From the NCBI RefSeq assembly GCF_030758775.1, contig NZ_CP132384.1, forward strand, positions 1,240,001 to 1,304,000: a stretch of 64,000 nucleotides of DNA, read 5' to 3'. This DNA is from Bifidobacterium asteroides. GTDB taxonomy: Bacteria > Actinomycetota > Actinomycetes > Actinomycetales > Bifidobacteriaceae. Of this stretch, positions 1 through 64,000 are shown in pieces. The notes under the pieces were generated by a model, which ran no database searches, was not told the DNA's origin, and saw only the letters and a program-made list of their open reading frames with translations. A program made the translations under genes and the position numbers. The number at the start of each line of letters is the position of its first letter. Position 1 is the stretch's first letter.

Positions 1-2
1 AC

Positions 3-1173
3 AGCTTTTCTCTAGCGGTTGGCAGCGATGGAAACGCCTACGCCTGGGGAGGCAACAGCTATGGTCAACTCGGAGACGGGACGACCACCAATAGGACTAC
101 GCCGGTCAAGGTGAAGAAGCCTGCAGGCGTGTCGACTGATTTCAACTACTTGCAGGACAGTGCCGGATGGCAACATTCGCTGGGCCTAGGCAGCGACGGA
201 TACGTGTATGCCTGGGGATACAACAACTATGGCCAGCTCGGCAACAACACCAGCGGGGGCTATTCGTCTGTTCCCGTGCGCGTGCGCGACCCTGCCAGCC
301 CCACTGACGCGAACAAAGGACTGAAGGCCATACAAGTGAGCGCCGGATACTACCATTCGCTGGCCGTCGACAAGGATGGAAACATTTGGGCATGGGGACT
401 CAACAAAAACGGTCAGCTCGGCAACAACACCAACAACTTCACTGAAAAAGCAAATCCTTTTCCCAAATGGGTTCAGCTTGATCCCACCGGTGCTAACACA
501 GAGCTGAAAGCCGTACAGGTCAGCGGCGGAGGCTATCACTCTCTGGCAATCGACGAGGATGGAAACACCTGGGCGTGGGGGTACAACTACTATGGCCAAC
601 TCGGCAACAACACCAACAGCGAAATAAACGACAAGGCAAATCCTAATCCCCAAAAAGTGCTGCTTAATCCCACTGATGCAAACACTGTGCTGAAAGCCGT
701 ACAGGTCAGCGGCGGAGACTCTCATTCGCTGGCAATCGACGAGAAAGGGAATGTTTGGGCATGGGGATGGAACCGCTACGCCCAACTTGGCACTGGCAAC
801 GTCACCGGCCAGTTTGTTGCGAATCCTGTTCCTAAACAGGTGCTACTTGATCCCAAGGACGCGAACACAGGGCTGAAAGTTGTACAGGTCAGCGCCGGAA
901 GCTCTCATTCGCTGGCAATCGACGAGAAAGGGACCACTTGGGCATGGGGAAACAACGGCGATGGCCGACTCGGTGACAATACTACGAATCTCCGTCTTTC
1001 TCCCGTGAAGGTGGCTGCCTCCGCGCAACACACGAACTCGGCCGACCCTTGGCTGAACACTGTGCAAGTCAGAGCAGGATGGCAGCATTCGCTGGCCATC
1101 GACATGGACGGAAACGCCAAAGGATGGGGAGATAACAGCAATGGCCAGATCGGCAATACCGATGTGGGAAGCC
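3..1173 (+). repeat. Seven tandem RCC1 coding repeats
   Basis: DNA repeats of roughly 170-190 bases encode the RCC1 units. Neighbouring copies share long near-identical stretches (for example around 340-400, 520-600, 700-770 and 880-950), which suggests recent duplication or gene conversion and possible copy-number variation among strains. Confidence 0.8.
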
Positions 1174-1535
1174 TGAGTTTGGTTCCAATGCCAGTGATGT
1201 TCCCTCTACAGCCGGTGATCACTGCAGCCAGGTTCGACACCAGCCCCGGCACGAACCTGACCCATGTCAGCAACAGCAGCAACGTCACCGTGGTGACTCC
1301 TGCGCATGAGCCGGGACCAGTCACAGTCAGCGTCGACTACAAGCTTGGCGACAAAGTCCAGAAGCCAGACACCTCACTTACCTACACGTACACGCCCCTA
1401 GGCGTGCTGCCCAAGGCCGGCGGTGAGGGCATTCTGCTCGCCCTGGCTACCAGTATGACGGGCATGGGCGGGGTTCTGGCATCCCGCCGCCACCGGAGGG
1501 AACAACATAGTCTGTCACATGCTTCGCACGAGTAA
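3..1535 (+). CDS. RCC1-repeat surface protein, 5' end outside window
   Basis: The open frame runs in from the left edge, so only the C-terminal ~510 residues are visible. It holds seven RCC1-type repeats (the first incomplete), each with a core like HSLAIDEDGNTWAWG followed by NxYGQLG, about 55-60 residues apart; this unit builds a beta-propeller. After the repeats comes a ~90-residue region resembling the IPT/Ig-like domain often found in bifidobacterial surface proteins. The C-terminus is LPKAGG, a hydrophobic stretch, then RRHRR, the layout of a sortase wall-sorting signal, although the usual LPxTG Thr is Ala. I infer a wall-attached protein displaying a propeller, perhaps an adhesin. Ligand unknown. 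The frame upstream of the first ATG (111) continues the repeat, which shows that ATG is not the start. Confidence 0.85.
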   Translation, partial: SFSLAVGSDGNAYAWGGNSYGQLGDGTTTNRTTPVKVKKPAGVSTDFNYLQDSAGWQHSLGLGSDGYVYAWGYNNYGQLGNNTSGGYSSVPVRVRDPASPTDANKGLKAIQVSAGYYHSLAVDKDGNIWAWGLNKNGQLGNNTNNFTEKANPFPKWVQLDPTGANTELKAVQVSGGGYHSLAIDEDGNTWAWGYNYYGQLGNNTNSEINDKANPNPQKVLLNPTDANTVLKAVQVSGGDSHSLAIDEKGNVWAWGWNRYAQLGTGNVTGQFVANPVPKQVLLDPKDANTGLKVVQVSAGSSHSLAIDEKGTTWAWGNNGDGRLGDNTTNLRLSPVKVAASAQHTNSADPWLNTVQVRAGWQHSLAIDMDGNAKGWGDNSNGQIGNTDVGSLSLVPMPVMFPLQPVITAARFDTSPGTNLTHVSNSSNVTVVTPAHEPGPVTVSVDYKLGDKVQKPDTSLTYTYTPLGVLPKAGGEGILLALATSMTGMGGVLASRRHRREQHSLSHASHE

Positions 1536-2015
1536 GAGCGGCCGGGCGGCGTATCAATCCCCCCGCCCCCGGCCCTACATAGGGGGAGCAGGGAGGAACG
1601 TGCCAGTCAAGGCTCAAACCCCAAGAGAGCCGACACTTCCCTCCCGCGCCCCCACCACACTTCCGCAGGCAGCAGCCGAAGGCAGGCATGCACGCCCCCG
1701 CCTCCGCCCGGGAAAGAGGGGAAACACAGCCAGGCCGGCCAGAAGGCTCAACAACCTCTAGTCGGCCCGGCCGCTGTTCATCTCCCTATCCCAGCATAAT
1801 CGCGCAAACAGCAGCTTCATCCCCGAACATTCAGCCTCGTTCAACTTCATTCAGAGCCAACCCTCGACGGGCCATGCTGTGAAAGTTGCGGTATCGTTAC
1901 CGCACTGATATAACTGAAGGCTGTCAGAACCGTTCGCCTGTCCATGGCGGCGGTCAGGCAACCGCCGAGGTCGGCAGTCCGGCCCGGCGGCCGACCACTT
2001 CGACGAAAGGCCATG
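1536..2015. other. Intergenic region between surface protein and lacI-type gene
   Basis: About 480 bases with no convincing gene. GC-rich inverted segments just after 1535 (gcggccgggc and related) may form a terminator but lack a clear T run. The palindrome at 1887-1904 is described separately. The LacI-type start has an AAAGG at 2006-2010. Confidence 0.5.
1887..1904. promoter_or_regulatory. LacI-family operator candidate
   Basis: An 18-base palindrome, tgcggtatcgttaccgca, with 7-base arms and a central CG. A CG-centred near-perfect palindrome is the typical operator of LacI-family regulators. It lies about 110 bases before the lacI-type start, so autoregulation of the regulator and the ribokinase behind it is the likely role. 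The promoter was not identified. Confidence 0.6.
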
Positions 2016-3050
2016 ATGGCGTACGCGACGATCAGGGATGTGGCCCAACGGGCCGGAGTCTCCGTATCGACGGTCTCCCGAGCCCTCAACGACTCCGGGC
2101 GCATCTCCCCCGCCACACGACAGCGCATCAACCAGGTCATCCACGACCTGCACTATGTGCCGGACTCCCGGGCCCGATCCATGCACTCCGCCCACTCGCG
2201 CACCATCGGCCTGCTCATCCCCGACATCCGCAACTCCTACTTCGCGGACCTGGCCTATCTGATCCAGGGCCAGCTGCTCAACCACGGCTTCCAGACCCTG
2301 ATCTGCACCTCCACCCAGGGCGACCCCGGCGAGGATCGGGCCCAGGTGCGCAACCTGCTGGGCCAGCACATCGACGGAGCCATCATCGTGCCCGGGCCGC
2401 GTTCCTCGCACACCCTGGAGGAGCTGACCAGACGCGGGCTGCCCCTGGTCTGCGTGGACCGTGCCGCCGAGGGTGCCGCCGGACGCGACGGGCGGGCCAT
2501 CCCCTGCGTGGACGCCGACCCCGAGCCCGGCCTGAGGCAGGCCCTTGAGGATCTGCACGCCCAGGGCCACCGACGCATCACCCTGGTGCCCGGACCCCTC
2601 AGGGAATCGGCCACCTTCCGGGAACGCCTGGACGTATACCGGAACCTGCTGGCAGGCATCGAGGGCATGGACGACCCTCTGGCGGACCAGGTGGAACCCG
2701 GCACCTTCGACCCCGACATGATCGACCTCTGGGCCCGGCAGGGAATCACCGGCGTGCTCTTCGGATCCTCCCTGGATGCCATACGCGCCATCAAAACGGC
2801 CCAGTCCCGAGGAATCGGCATCGGCGAGGACCTGTCCATGATCACCTTCGACGACCTGCCCGTCTTCCGCATCCTGACCCCGGCAGTGTCGACCATCTCC
2901 CAGCAGATCGACACCATGGGGACCCGCTGCGTGGACATGCTCCTGGCTCTGATGGCAGGCTCGCCCGTGCGGTCGGTCCGGCTGCAGACCAGCTACCGCC
3001 ACTGCGCCTCGGTGGGTCGCCCGCCCGCGCACACCGGCCAGGATCCCTGA
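2016..3050 (+). CDS. LacI-family transcriptional regulator (RbsR-like)
   Basis: 344 aa with the start at the second of two adjacent ATGs, behind AAAGG. Residues 4-25 form the LacI helix-turn-helix (TIRDVAQRAGVSVSTVSRAL), followed by the hinge helix region and a periplasmic-binding-protein-like effector domain (GLLIPDIRNSYFADLAY onward) to the C-terminus. The gene is followed 54 bases later by a ribokinase, so it probably senses ribose or a related pentose/nucleoside sugar and represses the two-gene unit; this is inference from context. A candidate operator sits at 1887-1904. An in-frame upstream start would add a 24-residue basic leader not typical of the family, so I rejected it. Confidence 0.9.
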   Translation: MAYATIRDVAQRAGVSVSTVSRALNDSGRISPATRQRINQVIHDLHYVPDSRARSMHSAHSRTIGLLIPDIRNSYFADLAYLIQGQLLNHGFQTLICTSTQGDPGEDRAQVRNLLGQHIDGAIIVPGPRSSHTLEELTRRGLPLVCVDRAAEGAAGRDGRAIPCVDADPEPGLRQALEDLHAQGHRRITLVPGPLRESATFRERLDVYRNLLAGIEGMDDPLADQVEPGTFDPDMIDLWARQGITGVLFGSSLDAIRAIKTAQSRGIGIGEDLSMITFDDLPVFRILTPAVSTISQQIDTMGTRCVDMLLALMAGSPVRSVRLQTSYRHCASVGRPPAHTGQDP

Positions 3051-3104
3051 ACCTGTCACAGCGTGATCATCAAGGCGGACAAGCTCATCAAGGAACGGAG
3101 AAAC

Positions 3105-4088
3105 ATGATTCAAGATATGGCGGCGGCACCCGACCAGGTGCTCAAGGGACTGGATGCCATCACGGGATCCATCTCGGTGGTCGGGTCCATGAATGCGGAC
3201 TACACCGTCAACACCGACCGGCTGCCCAAGCCCGGCGAGACCATCAACGGGGGTCCCCTGCAGGTGCTGCCCGGGGGCAAGTCGGCCAACCAGGCGGCGA
3301 CCGCAGCCCGCATCGGCGCCCAGGTCAGGCTCTTCGGGGCCGTGGGATCCGACTCCAACGCCGACTTCCTGCTGGGGCAGCTGGGCAATGCCGGGGTGGA
3401 CGTCTCCCATGTGATGACCGTGCCGGGAGCCAGCGGAACCACAGTCATCACCGTGGACGCGCGCGGCGAGAACACCATCGTCTACTCCCCCGGCTCCAAC
3501 GGCAAGGTGGATGTGGACTACGCCCACCGCTCCCGCCAGGCCCTGACCTCGGCCAAGGTGCTGGGCCTGTGCCTGGAGAGCCCCATCGAGACGGTCACCG
3601 AGGTCGCGCGCATGGGCCACGAGGCCGGCATGACCGTGCTGCTCAACGACTCCCCCTTCCGCGCCGACCTGCCTGCCGACCTGATCGCCAACTCCGACCT
3701 GATCCTGGTCAACGAGCATGAGATGGCCCAGCTGCTGGGCATCGACGAGCCCGAGGACGGCGACTGGCTGGGGGCCGACTGGGACCGGATCAACCAGACC
3801 ATGCAGGACTTCGGCTTCCACCGGGCCATCGTCACCCTGGGCGGCGAGGGGTCCATGGTGCTGGACCAGGGCCGGACCTACCGGATTCACGCCGTGCATG
3901 TGGACGCTGTGGACACCACCGGCTGCGGGGACGCCTTCATGGGCACCGTGCTGGCCGGCCTGGCCTCCGACATGACCCTGGTTGAGGCCGCCCAGCTGGC
4001 CTCATACGTCTCCGCATACGCCGCCACCGGGCAGGGGGCGCAGGCCTCCTACGGCACGGCCGAGCAGATTCGGCTGCGCTTCTCCTGA
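3105..4088 (+). CDS. rbsK: Ribokinase (PfkB family)
   Basis: 327 aa; starts at ATG 3105 behind ggaacggag. Phosphorylates D-ribose (or a similar sugar) at O5 with ATP, feeding the pentose phosphate/bifid shunt. Visible PfkB signatures: the N-terminal substrate-binding GSMNADYTVNTDRLPKPGET and GGKSANQAATAARIG, and near the C-terminus DTTGCGDAFMGTVLAG, whose Asp is the catalytic base (the usual DTTGAGD has Cys for Ala here). Length is normal for ribokinases (~305-330). The first ~20 residues before ITGSISVVGS are a slightly long leader. Cotranscribed with the LacI-type regulator. Exact sugar specificity cannot be read from sequence. Confidence 0.88.
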   Translation: MIQDMAAAPDQVLKGLDAITGSISVVGSMNADYTVNTDRLPKPGETINGGPLQVLPGGKSANQAATAARIGAQVRLFGAVGSDSNADFLLGQLGNAGVDVSHVMTVPGASGTTVITVDARGENTIVYSPGSNGKVDVDYAHRSRQALTSAKVLGLCLESPIETVTEVARMGHEAGMTVLLNDSPFRADLPADLIANSDLILVNEHEMAQLLGIDEPEDGDWLGADWDRINQTMQDFGFHRAIVTLGGEGSMVLDQGRTYRIHAVHVDAVDTTGCGDAFMGTVLAGLASDMTLVEAAQLASYVSAYAATGQGAQASYGTAEQIRLRFS

Positions 4089-4111
4089 GACTGGGTGCCC
4101 TCCCCTGCGCT

Positions 4112-4160
4112 GTCAGGCCGACGAACCGTTGCGGAATGCACGACGATTCGTCGGCCTGAC
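4112..4160. repeat. Perfect 14-bp inverted repeat, probable terminator or protein site
   Basis: gtcaggccgacgaa (4112-4125) and ttcgtcggcctgac (4147-4160) are exact inverse copies separated by 21 bases, starting 24 bases after the ribokinase stop. There is no T run after the second arm, so it is either a factor-assisted terminator, an mRNA-stabilising hairpin, or a DNA-binding site. Confidence 0.6.
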
Positions 4161-4384
4161 TGGTATCTGTGGAATACAGGCTGGATGGATGGATATGGGG
4201 TGCATACTTGTTGCCGGCTGCCAGCTGCCAATTGCCAATTGAGCACAAATGTGGAATCCATATGGAATCCATACTCATTGCCGACTGAGCGCAAGTCTGC
4301 GATCCGCTCTTACTGCCTACTGAATCCAAGCGCGGAATCCGAGTTTGTTGCCAGTTAAAGCCCTCCAAGGGTTGGGACCGTGCA

Positions 4385-4420
4385 TTGGGGTACGCATACG
4401 TCTTGGGGTACGCATACGTC
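4385..4420. repeat. Tandem 18-bp repeat, two copies
   Basis: Two exact adjacent copies of ttggggtacgcatacgtc. The core tacgcatacg contains a short imperfect palindrome, so two bound protein dimers about two helical turns apart are possible. Function unknown. Confidence 0.75.
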
Positions 4421-4712
4421 TCGGCCGTGCATGCTATGCAGAAAGCCATTCCATGCAAGAATGCGTGTACAGCACCACGGCAAGGAACGGTACTAGGCCT
4501 CCCAAAGCCAAAGCGGCCAAACCGATAAACGGCAATCGCCATCTGCAAAGCCGCCATCTTCCGACTCACTATCTTTTGATTCGCCATTCAGCACCCACCC
4601 CCGATCGCAACTGCTCCGACTTATCCACTTTGAGACAGCCTGGGACCACATTTGACCACATCATCCCTCGGACTGATGGCACCTCCCTCCGTCCCTGAAT
4701 AGTGTTGATCCC

Positions 4713-7445
4713 ATGAGCACAGTCAGTCAAACAGCGCAGCGACCAATCACCAGGTCCAATAATCGAATGCTGCTGCCTGACGCTCTCTTCGCCATCCTTC
4801 TGTTGCTTCTATTGAGTGGCTCCACCGCCAATCTCAAAGATGGGGCCCTGATCCCCTTGCAGGAAAACCTAATCCTGATGTGGACGGTCCTGCTCATAGC
4901 CCCTGTCGTTATCCGTCGTCGATTCCCCGACCTGGCAGCCTGGCTCTTCGTCGCTGTGGCTCTGGCTCAGCTTTTGTTGGGGCCAGCCATCATGCCCGCC
5001 GATGCAGTCTGCCTGGTTATGGTCTATTCATGTCTGCTCTATGGACGCCCATCCTTGCGTCGACTCTACCTGACCTTGGCCTGGGTCATGACGCCCTTAT
5101 CCTGCCTTATCTTCACATTGGTCGATTTGGGTTTTCTGCCTCCGGGTAGAGCACAGCCGGATCGCATCTCAATGTGGCCGATCTCATTCAGAGAACTGGC
5201 GACCACCTTCCTATCGAATTTCCTGATCGAAGCGCTCTTACTGCTCGTAGCCATCGTCGCAGCCTACTGGACGCGGACCAGGCGAGATGCCCTTGACGAG
5301 GCCCGGCGACGCAACCACGCCCTGGCTCTGCAGGCAGAACAGAGCGCCGCCCTGTCTGCCAGTGCTGAGCGGGCCCGCATAGCGCGTGACATGCACGATG
5401 TCGTCGCCCACACACTGTCCATCGTCATCGTGCAGGCGGATGCCGGCAGATACGCAGCCACTGCCGATGCGAGCCTGGCCCTCAAGACCATGCGCACCAT
5501 CGATCAAGAGAGCCGTCGCGCCCTACGCGAGCTGAGCTCCCTCTTCGGCAAACTTAAATCACCGACCTACCCAGCGGCCGCAACCAGCCAAAAAGCAGCG
5601 GATTCCCCTCCCAATCAGCACCCGTCTTCCCCATCACCAACGGATCCTGCCGACATCCATACCCTTGACCAATCTCAAGCAACTGCCCAAACGAATTCCG
5701 CTCGTCAATCCACGAACACTCGTGATCGGAATCCAGCCGGAACAGATTGCACTCAGCCAAGTCAAGCGAGCGACTATCTTCACACAAGCAAAGAAACTTC
5801 AGCTGCTAATACTGCCAAGGCCAACGTTGATACGGCCGACGATGCGTGTATTTGGCCCTCAGTTGCCACCTCTTCAGGCAATCCGCCAACCAGCTACGAA
5901 TCATGGACAAACTTGATAGATGCCGCCCAACTTGCTCAGCCAGAATCTCAATTCAACCGACGCCTCGAAGGCCGGCCCCACCCGGAAAAGTTGGATCGCA
6001 GCCGCGCCATGACTGCTTATCGGGTCCTTCAAGAAGCCTTGACCAATGTTCGCAAACATGCCGCTCCGGCTTCGGATGTGCGGATTGAAGAGCAGTGGCT
6101 CACAGATGGTCTGTGCCTCACCATTGACGACCAACCGCTCGACCATGCCACTACCAATTCAGATTCTCCGCCGCAGATGGATCAACCTGAGCATTCAGTT
6201 TTCGGCCTTTTGGGAATGCGCGAACGACTGACTTCCCTGGGAGGCAGCCTTCAAGCTGGTCCCAAGCCAGAAGGCGGTTACCACCTCCAGGCGCGAATTC
6301 CTTTTGCTACTCCGCCAAAATCCGACCCTGAAGCAGGAATACATGCCAACCGACAAATGCAATGGTCCCTGCGTTCGATTGTCTCCACGCTCTTCGTTTG
6401 GTTTCAACGCCATCCGTTGACGGCCGACCTGGGTCTGGTAATCGGAGTCGTTTTGGTAGAAAATCCAGGCCAAGCTCTTGCCATAGCACCTGTCACTCCC
6501 CAATATGATCCAGGCCGGCCAGCAAGAATCATTGCCACACTAGCTATCACTTTGCCTCTGATTCTGCGCAGGGTCCGTCCGGGCATTTGCGCCGCCATAG
6601 TGGCTGCAGTCGCCGCCCTGCTGCTGCTCTTCTCGCCCTGGCTGCCGGAAGCTGCAGTCTTATCCCCAATCGCCGTCTATTCAGCAATGGTTTACGGTAA
6701 AGACAAAACCAGGCACTGGGTCCCGTTCGCGGTCATCACGGATATGGTTTTGTGGGCTGTCAGATGTGCAGCCAATAACCAAGGGTGTCCCACCATTTTG
6801 TCTTACATGACAGAAGGACCGGCAGAAGCCTCTTTTTCTGCATCCCATTTAGCGCTTTTTATAGTGATGACCGCACCGGCCTTGATCTGTCTGCTGACCA
6901 TTCTGATTGCCTCACGCCGACGCACTCGTGGTTCGGTCCTGCTTCTCCAGCAGGAACGCGAGCGCGCGCTAAACCAGACCTTGCAGGAAAGCCAGGCTCT
7001 GGCAGCCAATCAAGAGCGGGAACTCATCGGTGCCACCATGCAGGTAGAAGTGGCCACCACACTGAATACAGTCATTGCATCCACCGGCAAGGCCATCGCC
7101 GAGTTGAACGATTACCAAGTCAAGGAGGTGGATCCTCCCCCAGAGCAGGTAGCACAAGCCTTCGGCGACATTGCAACCCAAGGACGCCAGGCCCTGGCTC
7201 GTATGCGACAACTACTCACAGTCCTGCGTCACAGTTCCAGCACTGATTTGCACTCAAACACTGACACCACCGACGTGTCAGACGAGAGCCCCAATTCAGA
7301 CAGGAACCATATGGTCGATCCCACCCACAAGACCACACCTTCGCCGGCTCTTCACCCAGCCAAACCCCTGCCAGTAGATCTTGACGATCAGCCTGACAAC
7401 CCTCCGCAACATTCGCAACAGGATAAGGAATCAAAGCATGTCTAA
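4713..7445 (+). CDS. Double-length NarL-type sensor histidine kinase
   Basis: 910 aa, about twice the usual length. First half: several membrane segments (residues 20-190), HisKA_3 box ERARIARDMHDVVAHTLS with the phospho-accepting His at 228, then a ~145-residue Ser/Thr/Pro/Gln-rich spacer (about 283-425), then a HATPase domain with N-box LQEALTNVRKHA and G-box GLLGMRERLTSLGG. Second half: a second membrane sensor (about 570-735) and a second H-box-like segment EREL..ATMQVEVATTLNTV in which His is replaced by Gln (about 777); it has no second ATPase domain and ends in a disordered tail. So one active and one decoy-like kinase module are fused. It presumably pairs with the response regulator at 7830 to control the ABC systems beyond it; signal unknown. 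No strong ribosome-binding site precedes the start. Confidence 0.85.
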   Translation: MSTVSQTAQRPITRSNNRMLLPDALFAILLLLLLSGSTANLKDGALIPLQENLILMWTVLLIAPVVIRRRFPDLAAWLFVAVALAQLLLGPAIMPADAVCLVMVYSCLLYGRPSLRRLYLTLAWVMTPLSCLIFTLVDLGFLPPGRAQPDRISMWPISFRELATTFLSNFLIEALLLLVAIVAAYWTRTRRDALDEARRRNHALALQAEQSAALSASAERARIARDMHDVVAHTLSIVIVQADAGRYAATADASLALKTMRTIDQESRRALRELSSLFGKLKSPTYPAAATSQKAADSPPNQHPSSPSPTDPADIHTLDQSQATAQTNSARQSTNTRDRNPAGTDCTQPSQASDYLHTSKETSAANTAKANVDTADDACIWPSVATSSGNPPTSYESWTNLIDAAQLAQPESQFNRRLEGRPHPEKLDRSRAMTAYRVLQEALTNVRKHAAPASDVRIEEQWLTDGLCLTIDDQPLDHATTNSDSPPQMDQPEHSVFGLLGMRERLTSLGGSLQAGPKPEGGYHLQARIPFATPPKSDPEAGIHANRQMQWSLRSIVSTLFVWFQRHPLTADLGLVIGVVLVENPGQALAIAPVTPQYDPGRPARIIATLAITLPLILRRVRPGICAAIVAAVAALLLLFSPWLPEAAVLSPIAVYSAMVYGKDKTRHWVPFAVITDMVLWAVRCAANNQGCPTILSYMTEGPAEASFSASHLALFIVMTAPALICLLTILIASRRRTRGSVLLLQQERERALNQTLQESQALAANQERELIGATMQVEVATTLNTVIASTGKAIAELNDYQVKEVDPPPEQVAQAFGDIATQGRQALARMRQLLTVLRHSSSTDLHSNTDTTDVSDESPNSDRNHMVDPTHKTTPSPALHPAKPLPVDLDDQPDNPPQHSQQDKESKHV

Positions 7446-7829
7446 TCGGACCAACCGGACTCCAGACATGAGCGTTCTTGATGATGTACACCTCCTATGG
7501 CGAGCACACAGGAAATGGATACACAGGAAACGTACACAGCAGGCAATCAGCCCACCGGAAGAATGGAGCATTCTATGAATCACGAACCTGATGATCAGCC
7601 CAGGCCAGGAGTCAGTAACCGAAGCGGCTCACTTCACCATTTGGTAGTGGCTCCGTCAACAGTTATTTCGGTAACAATCACTCAGACAACCATCGCTTAG
7701 ACAACACTCAATCAAACAGCGATTACCTTGGCTACAAATTGTAACCTGTCGCAATTCCTAGCCACACTCGACTCAGATAAAATCGGATGGTGGCGCTGAC
7801 CATCATCTAGCGGAAAGAAGCAGGCAGTT
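7446..7829. other. 384-base spacer between kinase and regulator genes
   Basis: Kinase and partner regulator genes usually touch, so this gap is unusual. A 46-codon frame (7438-7578) overlaps the kinase stop and has aaggaa upstream, but its product resembles nothing I know and may be chance. Otherwise I see only non-coding sequence; a promoter for the regulator may lie near 7740-7800. Confidence 0.4.
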
Positions 7830-8519
7830 ATGGAACGGACCGAACCCATCAGCGTTGCCATCGTGGATGATCAGGATCTGGTCCGGGCTGGCTTTGCCAT
7901 GGTCATCGGCTCCCAGGATGACATGACCGTGGTTGGCCAAGGCGCGGACGGCGAGCAAGCGGTGGACTTGGCTTCACGCCTGCGGCCTGATGTGATCCTT
8001 ATGGATGTCCGCATGCCCGGCATGGATGGTTTGACAGCCACCCGCCAGATCACTGCTCTGTCGCCTGACCGTCCGGAGCCCAGGGTCATTGTGCTGACCA
8101 CCTTTGATCTTGACGAATACGTCATGGCTGCTATAAAAGCCGGCGCATCGGGATTTCTGCTCAAGGATACCGAGCCTGAAACCCTCCTGTCCTCCATCCG
8201 TACAGTCCACCGGGGCAACGCGATCATTGCCCCTTCGGCCACAAAACGTCTGATAGAACACATGGCCCATGACATGCCTGAGGCCGAATCCATGCCTTCG
8301 GGATCGACCTATCGCGATCCCGAAGCAGACCTACTCACTGACCGCGAGCTTCAGGTTCTTGTTCACATAGCCCAAGGCCTGAGCAACCAGGAGATTGCCG
8401 ACAATCTGGGAATCTCACTGCCCACGGTGAAAACCCATGTCACTCATATTCTCCAGAAAATCAATGCCCGCGACCGTGTCCAAGCAGTGGTCTTCGCTTA
8501 CGAAAACCATCTGGTATGA
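7830..8519 (+). CDS. NarL/FixJ-type response regulator
   Basis: 229 aa. N-terminal receiver domain: acidic pair at 13-14 (VAIVDDQDLVRAGF), phospho-acceptor Asp 59 in VILMDVRMPGMDG, conserved Thr-Thr in VIVLTTFD and Lys in GFLLKD. C-terminal LuxR-type helix-turn-helix: LTDRELQVLVHIAQGLSNQE then IADNLGISLPTVKTHVTHIL. Length is standard. It is the obvious partner of the NarL-type kinase upstream. Its 3' end faces the 3' end of the first ABC permease 19 bases away. By analogy to similar loci the regulator probably activates the neighbouring ABC transporters, in response to cell-envelope stress or antimicrobial peptides; not proven here. Confidence 0.93.
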   Translation: MERTEPISVAIVDDQDLVRAGFAMVIGSQDDMTVVGQGADGEQAVDLASRLRPDVILMDVRMPGMDGLTATRQITALSPDRPEPRVIVLTTFDLDEYVMAAIKAGASGFLLKDTEPETLLSSIRTVHRGNAIIAPSATKRLIEHMAHDMPEAESMPSGSTYRDPEADLLTDRELQVLVHIAQGLSNQEIADNLGISLPTVKTHVTHILQKINARDRVQAVVFAYENHLV

Positions 8520-8538
8520 ACCAGGCCATCAGTCAGCA

Positions 8539-11208
8539 TCAATCGTCACTGAGCGCCTCAATGGGTGAAACCTTGACTGCCTCCCTGGCTGGCAGCACAC
8601 TAGCTACCACCGCAGCCAGCAAGGCCACTGGCAGTATCAGCGCAAAAGCCGACCATGGCACGGTGAAGGTCACGGATCCTAAGGGCACAAAGACCTGATA
8701 GGCTCCTATCCACCCGAATAGCATTCCTAGAACGATTCCAGCCAGACTGGCTCCTAGGGCAATCATGCAGGCTTCGACTCCCAAGGATCGGCGAACCTGG
8801 ACGCTGCTCATGCCGATTGCTCTGAGCGTGGCGTTCTCACGACGGCGTTCCAGCACCGACATCATCAAAGTGTTGGAGACCCCTATGAGGGCAATGATGA
8901 CGGCAACGCCCAGCAATGCCACCATGATCGCCAACAAGGAATCGATTCTTTCGCCCCATAGCCTCTTTTGCGTCAGCCCACCGCTGATAGCCATGTCATC
9001 ATGCTCTCCGACAGCCTGACGTATGTCATCCAAGAGCAGTGCGGCATCGCGATCTCCTTGCGTCCTGATCCAGATTTCATGCGCCTTGGTGTTTATCCCA
9101 GCGACATTCCGGGAGTCCGTGATTGCATAGACGCCACTGGTATCCAGCCCGCCGAATCCTGCAAAGACCCCAGTCAATGTTCTTCTTGCAAGTGTCTCTT
9201 TTCCACGTTCATCGTCCGTCTGAGGATCAGCCATCGACAACTTCAACTGACTTCCATTCTGGTAACCGGAATGCTTGGAAATCGTTCTGGTCGATACCAG
9301 CAGTGCATCCGACTTTTGCGTATCTGGACCCAGATCGGCATGAAGCACACGCCTGATACGTGAAGCATCCAAGGCATAGACAGTCATGGAATCTTGTGAG
9401 GGGCCTCCCGACTCGACCTTGGCATTGAATCGCTGCACCAGCTCTGCATCAGCTACACCTTTGATCCGTTCAATGGCCCGCACATTATTCTTATTCAGCC
9501 CCTGACCAGATATTTCAATATCCAAGGAATAACGCTGATCAATATCCTTGGCCAAGGTCCGTTTAGTGGTTACCGCACCTGTAGCCAGAGTGGAGACCAG
9601 GGTTACGCCAATCAGGAGAGCAACACCTGTGGCAGCGACTCGTGAGGGATTTCGAGCGATATTCGCCACTCCAACCCTGCAAGATGGTCCAATCCGGGAC
9701 ACAGGCCTACCCAGGCAACGCAGAAGAGCTGGAATCCACCGACGCGCACCGGTCAGCACACCCAGGAAAATCAGCAAAACACCCAATACCGCGAGACCCA
9801 GCAAGAGTTCCTGCTGATTAGTGGTCTGGACTGTATCGCCGGCGTTTGTCCTGACTAGCTCCCTGACACGCCAAGAGGACCAGATCACGAACGCTATGCC
9901 AATGACCGCCAACAGGATGCTGATCAGCAGACCGGTCCGTTTCCTGCTTCCTTGCTCCTGATAATCCACTGGCTGCAGGGCTTCAAGCGGTCTGACCCTG
10001 ATAGCCGTACGAGTAGACCCAAAGGCAGCCACCAAGGTTGCCAGAACTCCAAGCGCAAACGGAACCAGAAGGGCAGCAGGAGTAAGCAGAAGTGCAAGTT
10101 CCATGGTGCCCGAATGCAAACCAAGGCATCCGGCAAGACCCATCAAGCCCATAGCCAGCAGGATGCCAATCAAGGACGATATGACACCAAGAAGCAGGGC
10201 CTGCTGCAGCACGCCTAACCTGATTTGCCGTCGATCCGCACCAATAACCCTCAGCAGGGCCAGATACCTGCGCTGTCTGGCCACCATGATCTGGAAGGTG
10301 TTGGCAATCACCAAGGCAGCCACTACCATGGCCAGCACACCGAAAGTCATGAGGAAGACAGTCATGATGTTCACGCCATTGCCTGTCTGCTCACTGAGCA
10401 GCCTGTCCTCCATGGCCCGACGGTCCTCCAGCCGGTATCCGTCGGGAACGTATCGGCTGATATCATGCAGCGTGTTCTGGAGGTCCTTGCCTTGGCCATT
10501 AACCAACAGATAGATGTTTTCCACAGGAGGGGACGCCGGTCCAGCCATTCCCACCTTAGTCAGCAGACGATCAATCCGAGAACCCGTCAGCACCACGGCT
10601 CCGCCGAAGTCGTCGTACTGTCCACCACGGCTCTTGCTGATACCTGAGATGGTCAAGTTCGCAGTGCCTTGGTCAACAAGGCTTTCTTTATTTGAAGAAT
10701 CCTGAGCACTGTCACTTTCTGGGAGCATCAGCGGGGACAGATGGAGGCGCACCTTATCCCCAATGCCCGCCCGGAGCCTGTCAGCGACGGAACGCGGCAG
10801 TACCACCTGATCGTCTGAATCCGGCCATTGTCCCCGATCCAAATCGATAGGCATGAGCTCCTGCCTGGCACCCATAATCGCCAGAATCCCCTTGCTGGAC
10901 TGACCGTTTGCTTCCATGTCCACCATGAGGTTGACATCGGGGCGCAGACCACGAACCCCTTGCAGTTTCGACAGTCCCCTGCTATCGAACTCGTCGTACA
11001 GAATTGGCTTGTCCTGATCCCTTCTGGAAGTCACAGCATAATTGGCTTGACCGGCATCCATACTGATCTCGCGGCGCATGGAGGCGTTCGCCACGTTGCC
11101 AAAAAGAAGTGTCAGGCACATAAAGAGGGTGCCGATCACGATGGCCAGACCAGCCGGCATCATCATTCGCGCATCGCGCTTCATCATCGTACGGGTTATC
11201 CGCCACAC
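8539..11208 (-). CDS. FtsX/MacB-type ABC transporter permease (system 1)
   Basis: 889 aa, GTG start with agggggtg five bases ahead, ten bases after the stop of its ATPase. Architecture: one N-terminal membrane helix, a ~250-residue extracytoplasmic domain, an FtsX-type three-helix block (about 275-405, QRRYLALLRVIGADRRQIRL), a further pair of helices, a second extracytoplasmic domain and a last FtsX block near the C-terminus containing NTLMMSVLERRRENATLRAI. This is the ten-helix permease layout of antimicrobial-peptide efflux/lipoprotein-type systems. It is closely related to the permease at 12547-15240, so the two systems arose by duplication. Likely expels or removes a hydrophobic or peptide substrate from the membrane. 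Confidence 0.9.
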   Translation of the reverse strand: MWRITRTMMKRDARMMMPAGLAIVIGTLFMCLTLLFGNVANASMRREISMDAGQANYAVTSRRDQDKPILYDEFDSRGLSKLQGVRGLRPDVNLMVDMEANGQSSKGILAIMGARQELMPIDLDRGQWPDSDDQVVLPRSVADRLRAGIGDKVRLHLSPLMLPESDSAQDSSNKESLVDQGTANLTISGISKSRGGQYDDFGGAVVLTGSRIDRLLTKVGMAGPASPPVENIYLLVNGQGKDLQNTLHDISRYVPDGYRLEDRRAMEDRLLSEQTGNGVNIMTVFLMTFGVLAMVVAALVIANTFQIMVARQRRYLALLRVIGADRRQIRLGVLQQALLLGVISSLIGILLAMGLMGLAGCLGLHSGTMELALLLTPAALLVPFALGVLATLVAAFGSTRTAIRVRPLEALQPVDYQEQGSRKRTGLLISILLAVIGIAFVIWSSWRVRELVRTNAGDTVQTTNQQELLLGLAVLGVLLIFLGVLTGARRWIPALLRCLGRPVSRIGPSCRVGVANIARNPSRVAATGVALLIGVTLVSTLATGAVTTKRTLAKDIDQRYSLDIEISGQGLNKNNVRAIERIKGVADAELVQRFNAKVESGGPSQDSMTVYALDASRIRRVLHADLGPDTQKSDALLVSTRTISKHSGYQNGSQLKLSMADPQTDDERGKETLARRTLTGVFAGFGGLDTSGVYAITDSRNVAGINTKAHEIWIRTQGDRDAALLLDDIRQAVGEHDDMAISGGLTQKRLWGERIDSLLAIMVALLGVAVIIALIGVSNTLMMSVLERRRENATLRAIGMSSVQVRRSLGVEACMIALGASLAGIVLGMLFGWIGAYQVFVPLGSVTFTVPWSAFALILPVALLAAVVASVLPAREAVKVSPIEALSDD

Positions 11209-11218
11209 AATGCACCCC

Positions 11219-12103
11219 CTAGTCCTGTACCTGGGAATAGCCAGCAGCGCCAGCCGAAACTTGTTCAGCCAGAAGATCGTTCATGGCTTTCACCGTCGGA
11301 TTCTGTCGGTCCGCAACGATCTGTCCGTCGGCAAAGACCAGCGCACGGTCGGCATAGGATGCGGCATAGGCATCATGAGTGACCATGATGACGGTCTGAT
11401 TCAGCTCACGTACGGAATCGCGCAGGAACTTCAGAACACCAGTGCTTGCGGCCAGGTCCAGGTTCCCCGTCGGTTCGTCCGCGAAGACCAGACCGGGTTT
11501 GGTTATCAGCGCTCTGGCGATGGCGACCCGCTGCTGCTGTCCCCCGGATAATTCACCGGGAAGATGGTCCAGCCTCTCCGACAAACCCAGCGTCTCTATC
11601 AGCTGCTCCATCCACGAGTTGTCGGGCCGAACGCCGTCCAGTACCAGCGGCATGAGGATGTTCTGTTTGGCCGTGAACATAGGCAGCAGGTTGAAGCTCT
11701 GGAAGATGAATCCCAGATGCCGCCGCCTGATCAGGGTCAGCTGACGGTCGTCCAGTCGTGTCAGGTCGACTCGGCCAGCCTGATCGATCGATGGATGATG
11801 ACGATGCCTACTCTTCGGGTACAGAAGATCAGCGGCCATATAGACATGACCAGAGGTGACAGTATCCAGACCGGCTAGAACGTGCATAAGCGTTGACTTG
11901 CCCGAACCTGAAGGCCCCATGATGGCCGTGAACTGGCCTTGCTCGAAATTCACGTCGATTCCGCGCAGGGCATGGACAGCACTCGAACCTTGCCCATAAT
12001 CCTTGGTCAGCTGCCTGGCGCTGACGGCCGGTGGTCCCGCGACGCCTGGGCCTGCACTGTCGATTAACCCTTGCGAAGACGCGGTATCCGTTTTGTGCTG
12101 CAT
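11219..12103 (-). CDS. ABC transporter ATPase (system 1, MacB/LolD type)
   Basis: 294 aa from the ATG at 12103, which has aaggagcacc upstream; a longer frame would lack this. Walker A GPSGSGKST, Q-loop FIFQSFNLLPMFTAKQNILM, signature LSGGQQQRVAIARAL, Walker B LVFADEPTGNLD and H-loop VTHDAY are all present, so it should be active. The MacB/LolD family powers FtsX-type permeases. The gene lies just before its permease (10-base gap) as a two-gene operon. An insertion of about 25 residues (YPKSRHRHHPS region) between the Walker A half and the Q-loop is shared in position with system 2. Confidence 0.93.
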   Translation of the reverse strand: MQHKTDTASSQGLIDSAGPGVAGPPAVSARQLTKDYGQGSSAVHALRGIDVNFEQGQFTAIMGPSGSGKSTLMHVLAGLDTVTSGHVYMAADLLYPKSRHRHHPSIDQAGRVDLTRLDDRQLTLIRRRHLGFIFQSFNLLPMFTAKQNILMPLVLDGVRPDNSWMEQLIETLGLSERLDHLPGELSGGQQQRVAIARALITKPGLVFADEPTGNLDLAASTGVLKFLRDSVRELNQTVIMVTHDAYAASYADRALVFADGQIVADRQNPTVKAMNDLLAEQVSAGAAGYSQVQD

Positions 12104-12546
12104 GGTGCTCCTTATCCGCCAGGAAGCCTTTCTCCCGTCTGCTTCTGACCCTATGCGGCTATCAGCTGCCGCGATATGGTCCCTAGGAGGGATGAAAAGA
12201 ATCAATCTTACGGATGAGTGCGCTGAAAAACTCTTCCTGTTAGGCTGGCACCATCCAAATCAACGCGGGGCGGCGGGGATGGACATCTGGGAGATGAAGA
12301 ACATCATGTTCAGCGCAAAAGACGTGAGCCTCAAGACATGCAACCATCGGATCAATGTATTGCAACAATTGCCCCGATCCCCTTGATTGACTGCGGGAAT
12401 ATCAAGGTCCCTTCGCTCAAGCCGGCTCCCTTCCAAGCAGCATCAGTGAAGACGGCATCTGAGGAGACAAATCAATCATTCCCGGCGCCGACCAAGGCGC
12501 ACTGGGATAAAGACTGGTGCTTATGATGCGCGCTGGTTGCTTGCCG
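12104..12546. other. Intergenic region between the two ABC systems
   Basis: About 440 bases separate the end of the system 2 permease from the start of the system 1 ATPase, both read leftward. No gene is supported. It should hold the system 1 promoter and a terminator for system 2, but I cannot point to a clear hairpin. Confidence 0.45.
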
Positions 12547-15240
12547 TCATTCCTCAGCAAGAGCCACAACCGGTGGAGTCCGGTTGACACGTCTTGCTGG
12601 CAGGACGCTTGCCAGGATCGCCGCTACAAGCGCCACCACCAGAATCACCAGTCCAGTGGACCAGGGAATGGGGAAAGCCACAGTCCCCAAAGAGGAGAAG
12701 ATCTCATAGGCTGCAGCCCAGCCGAAGAGCAGACCCAGGACCATGCCAGACAAGGACGACCCCAGGGCTATCAGCCCTGATTCCACAGCCAGGGATCGTC
12801 TGATCTGCTTGCGTGTCATTCCAATGGCCCGCAGGGTGGCGGACTCACGCCGGCGTTCCAGCACCGAAAGGGAAAGCGTGTTGGCCACGCCAATCAATGC
12901 GATGGCAACTGCCACCGCCAGCAGGGCCAGGATAATCATGAGCAGGTTGTCGATGGTCCGGTCCCACTGTTGCTTCTCAGCCAGCCCGCCCTTCACAGAA
13001 ACAGCCGAATACCCAGAAAGTGCACTCTTCACCTTGTCTATGAACTCCGAGACTGTTGGCGAGCCATCGACCTTGGCCCAGATCTGCACGGTCTGAGGCT
13101 GAGCGCCATTGAGCGAGGATGAGTCAGTCAGGCCATATAAGTCACTGGCATCAATCCCCTGGAAGGGCGCATAGACACTGGTCACGAAGAGTCTTTGAGC
13201 CACCGTTGCGGATCCGCCTTGAGCGTCGCCTTGAATCGGGTTGAGTATATTGAGCCCTAGGTTCCCGCCGTCATGAAAATCCTTCTGTTTGTCCATGAGG
13301 CTTTTGGGAAGCAGCAGGGCATCTTGTCCAGAAAAATCCTGGCCGACCTTGGTATTCAGGAGGCGATCGATCTTGTTTGAATCCAGGGCGAAAATAGTCA
13401 TTCCTGCACCGTTCTCGCCGCCTGATTTGACCATGGCAGCATATTGGGGCACCAGTTCTGCCTGCGCGACCCCGTCGATTTGTCGAATGGCGTTCAGAGC
13501 CTTGGCATCCAGGCCATCGGCGCTGATCTGCAGATCGACCGAGTAGTGCTCATCCATCATGTCGTCCATGGTCTGCTTGGCGCTGGCGGCGCCTGTAGTC
13601 AGGGTGGCGACCAGCGTTACGCCGATCAGGAGGGCGGTACCTGTTGCCGCCACACGGGAATGATTCCGTGCAATGTTAGCCACGGCGATTGTGGACGAGG
13701 GCCCAATCCGCGAAACCAGGGATCCGACTCCCTTGAGCATGAAAGGAATCCAACGATTGGCACTGAGAAGGATACCTAGGAAGGCAAGGACAATGCCGAT
13801 GACGGCCATCACGGCAACAATGTTGGGCCCGTCTCCGGAGGCCTTGCTGGCCTTGTCTGCCGTGACATTGAGCCTGACCTGCCAGAGAGACCAGACCGTC
13901 ATGGTGATGCCCAGCAGAATCATGACCACGCTGACAAACAGTCGTATCCTGCTCGTCCGCTTGTTCTGCAAAAGATCGGCAGGCCTCAGCGCCTCCAAAG
14001 GACTGACCCTGGTGGCGGCCCATGAAGATCCCAAGGAGGCCAAAACCGTAACGACGATGCCGAAAACGAGAGGCACCAGGATAACTGCCGGAGTCAACTT
14101 CAATTGAAAGTAGAGGGAACTCGTATGAGCCTTGGCTGCACCCAGAATGGCCATGATGCCGATGGCGGCGCCGACCCCGATCAGGGAGGCCACAGCGCCC
14201 AGGATAATGGAACGCATCAGGACGCTGGCCCTGACCTGACTCTTATTGGCGCCAATCGTCCTCAGGAGGGCCAGGTAGCGACGTTGCCGAGCCACCATGA
14301 CCTGGAAGGTGTTGGCTATGACGGTGGCAGCCACGAACATGGCCAGCGTGCCGAATACCAGAAGGAAGGTAGTCACGGGGTTTTGGGAACCGCCGAGCGC
14401 GGTCTTGACCAGTCGGTCCTCCATAGTGTGACGATCTTCAAGGGAATAGCCGGAAGGCATGAGCTTACGCAAAGAGGCCAGACTCCCATCGAGGTCGCTG
14501 CCCTGTCCGCCAACATTCAGGTAGATGTTCTGGGCATACAGGTTACCCATGTCGCCAAGACCTGCTGTAGCCATCAAAGCATCTATGGTCTTGGGGGTCA
14601 GCACGATTGCGCCGCCCGATTCGCCAAACCTGTCGCCCTCGTTGCCCTGGTTCGCACTGACACCCGACAAGGTCAGCGGCTTCGATATGAACCTGCCCGC
14701 AACCTGGTCAGCACTGGCTTGCCCTTTTGGCCCCAGGTCCTCGGAAATATACAGCATGTTAGGCGAGAGGTTCAGATTCACCTTGTCACCCAGGGAGAGC
14801 TTGAGCCTGGACACAGTCGGCCCGGGTAGAACCACCTGGTCATCAGCGCTGGGCCAGGATCCCTTGGACAGACCGACCGGCATCAGCGATGAATCCGCCA
14901 TAGGAATGGCAATCACGCTCTCGCTCTTGATCTTGCCGGCACGGACATCAACCATGAGCTGGACGTCTGATCTGACTGCGTGAACACCTGGGACTTTTGC
15001 CAGCTCCTCGGCTTTGAAGTCCTTCACCCTTTTCTGCTCTGAATGGTTGCCTTCCGCTGGGATGATGGCGTAGTTGGCCTGGGCGGCATCGGATGAGACC
15101 ATCCGCCGCATGGAAACATCCATGGTGTTGCCGAAGAGGAAGGTCATGGCGATAAACAGTGTTCCGACGACAATGGCGATGCCGGCGGGAACCATCATGC
15201 CCAGGTCATGCCGAATCATTTTTCTAGCAACGAACCACAT
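12547..15240 (-). CDS. FtsX/MacB-type ABC transporter permease (system 2)
   Basis: 897 aa from the ATG at 15240, chosen because gagggga lies six bases ahead and the product then starts MWFVARK like its paralogue (MWRITRT). Same layout as system 1: single N-terminal helix, large external domain, FtsX block with RQRRYLALLRTIGANKSQVR, middle helices (NIARNHSRVAATGTALLIGV), second external domain and a final FtsX block with LSVLERRRESATLRAIGMT. The two permeases align from end to end by eye, with the external domains most divergent, suggesting different substrates. Preceded by its own ATPase (11-base gap). Probably under the control of the two-component system at 4.7-8.5 kb. Confidence 0.9.
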   Translation of the reverse strand: MWFVARKMIRHDLGMMVPAGIAIVVGTLFIAMTFLFGNTMDVSMRRMVSSDAAQANYAIIPAEGNHSEQKRVKDFKAEELAKVPGVHAVRSDVQLMVDVRAGKIKSESVIAIPMADSSLMPVGLSKGSWPSADDQVVLPGPTVSRLKLSLGDKVNLNLSPNMLYISEDLGPKGQASADQVAGRFISKPLTLSGVSANQGNEGDRFGESGGAIVLTPKTIDALMATAGLGDMGNLYAQNIYLNVGGQGSDLDGSLASLRKLMPSGYSLEDRHTMEDRLVKTALGGSQNPVTTFLLVFGTLAMFVAATVIANTFQVMVARQRRYLALLRTIGANKSQVRASVLMRSIILGAVASLIGVGAAIGIMAILGAAKAHTSSLYFQLKLTPAVILVPLVFGIVVTVLASLGSSWAATRVSPLEALRPADLLQNKRTSRIRLFVSVVMILLGITMTVWSLWQVRLNVTADKASKASGDGPNIVAVMAVIGIVLAFLGILLSANRWIPFMLKGVGSLVSRIGPSSTIAVANIARNHSRVAATGTALLIGVTLVATLTTGAASAKQTMDDMMDEHYSVDLQISADGLDAKALNAIRQIDGVAQAELVPQYAAMVKSGGENGAGMTIFALDSNKIDRLLNTKVGQDFSGQDALLLPKSLMDKQKDFHDGGNLGLNILNPIQGDAQGGSATVAQRLFVTSVYAPFQGIDASDLYGLTDSSSLNGAQPQTVQIWAKVDGSPTVSEFIDKVKSALSGYSAVSVKGGLAEKQQWDRTIDNLLMIILALLAVAVAIALIGVANTLSLSVLERRRESATLRAIGMTRKQIRRSLAVESGLIALGSSLSGMVLGLLFGWAAAYEIFSSLGTVAFPIPWSTGLVILVVALVAAILASVLPARRVNRTPPVVALAEE

Positions 15241-15251
15241 GAGCATTCCCC

Positions 15252-16142
15252 TCAGCGATGAGCAGCCGAGTCAGCTGTAGCTGTAGAGGCCATGACTTCC
15301 TCGGAGAGCAAGGCGTTCATGGAATCCACAGTGGGTCTGTCTTGGTCTGCCACGATTCGCCCATCCGCAAATACCAAAGCCCGATCGGCAAAGGAGGCCG
15401 CAAAGACATCATGTGTGACCATGATGATGGTCTGCCCCAGCTCGCGGACCGAATCCCGCAGGAAGCTGAGCACCTCGGTCGAAGAGGCCGTGTCCAGGTT
15501 TCCCGTGGGCTCGTCTGCAAAAACGATGGCAGGTTTGGCGATGAGAGCCCTGGCGATGGCCACACGCTGCTGCTGACCGCCCGAAAGCTCGCTGGGCCGG
15601 TGGCTCAGCCTATCCTCCAGGCCCAGGGTCTTGGCCAGAACCTCCAGCCATGCTGCGTTCGGCTTGGCCCCATCCAGGATCAGAGGCATGAGGATGTTCT
15701 GCTTGGCCGTAAACATGGGCAGGAGGTTAAAACTCTGGAAAATGAAGCCCAGGCTCTGGCGCCTCAAGAGGGTCAGCTGATTGTCGTTGAGCTTGGTCAG
15801 GTCGACTACGCCCCTCCGCCCTCCTTGACGACGGGCCCGCCTGCCCTTCACACCGGCGGCATCGGTCCCGTTCAGGTAGACATGTCCGGAGGTAACGGTG
15901 TCCAAGCCCGCCAAGGTATGCATGAGGGTGGATTTGCCCGACCCGGAGGGACCCATGATGGCCGTGAACCTGCCCCGTTCGAATTCGACATCAACGCCCC
16001 GCAGGGCATGGACCAGGTTCTCCCCACTGCCATAATCCTTGGTCAGCCCCTTGGCCTTGATGGCCACCTGAGCTATCTGCCTCGGTTCCCCCGCACCGGA
16101 CGATGGATCGGAAGACGCCCTTGTCTTTGCTCCATGTTTCAT
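15252..16142 (-). CDS. ABC transporter ATPase (system 2, MacB/LolD type)
   Basis: 296 aa. Walker A GPSGSGKST, Q-loop region LGFIFQSFNLLPMFTAKQ, signature LSGGQQQRVAIARALIAKP, Walker B IVFADEPTGNLD and H-loop VTHDVF are intact. A basic insertion (GVKGRRARRQGGRRG) sits between the Walker A half and the Q-loop. It is very similar to the system 1 ATPase and directly precedes its own permease. The start at 16142 is preceded by gatggaggc. Same family role: energising an FtsX-type permease that acts on substrates at or in the membrane. Confidence 0.93.
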   Translation of the reverse strand: MKHGAKTRASSDPSSGAGEPRQIAQVAIKAKGLTKDYGSGENLVHALRGVDVEFERGRFTAIMGPSGSGKSTLMHTLAGLDTVTSGHVYLNGTDAAGVKGRRARRQGGRRGVVDLTKLNDNQLTLLRRQSLGFIFQSFNLLPMFTAKQNILMPLILDGAKPNAAWLEVLAKTLGLEDRLSHRPSELSGGQQQRVAIARALIAKPAIVFADEPTGNLDTASSTEVLSFLRDSVRELGQTIIMVTHDVFAASFADRALVFADGRIVADQDRPTVDSMNALLSEEVMASTATADSAAHR

Positions 16143-16225
16143 GCCTCCATCTTACCTACCGCAATATTGCCGCCTTACTGGTCAGGTGCTGTCTGCCACT
16201 GGAGAAGGAAGGGGAGGCATATACA

Positions 16226-16267
16226 AAGGTGCCCATCGAAACGTAATGAGGTTTCGACAGGCACCTT
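16226..16267 (-). terminator. Strong hairpin after metY
   Basis: aaggtgcc...atcgaaac (from 16226) pairs with gtttcga...ggcacctt (to 16267), a stem of ~16 pairs with one bulge each side. Read on the minus strand it follows the sulfhydrylase stop by ~70 bases and is followed by ttt. It probably ends that transcript before the ABC operon. Confidence 0.65.
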
Positions 16268-16334
16268 CTGCTTCTTCGCCTTCTCGGTCATATATCGCGC
16301 AGATACGGCACCAAGAAGGAAGTGTGATTGCCGG

Positions 16335-17654
16335 TTACTTGGCCAGACCGGACTCCTTCAATGCCTGGAAGGCACCCTTGAGGTCGTCCAGAATGTCCTC
16401 GATGTTCTCTGTGCCGATGGAGAGCCTGATGGTACCGGGATGGATGGCCTGATCCTCCAGCTCCTCCGGTGTCTCCTGGGAGTGGGTGGTCGATGCCGGG
16501 TGGATGGCCAGCGACTTCACATCAGCCACGTTGGCCAGGAGGGAGAAGAGATGCAGGTTGTTGATGAAGACCCTGGCCGCATCCTTGCCGCCCTTCAGAT
16601 CGAAGGTGAAGATGGACCCGGCGCCGTTGGGGAAGTAGCGCTTGTAGAGCTCGTGGTCGGGGCGCCCCTCGATGGCCGGATGGCTGACCGACTCCACCTC
16701 CGGCACGGTCTGCAGATAATCCACCACCTTCAAGGCGTTCTCGACGTGGCGCTCAACCCTCAGCGAGAGTGTCTCCGTCCCCTGCAGGAGGAGGAAGGCT
16801 GCAAAGGGCGAGATGACGGCGCCGGTGTCGCGCAGGAGGATGGCGCGAATGCGGGTGACGAAGGCCGCAGCCCCCAGATCCTGGTAGAAGCGCAGACCGT
16901 GGTAGCTGGGGTCGGGTTCGGTCAAGGTGGGGAACTTGCCGGGCACTGCCGCCCAGTCGAACTTGCCGCCTTCAACGACGACCCCGCCCAGGGTGGTGCC
17001 GTGGCCGCCAATGAACTTGGTGGCCGATTCCACGACGATGTCAGCCCCGTGCTCCAGCGGACGGAACAGGTAAGGAGTGGCGAAAGTGTTGTCGACGATC
17101 ACCGGGAGGTTGTGGTCATGGGCGATCTTGGAGATGGCCTCGAAGTCGGGCAGGTCGGCGTTGGGGTTGCCGAAGGTCTCGAAGAAGACCAGCTTGGTGT
17201 TGTCCTGGATGGCCGACTCGAAGTTGGACGGGTCCGAAGGGTCCACGAAGGTGGTCTCGACACCATCGCGGGGCAGGGTGTGCTTGAGGAGGTTGAAGGT
17301 GCCGCCGTAGATGTTCTTGGAGGACACAATATGGTCCCCGGTCTGGGTGATGTTCCGGAAGGCATACTCCACGGCTGCCGCTCCCGAGGCCACGGCCAAA
17401 CCGGCAGTGCCGTTCTCCAGGGCGGCGATCCTGTCCTCGAAGACCCCCTGGGTGGAGTTGGTCAGACGGCCGTAGATGTTGCCCGGGTCCTTCAGCGCAA
17501 ACCGGGCCTCGGCGTGGTCGAAGTCGTGGAAGACGTAGCTGGTGGTGGCGTAGATGGGCACGGCCCGGGAATCAGTGGCTGGGTCGGCCTGCTCCTGGCC
17601 CACGTGGAGCTGAAGCGTCTCGAAATGGTACTTGTGCGGGTTCTGGTCGGTCAT
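16335..17654 (-). CDS. metY: O-acetylhomoserine/O-acetylserine sulfhydrylase
   Basis: 439 aa from the ATG at 17654, with tagga upstream; a longer frame adds an unrelated 22-residue leader. PLP enzyme of the Cys/Met metabolism family: it replaces the acetyl group of O-acetylhomoserine (and possibly O-acetylserine) with sulfide to give homocysteine or cysteine. Visible: YGRLTNSTQ substrate-binding region, SGAAAVEYAF phosphate-binding loop, DNTFATPYLFRP, and the PLP-lysine motif ESATKFIGGHGTTLGG. Length (~430-440) is right for MetY, longer than cystathionine gamma-synthase/beta-lyase, which supports the sulfhydrylase call. Stand-alone gene with its own terminator. I see no SAM riboswitch upstream, though the ~260-base leader was not folded. 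Confidence 0.9.
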   Translation of the reverse strand: MTDQNPHKYHFETLQLHVGQEQADPATDSRAVPIYATTSYVFHDFDHAEARFALKDPGNIYGRLTNSTQGVFEDRIAALENGTAGLAVASGAAAVEYAFRNITQTGDHIVSSKNIYGGTFNLLKHTLPRDGVETTFVDPSDPSNFESAIQDNTKLVFFETFGNPNADLPDFEAISKIAHDHNLPVIVDNTFATPYLFRPLEHGADIVVESATKFIGGHGTTLGGVVVEGGKFDWAAVPGKFPTLTEPDPSYHGLRFYQDLGAAAFVTRIRAILLRDTGAVISPFAAFLLLQGTETLSLRVERHVENALKVVDYLQTVPEVESVSHPAIEGRPDHELYKRYFPNGAGSIFTFDLKGGKDAARVFINNLHLFSLLANVADVKSLAIHPASTTHSQETPEELEDQAIHPGTIRLSIGTENIEDILDDLKGAFQALKESGLAK

Positions 17655-17920
17655 GTCGATTCCTATCTGTTGGTGACGTGCGTCCTCGTCCATGTTCTTG
17701 AATGTGACCATAAGCGGCACAAGCCCACCTGTTCAAGCCAGAAGGGACTTTTCGGTATCGTCCTTTTTTATAACAACTTCCAAAAGGTTGAAAGCAGGCC
17801 TTTTTCATCTCGGTATTCCACACGCGGCGGTTCCCGTTTAACCCCTCCGCTGTAGAGTCGAGTAAGCGACGGAGAAGACTCCGCTGCGAACAGCCTAAGC
17901 AGGCATGAAGGAGTTCAAAG

Positions 17921-18817
17921 ATGGCCGGACAGACGGACGATCAGAACAGGCTCTACCAGCGCGACAGCAAGTACATCCCCCGAGTCGCCGCTGTGCATGA
18001 CATGTGCGGGTATGGCAAGTGCTCGCTGACGGCCGCCATCCCCATCCTTTCGGCAGCCGGATGCGACGTTTGCCCGGTGCCCACAGCCCTGTTCAGCGCG
18101 CATACCATGTTCAAGGACTACACCTTCCACGACACCACTGAAATGCTGCCGGGATACCTGGATGCCTGGCAGAAGGAGGGCGTCGACCTGGACGGGATCT
18201 ACAGCGGGTTCCTGGGCAGCGCCGAGCAGGTCGACATCATTCAGCGCATGTATCGGGAATACCCCAAGGCCCTGCGGCTGGTCGACCCGGTCATGGGCGA
18301 CGGCGGATCCATGTACCCCACCTACACCGAGGAAATGTGCCGGGCCGTGACCAACCTGGTCGATGGGGCCGACCTGCTCATGCCCAACCTGACCGAGGTC
18401 AGTCTGCTGACCGGCATCGACTACGAAGGCCAGGACCTTGACGATGCCCAGGTCGGTCAGCGTCTGGGCCGCCTGCTGGATATGGGCGCGAAAAACGTCA
18501 TCATCAAGGGCATCGACCGGAAGGACGGCAAGCTGCGCAACTTCGTGGCCTCAGCAGATCATGGCGGAGTCAGCGAGCGCACCGAGCTGGTCCATGACAA
18601 GCTGCCCTTCATGATCCACGGGACCGGCGATGCCTTTGCATCCAGCCTCTGCGGGGCGCTCTTTGCAGGACGAGGCCTGGCCGATGCCGCCCGGATCGCC
18701 GGCGAATTCGTCCGCTCAGCCATGCAGCATACACGCAATCAGCCCGACTATCAGCAGCGCGGTGTCAGCTTCGAGCTGGATCTGGGGCAGATGACTGCTC
18801 TGATGCAGGAGCAGTGA
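17921..18817 (+). CDS. pdxY: Pyridoxamine/pyridoxal kinase
   Basis: 298 aa, start backed by gaaggag. Phosphorylates vitamin B6 forms at the 5'-OH with ATP in the salvage pathway to PLP. Ribokinase-like fold with the pyridoxal kinase pattern: VAAVHDMCGYGKCSLTAAIP at the N-terminus, PTALFSAHTMF, LVDPVMGDGGSMYPTY, LMPNLTEVSLLTG and the anion-hole motif GTGDAFASSLCGAL near the C-terminus (catalytic Asp in GTGD). The Gly/Cys-rich N-terminal segment matches the group annotated as pyridoxamine kinase in bifidobacteria and firmicutes. The PLP product would serve neighbours such as MetY and ArgD. Followed by a good terminator at 18980. Confidence 0.88.
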   Translation: MAGQTDDQNRLYQRDSKYIPRVAAVHDMCGYGKCSLTAAIPILSAAGCDVCPVPTALFSAHTMFKDYTFHDTTEMLPGYLDAWQKEGVDLDGIYSGFLGSAEQVDIIQRMYREYPKALRLVDPVMGDGGSMYPTYTEEMCRAVTNLVDGADLLMPNLTEVSLLTGIDYEGQDLDDAQVGQRLGRLLDMGAKNVIIKGIDRKDGKLRNFVASADHGGVSERTELVHDKLPFMIHGTGDAFASSLCGALFAGRGLADAARIAGEFVRSAMQHTRNQPDYQQRGVSFELDLGQMTALMQEQ

Positions 18818-19308
18818 GCCCGAGGTCGGTGAAGCAGCCTAGAAGTCCGGGCATTCGTCAAGTTTGGAAAACCAAGGTGGATGAATGGAATCCAGACCAC
18901 CTCAATCGCCTTATTGTTGCCGACCAAATAACCGGTCGACAAGCTGACAAATCAGTCATAGAGATGGGTTAACCACAGCAGACCGGAAGGCGTTGCCAGC
19001 GAATTCGCCGGCGGTGTCTTCCGGTCTTTTTATCTGCCTGTTGCCCTGCTCCCCTCGCTTATTTGCTTTACTTGATGTCACTCGTTTCTGTTTCCTTGGT
19101 TCTGCTTTTCTTGATTCCGCTTTGCTTGGTTTCTGTCTCAGTCCTTCTTGCCTCTGCCGCCTCTGCCTGATGCAGAGATAAGGGCAATAGGTACAGCGTC
19201 TGCATCGTCAATCCACTCGTTCATCCACTTTCGTGCGTGCGCAGGTTCATTCGACCACATGCCCGGTTCTACTAGTCGCCGACCTCCTTCCAGTGGTCTC
19301 CTAGAAAC
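18818..19308. other. Intergenic region after pdxY
   Basis: About 490 bases. Apart from the terminator at 18980-19031 it contains a run of degenerate T/C-rich repeats (cttg, tctg, ttgcctc words, 19030-19160) and no supported gene. Confidence 0.5.
18980..19031 (+). terminator. Rho-independent terminator
   Basis: agaccggaag (18980-18989) and cttccggtct (19018-19027) form a perfect 10-bp stem, with an internal smaller hairpin possible in the loop, followed by a run of T. It lies ~160 bases after the pyridoxamine kinase gene on the same strand. Confidence 0.85.
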
Positions 19309-20037
19309 ATGGATACACAAGCACTGACTAGACCAACCAATCTCCGCACAGTCTTCAACGACAAGGACGACAGAACCGATGCCGACGCTATGTTCGCAGA
19401 CCCATCGGCCACACAGCCCATAAGCGCTCTGCCTGATTCCATAGGCTCCGCCAGCAACGCGGAAATAATGCAACCTGGAAATACCACATCAGCCACGAGC
19501 AGCCCTGAATCTTGCGACATGGAGCTGGCAGATGTTGAGCGACAGATCAGAGCCAAAGGCGTAAGCAGCCGAGAGCTCGGACGTTTGGGCGAAGACTACG
19601 CCTGCCAGTGGCTGAGACAACGAAACTGGAGAATCCTGGCCCGGAATTGGAGAAGCAGATTCGGCGAGCTGGACATCATCGCCCTGGATCCTGAGGCGAC
19701 TCTGGTCTTCGTAGAGGTCAAGACCAGACGCACCGGTCGGTTCGGGTCCCCGGAACAGGCAGTCGGCCCGCGCAAACAGACCCATCTGCGTCGAGCAGCT
19801 GTCCAATGGCTGATAAGCCACGACCGAGATCCCAACGCACGGCATCGCGGCACCCGTTTTGATGTCATCAGCCTGTCAGTCAAGTCCGACCCTGCCAGAA
19901 GCATGCATACCGAGGGGTCCCATCCCCCGGCTTCCTGTCAGGCAACCGCCGAGGCCGTCAGGGGATCCAACCGTTCGGGCAGGGGCGGCTGGAATCCGGG
20001 ATCGGTCTTCCTCAGACACACCAGGGAGGCCTTCTGA
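19309..20037 (+). CDS. YraN/UPF0102-family putative endonuclease
   Basis: 242 aa. The core, about residues 80-190, is the UPF0102 fold: LGRLGEDYACQWLRQRNWRI, then GELDIIALD and VFVEVKTRRTGRFGSPEQAV, which hold the D...ExK residues of restriction-endonuclease-like nucleases. UPF0102 proteins are ~120 aa, so the ~75-residue N-terminal extension, rich in D/T/S and without recognisable domain, and a ~45-residue Gly/Arg/Pro tail are unusual. The start is uncertain: no good ribosome-binding site precedes 19309, and 19519 is an alternative. The stop overlaps the ATG of the ComM-like gene (TGATG), and dprA follows, the common yraN-comM-dprA arrangement linked to DNA processing and transformation. Confidence 0.82.
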   Translation: MDTQALTRPTNLRTVFNDKDDRTDADAMFADPSATQPISALPDSIGSASNAEIMQPGNTTSATSSPESCDMELADVERQIRAKGVSSRELGRLGEDYACQWLRQRNWRILARNWRSRFGELDIIALDPEATLVFVEVKTRRTGRFGSPEQAVGPRKQTHLRRAAVQWLISHDRDPNARHRGTRFDVISLSVKSDPARSMHTEGSHPPASCQATAEAVRGSNRSGRGGWNPGSVFLRHTREAF

Positions 20038-21623
20038 TGCGTCTCGGATCCGCCGAATCCGTGGGACTGATAGGTCTTAAGGCCTTTCTCATCCACGTGC
20101 AGTCCTTCATCTCCCCAGGGCTGCCCTACTTCTCCATCATCGGTCTGCCGGATGCCTCCTTGTCGGAGTCGCGGGAACGGGTCAAATCCGCCTGCTCGGC
20201 CTGCGGATTCCGGTGGCCGCAGACCAGGGTCACCGTCAACATGTCCCCTGCTTCAAAACCCAAGCATGGCTCCTCACACGATCTGGCCATCGCGACCAGC
20301 GTTCTGGAAGCCGGCGGAGCGCTGCCGACGGAGGGCCTAGACCATACTGTCATCCTGGGCGAACTCAACCTGGACGGCACTATTCTGCCCATCAACGGTT
20401 TGCTCCCCATTCTCACTCAGGCCAGAGCTCAGGGAATCACGCATGCTTTCGTCCCTGCAGACAACCTTGATGAGGCCCGTCTAGTTCCCGATATCGAGGT
20501 CGTGGGACTGCGCCACCTGGGCCAGCTCATCCAGGCCTTGGGTGGGCAAAGCAGGATTGTCGTCCCCGAAGCAGACACTCGCCGGGACTCTGACAAGTCG
20601 ACCGCCATAGCGAGTGTGCACCCCAGGAACTCAGGTCATGAAGACAACTCACCCGCCAATGCCGACTCGTCTCCGCCCAAGCCGGACATGGCTGATGTGA
20701 TCGGCCAGGAGGAGACCAAATGGGCCATGATGGTAGCTGCAGCCGGCGGTCACCACATGCTCATGGTCGGTCCTCCAGGAGCCGGCAAAAGCATGCTTGC
20801 AGAACGGCTTCCCAGCATCATGCCCGCCCTGGATGCTGTTCAACAACTGGAGGTGGCCTCCATCCGATCTTTGTGCGGCACGCTGAGCCAATATGGGATC
20901 TCCGATGTGCCGCCCTTCGAGGCTCCTCATCATACGATCTCCATGGCGGCCATGGTTGGTGGCGGCGCCGGACTGGCCACGCCTGGCGCCATCACCCGTG
21001 CCCACCGCGGCGTCCTCTTCATGGATGAAGCCCCGGAATTCTCCCCAAGGGTGATCCAATCCCTGCGCGAGCCCCTGGAGATCGGGCGAATCTTCCTGTC
21101 CCGCGCCAAGGGCAGCACCACCTTCCCGGCTCGTTTCCAACTGGTCATGGCTGCCAACCCCTGCCCCTGCGGATACGGATACGGCACAGGCGAGCGCTGC
21201 ACCTGCACGCCCCGCGAGCGCCTCCGCTACTGGAACAGGCTGTCCGGACCCATCATGGACCGCATCGACATCCAAACCACAGTCCCGCCGGTGACCGACC
21301 CGGGATTCGACGACCACCGCCCACGCCAGCGCAGCGCCCAGATCCGCCAGCGTGTGACCCGCGCCCGCCAGACGGCAAAAGAACGCTTCCGCAAGCAGGG
21401 CTGGACCTGCAACGCCCAGATCAGCGGAGAATGGCTGCGCCAGAACACATCAGCCAAGGCACGTTCGGTTGTGGATCAGGCCCTGCGCAGGCAACGGATC
21501 AGTCTGCGAGGAGCCGACAGGACCATGCGCCTGGCTTGGACTCTGGCAGACCTGGACGGGCGGACCAGCCCGGGTGCGGACGACGTGAACACCGGCATCC
21601 TGCTCAGGACAAGGGCCGTCTGA
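20037..21623 (+). CDS. comM: ComM/YifB-family Mg-chelatase-like AAA+ ATPase
   Basis: 528 aa. N-terminal ChlI-type domain (LPYFSIIGLPDASLSESRER, VNMSPASKPKHGSSHDLAIA) with Lon-protease-like fold, central AAA+ domain with Walker A GPPGAGKSMLAERLPSIMP and Walker B region GVLFMDEAPEF, then the cysteine-containing PCPCGYGYG segment and a C-terminal Mg-chelatase domain. In other bacteria ComM is a hexameric helicase that drives branch migration during natural transformation. The gene overlaps the YraN gene by one base and dprA starts two bases after its stop, so the three are almost certainly cotranscribed. Length is normal (~505-530). Confidence 0.92.
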   Translation: MRLGSAESVGLIGLKAFLIHVQSFISPGLPYFSIIGLPDASLSESRERVKSACSACGFRWPQTRVTVNMSPASKPKHGSSHDLAIATSVLEAGGALPTEGLDHTVILGELNLDGTILPINGLLPILTQARAQGITHAFVPADNLDEARLVPDIEVVGLRHLGQLIQALGGQSRIVVPEADTRRDSDKSTAIASVHPRNSGHEDNSPANADSSPPKPDMADVIGQEETKWAMMVAAAGGHHMLMVGPPGAGKSMLAERLPSIMPALDAVQQLEVASIRSLCGTLSQYGISDVPPFEAPHHTISMAAMVGGGAGLATPGAITRAHRGVLFMDEAPEFSPRVIQSLREPLEIGRIFLSRAKGSTTFPARFQLVMAANPCPCGYGYGTGERCTCTPRERLRYWNRLSGPIMDRIDIQTTVPPVTDPGFDDHRPRQRSAQIRQRVTRARQTAKERFRKQGWTCNAQISGEWLRQNTSAKARSVVDQALRRQRISLRGADRTMRLAWTLADLDGRTSPGADDVNTGILLRTRAV

Positions 21624-21624
21624 G

Positions 21625-23286
21625 ATGTCCAAACCCTTGATAAAAACCATGCCTGCCGGCCGACCGCGACCGATGACCATAGTCGAGAGCGACTGGCTTG
21701 CCAGAGCTGTGCTGACCTTGGCGGCAGATGGCCCCGATGCCTTCATGATCGCCTGCCTGCTGGGCTCGAACCAGGCAGCCGACCTGTGCCGAAACCTGAT
21801 CGAGCTGGGAGCGCCGAACCAGTCGGATGGCAAGGACCCTCACGAAGCAGCACGCTCCAAACTGGACGAACGCTTTCTTAAGGGGACGGCTCGGTGGGGA
21901 CGACAAACGAGCCCTGAGGACCTCACCCGGTTCCACAAGATCAGCAGCTCCTGGCGAAGACGTCTGACGCCCCTGCTGGCCATGGACACCGACCAGGTGC
22001 GGACCATGATGACTGGTGGAGGCCAATTCTGGGTGATGACCCCAGGCGACCCCTGCTGGCCAGGTCAGGTGGACGACCTGGCACGCCGCTCCGACTGGTC
22101 CCCTCCCCTCTGCCTGTGGGGACGAGGCAATCCTGAAGCATTGATCTGCTGTGACCACCCCTTGGCCGTTGTCGGATCCAGAGCCTGTGACGAGTATGGC
22201 CGGTCCATCGCCCATCAAATAGCCAGACAGGCTGCCGGCCAAGGCCACCTGGTCGTCTCCGGCGGGGCCATGGGCACGGATGCCGCCGCCCACTGGGGAG
22301 CCCTGGCCGCTGGCGGCGGACGCACGGTCGCCGTTTTTGCTGGAGGCCTGCTGCATATGGGTCCCAAACGCAACAGCCGTCTGTTCGAGAACATCGAAGC
22401 AGATGGCGGCGCGCTGATCAGCGAACTGCCGCCTGGCACCATCCCTGAGGCGCGTCGGTTCCTGCTGCGCAACCGGATCATCGCCGCCCTGGCCTCCGAC
22501 ATCGTGGTTGCACAGGCCCGTCACCGATCCGGCGCCCTGAACACCGCCAACTGGGGTGTGGAATTGGGCCGTCGCGTGCTGGCTGCCCCCGGCAGAATCG
22601 ACCAGCCGGAAAACACCGGCTGCAACCGGCTCATCCATGAGGGCAAGGCGGAGTTGCTCCTGTCGGCATCCGACATCCAAGACATCTGCCATCCCGCCCA
22701 TGGACCTATCCACCCTGACGAGCCTGTTCGACAAGGGACCGACAGTTCAGTCAAAACCGCCGAAGATCATGAGCATCAAGGAAGTAGGCAGCCCACGCAG
22801 CGCGTACCGCCGCTTGACTGTGATCATCCTATCCAAACCACTCACGGCAATCAGCCGCTCCCGATCACGCTCAAACAATCCGGTACTAATAAATGCAGGC
22901 TTTCGACCCACTCTCAGCACAAAGAGCATCCTTCAACCCCGCCATCAAATCCAGGCATGGCCCATGAACACGAAAAAGCCGACGACGATCGCCTAACCAA
23001 GGAGGAGGCAACCGTGCTGGCGGCTGTCCGTACCTGCCAGCGCCGGGGCGGTCCGCCCATGATGGGACAGCTTCGCACTGAGCTGGCCAATCAGGGACAT
23101 GAACTCTCAGTCAGGCATCTGATGCAGCTGCTGGGTTCCCTGGAGATTCGTGGTCTGATCAACCTGAAGGGCGGATGCGTGGTAGCTGAAGACCAGAAGA
23201 ATCAGGCCTTCCAGCGACAGCGATTCAAATCCACCACCCAGCCGTCCGCACCAGCCGATTCATCGCTGCGGGGAGGAACAAAATGA
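21625..23286 (+). CDS. dprA: DNA-processing protein DprA with long C-terminus
   Basis: 553 aa; typical DprA proteins are 280-400. After an N-terminal helical region the Rossmann-like DNA-binding domain (about 175-350) shows [38 protein letters not shown], the [15 protein letters not shown] loop, [19 protein letters not shown] and [18 protein letters not shown]. Between ~370 and 450 lies a polar low-complexity linker, then a winged-helix domain ([20 protein letters not shown] to [11 protein letters not shown]) of the DprA C-terminal type. DprA loads RecA on incoming single strands in transformation. Last gene of yraN-comM-dprA. Its last ~85 bases overlap the 3' end of the opposite-strand MGMT-family gene. 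Confidence 0.9.
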
Positions 23287-23555
23287 ACGCCTTCATCCTC
23301 CAGCAGCTGACGCTGGCGTTCAGGCCCGCCAAAAGCGAATCCCGGGGCCAGAGAACCATCGCGGAAGACCACGCGATGACAGGGAATCACCCCAGGTTCA
23401 GGATTGTCATGAAGCGCATAACCCACGAACCTGGCGTTGCGTGGATGACCAGTCAGGGAGGCGACCTGACCGTAGGTGGCCACCTTGCCGCGAGGGATCC
23501 GCCTGACGACCTGATACACCTGCTGGGAGAAGGAAAGTTCGGTCATAAGACCCAT
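23202..23555 (-). CDS. MGMT-family DNA alkyltransferase (single domain)
   Basis: 117 aa from the ATG at 23555 (gaggg ahead). It has only the C-terminal alkyltransferase domain: [20 protein letters not shown], helix-turn-helix [20 protein letters not shown] with the Arg finger, and the active-site [13 protein letters not shown]. The Cys of PCHR is kept, unlike the PWHR of non-enzymatic alkyltransferase-like proteins (Atl), yet the length and missing N-terminal domain are Atl-like. It may repair O6-alkylguanine directly or flag lesions for excision repair. It is tail-to-tail with dprA and overlaps its 3' end, and head-to-head with sdhA (about 70 bases between starts), so the two may share a bidirectional promoter region. 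Confidence 0.85.
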
Positions 23556-23624
23556 TCTGCCCTCGTAAGCAGACATGGACTGGAAGGGCCACCACAATCA
23601 ACGGGTCGTGACAGTATCAATGGT

Positions 23625-25526
23625 ATGAATCCGCAGAAGGTCAGAAACCGCTATGATGCCGTCATCGTCGGAGCCGGAGCGGCCGGATTGTCGACGGCTC
23701 TGGGACTCTATAGAGCTCTGGAGAGCGACGGAAACAGGAACGGCTCGTCGCCAAAGGTCCTGGTCGTCTCCAAGCTGCAGCCCCTGCGATCCCACACCGG
23801 CTCAGCAGAGGGCGGCATTGCGGCCAGTCTGGGCAACCAGGAAAAAGACGACTGGCATTGGCACTACTACGACACCATCAAGGGCAGCGACTGGCTGGCT
23901 GACCAGGATGCCGTGCGGATTCTGGCCGAGCAGGCCCCGGGCATCGTCATCCAGCTGGAGCATGACGGAGTGGCCTTCTCAAGGACTGAAGACGGGCACA
24001 TCGCCCAGCGGAAGTTCGGCGGCCATACCGCTGATTATGGCGGACACCCAGTCAGGAGAGCAGCCTATGCAGCCGATCGCATCGGCCACCAGATCCTCCA
24101 CGCCCTTTGGCAGCAGTGCCTGCACCTGGGAGTCGAGTTCGCTGAGGAATGGTATGTGACCGATCTGGTCGTTGACCCGCCCACTGATGAGAAATCCGGC
24201 GGCCATGCCCGAGGACTGATCGTCCTGAACACCCACGCCGGCAAACTGCAGGCCATCCAAGCCGACAATATCGTCCTGTGCACGGGCGGAGCCGGCCGAC
24301 TCTTCCATACGACCTCCAACTCCTGGGACCTGACCGGTGACGGCATGGCGCTCGCCCTGCAGGCCGGCCTGCAGCTGGAGGATATAGAGTTCATCCAATT
24401 CCATCCCACCGGCCTGGGCCACACCGGCATTCTTCTTTCAGAAGCCTCCCGCGCAGAAGGCGGCGTGCTCAGGAACAGTCAGGGCAAGGCTTTCATGCAG
24501 GACTACGCGCCGGGACACGGCGACCTGGCCGCCAGGGATGTGGTCAGCCGTTCCATCATGGCCGAGATTGATGCAGGTCGCGGGGTGGCCGATCCATCGG
24601 ACCCGGACGGGCCTCATGATTGCGTCTGGCTGGACATGACCGGCATTGACGGCCAGCGCATGACCGCCCTGCTCCCCCAGGTCACCGAGACCATCCATCG
24701 ATACGCCCACCTGGATCCCACTGTGGATATGGTTCCGGTCAAACCCACCGCCCACTACACCATGGGAGGCATCCCCATCACGGATCGCGGCCGTGTCTAT
24801 CGCTGGCAGGATGGACGCCGTCGAGTCGTCGACGGACTGTTTGCCGCCGGGGAATGCTCCTGTGTCAGCGTTCATGGGGCCAACCGGCTGGGCGGCAATT
24901 CCCTGCTGGATGCCTGCCTCTTTGGCACCAAAACCGGGCAGACCATCGCCGCCGCCATGTCCAATGCCGACAAGCCAAACGACATGACCGACACGTCTCC
25001 GCTGGCACAAGCCCTGCAGAAGCGTCAGGCCTTCATGGACGAGTTGCTGGCTGGCGCAAGCAACGCCGAGCCCTCGGAACCAGCATTGGCCGACAACCAA
25101 GGCGAAGAACCCGACACCGGTGACGAGGCCGGCCTGAACAACCCTTACGTACTGATGGGCCGACTGGGACGGCTGATGGAGGAGGCCGTTGCCGTCCGAT
25201 GCGATCAGAGCAGCATCGAAAGGGGTTTGCGCGGCCTGGATCACCTGGATGCTGATGCCAAACAGCTGCGTGCGCACAGTGGGACAGCAGTGCTCAACCA
25301 GGAGGTGACCGCCATCATGGAGGTGGACAACCTGCTGACCTTGGCCCGGGCCGTCCTGAACGCCAGCCTGCAGCGTCAGGAGTCCCGCGGCGCCCTGTAC
25401 CGGAGCGATTATCCGCAGCGCGATGACGAACACTACCTGGCTCACACCATGATCGATGCCAAGGAAAACGTCTCCTGGCAGCCCGTTCATATCGTCGACA
25501 TGCCTCCCAAGGGCCGCAACTACTGA
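23625..25526 (+). CDS. sdhA: Succinate dehydrogenase/fumarate reductase flavoprotein subunit
   Basis: 633 aa from the ATG at 23625, directly before [19 protein letters not shown], the FAD dinucleotide-binding fold; longer frames run into the antisense MGMT gene. [15 protein letters not shown] carries the His that binds FAD covalently in this family. Active-site regions [32 protein letters not shown] and HYTMGGIPI are present, and the cofactor region [18 protein letters not shown] lies before the helical C-terminal domain. Catalyses succinate/fumarate interconversion in complex with the iron-sulfur subunit that follows 82 bases on. An ~40-residue acidic insertion is seen around 490-510. L-aspartate oxidase is a related alternative, but the sdhB neighbour argues against it. 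No ribosome-binding site is obvious. Confidence 0.87.
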
Positions 25527-25668
25527 TGGGCTCTGATGATGGACTCTGAGCCCAATCTGTTCAGACAGGCAACCGCTCGACACCTATCCAGGTCAGGCAG
25601 GGATTAGGATGGAGTCCGCGCATATCAGTGGGCATCGGGCCGTTTCCCGAACAAGGACAGGAGCAACC

Positions 25669-26814
25669 GTGACATCACAGTCCACGGAATCAGACGGATC
25701 CAAGGCATCCGCATCGGACCGCGATCCCCGCCCGGTGACCTTCCGAATAGCCCGGTTTACCCCACGACCTCAATCAGAGCGTCCGGCACGAACCAACCCA
25801 TTCGCTAAAAACAACCCCTTCGCCACAACAGGCAGTCGACGGGCCCGCGGCCGCCGTTGGACGCAGGAGTACAGGATTCGTATCGCCCCACAGCGCACCG
25901 TTCTGGATGCCCTTCTGCAGATCAAGCGAGAGGTGGATCCCACACTGAACTTCCGGTACTCCTGTGGCCATGGCATGTGTGGGTCGGATGCTGTGCTCAT
26001 CAACGGCCGCCCAGATCTGCTCTGCACAGCTACCATCGCCGACTGCCTGGCTGCATCCAAGACCATGCCGAACGCCTACGCCTCACCCGGTGTAGCTACA
26101 GGAAACCTACAGGCCCAGCAACCTCCGGCCTTCCGTCGCACAGGTACAACGACAACCGCAACGGCCGTATCCATGTCGGCATCGCACTCAGGCTCGGTCT
26201 CAGATTCAGATTCAACGGTCCCAGACTTCTTAGCTACAGATCCTAGGAAAACCGCAACCGCTACAAAAACTACAGGCCTTATAGGCGCCCCACACCCCAC
26301 AGAAAAATCGGACCCTGCAGAATCTTCAGCAGTGGAGATCCGCCCGCTTCCTGGCTTCACCCCGCTCAGAGATCTGATAGTGGACACCGATGCCATGTTT
26401 GAGCAGATTCGACGCTTCAAGCCGTATCTGCTCCATGATGATTCCTCGGCTGATAGCAACCAAGCGGCCCAGGCAAAGGCGGCCGGCACAAAGCCATCGT
26501 CGGAATACCGGCAAACCCCGGAAGAGCTGGCCCGGTATGAGCTGCTCAGCACCTGCATCGCCTGCGGGCTATGCCAGGGCGCCTGCCCCATTTATGCGGG
26601 CGGTGAAGCCTTCGCCGGGCCGGCAGCCATGATCGCAGCGGCTCGATTCATCAACGATTCCCGCGACAGCCATCGCCAGGAACGTCTTGAAGCCATCGAC
26701 CAGGTGGACGGAATCCAGGCATGCCAGTCCATACGGGCCTGCACCCGACCCTGCCCCAGAGGGATCGACGTAGGTGAAGAGATGTGGAAGCTGGTCGAAG
26801 CCGTCAAGGAGTAG
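25669..26814 (+). CDS. sdhB: Succinate dehydrogenase/fumarate reductase iron-sulfur subunit, enlarged
   Basis: 381 aa from the GTG at 25669, chosen because aggag stands five bases ahead; the ATG at 25609 would add 20 residues. [2Fe-2S] ligands: Cys 99, Cys 104, Asp 107 and Cys 119 (SCGHGMCGSDAVLINGRPDL), with Asp as third ligand exactly as in E. coli SdhB. The C-terminal ferredoxin-type domain has STCIACGLCQGACP and later ACQSIRACTRPCPRG for the 4Fe-4S and 3Fe-4S clusters. The family is usually ~240-250 aa; the extra length is an N-terminal extension and a ~90-residue Ser/Thr/Ala-rich insert (about 130-220) between the domains. Pairs with sdhA. No SdhC/SdhD membrane-anchor genes are next to it. 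Confidence 0.85.
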   Translation: MTSQSTESDGSKASASDRDPRPVTFRIARFTPRPQSERPARTNPFAKNNPFATTGSRRARGRRWTQEYRIRIAPQRTVLDALLQIKREVDPTLNFRYSCGHGMCGSDAVLINGRPDLLCTATIADCLAASKTMPNAYASPGVATGNLQAQQPPAFRRTGTTTTATAVSMSASHSGSVSDSDSTVPDFLATDPRKTATATKTTGLIGAPHPTEKSDPAESSAVEIRPLPGFTPLRDLIVDTDAMFEQIRRFKPYLLHDDSSADSNQAAQAKAAGTKPSSEYRQTPEELARYELLSTCIACGLCQGACPIYAGGEAFAGPAAMIAAARFINDSRDSHRQERLEAIDQVDGIQACQSIRACTRPCPRGIDVGEEMWKLVEAVKE

Positions 26815-26878
26815 TCAGACTCCTGCGCACACAGGTCAGCAAGAGCCGGCGACAGGCTTGTGCCCTCTAGTCGTTACC

Positions 26879-27565
26879 ATGGTTAGCATGGACAAAACCT
26901 CGTACAACAACATCGCCAGAGGATGGGAATTCGCCGAGGCAAGCGCTCTGAACGTCGAATCCGACAAGTTGCAGACCTTGCGAGACAAGGCTACAGAGGC
27001 CGGATTCGCCCAATGTTCCCGGTCTCAAGGCGCCTTCCTGCAGTTCCTGGCCGGCCGGAACGCTCCGGCATCCATCATCCTGGTAGGTAACGGCTCTGCG
27101 GTCGAAGCCCTGCGCCTGATGACGGGCCTGCATGGTCATGGCCAGTTCACCGCCGTTGACTCTACAGCCCAAGGCACCTCGCTGGTCAAAAAAATATTCG
27201 CAGGCATGGAGAAAGCCCACCCAGGCATGAGGCTGAGGGCAGTCAACGCGGCTGCCCGTACCTACTTCCCCAGGCTCAACCCCAGCGACTACGACCTTAT
27301 CGTCGTCTCAGGCAATGGGGACAACTACCAACAGGTTATGGACCAGGCCCCGCGCCTGCTCAAGGACCGGGGACAGCTGATCTTCACGGATGCCTTTGAC
27401 CTGCTGGAGGAACCGGACAAGGGCGGCGTGCTCAACCCGGCCAACAGAACCGCAAAAACGACCACCTTGCGCACCATCATGGATGCCATAAGCAAAGACA
27501 ATGCCTGGGAATCATGTCTGCTGCCCATCGGCACGGGCATGATCATGGCCACCCGCGCCCGCTGA
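26879..27565 (+). CDS. O-methyltransferase-like SAM-dependent methyltransferase
   Basis: 228 aa (or 225 from the second ATG at 26888). The pattern fits the class I O-methyltransferase (MTF_3/COMT-like) fold: a short helical cap, IILVGNGSAVEALRLM in place of the usual glycine-rich motif I (the typical E/D-x-G-x-G is degraded to GNGSA), acidic AVD after motif I, YDLIVVSGNGDNYQQVM and LLKDRGQLIFTDAFDLLEEP. Similar proteins occur widely in actinobacteria next to LOG-family or sigE genes. The weakened motif I leaves SAM binding uncertain. Convergent with the LOG gene; only 18 bases separate the stops. Substrate unknown. Confidence 0.7.
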   Translation: MVSMDKTSYNNIARGWEFAEASALNVESDKLQTLRDKATEAGFAQCSRSQGAFLQFLAGRNAPASIILVGNGSAVEALRLMTGLHGHGQFTAVDSTAQGTSLVKKIFAGMEKAHPGMRLRAVNAAARTYFPRLNPSDYDLIVVSGNGDNYQQVMDQAPRLLKDRGQLIFTDAFDLLEEPDKGGVLNPANRTAKTTTLRTIMDAISKDNAWESCLLPIGTGMIMATRAR

Positions 27566-27583
27566 CCGCCGCTCACCTATTAT

Positions 27584-28351
27584 TCAGGCACGGTGACGCA
27601 GAATGGCCTGGACAGCCTCGTCAGGATCATCAGTGCGGATGACCAGATCAGGGTCCAGCTCAGAAATCATGCCCCGCTGCTTCACCGTGTCCGAAATCCA
27701 GTCAAAGAGTCCCTGCCAGTAAGCCCTGTCGAACAGGACGATGGGCATGCTGGGTGCCTTATGGGTTTGGACCAGGGTCAGCACCTCGAACATCTCATCC
27801 AGGGTGCCGAACCCACCGGGGCAGACGATGATGCCCGAGGAGTATTTCATGAACATCATCTTGCGTACGAAGAAGTAGCGGAAGGTGATGCCCAGATTCA
27901 CCCAGCGGTTGAGTCCCTGCTCCATGGGCAATTCGATGCCCAGGCCGACGGACTTGCCGCCAACCTCAGCAGCACCCTTGTTGGCCGCCTCCATGATGCC
28001 GGGCCCTCCCCCGGTAATGACTGCCATACCGGCCTTGGCCAAGTCGCCGCCCATCTTGCGCGCAGCAGCATAGTTGTGATCCTCCTTGCCGGTCCGAGCT
28101 GAACCAAAGATGGCGGCTGCCGGACCCAGCTCCGCCAACGCACCGAACCCGTCGACGAACTCGGCCTGGATGCGCAGCACCCGCCAAGGATCCATATGCA
28201 GCCAGTCTGTGTCACCGCCCGACGAGAGCAAACCAGCATTGGCATCCGCCTCAGGAATCATGGGCCCGCGCATGATGACCGGACCGCTGTGGTAGGTCCT
28301 GCCCAGGTCCGGGCCTTCGTCGTCATTGTGATTGTCAACCATATCCGCCAT
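27584..28351 (-). CDS. LOG-family protein (TIGR00730 Rossmann fold)
   Basis: 255 aa, start preceded by gaagga. LOG proteins hydrolyse nucleoside 5'-monophosphates such as cytokinin riboside monophosphates, releasing the base; in many bacteria the physiological substrate is unclear. Visible: AAIFGSARTGKED, VITGGGPGIMEAANKGAAE with the GGGPGIME phosphate loop, and the family hallmark CPGGFGTLDEMFE (PGGxGTxxE) with its catalytic Glu. The length and the DxWRVLRIQAEFV N-terminal region match the actinobacterial subgroup (~250 aa). It is convergent with the methyltransferase gene. Last well-conserved gene before the accessory region. Confidence 0.88.
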   Translation of the reverse strand: MADMVDNHNDDEGPDLGRTYHSGPVIMRGPMIPEADANAGLLSSGGDTDWLHMDPWRVLRIQAEFVDGFGALAELGPAAAIFGSARTGKEDHNYAAARKMGGDLAKAGMAVITGGGPGIMEAANKGAAEVGGKSVGLGIELPMEQGLNRWVNLGITFRYFFVRKMMFMKYSSGIIVCPGGFGTLDEMFEVLTLVQTHKAPSMPIVLFDRAYWQGLFDWISDTVKQRGMISELDPDLVIRTDDPDEAVQAILRHRA

Positions 28352-28675
28352 GTACGCATTCCTTCATCGGGCCCCAATCCGAAGGACCCGCTCGATCCTG
28401 TTCCGGCTCTCATGATAGCGGCCCCCGCCGCCCGGCTGACGGCAAGACCAGATTCATATCAGGAGAGATAACCGCAGGCGCTAAGGGTAGCGAGGACGAG
28501 CTGAATCAGATCAACGGAGTATGGTTCTGCACTCCTAGACATGCACAAATAACTGGGAGGAAAACCTGGTCCGAGACTCAAACCGTCTTATGGTTGGTGG
28601 CACAGATTACTTACAACTTGCTTGAATATTTCAACTTTCAAACATGTTTAATCTATGACACTTCGGGCTCGAAAC
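28352..28675. other. Intergenic region at the edge of the accessory island
   Basis: About 320 bases with a marked drop in GC after 28560. I see no gene, att-like repeat or insertion sequence end. It separates the LOG promoter side from the 3' end of the ABC-2 permease. Confidence 0.4.
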
Positions 28676-29431
28676 TCACTCCACATCCCATTTGAAACCA
28701 CGAACCGCCAAAAACACAAGCACTGCAGTAACAGCAAGCACGATGGAGGTTGAAAGCATAGCGCCCGTTTGCTGCAGAGGATTTTTTGATGCCCAGAAAA
28801 TGAGATCTCCAAAGAGAGTCGACGGAATCCACCTGATAACATTCGTCAACCAATCCGGAAGGATTGCGAAGGGTATGGCCAGGCCACTCAAAAACAAAGC
28901 CAACAGTTGCACGAGAGCTCCCAAGTTGGTTGCCAACTGCGGTGACGAAAGCCAGCCACCCATTAAATACCCCAAGGCAAGAAACATGACCAGTCCCAAT
29001 AAGGACACGACAAAAACCCGACCAATATCCCTAAAAGGAAGCAGATTCAGCAACACCGAAGCGCCTACTATGACAAGGATCTGCAGGGTCGCCATAATGA
29101 ACCTTACAGCCAGATACGTCATCAAATAGTCTGCTTTTCGGATCGGCGTTGTTGAAAGTACCCTGAGAGCTCCTGATTGCCTGACCTCGGCCAAAGGACC
29201 TGCAGTCATGGTCAAAGCTGTACCAGTCACTGCCAGAAAGAGCGCCATGGGCATAACGAATGGGCTGAAGTCTGGAGCATCAGCCTGCCCTTTCATCATC
29301 TCGGACATGAGAAGAAACATTCCCGCCATGGCAAAAGGGAAAATTATGACAAAAATAAAATACGAAGTGTTCCTGACTAGTTCACGAGTCTGCAGCGCCA
29401 ACAAGGGGCGAAGGTGCCTTTTTTCTATCAT
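28676..29431 (-). CDS. ABC-2 type transporter permease (DrrB-like)
   Basis: 251 aa from the ATG at 29431 (tagga ahead). Six membrane segments in the ABC-2 pattern: one near residues 25-45, then after a loop MALFLAVTGTALTMTAGPLA, the cytoplasmic REVRQ-type coupling segment EVRQSGALRVLSTTPIRKAD, and four more helices ending in ILAVTAVLVFLAVRGFKW. The family exports drugs, lipids or polysaccharide units. Downstream of and cotranscribed with the ATPase at 29463 (31-base gap). Base composition is lower in GC than the flanking core, consistent with acquisition. Substrate unknown; antibiotic or bacteriocin self-protection are possible roles. Confidence 0.88.
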   Translation of the reverse strand: MIEKRHLRPLLALQTRELVRNTSYFIFVIIFPFAMAGMFLLMSEMMKGQADAPDFSPFVMPMALFLAVTGTALTMTAGPLAEVRQSGALRVLSTTPIRKADYLMTYLAVRFIMATLQILVIVGASVLLNLLPFRDIGRVFVVSLLGLVMFLALGYLMGGWLSSPQLATNLGALVQLLALFLSGLAIPFAILPDWLTNVIRWIPSTLFGDLIFWASKNPLQQTGAMLSTSIVLAVTAVLVFLAVRGFKWDVE

Positions 29432-29462
29432 CTGGAGTCCTAACAAAAATGAGTATTATCAA

Positions 29463-30377
29463 TTATTCAAAATCATGCCCGGTCAATTTCACGAAGGCAT
29501 CATAAAGGCTTGGTTCGTTCATACGTAATTGGGAAACCGCAGGATTGCTCGACAGCACAGCAATAACAGGATCCGTATCGTCGGCACGTATTGAAATGGT
29601 TGTCTTATCAACGACTTCCGGTTCGCCAAAAGTCCGAAGCATGCTCACAAGATCCGTTATTCCATCTGGCTTTACTCGGCAGGATATCAACGTCCCCTTG
29701 GCATGTTTCCTTATGAGTTCCTCCGGACTGCCTTGGGCTACAGACCGACCATGATCTATCACCGCTACTTCATGGCACAGAACTCGCGCTTCATCTAGAT
29801 CATGTGTCGATAGGACAATCGTCGTACCTTCTTCGGCCAGAAACCTAAGCACCTTCCAAAGGTCGTCCCGAGCCATTACATCAAGACCAGTGGACGGTTC
29901 GTCAAGTACGGCTAATTTCGTCCGCCCGATGATGGATAAACCGACATTCAGGCGCTGTTTTTGTCCACCTGATAATTTCGCTACTTTACGGAGCAGCAAT
30001 TCGTCCAAGCCCATCCATTTTGCGACTTGATCCACATCACGTGGGTGATCATAAAGACTGGCCCAAAATGACAGTATCTCCCCCACTCTTTCCTGGGGAA
30101 AGATAGTGGACTCCTGGGGTTGAATACTCACCCGCCGATGAACCCGCTGCGAATCGGTCTGCGGATTCCTGCCAAATATGCTGACGGATCCGGAAGTCGG
30201 TTTTCTCAAGCCGACAGCTATTTCAAGCGTTGTTGATTTTCCAGCACCGTTAGGGCCCAACAGACCAAAGATGCCCCCTTCAGAGACAATTAGATCAAGG
30301 TGATCCAGCGCCTTGATAACCCCTGCCGGCGTTTCATACTCTTTAACTAGATTGCCAAGTTCTATAGCATCATTCAT
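29463..30377 (-). CDS. ABC transporter ATPase (DrrA/CcmA-like)
   Basis: 304 aa from the ATG at 30377, with aagggtgg upstream. Walker A GPNGAGKSTT, Q-loop SIQPQESTIFPQ, signature KLSGGQKQRLNVGLSIIG, Walker B LAVLDEPSTGLD and H-loop STHDLDEA are intact. The ~80-residue C-terminal extension after the H-loop (TLISCRVKPDGITDLV onward) is the type seen in DrrA-like exporters. Drives the ABC-2 permease behind it. Its start faces a degraded EXLDI-family gene across ~275 bases, so a shared regulatory region is likely. Confidence 0.92.
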   Translation of the reverse strand: MNDAIELGNLVKEYETPAGVIKALDHLDLIVSEGGIFGLLGPNGAGKSTTLEIAVGLRKPTSGSVSIFGRNPQTDSQRVHRRVSIQPQESTIFPQERVGEILSFWASLYDHPRDVDQVAKWMGLDELLLRKVAKLSGGQKQRLNVGLSIIGRTKLAVLDEPSTGLDVMARDDLWKVLRFLAEEGTTIVLSTHDLDEARVLCHEVAVIDHGRSVAQGSPEELIRKHAKGTLISCRVKPDGITDLVSMLRTFGEPEVVDKTTISIRADDTDPVIAVLSSNPAVSQLRMNEPSLYDAFVKLTGHDFE

Positions 30378-30653
30378 TGGTGCCACCCTTTATGGTAGGT
30401 ACAGCGGTTCGTTAAAGTTTCATTGCATTGAGCGGCCAAACCTGCCAGACACTCTTCGAAAAGAGTACCACCAATGGTGGTTGAAATACATCAGCATCAG
30501 AACCGCTGACTGCTGCGTCCAAATATTCGAGTGCCTGTCTACAGCAGAGCTGCTAAAGCAACTTATTGATGAATCAAGCGAGCCAACCGTATCGAACATT
30601 GGTTGATCCTGAGAAGCAGCAACCTACCTCTTAAGATGAGTATGCTTATACGC

Positions 30654-31166
30654 ATGGTTGCAAAAAAATTTATGTCTCGGAGCAAGATTTACCTCTTTTG
30701 ACGGAAGCTGTGAAGTATGCAGACAGTCTCTCAGCGGCTGTTGTGCTAGGTCTACGACTTTTCATTGATTCTGAGAAAGAGAAAGAGTCAAGGAAACAAA
30801 GATATAGAACTGAAAGTTTCATCCGATGGCCGAGAAATCATAAAAAGGTTCAAAGATGAAAGAATTTTTAAATTCAGTGATAGGACTTCCGAGGAAAGGC
30901 ACATTACGGAGATATTCCTAACAAAGAAGAAGAACTATGTTTTGTACGAACGAATTTTCACCGACTGGTCGATGATTGCCGAGCACGCCACTCAACTGCG
31001 TGAGGATCCGAGCAATTGGTACATTGATTTTCCAGAAGATGATATTCGAAAGATGTCTGTGTATGAATCACTCGATCAGCTGAAATCGCAGTTACCAAAC
31101 AACATTGCTCAAAAGATAAAGTCAGCTATGTTTACGTATAAGAGTGTTGAGGTCTTAGATATATAG
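30654..31166 (+). pseudogene. EXLDI-family small protein, frameshifted twice
   Basis: The intact C-terminal frame (from 30765) reads RKSQGNKDIELKVSSDGREI and ends in EVLDI, the motif that names the EXLDI family (~130-170 aa, actinobacteria). The conserved N-terminus is also here, but in another frame: from 30668 it reads IYVSEQDLPLLTEAVKYADS then LSAAVVLGLRLFIDSEKE. To join start ATG 30654, N-terminal part and C-terminal part needs one extra A in the A7 run (30662-30668) and loss of one base around 30770-30790 in a gagaaagagaaagag tract. Either the gene is dead or these are homopolymer sequence errors. Function of the family is not known to me; it faces a DrrAB-type exporter here. Confidence 0.65.
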
Positions 31167-32272
31167 CCACAATTACTTTGTGCCGGTCAATTTCTGACAA
31201 GAAAAACTCACAGTAAGTGCAAAAATCAAAGCCCTGATGGTTTGAGATTGGCGGAATAATAAGTGATGCGTTATAGTCACTATTTTAGACTTTAAATCGA
31301 GGACAGGATTCGTTTGTTAGTAGGACATTTCGATTCACTGTAGACGACAAATAAGTTCCAGACACAATAAATCCAGCAAGGTCTTTAAACTTCACGGGAA
31401 TACACTAGATTGACAACCTCGTCTTCAATAATTCCCGTACAAATTAGAAAATTCTCTGTCTTTCACGTGCCGGAACTCTTAGTAATGAGAACTGGCCGAC
31501 GGCCACAGAGAACCGTTTTTCCACGTCGACCAAAAACAGGGCAAACCTAGAGTTTAAGCTGTTTGGGAGAAGCATCGCATGGCGAACCGAGCCATGCGAG
31601 CCAGTAAGCGTCACCAATTACCCAACTGGTAGCCTTGTCAAGGATAGTATCCGTGATGAATACTTCAGGTTGAGGTATGCGACTGAACAGGACCATGCAT
31701 GCTTTTGTGTTTTATTGACGGCACCAATGGCGGTCAATAGCCTGCCTCGTGATCCCATCGGTTGCAATGTTCAAACTCCAGCGTGACCCATATAGATTTA
31801 GTCTGCTATGAGAATGCGATAGAGCATCCAATCCTGTTCGGTGGCTGATGTGATATTCTACCATCAAGCGCAGCGCTTACACAAACTCTCGCATCCGTAG
31901 TTCCTATATTCAACAGCGCTTATTTTACAGCAATCAATTCACAGACTCCCTCAATTGCATTGTGCACAATGGTCATTCAGGGCCTGATAGATATGATTGA
32001 GCGGGACTGTCGCATACGGCCGCATCAAAGATCCTTGTAGCGTCCGTCCTCCCCCACCAGATCAAGGCATCGAACGCAATACCACACCCCGTTCGACGAG
32101 TCCTCATCACACCACCCAACGAGACAACACACTCCCAATAATGCTCCTTTCGTTATTAAGGATCACAGGTATTAATACAAATACTCCCACAGTCCATCTT
32201 CCTACCCACAGAAGCATTAGGTCCTATAGACCAAGTATGTCGATGATATTCAGAAGTTAACTTAGATAATGG
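31167..32272. other. 1.1-kb gene-free AT-rich stretch
   Basis: No frame longer than ~85 codons looks like a protein. I find a perfect 9-bp hairpin at 31575-31599 and a looser inverted pair, acgggaat (about 31395) with attcccgt (about 31431). The sequence may be remains of genes too decayed to name; I searched by eye on both strands for transposase motifs and found none convincing. Confidence 0.45.
31575..31599. repeat. Perfect 9-bp hairpin, 7-base loop
   Basis: tcgcatggc (31575-31583), loop gaaccga, gccatgcga (31591-31599). There is no T run on either side, so it is not a standard terminator. It stands alone within non-coding sequence; possibly an old element end or protein site. Confidence 0.7.
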
Positions 32273-33325
32273 TCAGTTATTCGGTAATGGCGAGTCAGCA
32301 TCACCACCAATATCTCCTAACTTATTTTTCCTCCTACAATCTTGCTCCACATAGTGTGCATAACCTAATTCCGCTGCTGCACGATCAAATTCAGTCTGAT
32401 CAACTGGGATTCCTTTACTGCAGATAAAGTTTGTGATTTTTGCACATAAACCCCCATAATTTTTATCGAATAATTGATGTAAACTCGGATTGACAATAAA
32501 AACAATATCATGAGTTTCTTTATCAATTTCAAAAACACCTAGAATATTTCTTGGAAAGATGCTATCTTTTATAATTATTTCTGAATGTACATCTTTATAC
32601 CAAGTAGCCCCTAGATCTCGTAGTATTTTACAGAGATCCTTTGTTAAAACATAATTGTTCGTATCGTCCTTTCGAACAAAACCCATAATTATATATGAAT
32701 AACGTCTTTGTTCGTTTCGATCTTGTGCAAATTTGAGCGCTGTTTTATATCCCTTTTTTCCATATGATGCGGAAACCAAAGGACTTCGACTTTTATCAGA
32801 CCAGGCACCACCTATATTATGAGCTATATTTAACAGAAACATATAGGCTTTTTTAGCATCATTTGTTATACGAGGTTTTATTTTCCTTTTTTCAATAGGG
32901 TTAAAACCTTTTTCTTTCATTTTCGAATTCACAGTTACAAGTAATTCAAGCGCATCATCCGAACACAACCCAGTTTCATAATATCGAATTTGTCCATCCC
33001 GCCTTGTTCTCTCCAAAAAACCCTTTCCTTTTTCTCCCACTATGAAAAAATCATGAAAGTAATGGGCGTTAGCCCGTCCGTCTCCTGTCTTGTTTTCATA
33101 GGGGGTAAACCCTCTGAAAAAACAAATTGTGTTTTGGTTATCTATGTGATTATCCGATTGTTTTGTGACGTTATTATCACTAGGCTTTTGATTTCCGAAA
33201 TAAATATTATCTAACAAACAACGGATTGCAGTATCTAATTCTGTCTTGACACTACTAATTTCATACTCGTCATTATTCGCCTTTTTTATTGTTTTTAATG
33301 TAATTTGTCGAAATAACATAGACAC
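32273..33325 (-). CDS. Putative ADP-ribosyltransferase-fold protein, AT-rich
   Basis: 350 aa, GTG start with aagggg eight bases ahead (ATG at 33319 is an alternative). Not a family I recognise with certainty, but it carries the three motifs of R-S-E ADP-ribosyltransferases in order: CFFRGFTP (Arg 71), SPLVSASYGKKGYKTALKFA (Ser 185, the STS-like strand followed by a helix) and HSEIIIKDSIFPRNILGVFE (Glu 249, where the Glu strand is followed by the I-x-P-x-x-I-x-G-V pattern usual in this fold). The ~65 N-terminal residues and ~80 C-terminal residues are unmatched. No signal peptide or membrane segment. Coding GC is far below that of the core genome, so it was probably acquired. Toxin, effector or anti-phage enzyme are possible; no antitoxin-like partner gene is adjacent. 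Confidence 0.5.
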   Translation of the reverse strand: MSMLFRQITLKTIKKANNDEYEISSVKTELDTAIRCLLDNIYFGNQKPSDNNVTKQSDNHIDNQNTICFFRGFTPYENKTGDGRANAHYFHDFFIVGEKGKGFLERTRRDGQIRYYETGLCSDDALELLVTVNSKMKEKGFNPIEKRKIKPRITNDAKKAYMFLLNIAHNIGGAWSDKSRSPLVSASYGKKGYKTALKFAQDRNEQRRYSYIIMGFVRKDDTNNYVLTKDLCKILRDLGATWYKDVHSEIIIKDSIFPRNILGVFEIDKETHDIVFIVNPSLHQLFDKNYGGLCAKITNFICSKGIPVDQTEFDRAAAELGYAHYVEQDCRRKNKLGDIGGDADSPLPNN

Positions 33326-34842
33326 GATCCATGCCCCTTTTCCCTAACCAATTAATTGCTAGTATAAATTCTACCATTGAAGAATTTGAGTAGTGATCAA
33401 AACATATGCCGGTTAGTCTGTGGAGTTAGTATATCCCATTGGGACGTAAAACTGGTTCTGCCAGGTGCTAATGCATTATTGTTTCAGTACATCGAGGAAT
33501 TGGTAGAGGCCTTATTAACTGTAGTTATTTCACTATGACACTAACAGGTTAGATTTGTTGATCGCTTAAGGCATGGTTGACGAGCTAAGCATCGCTTTTT
33601 GGCTTAGCGGCATCGCCAATAGATGGATAGCATCTGCATTCTCAATCCGAGCTCGCTGTGGACACATAACATGATGCGTTGGGCTTTGACCAAATTTATT
33701 GGACGGCTGTTTCAGACCTTCTGACGTAAGTACTGCATGTTCCTTAAAAACAATCTCTCAGGGTTCTCTTATATCTGATTAGATACCATCCTTAGGCGCA
33801 TATCCTCCATATTTCAGTCCGGCTATGTTGAATCTTTGCAACTTGCGCACATTCAGGAGTGGCCACATGCCTGTCAGTGAATAGGAGCTTACGACGATGT
33901 AGAACAGGCAGAGTCCCATGGAAATGTTGGGTCTAGTATATATCTACACTATAACTATGATTAAGTCACCATTACTTATACCATACCATGGACTTAGATG
34001 CAGCAATACGACCCGTAACTACATTTCAGGAACCGAAGCCTTCACACTTCCGATATCAAGATGTCCAACTGTCACGGCTATGAGCACCGTTGCCGTGTAG
34101 CCAGATGCCATTTTATTCTAGCCGCGTCATCATCTTTTATGATTTAATCTCCCGCGCCCAATATTTTCGACGACGGGATAAAGGAACAAGATCAACAAGT
34201 CCCAGCAGATCTTGCAGAATATAGGCAGCGATATCCGACATGACTACAAGACGAAGCAACGAGGCGAGCATTTAACCGAGGAACATGGCATCAACCGACT
34301 CAGTTGGCATTTCAAACCTGATGATTTCTTGAAGAATTCATCATCGCATTATCCACACCAGGACCAATACAGGCATGAAGGATCCTCAATGCGAAATCAG
34401 CACCGATCGAGAGACAACACTAATGAAAGACAGGCTATTGGTGCCGGGCTTTGCTTGGCCTGCATCGACCCACTCTGCTCATGGGCATACCCGTGGCTCA
34501 CTTCCGCCACACATCTCTGTAGCGGTTTCGTGGATCCATCTAGCTGTTCGGTTTCTTGCATAGCCAAGACCCAATTACGATGAATGACAGTTTCGGAGAA
34601 CGCATCCAGCAAAAGGCTAGGGAACAGCCTGTGGGTAGGCAAGTCGGTGACATGGGCGTGGATGGAATCAGGAGCTGCTTGCCGGGACGACAGGCGTATT
34701 TTATTAGTTTACGAGGTTCAAATGCTGTGGTCGAGGCCGCTGTTCACTTAGTCTGGGAGCATGAACAATTAGACACTGCGACGTGTCCAAGTACCCGTCT
34801 CCTCCCTGAATTGGTGGCGGCCGACATTGTTTCACCGGGTGC
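33326..34842. other. 1.5-kb region without intact genes
   Basis: No intact gene is supported. On the minus strand, 33779-33919 encodes a 46-residue fragment (MGLCLFYIVVSSYSLTGMWP then LLNVRKLQRFN) that looks like the end of a membrane protein. Together with the truncated ABC ATPase and small membrane gene to the right, it suggests remains of a transporter operon read leftward. The rest is unrecognisable. Confidence 0.4.
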
Positions 34843-34992
34843 TCATATAGCAAGCCAAACGGCTAACGCCAGGCTTGCTGCGCCCAATACACACAGCACG
34901 AACCAGCGCTTGTCATTCTTGCCCAATACGAATCCCCGAACAATCAGTGCCAAGCCGAGCAAAGCCGCGAATACCATAATCCAGAAACCCAT
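34843..34992 (-). CDS. 49-residue membrane protein
   Basis: ATG at 34992 has aaagg eight bases ahead, and the product is almost entirely two membrane helices: MGFWIMVFAALLGLALIV, a short polar loop RGFVLGKNDKRW, then FVLCVLGAASLALAVWLAI to the stop. The loop is positively charged and between the helices, so both termini would be outside. It starts four bases after the stop of a truncated ABC ATPase, so it was likely translated with it, for example as a small subunit or immunity-type protein. Despite the decay around it, this frame is intact. Function unknown. Confidence 0.65.
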   Translation of the reverse strand: MGFWIMVFAALLGLALIVRGFVLGKNDKRWFVLCVLGAASLALAVWLAI

Positions 34993-34995
34993 TTT

Positions 34996-35430
34996 CTAGA
35001 CCTTTCGTTGAAGTTTGATGATTCGATCATGCTGGTCAGCCAGGGAGGCGTCATGCGTAACGGTGACGATTGTGGATTCCGAATCGTGGTTCGGGCCAAA
35101 GAGCAGTGCGATGATCCTCGACCTGTTCGCTGAATCGTGAGCGGCAGCGGGCTCATCAGCAAGAGCGGCCTGGAATTCCGAATGGCGACCCATGCGAAGA
35201 CTTCTCTTGCTTTTCCCCACCGGAATATTCAAGCGGTTTTTGCCAAATATAGACCCAATGCTCAGAGAGTCCGCCACCTGGCCGAAGCTTTCGGAATGCT
35301 CCTTGCCTAGTGCCCCTGCATAGAGCAGGGGCAGCTTGATGTTGCCCATGATGCTCAAGGAACTGATGAGCCTTGATTCCTGCAGAACGAACCTGATTTC
35401 CTGGCTCCTCCATGCAGCCGATCCAGGCTC
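34996..35430 (-). pseudogene. Truncated, frameshifted MacB/LolD-type ABC ATPase
   Basis: The N-terminus with Walker A is missing. What remains: a Q-loop region (EIRFVLQESRLISSLSIMGN then IKLPLLYAG), the signature LEYSGGEKQ in a different frame from the rest (about 35205-35230), Walker B as ALADEPAAAHD (normally ALADEPTGALD) and H-loop VTVTHDASLADQHDRIIKL. So at least two frameshifts plus an N-terminal deletion. The break is at ~35430, right where the following exporter gene ends (35434), suggesting a recombination junction. It probably served a FtsX-type or bacteriocin-type permease now lost. Confidence 0.75.
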
Positions 35431-35433
35431 TTT

Positions 35434-37191
35434 CTACAAGGACCAGCCTGCGCTCTCCCCCTGTAAGCGAACCATCCGCGCGAACTCACCATTTGCAGCC
35501 ATAAGCTTCTGCGGAGAACCCTGCTCGACCACACGCCCATGGTCAAGAACGACAATCTTGTCGGCCTGCTCGACAGTGCGCATCCGGTGGGCGATGACCA
35601 TGACGGTCTTCCCCACCAGCAATTGTGACATGGCTTCCTGCACCTGCGTCTCGTTCTCCACATCCAGGGAGGCGGTGGCCTCGTCAAGCAAGACAATCGG
35701 GGCATCCTTGAGAATGGCTCTGGCAATGGAAATCCGCTGCCGTTCACCTCCGGAGAATCTGGAGCCGTTTTCACCAATCATCGTCTGGTACCCCTGTGGC
35801 AGGCGTGAGACGAACTGGTCGCAGTTGGCGGCCCTGGCCGCAGCCAACACCTCCTCGTCACTGGCACCGCACCGCCCCATCCGAATATTGCCCATGACCG
35901 TGTCGTCAAAGAGCATCACGTCCTGGAAAACAACGGCATAGTCCCGCAGGAGAACCTCCGGATCCACTTGGCTCACATCCACCCCTCCCACGGTGATGGA
36001 ACCTGAAGCGGCATCCCAGAAGCGAGCCGCCAATCGAGCGCAGGTCGATTTCCCGGACCCCGAGGGGCCCACCAGGGCCGTAATCTCCCCCTCCTTGGCA
36101 GTGAAACCAACATCTTCAAGAACCGGCTCATCTGCCGCCTTACCAGCAAGGCCGGGATAGGAGAAGGCAACGTGGTCGAAGACGATATCGTGCCCATCGG
36201 GATGAAATTCCGTACTCCCCTCAGCTACAGGTTCCTCGTTGATGGAGCGAATCCGCCGGGCCGAGCCCTGGGATTGGAAGAGTTCCGAAACCAGCATCAG
36301 CGCCTGATCAAAGGGCGAGTAAATCCGTGAGACCATCAGGAGGAATAGGAACATGACCATGAAGTCGATCCTGCCCTGGATGATCAATCCGGCAGCCACC
36401 AGGAAGGTCGTTGCCACACCCAACCTCAAAACCACCATGGCGGAGTTCAATATAAGGCCATTGGTCATCTCGGTTCGGACCGTAGTGGCTTCGGTGTCAT
36501 CGATGGTCGAGAAGAGCCTCTCCAGATACCTGCCTTCCTGGTTGGTGGCGTGAATCTCCCGAACGCAGTCAAGCGCCTCCTGAATACCGTCGCTAACACG
36601 AATCTGGGCCTGTCTCGTACGCTGTGACGCGTTTTCGACGAATCGCCGAGTGGCAAAGATGATGGCGAAGGCCACCGGCACACTTCAGAAGGCAGCCAGA
36701 TCAAGAGCCCAATTGATGGGCAGAAGGGCCAGAAAGACCAGGACGGATGAGACGACCGCACCGTAGAGCTGGCTCAGCGCATGGGCGTAGGCATGTTCCA
36801 TGGTGGCCACGTCACCCAGAATGGTATCGGTCAGATCAGCCAGATCACGCCGCCCGAAAAAGGAGAGCGGCAGTTTGCGCAGTCGCTCGGCAAGGTCGAT
36901 CCGCTGGGTTCCGGTCTGACTGAAAACCGCACCGTAGGAATAACTGTACTGGAACCAAGAGGTGCCGAAGAGGATAAGCGCAAAGACCAGGAGACCGGCC
37001 AGATAGGGCAGGACTTTCGGCAGAGGCGCCCCTGCCGTCAGATGCTCAACAAAAGCGTTCATGACCAGCAGAAGGGAGGCCGTTCCCGCCATGATAATCA
37101 GATTGGTCAGTGTGGTCCACAGCGTTCCCAGAACTACGATCTTCATGCCTTGGTCGGACAGGGCATACTTCTTCTTGAATGAGGCGAACAC
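35434..37191 (-). pseudogene. ABC exporter half-transporter with in-frame TGA
   Basis: Without one stop codon this would be a normal 585-aa half-transporter. Residues 1-168 (MFASFKKKYALSDQGMKI to LDLAAF) hold the first membrane helices; then TGA (36687-36685); the same frame continues SVPVAFAIIFATRRFVENAS with the remaining helices and a complete ATPase domain: Walker A GPSGSGKST, signature RFSGGERQRISIARAIL, Walker B IVLLDEATASLD, H-loop IAHRM. The likely original codon is TGG. A restart at GTG 36681 would give a product lacking the first three to four helices. It is cotranscribed behind the other half at 37192-39099 (start codon directly after its stop). Pseudogene, readthrough, or sequence error are all possible. 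Confidence 0.85.
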
Positions 37192-39099
37192 TTATGCCTC
37201 ACCTCCTTCCCTCTGGATGTCGGAATCATCGGTAGACAAGTCCGCAACGAATGGTCCTGTACCCGGAACGGTCTGCTCCTCATCCGCAGTCGAGTCTGCG
37301 TGATTTCGCCCCGCTTCACCGGCAGCCTTCGGAGAGTTGTCGACCTTCCAGGAGACCGCCCGTTCGTAATCAGACCAGAGACGGGCATAGGTACCCTGCG
37401 CATCAAGAAGCTGGTTATGAGTGCCCTGCTCAACTAGGTGACCCCCATCCAGCACCAGGATTCGATCGACATGCGCCACAGTCGACAGACGGTGGGCAAT
37501 CATGAGAACGGTGCGTCGTCGGCCTCCTTCAACCCGGGTCAGCTTGGTCAGCGCCTTCTGTATCAAGACCTCGTTCTCGGAATCGGCAAAAGCAGTCGCC
37601 TCATCCAGGACCACAATGGGAGACTCCTTGAGGATCGCCTTGGCCAGGGCCACACGCTGGACCTCTCCCCCGGAAAGGTAGGTTCCATTTGAACCGAGCA
37701 TGGTGTTAAGCCCATCAGGAAGCTTGTCGACAATGTCCATGCACTGAGCCGCTCTCAACGCATCCATGACCTGCTCAGGAGTGGCTTCCGGTCTGGCTGC
37801 GCGGACGTTCTCCAGGATGGTCGTCGAAAAGAGCCTGTTGGTCTGGAAAACGAAGGCGACCTGCCCCATCAGATCGTGGGGATCGATGGATCTGACATCA
37901 ATACCACCCACGGCGACCCTGCCGAAATCCACATCCCAAAAACGAGGCAATAGACTGACACAGGTCGATTTCCCGCCTCCCGAAGGTCCGACCAGGGCCA
38001 CCGTTCCACCCTCCCGCACCTCGAAATCAATCCGCTCCAGTGCCGGACGATCGGCACCTGGGTAGGTATATGACACCCGTTCCAAGGAAGCATCCGCCGA
38101 CTTCGGATGTTCAGGTTCGGTGGATACCGTCAGGGGGTCAACTCTGAGCACACCTGTGATCCTGCTCAAGGCATCGTCGGCCTTGCCGAAGGACTCGCTG
38201 GAGAACTGCAGACGGGTCATGGCAGTGGGAACCATGCCCGAGAAGACTGCATAGAAAGCGAAATCAGTCAGGAATGAAGTGAAATCACCCTGCCCAGAAG
38301 CCAGCAGGATGGCCACAGGAATCAGGAAGATCACGGTCCCGTTCAGGGCCGTCATCTGGATGGTCTGGGGCAGGTGGCAGATCTTCATGGAATAGGTCCT
38401 GGCTATTCGGCTGTAGTGCTTGATGGCCTCATGGAACGCCTTGAAGGAGTAAACCGTCTGTTGGAAGACCTTGACGACCGGAATACCGCGGACATATTCG
38501 GTCCCGGTCTTCGACATCCGCACCAACGCATCCTGGTATTCCGTCATAAAGGACTGTCCCTGATCGTTCATCATCATGCGGATGCAGACCAGGGCAATCA
38601 GGATGGGGAAAAGGCAGGCCAGGCCCATACGCCAATCGAAAACCAGCATCAGTACCGGCATGCCCAGAATCATGGCGAAGGAGCCAGCCGCGTCGGGGAG
38701 GATATGGGCGAGCAGATTCTCGGTGTCGCCCGCCGAGCCATCAATGGTTCGACGCAACTCGCCTGAAGCATGAAGATCGAAATACCCCAGGGGCAGGCTC
38801 ATCAGGTGGCCGATGGCCTCTTTACGCATGTTGGAGGCACTCCGGAAGGCTGCCAGATGTGCCATCAACAGTCCTGCACAATACAAAATGACGGAAGCTG
38901 CCGCAAACCCTAATCCAGCCCATCCGTATATGGCGATTCCCGTGGCCTGGGACCACTTCGGCGCTACGGCGAGGAGGTCTTTTACTGCCAGCCATATGCA
39001 GATGTAGGGTCCAAGGCCGGCAATCGTGGAGAGGGCTGACAGACTACAGCCGAGATAGGAGAACACCTTACGAGGACCAGCAAAATCAAGCAGCTGCAT
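37192..39099 (-). CDS. ABC exporter, fused permease-ATPase (heterodimer partner)
   Basis: 635 aa. N-terminal six-helix exporter domain (about 10-310) with LPLGYFDLHASGELRRTID coupling region, then ATPase domain: Walker A GPSGGGKSTC, Q-loop FVFQTNRLFSTTILENVR, signature YLSGGEVQRVALAKAIL, Walker B VVLDEATAFAD (Asp after Ala in place of the usual SxD), H-loop IAHRL. A ~60-residue charged tail follows. The pair with 35434-37191 resembles heterodimeric exporters/importers such as YbtPQ or IrtAB. It is divergent from an AraC-type regulator at 39387, as is usual for siderophore-type systems of this family; substrate unknown. If the partner is dead, this one might be orphaned or homodimeric. Confidence 0.9.
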   Translation of the reverse strand: MQLLDFAGPRKVFSYLGCSLSALSTIAGLGPYICIWLAVKDLLAVAPKWSQATGIAIYGWAGLGFAAASVILYCAGLLMAHLAAFRSASNMRKEAIGHLMSLPLGYFDLHASGELRRTIDGSAGDTENLLAHILPDAAGSFAMILGMPVLMLVFDWRMGLACLFPILIALVCIRMMMNDQGQSFMTEYQDALVRMSKTGTEYVRGIPVVKVFQQTVYSFKAFHEAIKHYSRIARTYSMKICHLPQTIQMTALNGTVIFLIPVAILLASGQGDFTSFLTDFAFYAVFSGMVPTAMTRLQFSSESFGKADDALSRITGVLRVDPLTVSTEPEHPKSADASLERVSYTYPGADRPALERIDFEVREGGTVALVGPSGGGKSTCVSLLPRFWDVDFGRVAVGGIDVRSIDPHDLMGQVAFVFQTNRLFSTTILENVRAARPEATPEQVMDALRAAQCMDIVDKLPDGLNTMLGSNGTYLSGGEVQRVALAKAILKESPIVVLDEATAFADSENEVLIQKALTKLTRVEGGRRRTVLMIAHRLSTVAHVDRILVLDGGHLVEQGTHNQLLDAQGTYARLWSDYERAVSWKVDNSPKAAGEAGRNHADSTADEEQTVPGTGPFVADLSTDDSDIQREGGEA

Positions 39100-39386
39100 T
39101 AGGGAACTACGCCCATGCGACCTGTCCTGTCCAGGCCAGCCTCCCCCGCTTTGTGCTTTACCTTCTGATAGGATCTGGCTTGTTACCCGAATCCGCCTGG
39201 TCTGTAGTCATCTCTTTCCTCCAGGTTCATCCAAAACTCTTGTCCTTCGTTGCCATCGAACGTAATCTGAGAAGCCAACGGCTGGAAGACCGTCACAGAG
39301 CGACGGATGAATCCATAAAAGGTGCGAACGAAAACGAAAGTCTACCGAGATCGCCACAAAGCCGGCAGGATGAAACCAGGTGAGCA

Positions 39387-40361
39387 ATGACAGACCACGC
39401 GATACACTTCGAATCCCGCGAGATACAGACCCTGTATCGCCCCCAGGTAGAGCAACTCGGTATGGAACTCCATCACCGGTCGGGAGGATTGGAAGGGCAG
39501 GTCGATGGCGACATCTGCCAAGGAAGATTCCAAGCCAATCCGGCAGGTCCTCATTGCCTGGTCATATGGCACGACATCACCTTCCTGCGCGAGATGGATT
39601 TCAGCGAGTACGCCATGACCGACTACGCCTGCCTGACCCTGGATGAAAGCCCGGCATCCGACCCCGCTCCTTACGGGTTGCAGCCATGTACGAAGCAGGA
39701 GGGCAATATGGTCTCCTTGGTACAGCAGGCGGGAACAGTCACCAACCGTAAGCCGGCAGGCTTCCGCTCGCGGACCCGGAGCATCTGCATCCTGCCCGAC
39801 TATTTCATGGAGCTGGAAAACCAATGGCCCGGCCAGGTCAAGGGACTCTTTGACACCTTCTGCCAACCCTGGCCATCCGATATTGCACTGACCGCTTCAA
39901 CCGCCCTGTCAAATTGTGCCCCAGGGAGGCAGGGCCAGACAGAGTTCCTCATCAAAGCACACATCGACCTGCTCCTGGCAAGGCTGGCCCAGTCTTCCTC
40001 TGCCCTTGTACAGAGCCACGAACCGTCATATGACTGTGACCTAGTCCAACAGGCCAAAGCCCACATTCAATCCCACTTGGGCGGCGACCTCTCCATTGAT
40101 CGGATAGCCCAAACCCTGTATGTGGGACGCACCCGTTTATGCCTGGCATTCAAGCGTGAGACCGGCACAAGTCTGGCCAGGTACATCAGAGAGCAAAGAA
40201 TGGACCGGGCCCGCCACCTTCTCTCGTCCACCGAGGACAACGTTGCCTGGATTGGCCGGCAGGTCGGATACATGCGCCCCAGCTCATTCAGCGCTGTTTT
40301 CACCAGAGAAACCGGTGTTACTCCAATCGCTTGGCGCGAGCAGTACAGCCGTGTCAAATAA
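39387..40361 (+). CDS. AraC-family transcriptional regulator
   Basis: 324 aa; start preceded by aggtga. The C-terminal ~100 residues are the two-part AraC DNA-binding domain: QAKAHIQSHLGGDLSIDRIA, QTLYVGRTRLCLAFKRETGT, YIREQRMDRARHLL and the family signature VGYMRPSSFSAVFTRETGVT. The N-terminal ~210 residues have no named domain that I recognise; related regulators of the YbtA/PchR type have such N-termini and sense siderophores. It faces the ABC exporter operon across ~290 bases, so it probably controls that operon and itself. Its reading frame is intact even though one exporter gene is broken. Confidence 0.9.
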   Translation: MTDHAIHFESREIQTLYRPQVEQLGMELHHRSGGLEGQVDGDICQGRFQANPAGPHCLVIWHDITFLREMDFSEYAMTDYACLTLDESPASDPAPYGLQPCTKQEGNMVSLVQQAGTVTNRKPAGFRSRTRSICILPDYFMELENQWPGQVKGLFDTFCQPWPSDIALTASTALSNCAPGRQGQTEFLIKAHIDLLLARLAQSSSALVQSHEPSYDCDLVQQAKAHIQSHLGGDLSIDRIAQTLYVGRTRLCLAFKRETGTSLARYIREQRMDRARHLLSSTEDNVAWIGRQVGYMRPSSFSAVFTRETGVTPIAWREQYSRVK

Positions 40362-40449
40362 GCTCGCTGCAATTGATACGTCCGCGTTTCGAAAGTCAAG
40401 TAAATGGTCACAGACTTAAGGACTAAGACTTTGTGAACATTCCCTAAAC

Positions 40450-40985
40450 CGATAGCCTTGTCCGGTTTTGGCCCCCAGACAGGAGGCTTATGGAGTGATA
40501 TCGATGTCCCGTCCTAGCAGAGGGAAACCATCTTACGTTCCTCCGCACATAGAGATCATGTTCATATGGCTCTGCATCGAAACGAAGGGGCCCATCTGCG
40601 ACTTGCCGCCACAAATCGTGATTTTCGAACTTTCAGGCATACATAGCGCTCACTCCCGTGTAGCGTACTTTTCCCGCTTTAACCAGATTGTGCAGAGTAT
40701 CCATATTCTCTTCGATGGTGTGAAGCATTCCCGGCGGTGATTGATATAGAGGCCTACATAGTCCATTCCCAGACGTTCCAGACTATGGTCAATTTGCTGC
40801 GTTATAAGCTTTCGGGAATGCACGTGCTAGTTGGAGCGATCCAACGGGGATGAAGAAGACTTTGGTGGCAACGGCGATTCCGTCCTACTTCGCATACTTC
40901 TCCAGGGCATGGCTTAGGCATCGTTCAGATTTCCTATGCGGATAGACATTGGTGGCGTCAAAGAAGATGGATAGGTCTCCGTGTA
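40450..40985 (-). pseudogene. Aldo/keto reductase remnant
   Basis: Reading leftward, consecutive pieces in different frames match the family in order: FFDATNVYPHRKSERCLSHA, stop at tag, GIAVATKVFF; then HSRKLITQQIDHSLERLGMD and YVGLYINHR; then MLHTIEENMDTLHNLVKAGK, VRYTGVSAMYA, a TGA where TGG (Trp) is expected; then FVSMQSHMNM and IDITP. These correspond to the cofactor/catalytic barrel strands from about residue 45 to 225 of a ~330-aa enzyme (catalytic Tyr region NVY, Lys region ATKV). At least three frameshifts and two stops: clearly dead. The missing N-terminus adjoins the C-terminus of the gene at 40958-41596. Confidence 0.8.
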
Positions 40986-41596
40986 GCAAGATGTGCTTCT
41001 GAGCGTTTATCCACGATAATCGACCGCAGCTCCTGCCAGGATTTCGAGCTTTTCAAGATGAGGGCACTACCAGAGAAACTTGACCAAAATCTAGTCTGCT
41101 CCACTTCATCGACAGTGGCTCCCTGGCGTGAAGGATCATCGCAGCAACAGACTTCACCTTCTGTGTTAGACACTCGAGTGCCGCGAAATACGACCAATTG
41201 GCCGCCTCTCGCTTTTGGATTTAGGGAGAAGTTGCAAGATACAGAGATTATCAGAGCGACTTGGATTGCGGGTAGATCTTCCAGAAAACTTATTGGGGCT
41301 TCAGGAAAAATCTCACCATTCAAGCCATAGGAACATCCCATTTCAAGATGGCCCCGCAATATCCATTCTTTGGCAGTATCATAGGCTCCGCTCTCAATCC
41401 CCTCAGCCAACAAGGTGTCGAGAGTCGGTACTGGGAGTCCTTCGGCATCCATAATCGACTGGATGCATGCCAGACCGCAACAGTTATCCTCACACTCCAC
41501 CCGCGGTAGCTTCGTTCCGTCGGGCAAGGCAAGGTCCTCAAGCAGAGCATGTTGCAGATATCGATGAGACGCTAAAACGGTATCGTACATAGTCAC
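40958..41596 (-). CDS. Hypothetical protein, degenerate C39-peptidase-like
   Basis: 212 aa, GTG start at 41596 with aaggag six bases ahead. CEDNCCGLACIQSIMDAEG resembles the catalytic-Cys helix of C39-type cysteine peptidases (D/N-CGxAC), and CCCDDPSRQG resembles their Asp strand, but the strand expected to hold the His reads GGQLVVFRG, with Gln. If the fold is right, the enzyme lacks the catalytic His and is inactive or uses another residue. No signal peptide. The last ~10 residues (ATRRPIHLL) run into the aldo/keto reductase remnant in another frame, so the natural C-terminus has probably been replaced. Function unknown. Confidence 0.55.
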   Translation of the reverse strand: MTMYDTVLASHRYLQHALLEDLALPDGTKLPRVECEDNCCGLACIQSIMDAEGLPVPTLDTLLAEGIESGAYDTAKEWILRGHLEMGCSYGLNGEIFPEAPISFLEDLPAIQVALIISVSCNFSLNPKARGGQLVVFRGTRVSNTEGEVCCCDDPSRQGATVDEVEQTRFWSSFSGSALILKSSKSWQELRSIIVDKRSEAHLATRRPIHLL

Positions 41597-42011
41597 ACTG
41601 CACTCCTTCGTTGAGTTTCATCACTTCCATACAGTGTGGACAGAAAATACAGTGCGCCAGCACCAAACAGCAATGAGCAAACCAGACGCACTTCTCACTA
41701 CTTCACCAAGTCAAGCTCATTATTGCCGTATTTCTCCGCCTTTTATGTAAAGACAAATGCCCTGCAGTCCTAGACAATATTTTGCACTCCAGCTGAGAAG
41801 GCCTAACGAGGCGGCAAGCTCAGAGACTCAGCGGAATCACAATCATGCTGAAGCCACTTCAGAGCCTCTCGTCACTCAATTTTTCGGAAGTCTCTTTTAA
41901 CTAGACCAGAACGGAACTAGTACATAAACCTGTACAATGCTGAAGACATGACATAGATGTCCAGACCGCTCGACAGCAGCCTGCTTTATTTTTTGGTGAA
42001 AGGAACCGTCG
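41597..42011. other. Intergenic region
   Basis: About 415 bases between divergent genes at 41596 and 42012. AT content is raised. I see no gene; promoters for both flanking genes should lie here. Confidence 0.45.
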
Positions 42012-42644
42012 ATGTGGCTTTCGTTATGGAACTTACTCATAGATGTGTCACAGCTTCTAGGCGGCGTGGGAGTATTCTTCGCGGCAATTGAGTTCCGCCG
42101 ATGGAGCAGAAGTCAAAAACGAGCAAGCCTTGATCTGCGCACATTCGCCGTAGACAAAGAGGGAACAGCTTCATCGCGTCTTACAAATGTCGGAGCAGCA
42201 AGTGCCAATATCCTCTCCTTGTGGCAAAGAGACGCCATCGTAGACAGTCCGATGGCATCCTGCATACCCTCCAGACTCGCGCCAGGGGAAAGCGTTGAAC
42301 TCACTTTCCACGGTTGCAATTCCGCATCACGCATTTGGGTTGGATACAATTCGTCAGACGAATCAGACAGAATACGATTCGCCTGCCTGCCCTTGATGGA
42401 ACAGCCGAATGTGACACAGCCGCACTCGCGGACAAGCAGCCCCACTATCTCAGACATGATCGGCGTCCATTCCAGTCGGTGGCACCATGGTGACCATTTG
42501 TCGCCGACGGGCAAGAGCGTAACTTGGATACGCGGTCTTGGGAGAAGAAAGAAAACACTACGCAAAATGGTCGAGATAATAATGGACATACACTCCCATG
42601 GAGGCAAATCAGTTCCTCTGCGTATGAGCGCAACGATGCTCTAG
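42012..42644 (+). CDS. Hypothetical protein with N-terminal membrane segment
   Basis: 210 aa; a good ribosome-binding site (gaaaggaa) precedes the ATG. Residues 3-27 (LSLWNLLIDVSQLLGGVGVF) form one membrane helix, followed by RRWSRSQKR, so it is probably a type I/III single-pass protein with the rest in the cytoplasm. Residues 38-125 contain short beta-strand-like stretches (SRLTNVGAASANILSL, LAPGESVELTFHGC) reminiscent of an Ig-like/DUF-type domain; the C-terminal ~80 residues are Ser/His/Arg-rich. I do not recognise a family. Orphan in the accessory region. Confidence 0.5.
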   Translation: MWLSLWNLLIDVSQLLGGVGVFFAAIEFRRWSRSQKRASLDLRTFAVDKEGTASSRLTNVGAASANILSLWQRDAIVDSPMASCIPSRLAPGESVELTFHGCNSASRIWVGYNSSDESDRIRFACLPLMEQPNVTQPHSRTSSPTISDMIGVHSSRWHHGDHLSPTGKSVTWIRGLGRRKKTLRKMVEIIMDIHSHGGKSVPLRMSATML

Positions 42645-43160
42645 ACTGAGTCGGCTTCAGATACCCTTTGGCCATCTCCTCAGCATCCGAAACCACATGA
42701 GACTGCATCTTCCGACCGTCGCAATTATCGCCGCGAGCACGCACCTCATGCACTAACCTTCTGTCGGGAAGACATCCCCCCGATCTAAGACTCAATAGGC
42801 AGGTTATAACCAAGGTGGTAGGACACCCCGCTAATCAATCAGCTTAGCAGAGCCGGCCAGTTACGCAGAGTGCTTTCCATACCATCAACTGAAACAGTCT
42901 ACTCAAACGACTTAGATGTATTGTGAGCAAGAGTGATCTGCTTTCAGTTGTCAGAGCAATAGCTCAAATTATTGTCAATGAGGTCTATGAACAGGGTAGC
43001 CATTGTCCAACGCCCACCTTTCGAAAGGCCTGAAGTTATACCAAGAGGTGCACACTCTGATGCCACGGGGACCATATTGGCCGTAATGCTGGTTCCTAAG
43101 TCTTCTCACAGCGCAGCTGCATGCTGCCCCAAATGCACTAAAAAATGCGTGCGGTTCATA
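42645..43160. other. Intergenic region
   Basis: About 515 bases. Small frames on both strands look like chance. No hairpin followed by T was noticed. Confidence 0.4.
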
Positions 43161-43373
43161 TTACGCAACCAGTCTCTGGCCTTTGGGCGTATCGGAAAGC
43201 AGCGGAATCGGGTCACAATCAATGCCCTCGGCAATTCGGAAGACTTCCTCAAGCGTAAACGGCGTAAAAGTACGTGGTGTTGAGTTGAAAGTAGTGCTTG
43301 GCATCCCGGTCCTGCCCAGCAAAGCGACCTTCTTGATTCCTGATGTCCTGATTGCAGCATTCTTTTTGCTCAC
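43161..43373 (-). CDS. Small HTH (XRE/Cro-like) protein
   Basis: 70 aa from a GTG at 43373. VALLGRTGMPSTTFNSTPRT then FTPFTLEEVFRIAEGIDCDP and IPLL matches the recognition-helix-to-C-terminal part of Cro/cI-type HTH domains (GMSxSTFxxxxx...LxEVxRIAExLxxDPxxLL). The first helix may start earlier (in-frame codons KYSHITQRAVS precede the GTG, without a standard start codon), so the N-terminus is uncertain. It is transcribed away from the XRE gene at 43506 with ~130 bases between, the arrangement of phage repressor/Cro switches. Confidence 0.5.
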   Translation of the reverse strand: MSKKNAAIRTSGIKKVALLGRTGMPSTTFNSTPRTFTPFTLEEVFRIAEGIDCDPIPLLSDTPKGQRLVA

Positions 43374-43505
43374 AGCTCTTTGCGTGATATGACTGTACTT
43401 CGCCTCATTTGACTAGCAGCAATTGCTGATTAGACTTCAACCGGTCTAAACTGCAATGTACTACTTAGCTGACAACATGTGTCACAGCTGCAGGAAAGTA
43501 CTTGC

Positions 43506-43943
43506 ATGACCAATGCTGTTACAGCAGAGCGATGCTATTCGGAAAATATGCCAGTGCGAAGCTGGGGAAGGCATAGTCTCGCACGGACACAGCCCAGCAA
43601 GGTGGCGAATGCCCTGGGCCATGCAAGATCAGCAATGTCGAACTGGCTGAATGCAAAGCCTCCGATAGACGTAGCAGTTGCCAATAAGATCTGCGACTAT
43701 ATCGGGATGGACATCACCGTGGTCATCCGCAGGGCCGAGCAACGTGTGATGGAAGACCTCGGCCCCTATCCTTCTCTGGCTGTGGATTCCTCCCAACTTC
43801 CCAAGGATGAGAAGGTGGCCTACGTGCTAGACAAGGTCAAGGCCGGCGATCAGTCCCTGGCGGCCATGAACGACCCCAACAAGGAGAAGGAGGCAGAAAG
43901 GCGGCGATGGCAGATAAGGGCCCAAGGCTCCTGGACGGCCTGA
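43506..43943 (+). CDS. XRE-family regulator (ImmR-like)
   Basis: 145 aa from the ATG at 43506 (aggaaag seven bases ahead). An HTH is seen at about residues 33-65: QPSKVANALGHARSAMSNWL, NAKPPIDVAVANKICDYIGM. The rest is charged and probably helical. The gene overlaps the start of the metallopeptidase at 43907 by 37 bases, the layout of ImmR-ImmA pairs in phages and integrative elements (as on ICEBs1), where ImmR represses element genes and ImmA cleaves ImmR after DNA damage. So this is probably the element's lysogeny-type regulator. Confidence 0.7.
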   Translation: MTNAVTAERCYSENMPVRSWGRHSLARTQPSKVANALGHARSAMSNWLNAKPPIDVAVANKICDYIGMDITVVIRRAEQRVMEDLGPYPSLAVDSSQLPKDEKVAYVLDKVKAGDQSLAAMNDPNKEKEAERRRWQIRAQGSWTA

Positions 43944-44383
43944 CGTCGACGATGACGTACGGGCAGATGCGCCGCTACGCCGACACCCTGAACGTCACCA
44001 TCAGCAGCGCGCTCCTGCCGGCAGGCATGACCGGCTTCTACGACGAAGCCACCAGGACCATCCTCATCGACAGGCAGCTCATCTACTGCCAGAAACACTG
44101 CACCCTCGTCCACGAGCTCATCCACTGGCAGCACGCCGACACCACCAGGGACGGCGTTTTCGGCTCCCGCTTGGAAAACCGAACGCGACGCGAAACCGCG
44201 TTGAAGCTCGTCAACCCACTCGAATACCAGACGGCGGAAGCCATGTATGAAGGCGACCCCTACCAGATCGCCTGCGAACTCGACGTCACCCTCCAAATCA
44301 TCCAGGACTACAGGATATTGCTGAACGAGCAGCTCACCCATGCGCCACGGCGTCCAATCGGCCGTCAGCGATGGAAGCGATGA
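43907..44383 (+). CDS. ImmA/IrrE-type metallopeptidase
   Basis: 158 aa. The zinc motif HELIH (residues 69-73) in CTLVHELIHWQHAD is the HExxH of the ImmA/IrrE family (DUF955). ILIDRQLIYCQKH before it fits the strand preceding the active helix; a downstream Glu/Asp third ligand is likely in ETALKLVNPLEYQTAEAMY. ImmA cleaves the cognate repressor, here probably the overlapping XRE protein. The last ~50 bases overlap the 3' end of the gene on the other strand (44334). The tail RRPIGRQRWKR is basic and may be partly an extension into that overlap. Confidence 0.82.
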   Translation: MADKGPRLLDGLTSTMTYGQMRRYADTLNVTISSALLPAGMTGFYDEATRTILIDRQLIYCQKHCTLVHELIHWQHADTTRDGVFGSRLENRTRRETALKLVNPLEYQTAEAMYEGDPYQIACELDVTLQIIQDYRILLNEQLTHAPRRPIGRQRWKR

Positions 44384-45170
44384 TCTGCCGGTCGGATGCC
44401 GCCACAGACTGGTCGCGGATGATGTATGGGGACAAGTCGATTTCTTCGTGCTTGGGCGGCAGCTCGACGCGCATATGATACCGGCCCGTATGAGGATCCT
44501 GACGGATATGTGCCTGTGTGACACAGCCGTCTTCGGGCACCTGAAGATAATGCCGGGATGTCTGCAAAGGGGTAAGGCAGCCGGCTGACTCGCCATCCAG
44601 CCACACTTCTATGGTGGGCCACTGCCGATGCGGGTCGGACTGCACATGGCTTCTGGTGACCCACACCCACATCCATGCGCCCTTGCCATACCGGGCAAAC
44701 AGATCCTGATGGTCCTGGCGACGGCCGACATCCACGCCCCTGCAGTCCTCCACTTCCGCTATCACCATGCCGTCGGGCTTCGCATTGCAGGGAGTGCAGT
44801 CCATGTCGGCCAGATAGCTGCGGCGGAATCTCATCTCACGCTCCTGCGGAGTCTCCTCATGGTCATCAGGACGAGGCTGCACATGGAAACCAAGGCCTGC
44901 ATGTTTCTCTTCGTCCACTCGAACGGAGCCATCAGACGAACCTTCACCCTGAGTTTTCCTGGCATGCCGAGGCTTTGCGTCCTGATGCGACGGCTGCCCA
45001 TCCTGTCTACGTGCTCCGTGTGCCCTCCGATGCCACCAGACAAGAATCCACACAAGCAATAGTGTCAGAACTACCCCGATCACGGGACTGCCTGCGAAAG
45101 CCGCAGCCAGGAAAAACAGGACAACGCCACCCACGACAACACTGGCGAAGATACGCAGCACCTTCTTCAT
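44334..45170 (-). CDS. Membrane-anchored hypothetical protein
   Basis: 278 aa from ATG 45170 (301 aa from GTG 45239; neither has a strong ribosome-binding site). Two N-terminal helices (FASVVVGGVVLFFLAAAF and VIGVVLTLLLVWILVWW), then a hydrophilic linker rich in Arg/Gln/Asp/His, then a domain of ~130 residues (MDCTPCNAKPDG, AWMWVWVTRSHV, IEVWLDGESAGCLTPLQTSR, HMRVELPP). The VWLDGxxxGxLTP stretch reminds me of the HIRAN-like or related domains found in actinobacterial phages and elements, but I cannot assign it. It lies between ImmA and the lipoprotein genes, on the opposite strand. Confidence 0.55.
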   Translation of the reverse strand: MKKVLRIFASVVVGGVVLFFLAAAFAGSPVIGVVLTLLLVWILVWWHRRAHGARRQDGQPSHQDAKPRHARKTQGEGSSDGSVRVDEEKHAGLGFHVQPRPDDHEETPQEREMRFRRSYLADMDCTPCNAKPDGMVIAEVEDCRGVDVGRRQDHQDLFARYGKGAWMWVWVTRSHVQSDPHRQWPTIEVWLDGESAGCLTPLQTSRHYLQVPEDGCVTQAHIRQDPHTGRYHMRVELPPKHEEIDLSPYIIRDQSVAASDRQIIASIADGRLDAVAHG

Positions 45171-45306
45171 ATACAACAACATAGCCACAAGCAGAGAACA
45201 CGTCAGAAGGCAAACCACATAAACATAGATGTACAGCACAAAAGCAATTAGGCAATTCTATGCTTGCTGATAATCTGCTGACAGTCAAAGCAGACAGGGA
45301 GGAAAC

Positions 45307-45888
45307 ATGAAAAGGCCAGTCGCTGCTATTGCAACCGCTTTAGCGCTAGTGTTAGGCCTATCGGGCTGCGGCGCAGTCAACAGCGCTCAAACCCAACCGG
45401 CAGACAAGACCGCCACGGCATCGCAGACGCCCAAGAAAAACAGCCGAGGCAACATCGTCAAACACGTGGGCGAGGAGGCAGGAGTAACAGGAGACGACGG
45501 CAAGGACGTGGTAACTTGGACCGTCACAGGGATCAACCCGAACCCTCAATGCACGGAATCCTATCAAGCTCCCGTAAAAAATGGTCACCTTATTGCGCTT
45601 GACGTGACAGTATCAACAACTCCGAAACTCAAGGACAGCGAATACAACCCATTCGATATCGCCTCAGGCAGCTTGTGGAAGTACATTCAAAAGGATGGCA
45701 CACTATGGAACGGAGATCTGCTCAACGATTCAACCGTCTCCTGCATCCCGCAGGAACAGAGCTTGCCGACCGATATTGGTCCAGATATCAAGGCGCAGGG
45801 GAAAATAATACTCGACGTACCTGCCACTGATGGATACTTGGTCTTCGCACAGATGGGCAGGGACGGATGGGAGTATCCGCTCCAATGA
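45307..45888 (+). CDS. Lipoprotein with DUF4352-like domain
   Basis: 193 aa, strong ribosome-binding site (gggaggaaac). Signal peptide with lipobox LSGC, lipidated Cys 21. After a ~35-residue Thr/Gln/Lys linker comes a ~135-residue beta-rich domain: VTWTVTGINPNPQCTESYQA, NGHLIALDVTVSTTP, QSLPTDIGPDIKAQGKIILD, GYLVFAQMGRDGWEYPL, the telokin-like DUF4352 type common in surface lipoproteins of Gram-positive elements and phages. The stop overlaps the ATG of the next small gene (ATGA). Together with the Ltp-repeat lipoprotein it could change the cell surface of the host. Confidence 0.78.
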   Translation: MKRPVAAIATALALVLGLSGCGAVNSAQTQPADKTATASQTPKKNSRGNIVKHVGEEAGVTGDDGKDVVTWTVTGINPNPQCTESYQAPVKNGHLIALDVTVSTTPKLKDSEYNPFDIASGSLWKYIQKDGTLWNGDLLNDSTVSCIPQEQSLPTDIGPDIKAQGKIILDVPATDGYLVFAQMGRDGWEYPLQ

Positions 45889-46085
45889 AGTTCGGCATAC
45901 GCACGCCAAGCCCCAAGCGCTCCCTCAAGGCGCGAACCACGGGCAAGTGGAAGAGGCAGGCGAAGAAGGCCCTCATCCCCGGGTACGGGAAGAAGGGCAT
46001 GGGGTGGATACGGAACCCCAGGAAAGCCGCCTACAACAAGATCTACCGGAAGACCACGTTCAGCCTCTGGGACCTGTTCAAGTAA
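45885..46085 (+). CDS. Small basic phage/element protein
   Basis: 66 aa; ATG at 45885 overlaps the previous stop. Very basic: KARTTGKWKRQAKKALIPGY then GKKGMGWIRNPRKAAYNKIY and RKTTFSLWDLF. The pattern KARTTGKxKRxxKKAxxPxYGKKGMGxIxxPxKAxYNKxYxKTTFxxxDLF recurs in small proteins of Gram-positive phages and mobile elements near superinfection-related genes. Function unknown to me. A terminator follows. Confidence 0.7.
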   Translation: MKFGIRTPSPKRSLKARTTGKWKRQAKKALIPGYGKKGMGWIRNPRKAAYNKIYRKTTFSLWDLFK

Positions 46086-46097
46086 GACAAAAAAATG

Positions 46098-46121
46098 AGC
46101 CCCGCTCCGGCAGGGCTTTTC
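46098..46121 (+). terminator. Rho-independent terminator
   Basis: agcccc-gc...gc-agggct stem (8 pairs with one mismatch), loop tccg, followed by tttt; an a run precedes it, so it may work in both directions. Confidence 0.75.
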
Positions 46122-46177
46122 CCATGCCCGCGAAGCAGCTTGCTGTTCGGCAGGTCAATAGCAGCTAAGGTAGTTGT

Positions 46178-47071
46178 ATGAGCAAGAGAGTTCTTGGTTT
46201 CATTATGTGCTGCGGCTTGATGGCAAGCCTTGCCAGTTGTGCACCTAAAAACACAACCGCAAAACCGAAATCATCAAGCGACTCCGCAGACTCCTTGTAT
46301 GACCAGCGTCCCTTGTTCTTCTCATGCAGTGTAAAAGATGACAATGGCAACGACGTTAAAAACGATAAAGGTGAGACCAAGCTTATAACCATTAAAAATT
46401 ACAAGGATTCATGGAAGTACCCGTCGCCACTCGACTGTATGGCCCAAGGAGAAACACCAGACCCCACCGAAGAGCAGAGAACAGCCTTGAGCAAGGTACA
46501 AACAAAGGACGACGCCTCCGACGCGGACGATGGATTCACACGCGTGCTGGCAGAATGCGCCAGCACCACAGGATACCCAATCGACGGGCGCAGCGACACG
46601 AACAAGGATCCAGACAAGAACCCCTTCGCCAACGCAGAAGCAGCCAAGGACGGATACAAGGTCCTAGCTTTCTGCCCAGACCACCCCCAAGCAGCAAGGA
46701 TCAAACGGAACGCCGACCAAGCGTCATCCAATGATTCGCAGGGCAGCGCACAGCAGAAAGAAATCCCAGCCGAGTACCAATCCGCTCTATCGAAGGCTCA
46801 AGACTATTCAAGCATAATGCACATGTCTAAGGAAGGTATCCGCGAACAGCTATCAAGCGAGAACGGAGAGAAATTCTCTCAGCAAGCGGCACAATACGCC
46901 GTAGACAACCTCCAAGCTGATTACAACGCCAATGCCCTCGCCAAAGCCAAAGAATACCAGGAGACCATGCATATGAGCCCAGCAGCCATCCAGGAGCAGC
47001 TCACCAGCCAGTACGGAGAGAAGTTCACACAGGAAGAGGCGGCTTACGCCGTTCAACATCTCAACCAGTAA
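46178..47071 (+). CDS. Ltp-family lipoprotein, probable superinfection exclusion
   Basis: 297 aa. Signal peptide with lipobox LASC, lipidated Cys 21. A middle region of ~180 residues has several Cys/Asp-rich motifs (FFSCSVKDDNGNDVKND, DGFTRVLAECASTTGYPIDG). The C-terminus has two ~46-residue Ltp repeats: ALSKAQDYSSIMHMSKEGIR with EQLSSENGEKFSQQAAQYAV, and ALAKAKEYQETMHMSPAAIQ with EQLTSQYGEKFTQEEAAYAV. This is the 'host cell surface-exposed lipoprotein' (Ltp) domain. The founder, from Streptococcus thermophilus phage TP-J34, blocks DNA entry of other phages. Here it sits behind an ImmR/ImmA-type pair, with its own terminator, so a superinfection-exclusion role is likely. Confidence 0.85.
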   Translation: MSKRVLGFIMCCGLMASLASCAPKNTTAKPKSSSDSADSLYDQRPLFFSCSVKDDNGNDVKNDKGETKLITIKNYKDSWKYPSPLDCMAQGETPDPTEEQRTALSKVQTKDDASDADDGFTRVLAECASTTGYPIDGRSDTNKDPDKNPFANAEAAKDGYKVLAFCPDHPQAARIKRNADQASSNDSQGSAQQKEIPAEYQSALSKAQDYSSIMHMSKEGIREQLSSENGEKFSQQAAQYAVDNLQADYNANALAKAKEYQETMHMSPAAIQEQLTSQYGEKFTQEEAAYAVQHLNQ

Positions 47072-47087
47072 CCAACTGCTACATATC

Positions 47088-47115
47088 AGCCCCGCTTCGG
47101 CGGGGCTTTTCTTTT
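47088..47115 (+). terminator. Rho-independent terminator after the Ltp gene
   Basis: agccccgc/ttc/ggcggggct: a perfect stem of ~8 pairs with a short loop, followed by tttctttt, 17 bases after the stop codon. Confidence 0.9.
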
Positions 47116-47181
47116 GCGGAGACTTTTGTCACACAGATGTCACACAAAATCGCGTTTTGGAAGAATTACCCAGGTAATGGA

Positions 47182-47214
47182 AAAGCCCCGCAGCCTTTGC
47201 GGCTGTAGGGCTTT
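47182..47214 (-). terminator. Terminator downstream of tRNA-Arg
   Basis: aaagccc...cagcc / ggctg...gggcttt stem with internal mismatch and a 5-base loop. On the minus strand it follows the tRNA by 4 bases and is followed by tttt. It is bidirectional in appearance. Confidence 0.75.
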
Positions 47215-47218
47215 CGTG

Positions 47219-47295
47219 TGGTGCGCCAGACAGGATTCGAACCTGCAACCTGCTGATCCGTAGTCAGCTGCTCTAATCCGTTGGGCTACTGGCGC
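47219..47295 (-). tRNA. tRNA-Arg (ACG), CCA encoded
   Basis: 77 bases on the minus strand. Acceptor stem GCGCCAG/CTGGCGC, anticodon stem GCTGA/TCAGC with loop CTACGGA (anticodon ACG), T-arm with GTTCGAATC, and encoded CCA. The ACG anticodon (wobble A to I) reads CGU/CGC/CGA Arg codons. tRNA genes are common integration targets, and the phage-like module ends just on its 3' side. Confidence 0.95.
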
Positions 47296-47401
47296 ATGTT
47301 ATCTTGACGAGGAACTCGTTTTTGACAACTCATTTATATTATCGCAATTGTGGATACTGTCCAGTCTGGTGTGTCGCGAAGGAAGCAGGAAACCGCAGGC
47401 G

Positions 47402-48211
47402 TCAGGCCGACTGTGACCAAGACAACCAGAGCAGATATTCAACGTTGCCATGGGCTCCGGTTATGGGCGATGGCATGGTAGCTCGGACAGCAAATCCATG
47501 CTCGCGCGCACAGGCCAAGACGCGATCCAGAGCCTCTTGCCTGCGGTCCTCGTCAGTCACAATGCCATGATGGCCCAGCAGGCTACGTCCGACCTCGAAC
47601 TGGGGCTTGACCAGCAATAAGCAGTTAGCAGTAGACGCCAGCAAGGCAGGGAGAACGGGAATGACGTAGGTCAGCGAGATGAAGGACACATCCGAGACAA
47701 CATATTCCGGACGATACGGCAGGTCGCCCGGCTGAACTTCGCGTATGTTGACACCGCTCATGTCAACCACCCTAGGATCAGCGGCAATCCGTTCCAGCAA
47801 CTGTCCGTGGCCCACATCAAGGGCGATAACCCGCCTTGCGCCATGCCTAAGCAGAACATCAGTGAAACCGCCCGTGGAGGCCCCGATATCGAGACAGAGC
47901 CTGTCATGCGGATCTGGCATCCCCTGCGCCGCAAAAGTCGTCAGGGCACCCTCCAACTTCAGCGCTCCCCGGGAGGCATAGTCATCACCCGGGTCCAGAA
48001 GGATTACATCACCAGGCTGGACACTCTGAGCAGGCTTTGATGCCAGATGATCGTTGACCGTAACCCGGCCTTGACGAATCAACGCCTGGGCTCTGGCACG
48101 CGAATCCGTCAGCCCCTGTGCAGACAGGATGCGGTCAAGCCGGTCGCGGGTGTGAGCCACAGTCCTTCGACGACCGTCCCCAGCGCTGACGACTGTGTCC
48201 TCATCGTTCAC
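47402..48211 (-). CDS. tlyA: TlyA-family rRNA 2'-O-methyltransferase
   Basis: 269 aa. N-terminal S4 RNA-binding domain (RLDRILSAQGLTDSRARAQA, RQGRVTVNDHLASKPAQSVQ) then an FtsJ-type SAM methyltransferase domain: DIGASTGGFTDVLLRHGARR, VIALDVGHGQL, YVVSDVSFISLTYVIP and LLLVKPQFEVGR with the K-D-K-E tetrad elements. TlyA methylates 2'-hydroxyls of cytidines in 16S and/or 23S rRNA; loss gives capreomycin resistance in mycobacteria. The next gene upstream overlaps it by four bases. In the bifidobacteria I know, NAD kinase and recN follow tlyA; here tRNA-Arg and a phage-like module lie there. Confidence 0.93.
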   Translation of the reverse strand: MNDEDTVVSAGDGRRRTVAHTRDRLDRILSAQGLTDSRARAQALIRQGRVTVNDHLASKPAQSVQPGDVILLDPGDDYASRGALKLEGALTTFAAQGMPDPHDRLCLDIGASTGGFTDVLLRHGARRVIALDVGHGQLLERIAADPRVVDMSGVNIREVQPGDLPYRPEYVVSDVSFISLTYVIPVLPALLASTANCLLLVKPQFEVGRSLLGHHGIVTDEDRRQEALDRVLACAREHGFAVRATMPSPITGAHGNVEYLLWLSWSQSA

Positions 48212-48528
48212 TTGCCCTCCCGGTTCAGGTCCTGCTGGAGCCCGGTCAGCACCTTGCCGAGAAGCTCAACCTGTTGGGTATCATCCAGATCATCCAATTG
48301 AGCCAATTCAGGGAAACGTTCCAAAAGAGGTGCCATGGCCTGCTTGTCCATGGGCTCCTCAGGAGCTGACGCAGTCGTATCCTCATCATCTGCCTGTGAG
48401 GACCGTTCAGAAGGCTCAGACTCTACAGACTGCTCAATCTGGCCGGACTGCTCAGGTAGCCCGTAGTGATTGGATTCCTGGGATGGTCCACTCGCTCCCA
48501 GCTGTCCGAGCTTGACCTCTTCCGACAT
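48208..48528 (-). CDS. Small acidic hypothetical protein
   Basis: 106 aa; ATGA-type overlap with tlyA. Residues 1-60 are disordered and Ser/Glu/Gln-rich; the last ~40 residues (KQAMAPLLERFPELAQLDDL, QVELLGKVLTGLQQDLNREG) look like a small helical pair. It seems to be the small helical protein that often sits between the HAD phosphatase and tlyA in bifidobacteria. Function unknown. Confidence 0.75.
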   Translation of the reverse strand: MSEEVKLGQLGASGPSQESNHYGLPEQSGQIEQSVESEPSERSSQADDEDTTASAPEEPMDKQAMAPLLERFPELAQLDDLDDTQQVELLGKVLTGLQQDLNREGK

Positions 48529-48533
48529 GGCCG

Positions 48534-49595
48534 CTATGCCCCGACGACGAAGGCGGGCAGATCCAGCGCGTCCATGTCTCCACCACGATCCTGGTACTCC
48601 CAGAGCGCACAGGCGCAGGCTCGCACAGCATCCAGATCGGACAGGGGATCGCCGCTACCCTCAAGAGCACGCAAAGTGACATGCCCGTCGTCATCCACCT
48701 TTGCGGTTTGGCCTCCGCAGTGCCAGGTCTGGTCGGCCTCCTTACTGGGCTGGGGTTGCGGCGCAGTGAGGCCACGCAAGTCTTCAGCCAGATAGGTTGG
48801 CCGCCATTTGGCCGGGGCAGTCAGAATGGCGGGTGTTCGGGCCACGCCCGTCAGGACGAGCATGGAGTCGTACCCGCCCCGGTTGGCTGCCTCGATGTCG
48901 GTGTCCAGACGATCGCCCACAGGCAGGCATCGGTCAATGTCCAAGATCTTCTGGTCGCCGGCCAAGAGCTGCCGAGCCTCATCGTACATGGCCGATTCCG
49001 GCTTCCCGGCCGAGTCCTCCGGTTGCTTGCCAGTAGCCAGAATCACCGCTTGGAGCATGGCCCCATTCCCGGGCGCCATGCCACCTTCGCGGGGCAGGGT
49101 CTGATCCTTGTTGGTAGTGAAGTAGCGCGCACCGCCTTCGATGGCAAAGGAGGCCTGGGCCAGGTCCTGCCAGCTCAGCTCGGGATACCAGGCCTGAATG
49201 ACGGCCTCTGGCTTATCTGCGGCCTTGCCTACCGGCACCATTTTGTTGAGGCGGATCTGATCACGTAGATGATCGGATCCGATGACCAGCACCCTGGCGC
49301 CCTCCTGCAGGTGTCGGCGCAGCATTCGTGCGGCGACAACGGCGGAGGTGATGACCTGGCCATCATCCAGGGTCAGACCGAACCCGCGCAGCTGATCGGC
49401 CACTACATGGGGAAACCGGGATGCATTGTTGGTGGTGTAGGCCATGCGCATGCCGAGCGTCTGAGCGCGGTCGATGCCCTCGGCCGCATGCTCGACAGGA
49501 TCAGCGCCCCGGTAGACCACCCCGTCCAGGTCCAGCAGGGCCAGACGGTAGGTCTTTGCCGGAGCGTCATCAGTTCCTTTGAGGAAGACGGTCAC
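48534..49595 (-). CDS. HAD-IIA family phosphatase (NagD/PGP-like)
   Basis: 353 aa. Catalytic motif I LALLDLDGVVYRGADPVEHA (nucleophile Asp, second Asp acid/base), motif II AYTTNNASRFP, C2-type cap inserted between motif II and III, FTTNKDQTLP, and motif IV VGDRLDTDIEAANRGGYDSM. The family dephosphorylates small molecules such as phosphoglycolate, p-nitrophenyl phosphate or nucleotides. An extra ~85-residue C-terminal extension (WHCGGQTAKVDDDGHVTLRA and beyond) is longer than in NagD (~250 aa). Its ATG overlaps the stop of the preceding gene by four bases. Confidence 0.9.
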   Translation of the reverse strand: MTVFLKGTDDAPAKTYRLALLDLDGVVYRGADPVEHAAEGIDRAQTLGMRMAYTTNNASRFPHVVADQLRGFGLTLDDGQVITSAVVAARMLRRHLQEGARVLVIGSDHLRDQIRLNKMVPVGKAADKPEAVIQAWYPELSWQDLAQASFAIEGGARYFTTNKDQTLPREGGMAPGNGAMLQAVILATGKQPEDSAGKPESAMYDEARQLLAGDQKILDIDRCLPVGDRLDTDIEAANRGGYDSMLVLTGVARTPAILTAPAKWRPTYLAEDLRGLTAPQPQPSKEADQTWHCGGQTAKVDDDGHVTLRALEGSGDPLSDLDAVRACACALWEYQDRGGDMDALDLPAFVVGA

Positions 49596-51784
49596 GATTC
49601 AGCCCTGTTTTCATCAGACGTATCGGACTCCTTGACCTGCTCATCATTGGTCTGTTCGTTTTCATGATCGAAAGTGTCTGCCTCGGATCCTGCATTCAGG
49701 ACAGCCGCGTCGCCGTTGTCAGCAGCGGATTTATCGGCAACAGCCGTGTCGGTTTCGTCACTGCTCTGGTCGCTTTGAGAGCCATCGTCCGAAGTTTGCC
49801 CATCAAGGCGAGAGGGCTCTTCCCCGTGTTGCTCCACAGCGTCTGACGATTTCTGCATTCCGGATTCCGGCATTTCGGATGCCGGTATTTCGGATGAACC
49901 CGCTGCGTCGGACGAACCAAGTGAATCAGCTGCGTCGGATGTATCGGTCGAATCGGATGAACCAGCCGAATCAGATGAGCCACCTGTGTCAGTTGAGTCC
50001 GCTGAATCGTCCGAAGCTGCTGATTCAGGGGATTCCTCAACCTTGCTGTCATCGTCACCCTGATCGGATGCATCAGTGACATCAGACTCAGCGGCCTCAG
50101 TCTCAGCTTCAGCCTCATCCGAGGACTCCTCACCGCCATTCGGGTCGATGGATAGATCCTCCATCATGGCCGAATCCAGGTGCTCCAGGTCGTAGTCGAT
50201 CAGGATTTCCTCGGACTGTCCGTCCTTCTGGCCATCCTCGTCCTCATCCTCGTCGGCATACTCCGCTTCCAGCCGATCCAGCAGGGGTTCCAGCTCCAGG
50301 GCCTCCTGGCTGCGACCAGCCTGTTCGAGGAAGTTCTGCTCGGCCTGCACGGCACGCATCCGGTAGTCGCCGCTGAGCCCACGAGCCTTGGCCAGGGCCT
50401 GAACGGTCTCGATGGCCTTGTCCCACAGGCCCAGATCGCCCAAGGCTCCGGCATAGACCAGGAACATCTCAGCCTTGGACTCGCCCTTGAGCTGGCTGCC
50501 CTCCTCGGAGGTTGCCTCCTCAATGGCCTTGCGGGGATTGCCCAGACCACGCTCGCAGTCGGCGATGAAGGGCAGGTAATCGGAATAGCCGTTCATGCGG
50601 TGTGCAGTGCGGAACTCCTTCAAGGCAAGCTTGTAGTCGCCTTGACGGTAGGCCACCAGGGCCAGCGTCTCACGAGCGAGATCGATCCGCGAGGCCTGCC
50701 GGGCAGCCCACTTGGCATGAGCCAGGGCCCCCTGGGGATCGGTCTCCTCCAGCGCGTAGGCGGCCAGGATGTGCAAACCGATGTTCTCGGCATGCTCCTT
50801 GCTCAGCCCGCGCAGGCGCAGACGGTCATCCTTGGAGAGCATGGACCACTCCAGGCCCTTAGGCATCTTGGGCTCGCCAGGCCGACGATCCGTGTAGGGG
50901 TTCTGCGAGGGGTAGGAGACGGTTCCGTCAGAGTTACGACGACCGCGGTCATAGCCATTCTGGCGGTCACGCTGATAAGTCCCGCGGCGGTCGTCATGGC
51001 GATAATCTTCACGGCGACGATCATCGCGACCATGCTGGCCCTGGTACCTGCCGCCATAGGAACGGTCGCCCCGATAGCCGCCTTGACGACGGTCATCACG
51101 GGAACGGTCGCCGTAGGAGCGGTTGCCGTAGGGACGGTCCCCATGTGAACGGTCTTGACGTGGACGGTCGTCACGGGAACGGTTGTTCCATGGACGATCC
51201 CCGCCGGACCGCTCATCCTGCCGACGATCAAACCTCCGGTCCTCACCCCGACGGCGGTCCCCGCGGAAGCCCTGACCACGATCACGGTCACGGTCATGCC
51301 GCTGGTAGCCGCGACCGGAACGACGATCGCCATACCCCGACCTACCGCGGTCGTTGTCATGATCACGATGCCCGTATCCGCCATGCCCCTTGGCATGGAA
51401 ATCACGACGTGGACGGTCGCCATCCTGCCGACGGCCGTGGCGATCCTGGTCGGAATCCCTGCGGAAACCACCGTGGCCGTCCTGACGATCATGCCTGTAT
51501 CCACGATTATCGCGGTCGAACCGGTCGTGCTCGCGTCCGCGGAAGGGCCGCTGTCCATTCCTGCTCTCGGAACGACGCTCTTCGCCGCCCTCGCCGTCAT
51601 GGTTGTGGAAGTTGCCGGAGCGGTGACCTCCCGAACGATAGCCTCCGGAGCGGTATCCGCCCGAGCGCGAACCGCCCTTGTGGAAGCCCGAAGAGCGATG
51701 GCCGCCCGACCGAAAGCCTCCTGGGCGCGAACCGCCCCGGCCCCGTCCGCGATCGCCCCGGGAATGATTGTGTTCTTCTGCCAT
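49592..51784 (-). CDS. RGG/RS-rich TPR-like protein with acidic tail
   Basis: 730 aa in three parts. Residues 1-~300 are an extreme Arg/Gly/Asp/Tyr/Ser region with many RGG, RDR and SGGYRSGG units, disordered and probably RNA-binding. Residues ~310-515 form a helical domain with TPR-like repeats (GLSKEHAENIGLHILAAYAL, DPQGALAHAKWAARQAS, QGDYKLALKEFRTAHRMNG, GLWDKAIETVQALAKARGLS). Residues ~515-730 are Asp/Glu/Ser/Thr-rich (long SSDSTDTSDAAD-type runs), strongly acidic. Opposite-charge tails suggest self-association or phase separation. Located between tyrS and a phosphatase gene. Known as a hypothetical TPR protein in bifidobacteria; mechanism unknown. Confidence 0.85.
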   Translation of the reverse strand: MAEEHNHSRGDRGRGRGGSRPGGFRSGGHRSSGFHKGGSRSGGYRSGGYRSGGHRSGNFHNHDGEGGEERRSESRNGQRPFRGREHDRFDRDNRGYRHDRQDGHGGFRRDSDQDRHGRRQDGDRPRRDFHAKGHGGYGHRDHDNDRGRSGYGDRRSGRGYQRHDRDRDRGQGFRGDRRRGEDRRFDRRQDERSGGDRPWNNRSRDDRPRQDRSHGDRPYGNRSYGDRSRDDRRQGGYRGDRSYGGRYQGQHGRDDRRREDYRHDDRRGTYQRDRQNGYDRGRRNSDGTVSYPSQNPYTDRRPGEPKMPKGLEWSMLSKDDRLRLRGLSKEHAENIGLHILAAYALEETDPQGALAHAKWAARQASRIDLARETLALVAYRQGDYKLALKEFRTAHRMNGYSDYLPFIADCERGLGNPRKAIEEATSEEGSQLKGESKAEMFLVYAGALGDLGLWDKAIETVQALAKARGLSGDYRMRAVQAEQNFLEQAGRSQEALELEPLLDRLEAEYADEDEDEDGQKDGQSEEILIDYDLEHLDSAMMEDLSIDPNGGEESSDEAEAETEAAESDVTDASDQGDDDSKVEESPESAASDDSADSTDTGGSSDSAGSSDSTDTSDAADSLGSSDAAGSSEIPASEMPESGMQKSSDAVEQHGEEPSRLDGQTSDDGSQSDQSSDETDTAVADKSAADNGDAAVLNAGSEADTFDHENEQTNDEQVKESDTSDENRAES

Positions 51785-51807
51785 CAGTGTCCTTAATTCC
51801 TACGTTC

Positions 51808-53139
51808 CTACTTGCCGGCCCGACGCTCAAGTGCGCCCAGGGCCTTCTTTCCTCTGCGAACCAGGGCGAAGCGCCCATGCAGAAAGTCCTTGTTATCCAA
51901 AACTTGATCCGGATCCTCGACCCGCTGGTTATTCAGGTAAAAACCGCCCGATGCCACAGTCTTGCGCGCCTCAGAGACCGAGCGGAAGAGTCCGGCCGCA
52001 ACCCCGGCTTCCACCAGACGCTGACCCTCGCTGGCTGCGGGCAGGGCTCGCCCGCCTTGGCCATCATCGACCTTGAGCCCGTCCAGAGCAGAATCCAGCA
52101 CATCCTCGTCCAGCTCCTCCAGAGTCTTGCCGCGACCGAAGAGGGCACCCGAGGCATCAATGGCCCCTTGGGCGGCATGCTCGCCATGCACATAGGAGGT
52201 CACCTGCCAAGCCAGAACCTTCTGGGCCTCGCGCGCGCCCGGATCCTGTGCGGTCCTCTCCTCCAGACGCTCGATCTCGGCCTTGGGCAGGAAGGTGAAG
52301 GTCTTCAGCAGCTTGACCACCTGGTCGTCGGGCTGGTTGAACCAGAACTGGTAGAAGCGGTAGGGGCTGAACATGGTGGGATCCAGCCAGACCGCGTTGC
52401 CCTCGGACTTGCCGAACTTCTTGCCCTGGGAGTCGGTGATCAACGGGCTGGTCATAACGTTGACAGAGGCATTGCGCACCTTGCGGATCAGGTCCAGCCC
52501 GCTGGTCAGGTTCCCCCACTGGTCGCTGCCGCCCAGCTGCAGACTGCATCCGTAGCGGTCGAAGAGCTCCAGGAAGTCGTTGCCCTGCAGCACCTGGTAG
52601 CTGAACTCGGTAAAGGAGATGCCCTCGTCGGAGTCCAGGCGGCGGGCCACTGTGTCCTTGGCCAGCATGGTGCCCATGCGGAAGTTCTTGCCCACATCGC
52701 GCAGGAAGTCGATGGTGCTCATGGAGCCGGTCCACTCATAATTGTTGACAAACCGGACGGGATTCTCGCCTTCGGTATCCAGGAAGCGCCCGATCTGGCC
52801 ACGCAGGCGCTCGGTCCACTCAGCCACGGTCTGCTTGGGATTCAGGGTGCGCTCCCCCGACTGCCGAGGATCGCCGATAAGCCCGGTGGCCCCGCCCACA
52901 ACGGCGATGGGATGCAGACCGGCCGCCTGCAGGTGGCGCATGTTGAGCAGCTGGACCAGATTGCCCACGTGCAATGAGGGAGCTGTGGGGTCGAATCCGC
53001 AATAATAGGTCACCGAGGGGTCGGCCAGCACCTTCCTGAGCTCGGACTCGTCCGTGCACTGGGCAATGAGACCGCGCCACTTGAGTTCGTCGAAAAGCGA
53101 GTCGAAACCCGCCTGCCTGAAATCGGTGACCTGCGACAT
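51808..53139 (-). CDS. tyrS: Tyrosyl-tRNA synthetase
   Basis: 443 aa. Class I synthetase: HIGH-like [20 protein letters not shown], Tyr-specific binding region with [22 protein letters not shown]-like [14 protein letters not shown], and a C-terminal S4 RNA-binding domain ([27 protein letters not shown]). Start behind agggag. Length normal (~420-440). The leader ahead of it is ~160 bases; no T-box-like element was recognised. Confidence 0.97.
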
Positions 53140-53169
53140 GAGAGGCTACTCCCTATCGAATATTTGATG

Positions 53170-53199
53170 AATGTATGCTAAACCCTACTATTCTTGCAA
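53170..53199 (-). promoter_or_regulatory. Candidate promoter of tyrS
   Basis: On the minus strand TTGCAA (53199-53194), an 18-base gap, then TACATT (53175-53170), 31 bases before the tyrS start. Reasonable match to the -35/-10 consensus of the primary sigma factor. Confidence 0.35.
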
Positions 53200-53361
53200 C
53201 AGATAACGACACAGCAGGGCCTTGGACCGCCACAGACAAGGCCGCACAAAACCAGAATCCCCAAGGGACGAGACCAGATTAATCACGGTGAATCGACCAC
53301 TGCGGATTGGCGATTGACCCCCGACTGCTTTAGCCAGGGCGGAGCGACTACCGTATCAAAT

Positions 53362-54093
53362 TCAGGAATGCGCAGACACAGACAACTTATCGATCAGGTC
53401 TTGGGGAATGTGGTCGACCACGCAGGCGGCCATGCGCCGGTAACCCTCTACTCCGGGATGGAAGTGGTCAATGCCCCAGAAGTCGGGCCGGTCGGTGCCA
53501 ACGTCGTCGCGGGTGGCATCCACGAAGGGCACCGAGGCCTCTTGACAGACCAGACGGCTGGTCTGCGTCTGGCGGGCTATCCGACGCTCCACCTCGGCCC
53601 TGAGCGCCCGGCCCAGGGCAGGATCCCGATAGAGCTGACCGGAGCTGAGGACCAGCACCTGGCGGCCCTTGTCTTTAGCCAGCTCGATGCTCGCCGCCAA
53701 GTCATCCCGCCACTGCTCATCGGTGCGGTTGGCCATGATGTCGTTGGATCCTGCACACAGAACCAGCAGATCAGGATAGTCCTGCAGGGCGGGCAGGAAC
53801 CGGTAGCGCACCCTGCGGATGGTGGCCCCCAGCCGACCCTGGGTCGACCAGGATACCGGACGCCCCAGCCGGGCGGCCAGGCAGGCGGCTATATCGGGGA
53901 CGAAGCCCTGGCTCTGGTCCTTCACCCCGCAGCCGACTGCCATGGAGTCGCCCACCACCAGCATGGTCAATGGCTCCAGGTCGCGGCCTTGGTCCGGAGG
54001 CGAGCACAACCCCTGGCGGGAACCGGGCGGCTCCTTGGCCAGAGTGATGTGCTGCTTGGCCCACCAAGCCTGGACCAGTGCCACCGGATTCAT
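53362..54093 (-). CDS. SGNH/GDSL hydrolase
   Basis: 243 aa. Block I LVVGDSMAVGCGV with nucleophile Ser (GDS), block II Gly near STQGRLGATIR, block III LLVLCAGSNDIMANRT (GxND), block V DHFHPGVEGYRRMA with DxxH. All four SGNH residues are present, so an esterase/lipase-type activity is expected. No signal peptide is visible; it starts MNPVALVQAWW and may be cytoplasmic or anchored. Stands between tyrS and argH on the same strand. Substrate unknown. Confidence 0.87.
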   Translation of the reverse strand: MNPVALVQAWWAKQHITLAKEPPGSRQGLCSPPDQGRDLEPLTMLVVGDSMAVGCGVKDQSQGFVPDIAACLAARLGRPVSWSTQGRLGATIRRVRYRFLPALQDYPDLLVLCAGSNDIMANRTDEQWRDDLAASIELAKDKGRQVLVLSSGQLYRDPALGRALRAEVERRIARQTQTSRLVCQEASVPFVDATRDDVGTDRPDFWGIDHFHPGVEGYRRMAACVVDHIPQDLIDKLSVSAHS

Positions 54094-54186
54094 GATCGCC
54101 GCCGCCTTTCGCCGTTTACTCTTCCTCTTGAAGAATTGCCGTTGGGCATTCTAACGCGGCCACCGGTCCGGCGAAGACCAGAAACT

Positions 54187-56885
<2,699 letters not shown>

Positions 56886-56944
56886 GGCGATCCTCTTTCC
56901 TTGTGATTTCACACTTGCAGATGCTGAATTCTTGTCTTCTGCGT

Positions 56945-57481
56945 TCATCGGGCCCTGGCATCCTCCTGGCCGGAGACGATGGTCATGAGCCAGTCGGCCC
57001 GGGATGATGCCGCCTCATCGTCGGCAGCGATGATCAGAATCGTGTCGTCCCCGGCTATGGTGCCCAGAATCCCCTTGATGGGCTGGCGGTCCAGGGCGGA
57101 AGCCGCATATTGGGCGGCGCCGGCTGGGGTTCTGACCACGAGCAGGTTGCGGGCCCTGGCCACCGAGGTGATCAGCCCGGTCAGAATCTTGGCCAGATAG
57201 GCATCGGTCTTGTTTTCCCCCTCGACCTCAGGCCCCTCGGCGGCAGCGGCCTCCATGGCCTGCTGGTCGGTGGTGGCGGGAATCCAGTAGGCCATGCTGC
57301 CGTCTGCATACCGCAGCTTGGTGGCATGCAGGTCATCCAAGTCACGGCTCAGGGTGGCCTGGGTCACCTCGATGCCCTGCTCTGCCAAGAGGGCCGACAG
57401 CTGCTGCTGGGAGTTGACCCGATGTCGGCTCAGGGCCTGGCGAATGGCATCCAGCCGGGCCACCTTGGTCGTCGGGCGCAT
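56945..57481 (-). CDS. argR: Arginine repressor ArgR
   Basis: 178 aa from ATG 57481, which overlaps the argF stop (ATGA). N-terminal winged helix ([39 protein letters not shown]) for ARG-box binding, C-terminal hexamerisation/arginine-binding domain with [19 protein letters not shown]. Represses the arg genes when arginine is plentiful; the boxes at 63089-63127 are its likely site. Embedded in the operon it controls, giving autoregulation. Confidence 0.96.
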
Positions 57482-58455
57482 CAGCACACCCCCTGCAGGA
57501 GGGATTCGTCGCCCCGGGAGCGGGCCACCAGCCAGGTCATCAGGGCCTTCTGGGCGTGCAATCGGTTTTCTGCCTCGTCCCAGACCACGGACTGCGGGCC
57601 GTCAATGACCTCGGCCGTCACCTCCCGGCCCCTGTAGGCAGGCAGGCAATGCTGGAAGAGGGCATCCGGGCGGGCATGGGCCATAAGTGCAGCGTTGACC
57701 TGATAGGGCTGGAAGGGATGGGAGCGAATGGCATATTGGTCCTCCTCGCCCATCGAGACCCAGGTGTCGGTGAAGACGCAGTCGGCGTCCTCCACAGCCT
57801 GAACCGGATCCGTGGTGACCAGAATGGATCCGCCGTTTTCAGCAGCCAGGGTCCGCGCCTGATCCACCAGGCTTGGATCGGGCAGGAAGCCGTGGGGGCC
57901 GGCAATCCGCACGTTCATGCCGGCCACTGCTCCGCCCAGCAGGTAGGAGTTGGCCATGTTGTTGGCTGCATCGCCCAGGTAGGCGATGGTCATGCCAGCC
58001 AGGGCATCGACCCCGCCCCGGTGCTGGGCCAGGGTCAGGAAGTCGGCCAGAACCTGGCAGGGGTGGAAGGAGTCGGTCAGCGCATTGATGACAGGCACAC
58101 TGGCATGGGCAGCCATGGTCTCCACCCGATCCTGGCCAAAGGTGCGCCAGACTATGGTGGACGTCATCCGCGTCAGCACCTTGGCGGTGTCCGCCACGGG
58201 CTCGCCACGGCCCAGCTGCGAGCCAGAGCTGTCGATGACCATGGGATAGCCGCCCAGCTGGGCCACACCCACGCAGAAGCTGGTTCTGGTGCGCGTGCTG
58301 GGCTTGTCGAAGATGATGGCCACGGCCTGGGGGCCCTGATAGGGCTGAGATAAATAGGGATTTGCCCTGAAGGCCATGCCCAGTCGAAGAACCTCCAACT
58401 GCTCCTCATGGTTGAGGTCATCGTCACGCAGCATGTGCCGCAAACCGCTGTTCAT
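57481..58455 (-). CDS. argF: Ornithine carbamoyltransferase
   Basis: 324 aa from ATG 58455 (gggaggcagag ahead). Makes citrulline from ornithine and carbamoyl phosphate. STRTRTSFCVGVAQLGGY is the carbamoyl-phosphate loop, FHPCQVLADFLTLAQH the second, MGEEDQY and HCLPAYRGREVTAEVIDG the ornithine-binding side. No arc genes follow, so it serves biosynthesis (anabolic type). Confidence 0.97.
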   Translation of the reverse strand: MNSGLRHMLRDDDLNHEEQLEVLRLGMAFRANPYLSQPYQGPQAVAIIFDKPSTRTRTSFCVGVAQLGGYPMVIDSSGSQLGRGEPVADTAKVLTRMTSTIVWRTFGQDRVETMAAHASVPVINALTDSFHPCQVLADFLTLAQHRGGVDALAGMTIAYLGDAANNMANSYLLGGAVAGMNVRIAGPHGFLPDPSLVDQARTLAAENGGSILVTTDPVQAVEDADCVFTDTWVSMGEEDQYAIRSHPFQPYQVNAALMAHARPDALFQHCLPAYRGREVTAEVIDGPQSVVWDEAENRLHAQKALMTWLVARSRGDESLLQGVC

Positions 58456-58509
58456 CTCTGCCTCCCTATCGCTATGATCATGTACGTCATTGATGGCTGA
58501 TCTCACTGA

Positions 58510-59796
58510 TCATCCTGTTGCAAGCCCTTCCTCGAGACTGACCGGAGCCTTGGACAGTATATCCACGGCCAGGTCGTTCTGGTCGGCCTGGATGATCAGG
58601 GGCGGGGCCAGACGCAGGGCATCAGGGGCCACAGCGTTGACGATCAGCCCGTGATCCAGGGCCCAGGAGGCCAGATCCCCGGCACAGGGGGCGCTCAGCT
58701 GGACCGCATCCAGCAGCCCTCTGCCTCTGACCTGGTTATAGAGGGGATTGCCGCAGTCGGTAAGGCCAGCGCGCAGCCTCTCGCCCATCTGCCGTGCCCG
58801 TTCCAGCAGGCCCTCCCGTTGGATGGTCTCCAAGGTGGTCAGTGCCAGGGCCGATCCCAGGGGATTGCCGCCGAAGGTGGACCCGTGCATGCCAGGGGTC
58901 AGCAGACCTGATGGCCCAGAGCCGAAGGTAATCATCCCGCCCATGGGGAAGCCGCCTGCCACCCCCTTGGCGAAGGTGAGCACGTCAGGGCAGGCTCCTC
59001 CGGACAGGCTCCGGTCCTGGAAGGCGAACCAGTGGCCGGTCCTGCCTATGCCGGTCTGCACCTCGTCCAAAATCATCAGGGCTCCGTACCGGCTGCAAAG
59101 CTCACGCACCTGCCGAACGTAGTCAGGATCCAGCGGCAGCACCCCGGCCTCCCCCTGGATGAGCTCCAGAATGACGGCGGCCACCGGCTCTCCTGAGGTC
59201 TCCCCCTGTGCGAAGGCCTCCTCCATAGCCTCGCCGTCTTCTGCCGGCAGGAAGCCCATGCCCGGGACCAGGGGCTGGAAGGGCTCACGAATGGCAGGTT
59301 TCCATGTCAGGCTCAAGGAGCCCATGCTGCGGCCGTGGAAACTATGGGTCAGAGCCAGGATCCGGCCAGGGTGACCGCCCATGCGAGCGCCATGCAGCCG
59401 GGCAAGCTTGATGGCCGCCTCATTGGCCTCGGTTCCCGAGTTGGCGAAGAAGACACGGGATCCCTCCGGGGCCTGAGCCAGATCCAGTAGTCGTTCGGCC
59501 AGCTCGATCTGAGGCTGGGAGGCGAAGAAGTTGCTGATGTGGGCCATCTTCCCGGCCTGCTCAGCCAGGGCCTTGTTCCAGGCCGGATGGGCGTAGCCCA
59601 GGGCATTGACCGCGATTCCGGCCATCATGTCCAGATAGCGGTTGCCGTCCAGGTCCCAGATCCAGGCGCCTCGGCCATGGTCCATGACCCTGCCCGGCCG
59701 TCCGAAGACCCGCATGTGGACGCGATCATAGCGGTCTGCCCATTGACTGCTCTGCGGCCCCTGAGGAGTCCTCATAGGTGCATCAGCCTTCGTCAT
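58510..59796 (-). CDS. argD: Acetylornithine aminotransferase
   Basis: 428 aa. Class III PLP aminotransferase acting on N-acetylornithine. PLP-Lys motif in [40 protein letters not shown] with the PLP-binding Asp, [20 protein letters not shown] phosphate cup. Excellent ribosome-binding site (gaggaggagcc). Its start overlaps the argB 3' end by 14 bases. Confidence 0.96.
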
Positions 59797-60730
59797 GGCT
59801 CCTCCTCATGATCATGTCCCGGCCCGGCACGACCACTGTGCCGATGCCGTTGCGGGTGAATATCTCGTTGAGCATGGAATGCGGCCGCCGCCCGTCGATG
59901 ACGTGGGCCTCGCCCACTCCGGATCGCACGGCCTGCAGGCAGGCCTCCATCTTGGGGCGCATCCCCTCATGCATGTCCTCCAACATGTCCTCAAGCCGGT
60001 CCACGCCGATGCTGGAGACCAGGGAGTCGGCCTGGGGCCAGTTGGCATACAGTCCCTCCACGTCGGTGAGAATGACCAGCTTCCGGGCCCCCAGAGCTAC
60101 TGCCAGAGCGGATGCGGCCGCGTCGGCATTCACATTGAGCACCTGGGTGGGATCCTGCTCGTCAGGAGCCACAGAGGAGACGACGGGAATCCGACCGGCG
60201 TCGATCAGATCCTCGACGGCCGAGGCATCCACGCCCACGACCTCGCCCACCAGGCCCAGGTCGACTGGTCGGCCATCCGCCATGCCGGAGCGGCGGGCCG
60301 CACTGAACAGGCCGGCATCCTCCCCTGACAGGCCGACCGCCATGGGACCGTGAGCATTGATGGCACCGACCAGATCCCTGCCTACCTGTCCGGTCAGCAC
60401 CATGCGAACCACCTTCATGGTCTCCGGTGTGGTCACCCGTAGGCCGCCGCGGAAGACCGAGGGGATGCCCAGGGCCTGGAGCATGCGGGAGATCTGCGGG
60501 CCGCCCCCGTGCACCACCACCGGATGCATGCCCACCTGCCTCAGGAAGACCATGTCCTGAGCGAAGCACTGACGCAGATGGTCGTCCACCATGGCATGGC
60601 CGCCGTATTTGACTACGATCCTCTGACCGGCGAACTCCTCCAGCCAGGGCAGGGCCTCGATGAGCACCTGGGCCTTGCGGGCATCGTCCAAGGCTGTTTC
60701 AGCTTCGGCATCCTGCTCGTCATCCGCCAT
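59783..60730 (-). CDS. argB: Acetylglutamate kinase
   Basis: 315 aa. Amino-acid kinase fold: [19 protein letters not shown] at the phosphate site, [32 protein letters not shown], and N-acetylglutamate site [19 protein letters not shown]. Usual feedback-inhibition point of the pathway in cyclic systems, where an N-terminal helix is added; here ~25 extra N-terminal residues ([19 protein letters not shown]) could be this helix. Confidence 0.96.
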
Positions 60731-60802
60731 CCTCTTCCCCTTTCCTTATGACCATCTTCCGTTTGCTGCGGCTCTTGGCAGCGCGCCCGATCAGGCTTCC
60801 TG

Positions 60803-61972
60803 TCAGGTGTGGTAGTCGGCATTGATGGTCACGTATTCGTGGGTCAGATCATCGGTCCATACCGTGGCCTGGCTGTCGCCCTGACCAAGGTCGATGTCGA
60901 TATGAACCTCTGGGACGTGCAGGTCGACCAGCTCCGGATCCTGACCGGGACGGCCGCCCTGGCAGACCTTGATGCCGTTGAAGCTGACATCCACATGGGC
61001 CGGGTCATAGGCCGCCGTCGAAACCGGCACGGTGCCCAGGGAGGACACCACTCGGCCCCAGTTGGGATCCTCACCGGCCACCGCGCACTTGAGCAGTGTG
61101 GAGCCGGAGACCGCCCGTGCGCAGGCAAGGGCTGCATCCTCGCTCTCGGCACCATCCACACGGATACGGATCCGATGCCTGCTGCCCTCGCCGTCGGCCA
61201 CAATCCGATGCGCCAGGTCCGCGCAGGCCTGACCGAGCTTCTCCTGGAACTGGTCGGGATCAGGCCGTACTCCTGAGGCCCCGGAGGCCATCAGCAGGAC
61301 GGTGTCATTGGTGGACATGCACCCGTCCACGTCGATCCGGTTGAAGCTGAGCCGGCAAGCCTCGGACAGGGCCTGGCGAGCCTGTTCCGGCTCCAGAATG
61401 GCATCAGTGGTGATTACACAGATCATGGTGGCCAACTGCGGGGCGATCATCCCGGAACCCTTGACCATGCCGCCCAGCCGCCAGCCGGAACCGTCCACAG
61501 CCACGGTCTTGGTGCAGGTGTCGGTGGTCAATATGGCCTTGGCGGCCTCTTCGCCGGCCTCCTGACTGGCCGACAGCCCCTGGGCAGCCTGGTCAATGCC
61601 GGTCAAGATGGAGTCCAGGTGCAGCAGATGGCCGATGATCCCTGTGGAGCAGACGGCAACCCGCTCGGCGGGCAGGCCCAGTTTCTCGCCTGTCCGCTCG
61701 GCCATGGCCCTGGCCTGGTCCAGGCCCTCGGGGCCCGTGCAAGCGTTGGCATTGCCGGAGTTGATGACCACGGCTCCAGCACGGCCATCTTCAAGGATCC
61801 TGCTGGTCCAGACGACCGGAGCGGCCCGGAAACGATTGGGTGTGAAGACCCCCACAGCCGTGTCCATGGGTCCGCTGTTGACGACCAAGGCCAGGTTGCG
61901 GCGCTGTGAGCCTCCCGGACGATGGGCGATGGCCGTGCCGGTCCGGAAGCCTGCAGGGTAGGTGATGCTCAT
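60803..61972 (-). CDS. argJ: Bifunctional ornithine acetyltransferase / N-acetylglutamate synthase
   Basis: 389 aa. Transfers acetyl from acetylornithine to glutamate, closing the cyclic pathway. The self-cleavage site LATMICVITTDA (cleaved before the nucleophile Thr) and KGSGMIAPQ are intact; further motifs NSGNANACTG and GEDPNWGRVVSSLG match the family. Start overlaps the argC stop (ATGA) behind aggagtggcacc. No separate argA or argE is seen, consistent with the cyclic route. Confidence 0.97.
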   Translation of the reverse strand: MSITYPAGFRTGTAIAHRPGGSQRRNLALVVNSGPMDTAVGVFTPNRFRAAPVVWTSRILEDGRAGAVVINSGNANACTGPEGLDQARAMAERTGEKLGLPAERVAVCSTGIIGHLLHLDSILTGIDQAAQGLSASQEAGEEAAKAILTTDTCTKTVAVDGSGWRLGGMVKGSGMIAPQLATMICVITTDAILEPEQARQALSEACRLSFNRIDVDGCMSTNDTVLLMASGASGVRPDPDQFQEKLGQACADLAHRIVADGEGSRHRIRIRVDGAESEDAALACARAVSGSTLLKCAVAGEDPNWGRVVSSLGTVPVSTAAYDPAHVDVSFNGIKVCQGGRPGQDPELVDLHVPEVHIDIDLGQGDSQATVWTDDLTHEYVTINADYHT

Positions 61973-63063
61973 GGTGCCACTCCTATGGTTGTCAATCCGG
62001 TCTCCTCGGACAGGCCCAGAGCCAGATTCACGGCCTGGAGGGCCTGGCCTGCGGTGCCCCGGGTCAGGTTGTCGATGGCGGCGAAAGCGTAGAGGCGGTC
62101 GGCGCGCTGGTCCACAGCGACCTGGACCTGGGCCCGGTTGGAGCCATACACATCGGCCGTGGAGGGAAGCCTGCCCTCGGGGAGCAGATCGACAAACTGC
62201 TCGTCGGTATAGATCTCTTCCCAGACGGAACGAATATCAGCCATACCCATGCTCTGTCCACGCGCGCTCAGCTTGGCTGAGACCACAGCCAGAATCCCCC
62301 TTGACATGGGGACCAGTATGGGGGTCAGCCCCAAGCGGATGGATTGTTTGCCAAGACCCCCGAGGTTGGGGTCCGCAGCTGCGGCCTTGCGCAGGTTCTG
62401 CAGAATCTCAGGGATATGCCGATGGGTGCCTCCGACCGAGTAGGGATGGGCCGAATTGATGGCCTGGGCTGCCAGCAGATCCATTCTGCCGCCCGAGCGC
62501 CCGGCGCCCGAGTAGCCGACAGCAAGGTCGGCCACCAGATCATCGGTCTGCACCAGTCCGGCAGCCAAAGCGGGTTGGAAGGCCAGAGTGACTGCCGTGA
62601 CATTGCAGCCGGGACCAGCGATCCGCCGAGTCTGTCCAAGCAGCTGACGCTGGCGGCCACCACCCGGGTTGAGCAGCTCAGGCATCCCATAGGTCCACGG
62701 GCTTGAGAAAGGTCCGCCGTAGTAGTCTTGCCAGTCGCCTGGATCCTCCAGCCGGTGATCAGCCCCCAAGTCGACCATCAGCGATTGCGGATCCAGCTGT
62801 TCGGCCAGGAGGCCAGAAGCCCCGTGAGGCAGGGCCAGAACCACCAGATCATGGCCGGCCAAGATATCCGGCTTCGTATCCTGAATCTGCAACGAGGCCA
62901 GCGACTCCGGCAGGTTGGGAGAGAACTCCCCCAGCAACCGGCCAGCCGAACCATGACCGGTGACCGTGCATACCTGAAAGGCTGGATGGGCCGCCAATAG
63001 ACGGATCATCTCCGATCCGGCATACCCCGAAGCTCCCGCCACAGCCACCGTGTATTGCCGCAT
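61969..63063 (-). CDS. argC: N-acetyl-gamma-glutamyl-phosphate reductase
   Basis: 364 aa from ATG 63063 (aagggagc ahead). NADP-dependent reduction to the semialdehyde. Rossmann motif VAVAGASGYAGSEMIRLLA; active-site Cys in AGPGCNVTAVTLAFQPALA; substrate region GVGGTH-like SVGGTHRHIPEI. First gene of the arg operon, downstream of two ARG-box-like palindromes. Confidence 0.97.
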   Translation of the reverse strand: MRQYTVAVAGASGYAGSEMIRLLAAHPAFQVCTVTGHGSAGRLLGEFSPNLPESLASLQIQDTKPDILAGHDLVVLALPHGASGLLAEQLDPQSLMVDLGADHRLEDPGDWQDYYGGPFSSPWTYGMPELLNPGGGRQRQLLGQTRRIAGPGCNVTAVTLAFQPALAAGLVQTDDLVADLAVGYSGAGRSGGRMDLLAAQAINSAHPYSVGGTHRHIPEILQNLRKAAAADPNLGGLGKQSIRLGLTPILVPMSRGILAVVSAKLSARGQSMGMADIRSVWEEIYTDEQFVDLLPEGRLPSTADVYGSNRAQVQVAVDQRADRLYAFAAIDNLTRGTAGQALQAVNLALGLSEETGLTTIGVAP

Positions 63064-63088
63064 GAGTGCTCCCTTCATCGGGCACCAT

Positions 63089-63127
63089 CATACATACTCA
63101 TGCAGTAAAACGCATATTTATGCAATT
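63089..63127 (-). promoter_or_regulatory. Tandem ARG-box-like operator before argC
   Basis: Two half-palindromic motifs, acatactcatgca (63092-63104) and gcatatttatgca (63112-63124), have their GCAT cores 20 bases apart, about two helical turns, as in ArgR double boxes. They lie 30-60 bases upstream of argC. Short cores, so the exact edges are uncertain. Confidence 0.7.
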
Positions 63128-63171
63128 CGGCGTGTCGCTATGCACCTGCTTTAGCTGCGCGACACTGTCAC

Positions 63172-63762
63172 CTATGCGAAGGGGTCATAACCGGAATCTC
63201 GGTTGCGGATGTATTCCATCTGCGTACTGGCCTTGTCCGCAGCATCGGGCCCGCATGTGTCCTCCACAAAGGCCAGGGCCATATCGATGCCGGCCGAGAT
63301 ACCCGAAGAGGTGCGAAACTTTCCATCGACCACCCAGCGGGCATCTTTGATCCAGTCCACACGCTCCCCCGTGCCGACGACCCAGTCAAAGGCCAAGTCA
63401 TTGGAGGTTGCACGCCGACCGTCGAGCACACCGGCGGCAGCCAAGAGAGCCGAGCCTGTGCAGACCGTCATTACCTGCGGCGACTGGGCAGCCAGACCTG
63501 CCAGCTGCCCAATCCATTGGTCATTTCCAACCAGAGTTCGCGTGCCAGAACCGCCGGGTATCAGCAAAACTCCCTTGGGATCAATCGCTTCGAGTCCTAG
63601 AGCTTCGACCCTGACGCCGCCCTCCCCGACTTTCACTCCAGGACCGTCCAAGGAGAAAAGCCGCACCCGGGCGCCATCAGTGTTGATGAAAACCTCAAAG
63701 GGGCCGAAAACATCCAAGGGTTCAAACCCGTCGAATACGACAATATTGATATCCAAGCCCAT
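63172..63762 (-). CDS. DJ-1/PfpI-family protein
   Basis: 196 aa. Glutamine-amidotransferase-like fold: INIVVFDGFEPLDVFGPFEV, LLIPGGSGTRTLV, nucleophile elbow VMTVCTGSALLAAAGVLDGR with Cys, and RATSNDLAFDWV. These proteins, often annotated as DJ-1/PfpI or as the N-terminal part of GATase-1-AraC regulators, act as chaperone, deglycase, or isonitrile hydratase homologues. There is no HTH domain here. Ends ~45 bases before the left part of the argC operator region, so it is transcribed in the same direction, upstream of argC. Confidence 0.82.
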   Translation of the reverse strand: MGLDINIVVFDGFEPLDVFGPFEVFINTDGARVRLFSLDGPGVKVGEGGVRVEALGLEAIDPKGVLLIPGGSGTRTLVGNDQWIGQLAGLAAQSPQVMTVCTGSALLAAAGVLDGRRATSNDLAFDWVVGTGERVDWIKDARWVVDGKFRTSSGISAGIDMALAFVEDTCGPDAADKASTQMEYIRNRDSGYDPFA

Positions 63763-63785
63763 CTGAATGACCCCCTGCTTAAATG

Positions 63786-64000
63786 TCAGGCGCTGACACC
63801 ATCCCCGCCTGAGCCGCCGCCACCCGTCGAGGGCGACGGCATCATCTGCTGGTAGAAGTCGTTCAGGGAGACCCCGTTGACCAGCAGCCAGATCCAGGCC
63901 AGCGTGAAGAGCAGGTTGATGATCAGGGCAGCCATGGCCAATCCATAGCCCTTCATGTGCAATTTGCGGGTCCGATACATGGAAACGCCGCCGAGCAAAG
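63786..64000 (-). CDS. Small membrane protein, 5' end outside window
   Basis: At least 70 codons; the frame stays open at the right edge, so the start is not seen. One membrane helix LAMAALIINLLFTLAWIWLL follows a basic stretch (YRTRKLHMKGYG), and the tail is MMPSPSTGGGGSGGDGVSA. A resemblance to small DUF4190-type membrane proteins is possible. Unknown function. Confidence 0.55.
   Translation of the reverse strand, partial: LLGGVSMYRTRKLHMKGYGLAMAALIINLLFTLAWIWLLVNGVSLNDFYQQMMPSPSTGGGGSGGDGVSA

Follow-up and report, generated by a model that had tools for sequence, protein, structure and literature searches.

An intact Ltp-family lipoprotein gene with a large extra part at the probable attachment-side end of a decayed bifidobacterial prophage

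To our knowledge, Ltp is one of the few exclusion proteins with a known target step, and tests of it have been confined to Streptococcus and Lactococcus. The usual lysogeny layout in Gram-positive bacteria consists of a divergent cro followed by cI, immA, accessory genes, a basic protein, a further accessory gene and att. Integrase arm sites are typically paired on one side of such elements and single on the integrase side. For Ltp of the Streptococcus thermophilus phage TP-J34, passages of PMC3952083 and PMC11480721 describe repeats that block DNA injection, with negative residues acting on the positive C-terminal region of the tape measure protein. Within this already known family, the Ltp described here, which carries a large extra part and lies in a decayed prophage end, is a new variant; no paper on Ltp in Bifidobacterium was found in the literature searched.

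The window analysed, a stretch of 64,000 nucleotides, belongs to a complete genome (2.08 Mb) of a Bifidobacterium related to honey-bee gut species. The closest named relatives at the locus are Bifidobacterium asteroides ESL0200 (L082) and B. mizhiense S053-2 (L083), whose Ltp is 98% identical. Table 1 lists the features between 43.1 and 47.3 kb in their order. A preliminary description of this DNA had proposed two lipoproteins with LSGC and LASC lipoboxes, a small basic protein between them and a position at tRNA-Arg, all of which can be read from the sequence; the basic protein contains 20 K/R and 1 D/E (pI 11.7). It had also reported an XRE regulator overlapping a HExxH metallopeptidase. The overlap and the metallopeptidase motif (HELIH) stand, and the XRE regulator proved to be damaged. 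PADLOC defence models matched none of the seven window proteins scanned, a result that is neutral for the exclusion reading. Elsewhere in the window, a low-G+C stretch (34-45%) at 31000-34000 with a 350-aa minus-strand ORF (32273-33325) is probably another acquired segment. A 212-aa ORF at 40958-41596 has no family match and is probably of host rather than phage origin, since it is kept beside the AraC gene in G134, G139, G140 and G128 (about 54%).

Table 1. Features of the tRNA-Arg locus in window coordinates.
Feature	Position	Strand	Basis
Cro-like ORF, divergent from repressor ORF	43161..43373	-	phrog_4583 transcriptional repressor, E 3e-6
CI/ImmR-type repressor remnant, frame broken in N-terminal half	43479..43943	+	HTH_26 below cut-off; comparison with L074 and L063
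ImmA-like metallopeptidase (HELIH)	43907..44383	+	phrog_87, E 1.7e-14
301-aa membrane protein	44334..45239	-	phmmer to L066, L086, L073, L076, L078
Lipoprotein 1, 193 aa, LSGC lipobox	45307..45888	+	phrog_25640, E 2.8e-13 (unknown function)
66-aa basic protein	45885..46085	+	phrog_29766, 4721, 10934, 3374
Terminator-like hairpin 3' of basic gene	46095..46121	+	repeat family D3
Ltp-family lipoprotein, 297 aa, lipobox LASC (C21)	46178..47071	+	PF07553, phrog_4980, 4eqq match
Intrinsic terminator-like site of ltp	47088..47107	+	kept at other Ltp loci
9-bp repeat pair TGTCACACA, putative integrase arm-type sites	47127..47146	+	
Hairpin adjoining tRNA	47182..47213		kept at Arg, Lys, Met loci
tRNA-Arg(acg), 3' end as attachment core	47219..47295	-	39-52 bp duplicated in relatives

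The second lipoprotein is a member of the Ltp family. Its ORF scores 143.6 bits against PF07553 (E 1.9e-42; curated cut-off 23.2 bits), and the two Ltp repeats noticed earlier were recovered at 46772-46912 and 46919-47062. It also matches phrog_4980, annotated as 'superinfection exclusion' (E 6.9e-48). Both repeats align to PDB 4eqq, a fragment of TP-J34 Ltp (phmmer E 8.3e-27), which is likewise the top Foldseek match of the predicted model (E 8.4e-9; TM-score 0.90-0.92 by target length). The AlphaFold model is confident in the repeats alone (blocks of 81-96 from residue 201), and the extra part has no modelled fold, with 185 of the 297 residues under pLDDT 50. The repeats carry a net charge of -7. 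A signal peptide and lipobox were read by eye (MSKRVLGFIMCCGLMASLASC), placing the lipid cysteine at C21. An acidic extra part of about 175 residues lies between C21 and the repeats, a spacer that is not short as in Ltp-type exclusion lipoproteins. It corresponds to the large domain of about 180 aa in the preliminary description and is without counterpart in the solved founder fragment. The cysteines C50, C87, C127 and C166 are kept in all four aligned sequences. By sequence, the extra part occurs in 4 of 189 genomes of the host's family and in one IMG/VR contig; it is absent from the 40 phage matches listed (31 further), where alignments start at residue 174 or later, and none of the phage records matching Ltp covers 80% of the query. 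We count this long-spacer form as a variant because activity in the founder resides in the repeats, according to a passage of PMC3952083. Ltp is present in 12 of the 27 genomes of the genus, with intact frames and no stops in every matched genome. A consensus scan found no promoter-like site directly upstream of ltp.

The genes preceding the lipoproteins resemble a lysogeny module. The Cro-like protein is 89% identical in G134 and 45% identical in L074. The XRE-like ORF matches HTH_26 with an E of 6.5e-4, slightly below the Pfam cut-off; unlike its relative in L074, its N-terminal half is not readable in one frame, and the copy in G134 has an in-frame stop. Over residues 1-146, the ImmA-like protein has 84-88% identity to its counterparts in L062 and L067, from which it differs at the C-terminal end. 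Between ImmA and the lipoproteins lies a 301-aa ORF on the opposite strand, overlooked in the preliminary description and 92% identical in G132. It has no Pfam match above the cut-off, and its C-terminal region is common to membrane-anchored proteins near basic genes of other lysogeny modules that carry RNase_T (DEDDh exonuclease; L073/L086) or HIRAN (L076/L078). The C-terminal region itself was compared with HIRAN by hhalign, and the identity was not supported (probability 3.5). Relatives of lipoprotein 1 occur in L066 (55%) and L122. A search of viral contigs by peptide patterns returned no relative of lipoprotein 1 and was not exhaustive, since one is present in L122, a contig reached by way of the basic protein. 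In G134 and G145, the slot preceding the basic gene holds a different, 121-aa lipoprotein; this slot is exchanged freely. As a whole, the earlier picture of an intact regulated cassette does not hold, the repressor being damaged and the integrase side and distal att gone. Control of ltp by an ImmR/ImmA pair is likewise unsupported, because the repressor is broken and the opposite-strand gene parts ImmA from the lipoproteins.

On its other side, ltp adjoins a structured interval that ends at the tRNA. In all eight Ltp loci compared, from seven genomes (the window; L063 and L070 of G134; L064; L072; L071; L090; L069), the distance between the Ltp stop and a tRNA or partial tRNA copy is 147-149 bp, the tRNA being tRNA-Arg in six and tRNA-Lys in two. 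The interval consistently comprises a terminator hairpin, two related 9-mers (TGTCACACA-like or TATCCAAC-like) 11 bp apart, a GC-rich hairpin and the tRNA. The eight loci are not independent, as G000, G134 and G145 share one Ltp type (97-98% DNA identity) and G128 and G135 another (99.9%). This arrangement of distance and repeat pair is found in 7 of the 12 Ltp-bearing genomes of the genus; in G151, Ltp lies 142 bp from a partial tRNA-Arg copy without these repeats. Cassettes that end in the basic gene (L065 at tRNA-Arg, L066 at tRNA-Lys, L067 and L068 at tRNA-Met) have TAGTATACA once or twice between this gene and the tRNA. No second att copy was detected within the window at up to 3 mismatches, and none of the PF00589 integrase matches of this genome falls within it. 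No integrase was seen to accompany the TGTCACACA repeat form, and no TGTCACACA repeat block was found in viral contigs. In G147, G150 and G129, the repeat-hairpin block also adjoins tRNA-Lys, and a search over 10 kb found none of six cassette proteins; we read these blocks as arm-only scars. A host origin of the block retains a small residual probability.

The prophage stages seen in relatives help to interpret this interval. In G135, 52 bp of the tRNA 3' end recur at a distance of 39.8 kb from the tRNA. A 496-aa integrase gene, preceded by TATCCAACA, stands directly inside this copy. A TATCCAAC pair occupies the opposite end of the insert, next to the tRNA. From this one intact case, which has the TATCCAAC form, we infer that the paired 9-bp repeats are integrase arm-type sites. 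Outside the G135 insert are a TGTCACACG/TGTCACACA pair and a gene for a 4-repeat Ltp. The same block immediately adjoins the tRNA in G128, a genome that lacks the insert and whose flanks are 97% identical to G135 over 4.1 kb and 96% over 1.3 kb. The comparison suggests that the block beside the tRNA arrives with the element, and that a later prophage displaced an older Ltp end. Together with the 147-149 bp layout, it makes the window best read as an attachment-side end whose integrase side has been lost. G134 has a second tRNA-Lys copy, accompanied by the same block and directly followed by a truncated ImmA and a 4-repeat Ltp; this locus appears to be a prophage reduced to about 1.5 kb. In the G135 prophage of about 40 kb (L071 10552-12231; L089 to 18365), the att-side accessory gene encodes a 303-aa protein instead of Ltp. 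Degraded elements of about 5 kb were observed between a 37-39-bp tRNA-Arg copy and tRNA-Arg in L085 (12377-17306) and L087 (12257-17573), with integrase fragments near the tRNA.

The phage origin proposed for the element is supported by matching gene orders in two prophage contigs, so that the arrangement is not confined to non-phage loci. L201, taken from a 40.6-kb viral contig, encodes a Cro-like protein, an ImmA-like protein, a membrane-anchored Ltp, a second Ltp that carries the same extra part, and an integrase of 438 aa. L122 encodes Cro-like, CI-like and ImmA-like proteins, a lipoprotein related to lipoprotein 1 (phrog_25640) and the basic protein, whose gene shows the 4-base overlap seen in the window. 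In phage BigBern1, the Ltp gene ends 80 bp from the integrase gene. The two Ltp genes of L201 (4297-5804) stand in tandem within one prophage, one encoding a membrane-anchored protein and the other a lipoprotein with the extra domain.

We consider it probable that the locus represents the attachment-side end, at tRNA-Arg(acg), of a decayed prophage in which the intact ltp still acts in exclusion at DNA injection. The ancestral prophage would have followed the usual layout, from cro, cI and immA through accessory genes, basic protein and a further accessory gene to att. Its integrase side and lytic genes would then have been lost and its repressor broken, with ltp next to att left intact. Judged by family and context, Ltp is most likely a retained superinfection-exclusion lipoprotein, and that of the remnant may still protect the cell against other viruses. 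If expressed, it would cross the membrane, receive its lipid at C21 and stay anchored on the outer side, where the two acidic helical repeats would attach to the tape measure protein of an incoming phage and stall DNA injection, as with TP-J34 Ltp. The disulphide-capable extra part could act as a spacer or as a modifier of target range. In BigBern1, the only phage checked, the C-terminus of the tape measure protein (phrog_1686, E 5.6e-79) is not unusually basic (charge of +2 over the last 100 residues, a value reached by 67% of its windows), so that a charge match with the Ltp repeats is unsupported for this phage.

The same end might instead have no present function, with ltp intact owing to recent decay or to recent exchange between strains. 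The broken repressor and lost integrase side agree with this, the tRNA-Lys scars of G147, G150 and G129 show that such ends can vanish, and the low synonymous divergence of ltp implies little time to decay. Its dN and dS are 0.0071 and 0.124 between the window and G134, 0.0100 and 0.056 between the window and G145, and 0.0085 and 0.099 between G134 and G145, against 0.034 and 0.213 for the ABC gene and 0.034 and 0.321 for tlyA in the core comparisons; immA gives 0.064 and 0.230. A dS below that of core genes points to recent exchange, which partly explains the low divergence of ltp. However, the dN/dS ratios of the two window comparisons (0.06 and 0.18) suggest constraint, Ltp frames are intact in 12 of 27 genomes of the genus, and independent Ltp types, the 297-aa lipoprotein and the 4-repeat membrane form, occupy the same position. 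These observations make an end without function unlikely. The 4-repeat Ltp pair G144-G128 appears to be under weaker constraint (dN/dS 0.34), and lipoprotein 1 gives 0.41 (window-G132).

Recruitment of Ltp to a host-surface function unrelated to phage exclusion is decidedly improbable, because the same extra-domain protein occurs in the lysogeny module of the integrase-bearing contig L201, beside a second Ltp gene. Such a role would nevertheless fit the narrow distribution of the four-cysteine extra domain (4 of 189 genomes) and the Ltp copies found 9-12 kb from tRNA-Arg in G126, G138 and G146 and elsewhere in G127. Finally, the recurrence of the same end structure at tRNA-Arg, tRNA-Lys and tRNA-Met and the att-like copies that flank the tRNA-Lys Ltp remnant of G134 might indicate a small satellite, itself without an integrase and still mobile through one supplied in trans. 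The distal att copy was not found in the window and the junctions within ImmA resemble deletions, leaving the satellite highly improbable.

The basic gene most likely starts at 45885, as matches start at residue 7 of the longer ORF among the 40 phage matches listed, and it overlaps the lipoprotein 1 stop as ATGA. The protein matches the first 66 residues of the four PHROGs in Table 1, all of unknown function, and neither Pfam nor NCBIfam gives a match at E values up to 1. Its predicted structure (mean pLDDT 65.6) has no PDB match. It is matched in 88 phage records and in 38 of 189 genomes of the host's family, and the family is 59-94% identical across bifidobacterial, streptococcal, lactococcal, enterococcal and clostridial phages (L121-L200). 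Among 80 viral loci kept of 96 confirmed, the protein has at most 75 residues in 53 (one cut by a contig end, one disrupted) and is longer in 27, of which 25 show a strongly hydrophobic stretch after the domain (19-residue Kyte-Doolittle mean above 1.9). An integrase-like ORF starts within 1.5 kb downstream in at least 38 of the 59 loci with that much sequence, and an ImmA-like ORF ends within 1.5 kb upstream in at least 35 of 77; both counts, obtained with few query sequences, are lower bounds. Fusions of the family with membrane segments and with HIRAN, SAP or TPR domains are frequent. A partner scan of ten proteins placed HIRAN above the cut-off in the fusions L111 and L114 and below it in L185, identified SAP in L124 and gave no informative match for L179 and L186. 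In pneumococcal phages, a single basic-membrane-HIRAN protein is found. The window's own genome contains a second lysogeny module at 1,478,430-1,480,700 (L062 8431-10700), with Cro, CI, ImmA, another lipoprotein, the basic protein (92% identical) and an integrase, and no Ltp.

The C-terminal region that the 44334-45239 protein has in common with membrane-anchored RNase_T/HIRAN proteins, together with the fusions of the basic protein, led us to a broader proposal, which we regard as quite unlikely. The slot from ImmA to att could constitute a two-layer exclusion system, with outer lipoproteins acting on injection and, at the inner face, the basic protein and membrane-anchored DNA-end proteins acting on incoming DNA. 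Lipoprotein 1 and Ltp would act outside the membrane, and the inner partners would be the 44334-45239 protein here and membrane exonuclease or HIRAN proteins in relatives. The basic protein would then be the conserved core of a widespread Gram-positive prophage exclusion module, and this widespread 66-aa family, as yet unnamed, could gain a function.

With a bee-symbiont Ltp that has a large insert, one can ask directly if the insert determines phage range. The stages at the tRNA-Arg site, from intact prophage to arm-only scar with intact Ltp between, provide a natural series on the retention of exclusion genes during prophage decay. In the account of PMC10259446, intact prophages are few in B. 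asteroides (3 of 12 isolates), and many bee-gut phages are predicted to infect Bifidobacterium.

Compared with known systems, the lysogeny modules of phiEf11, TPW22 and Javan215 are alike in combining a repressor, in part an ImmA-like protein, an accessory gene, a 66-70-aa basic protein and an accessory gene or integrase. These are complete phages with the integrase beside the module and no Ltp in the stretches viewed, whereas the window holds a remnant. The Ltp-like genes of PFR1/PFR2 and BigBern1 are phage-borne and near an integrase, with repeats 63-79% identical to those of the window over about 103 residues; among the matches listed they have no extra domain, unlike the window Ltp. TP-J34 Ltp (PF07553, PDB 4eqq) and the window Ltp have in common the lipobox, the acidic two-repeat helical domain (53-55% identity in the structural match) and the place in the lysogeny module. 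In contrast to the short serine-rich spacer that a passage of PMC3952083 describes for TP-J34 Ltp, the window protein carries an acidic part of about 175 residues with four conserved cysteines, and it resides in an actinobacterial host, within a decayed prophage.
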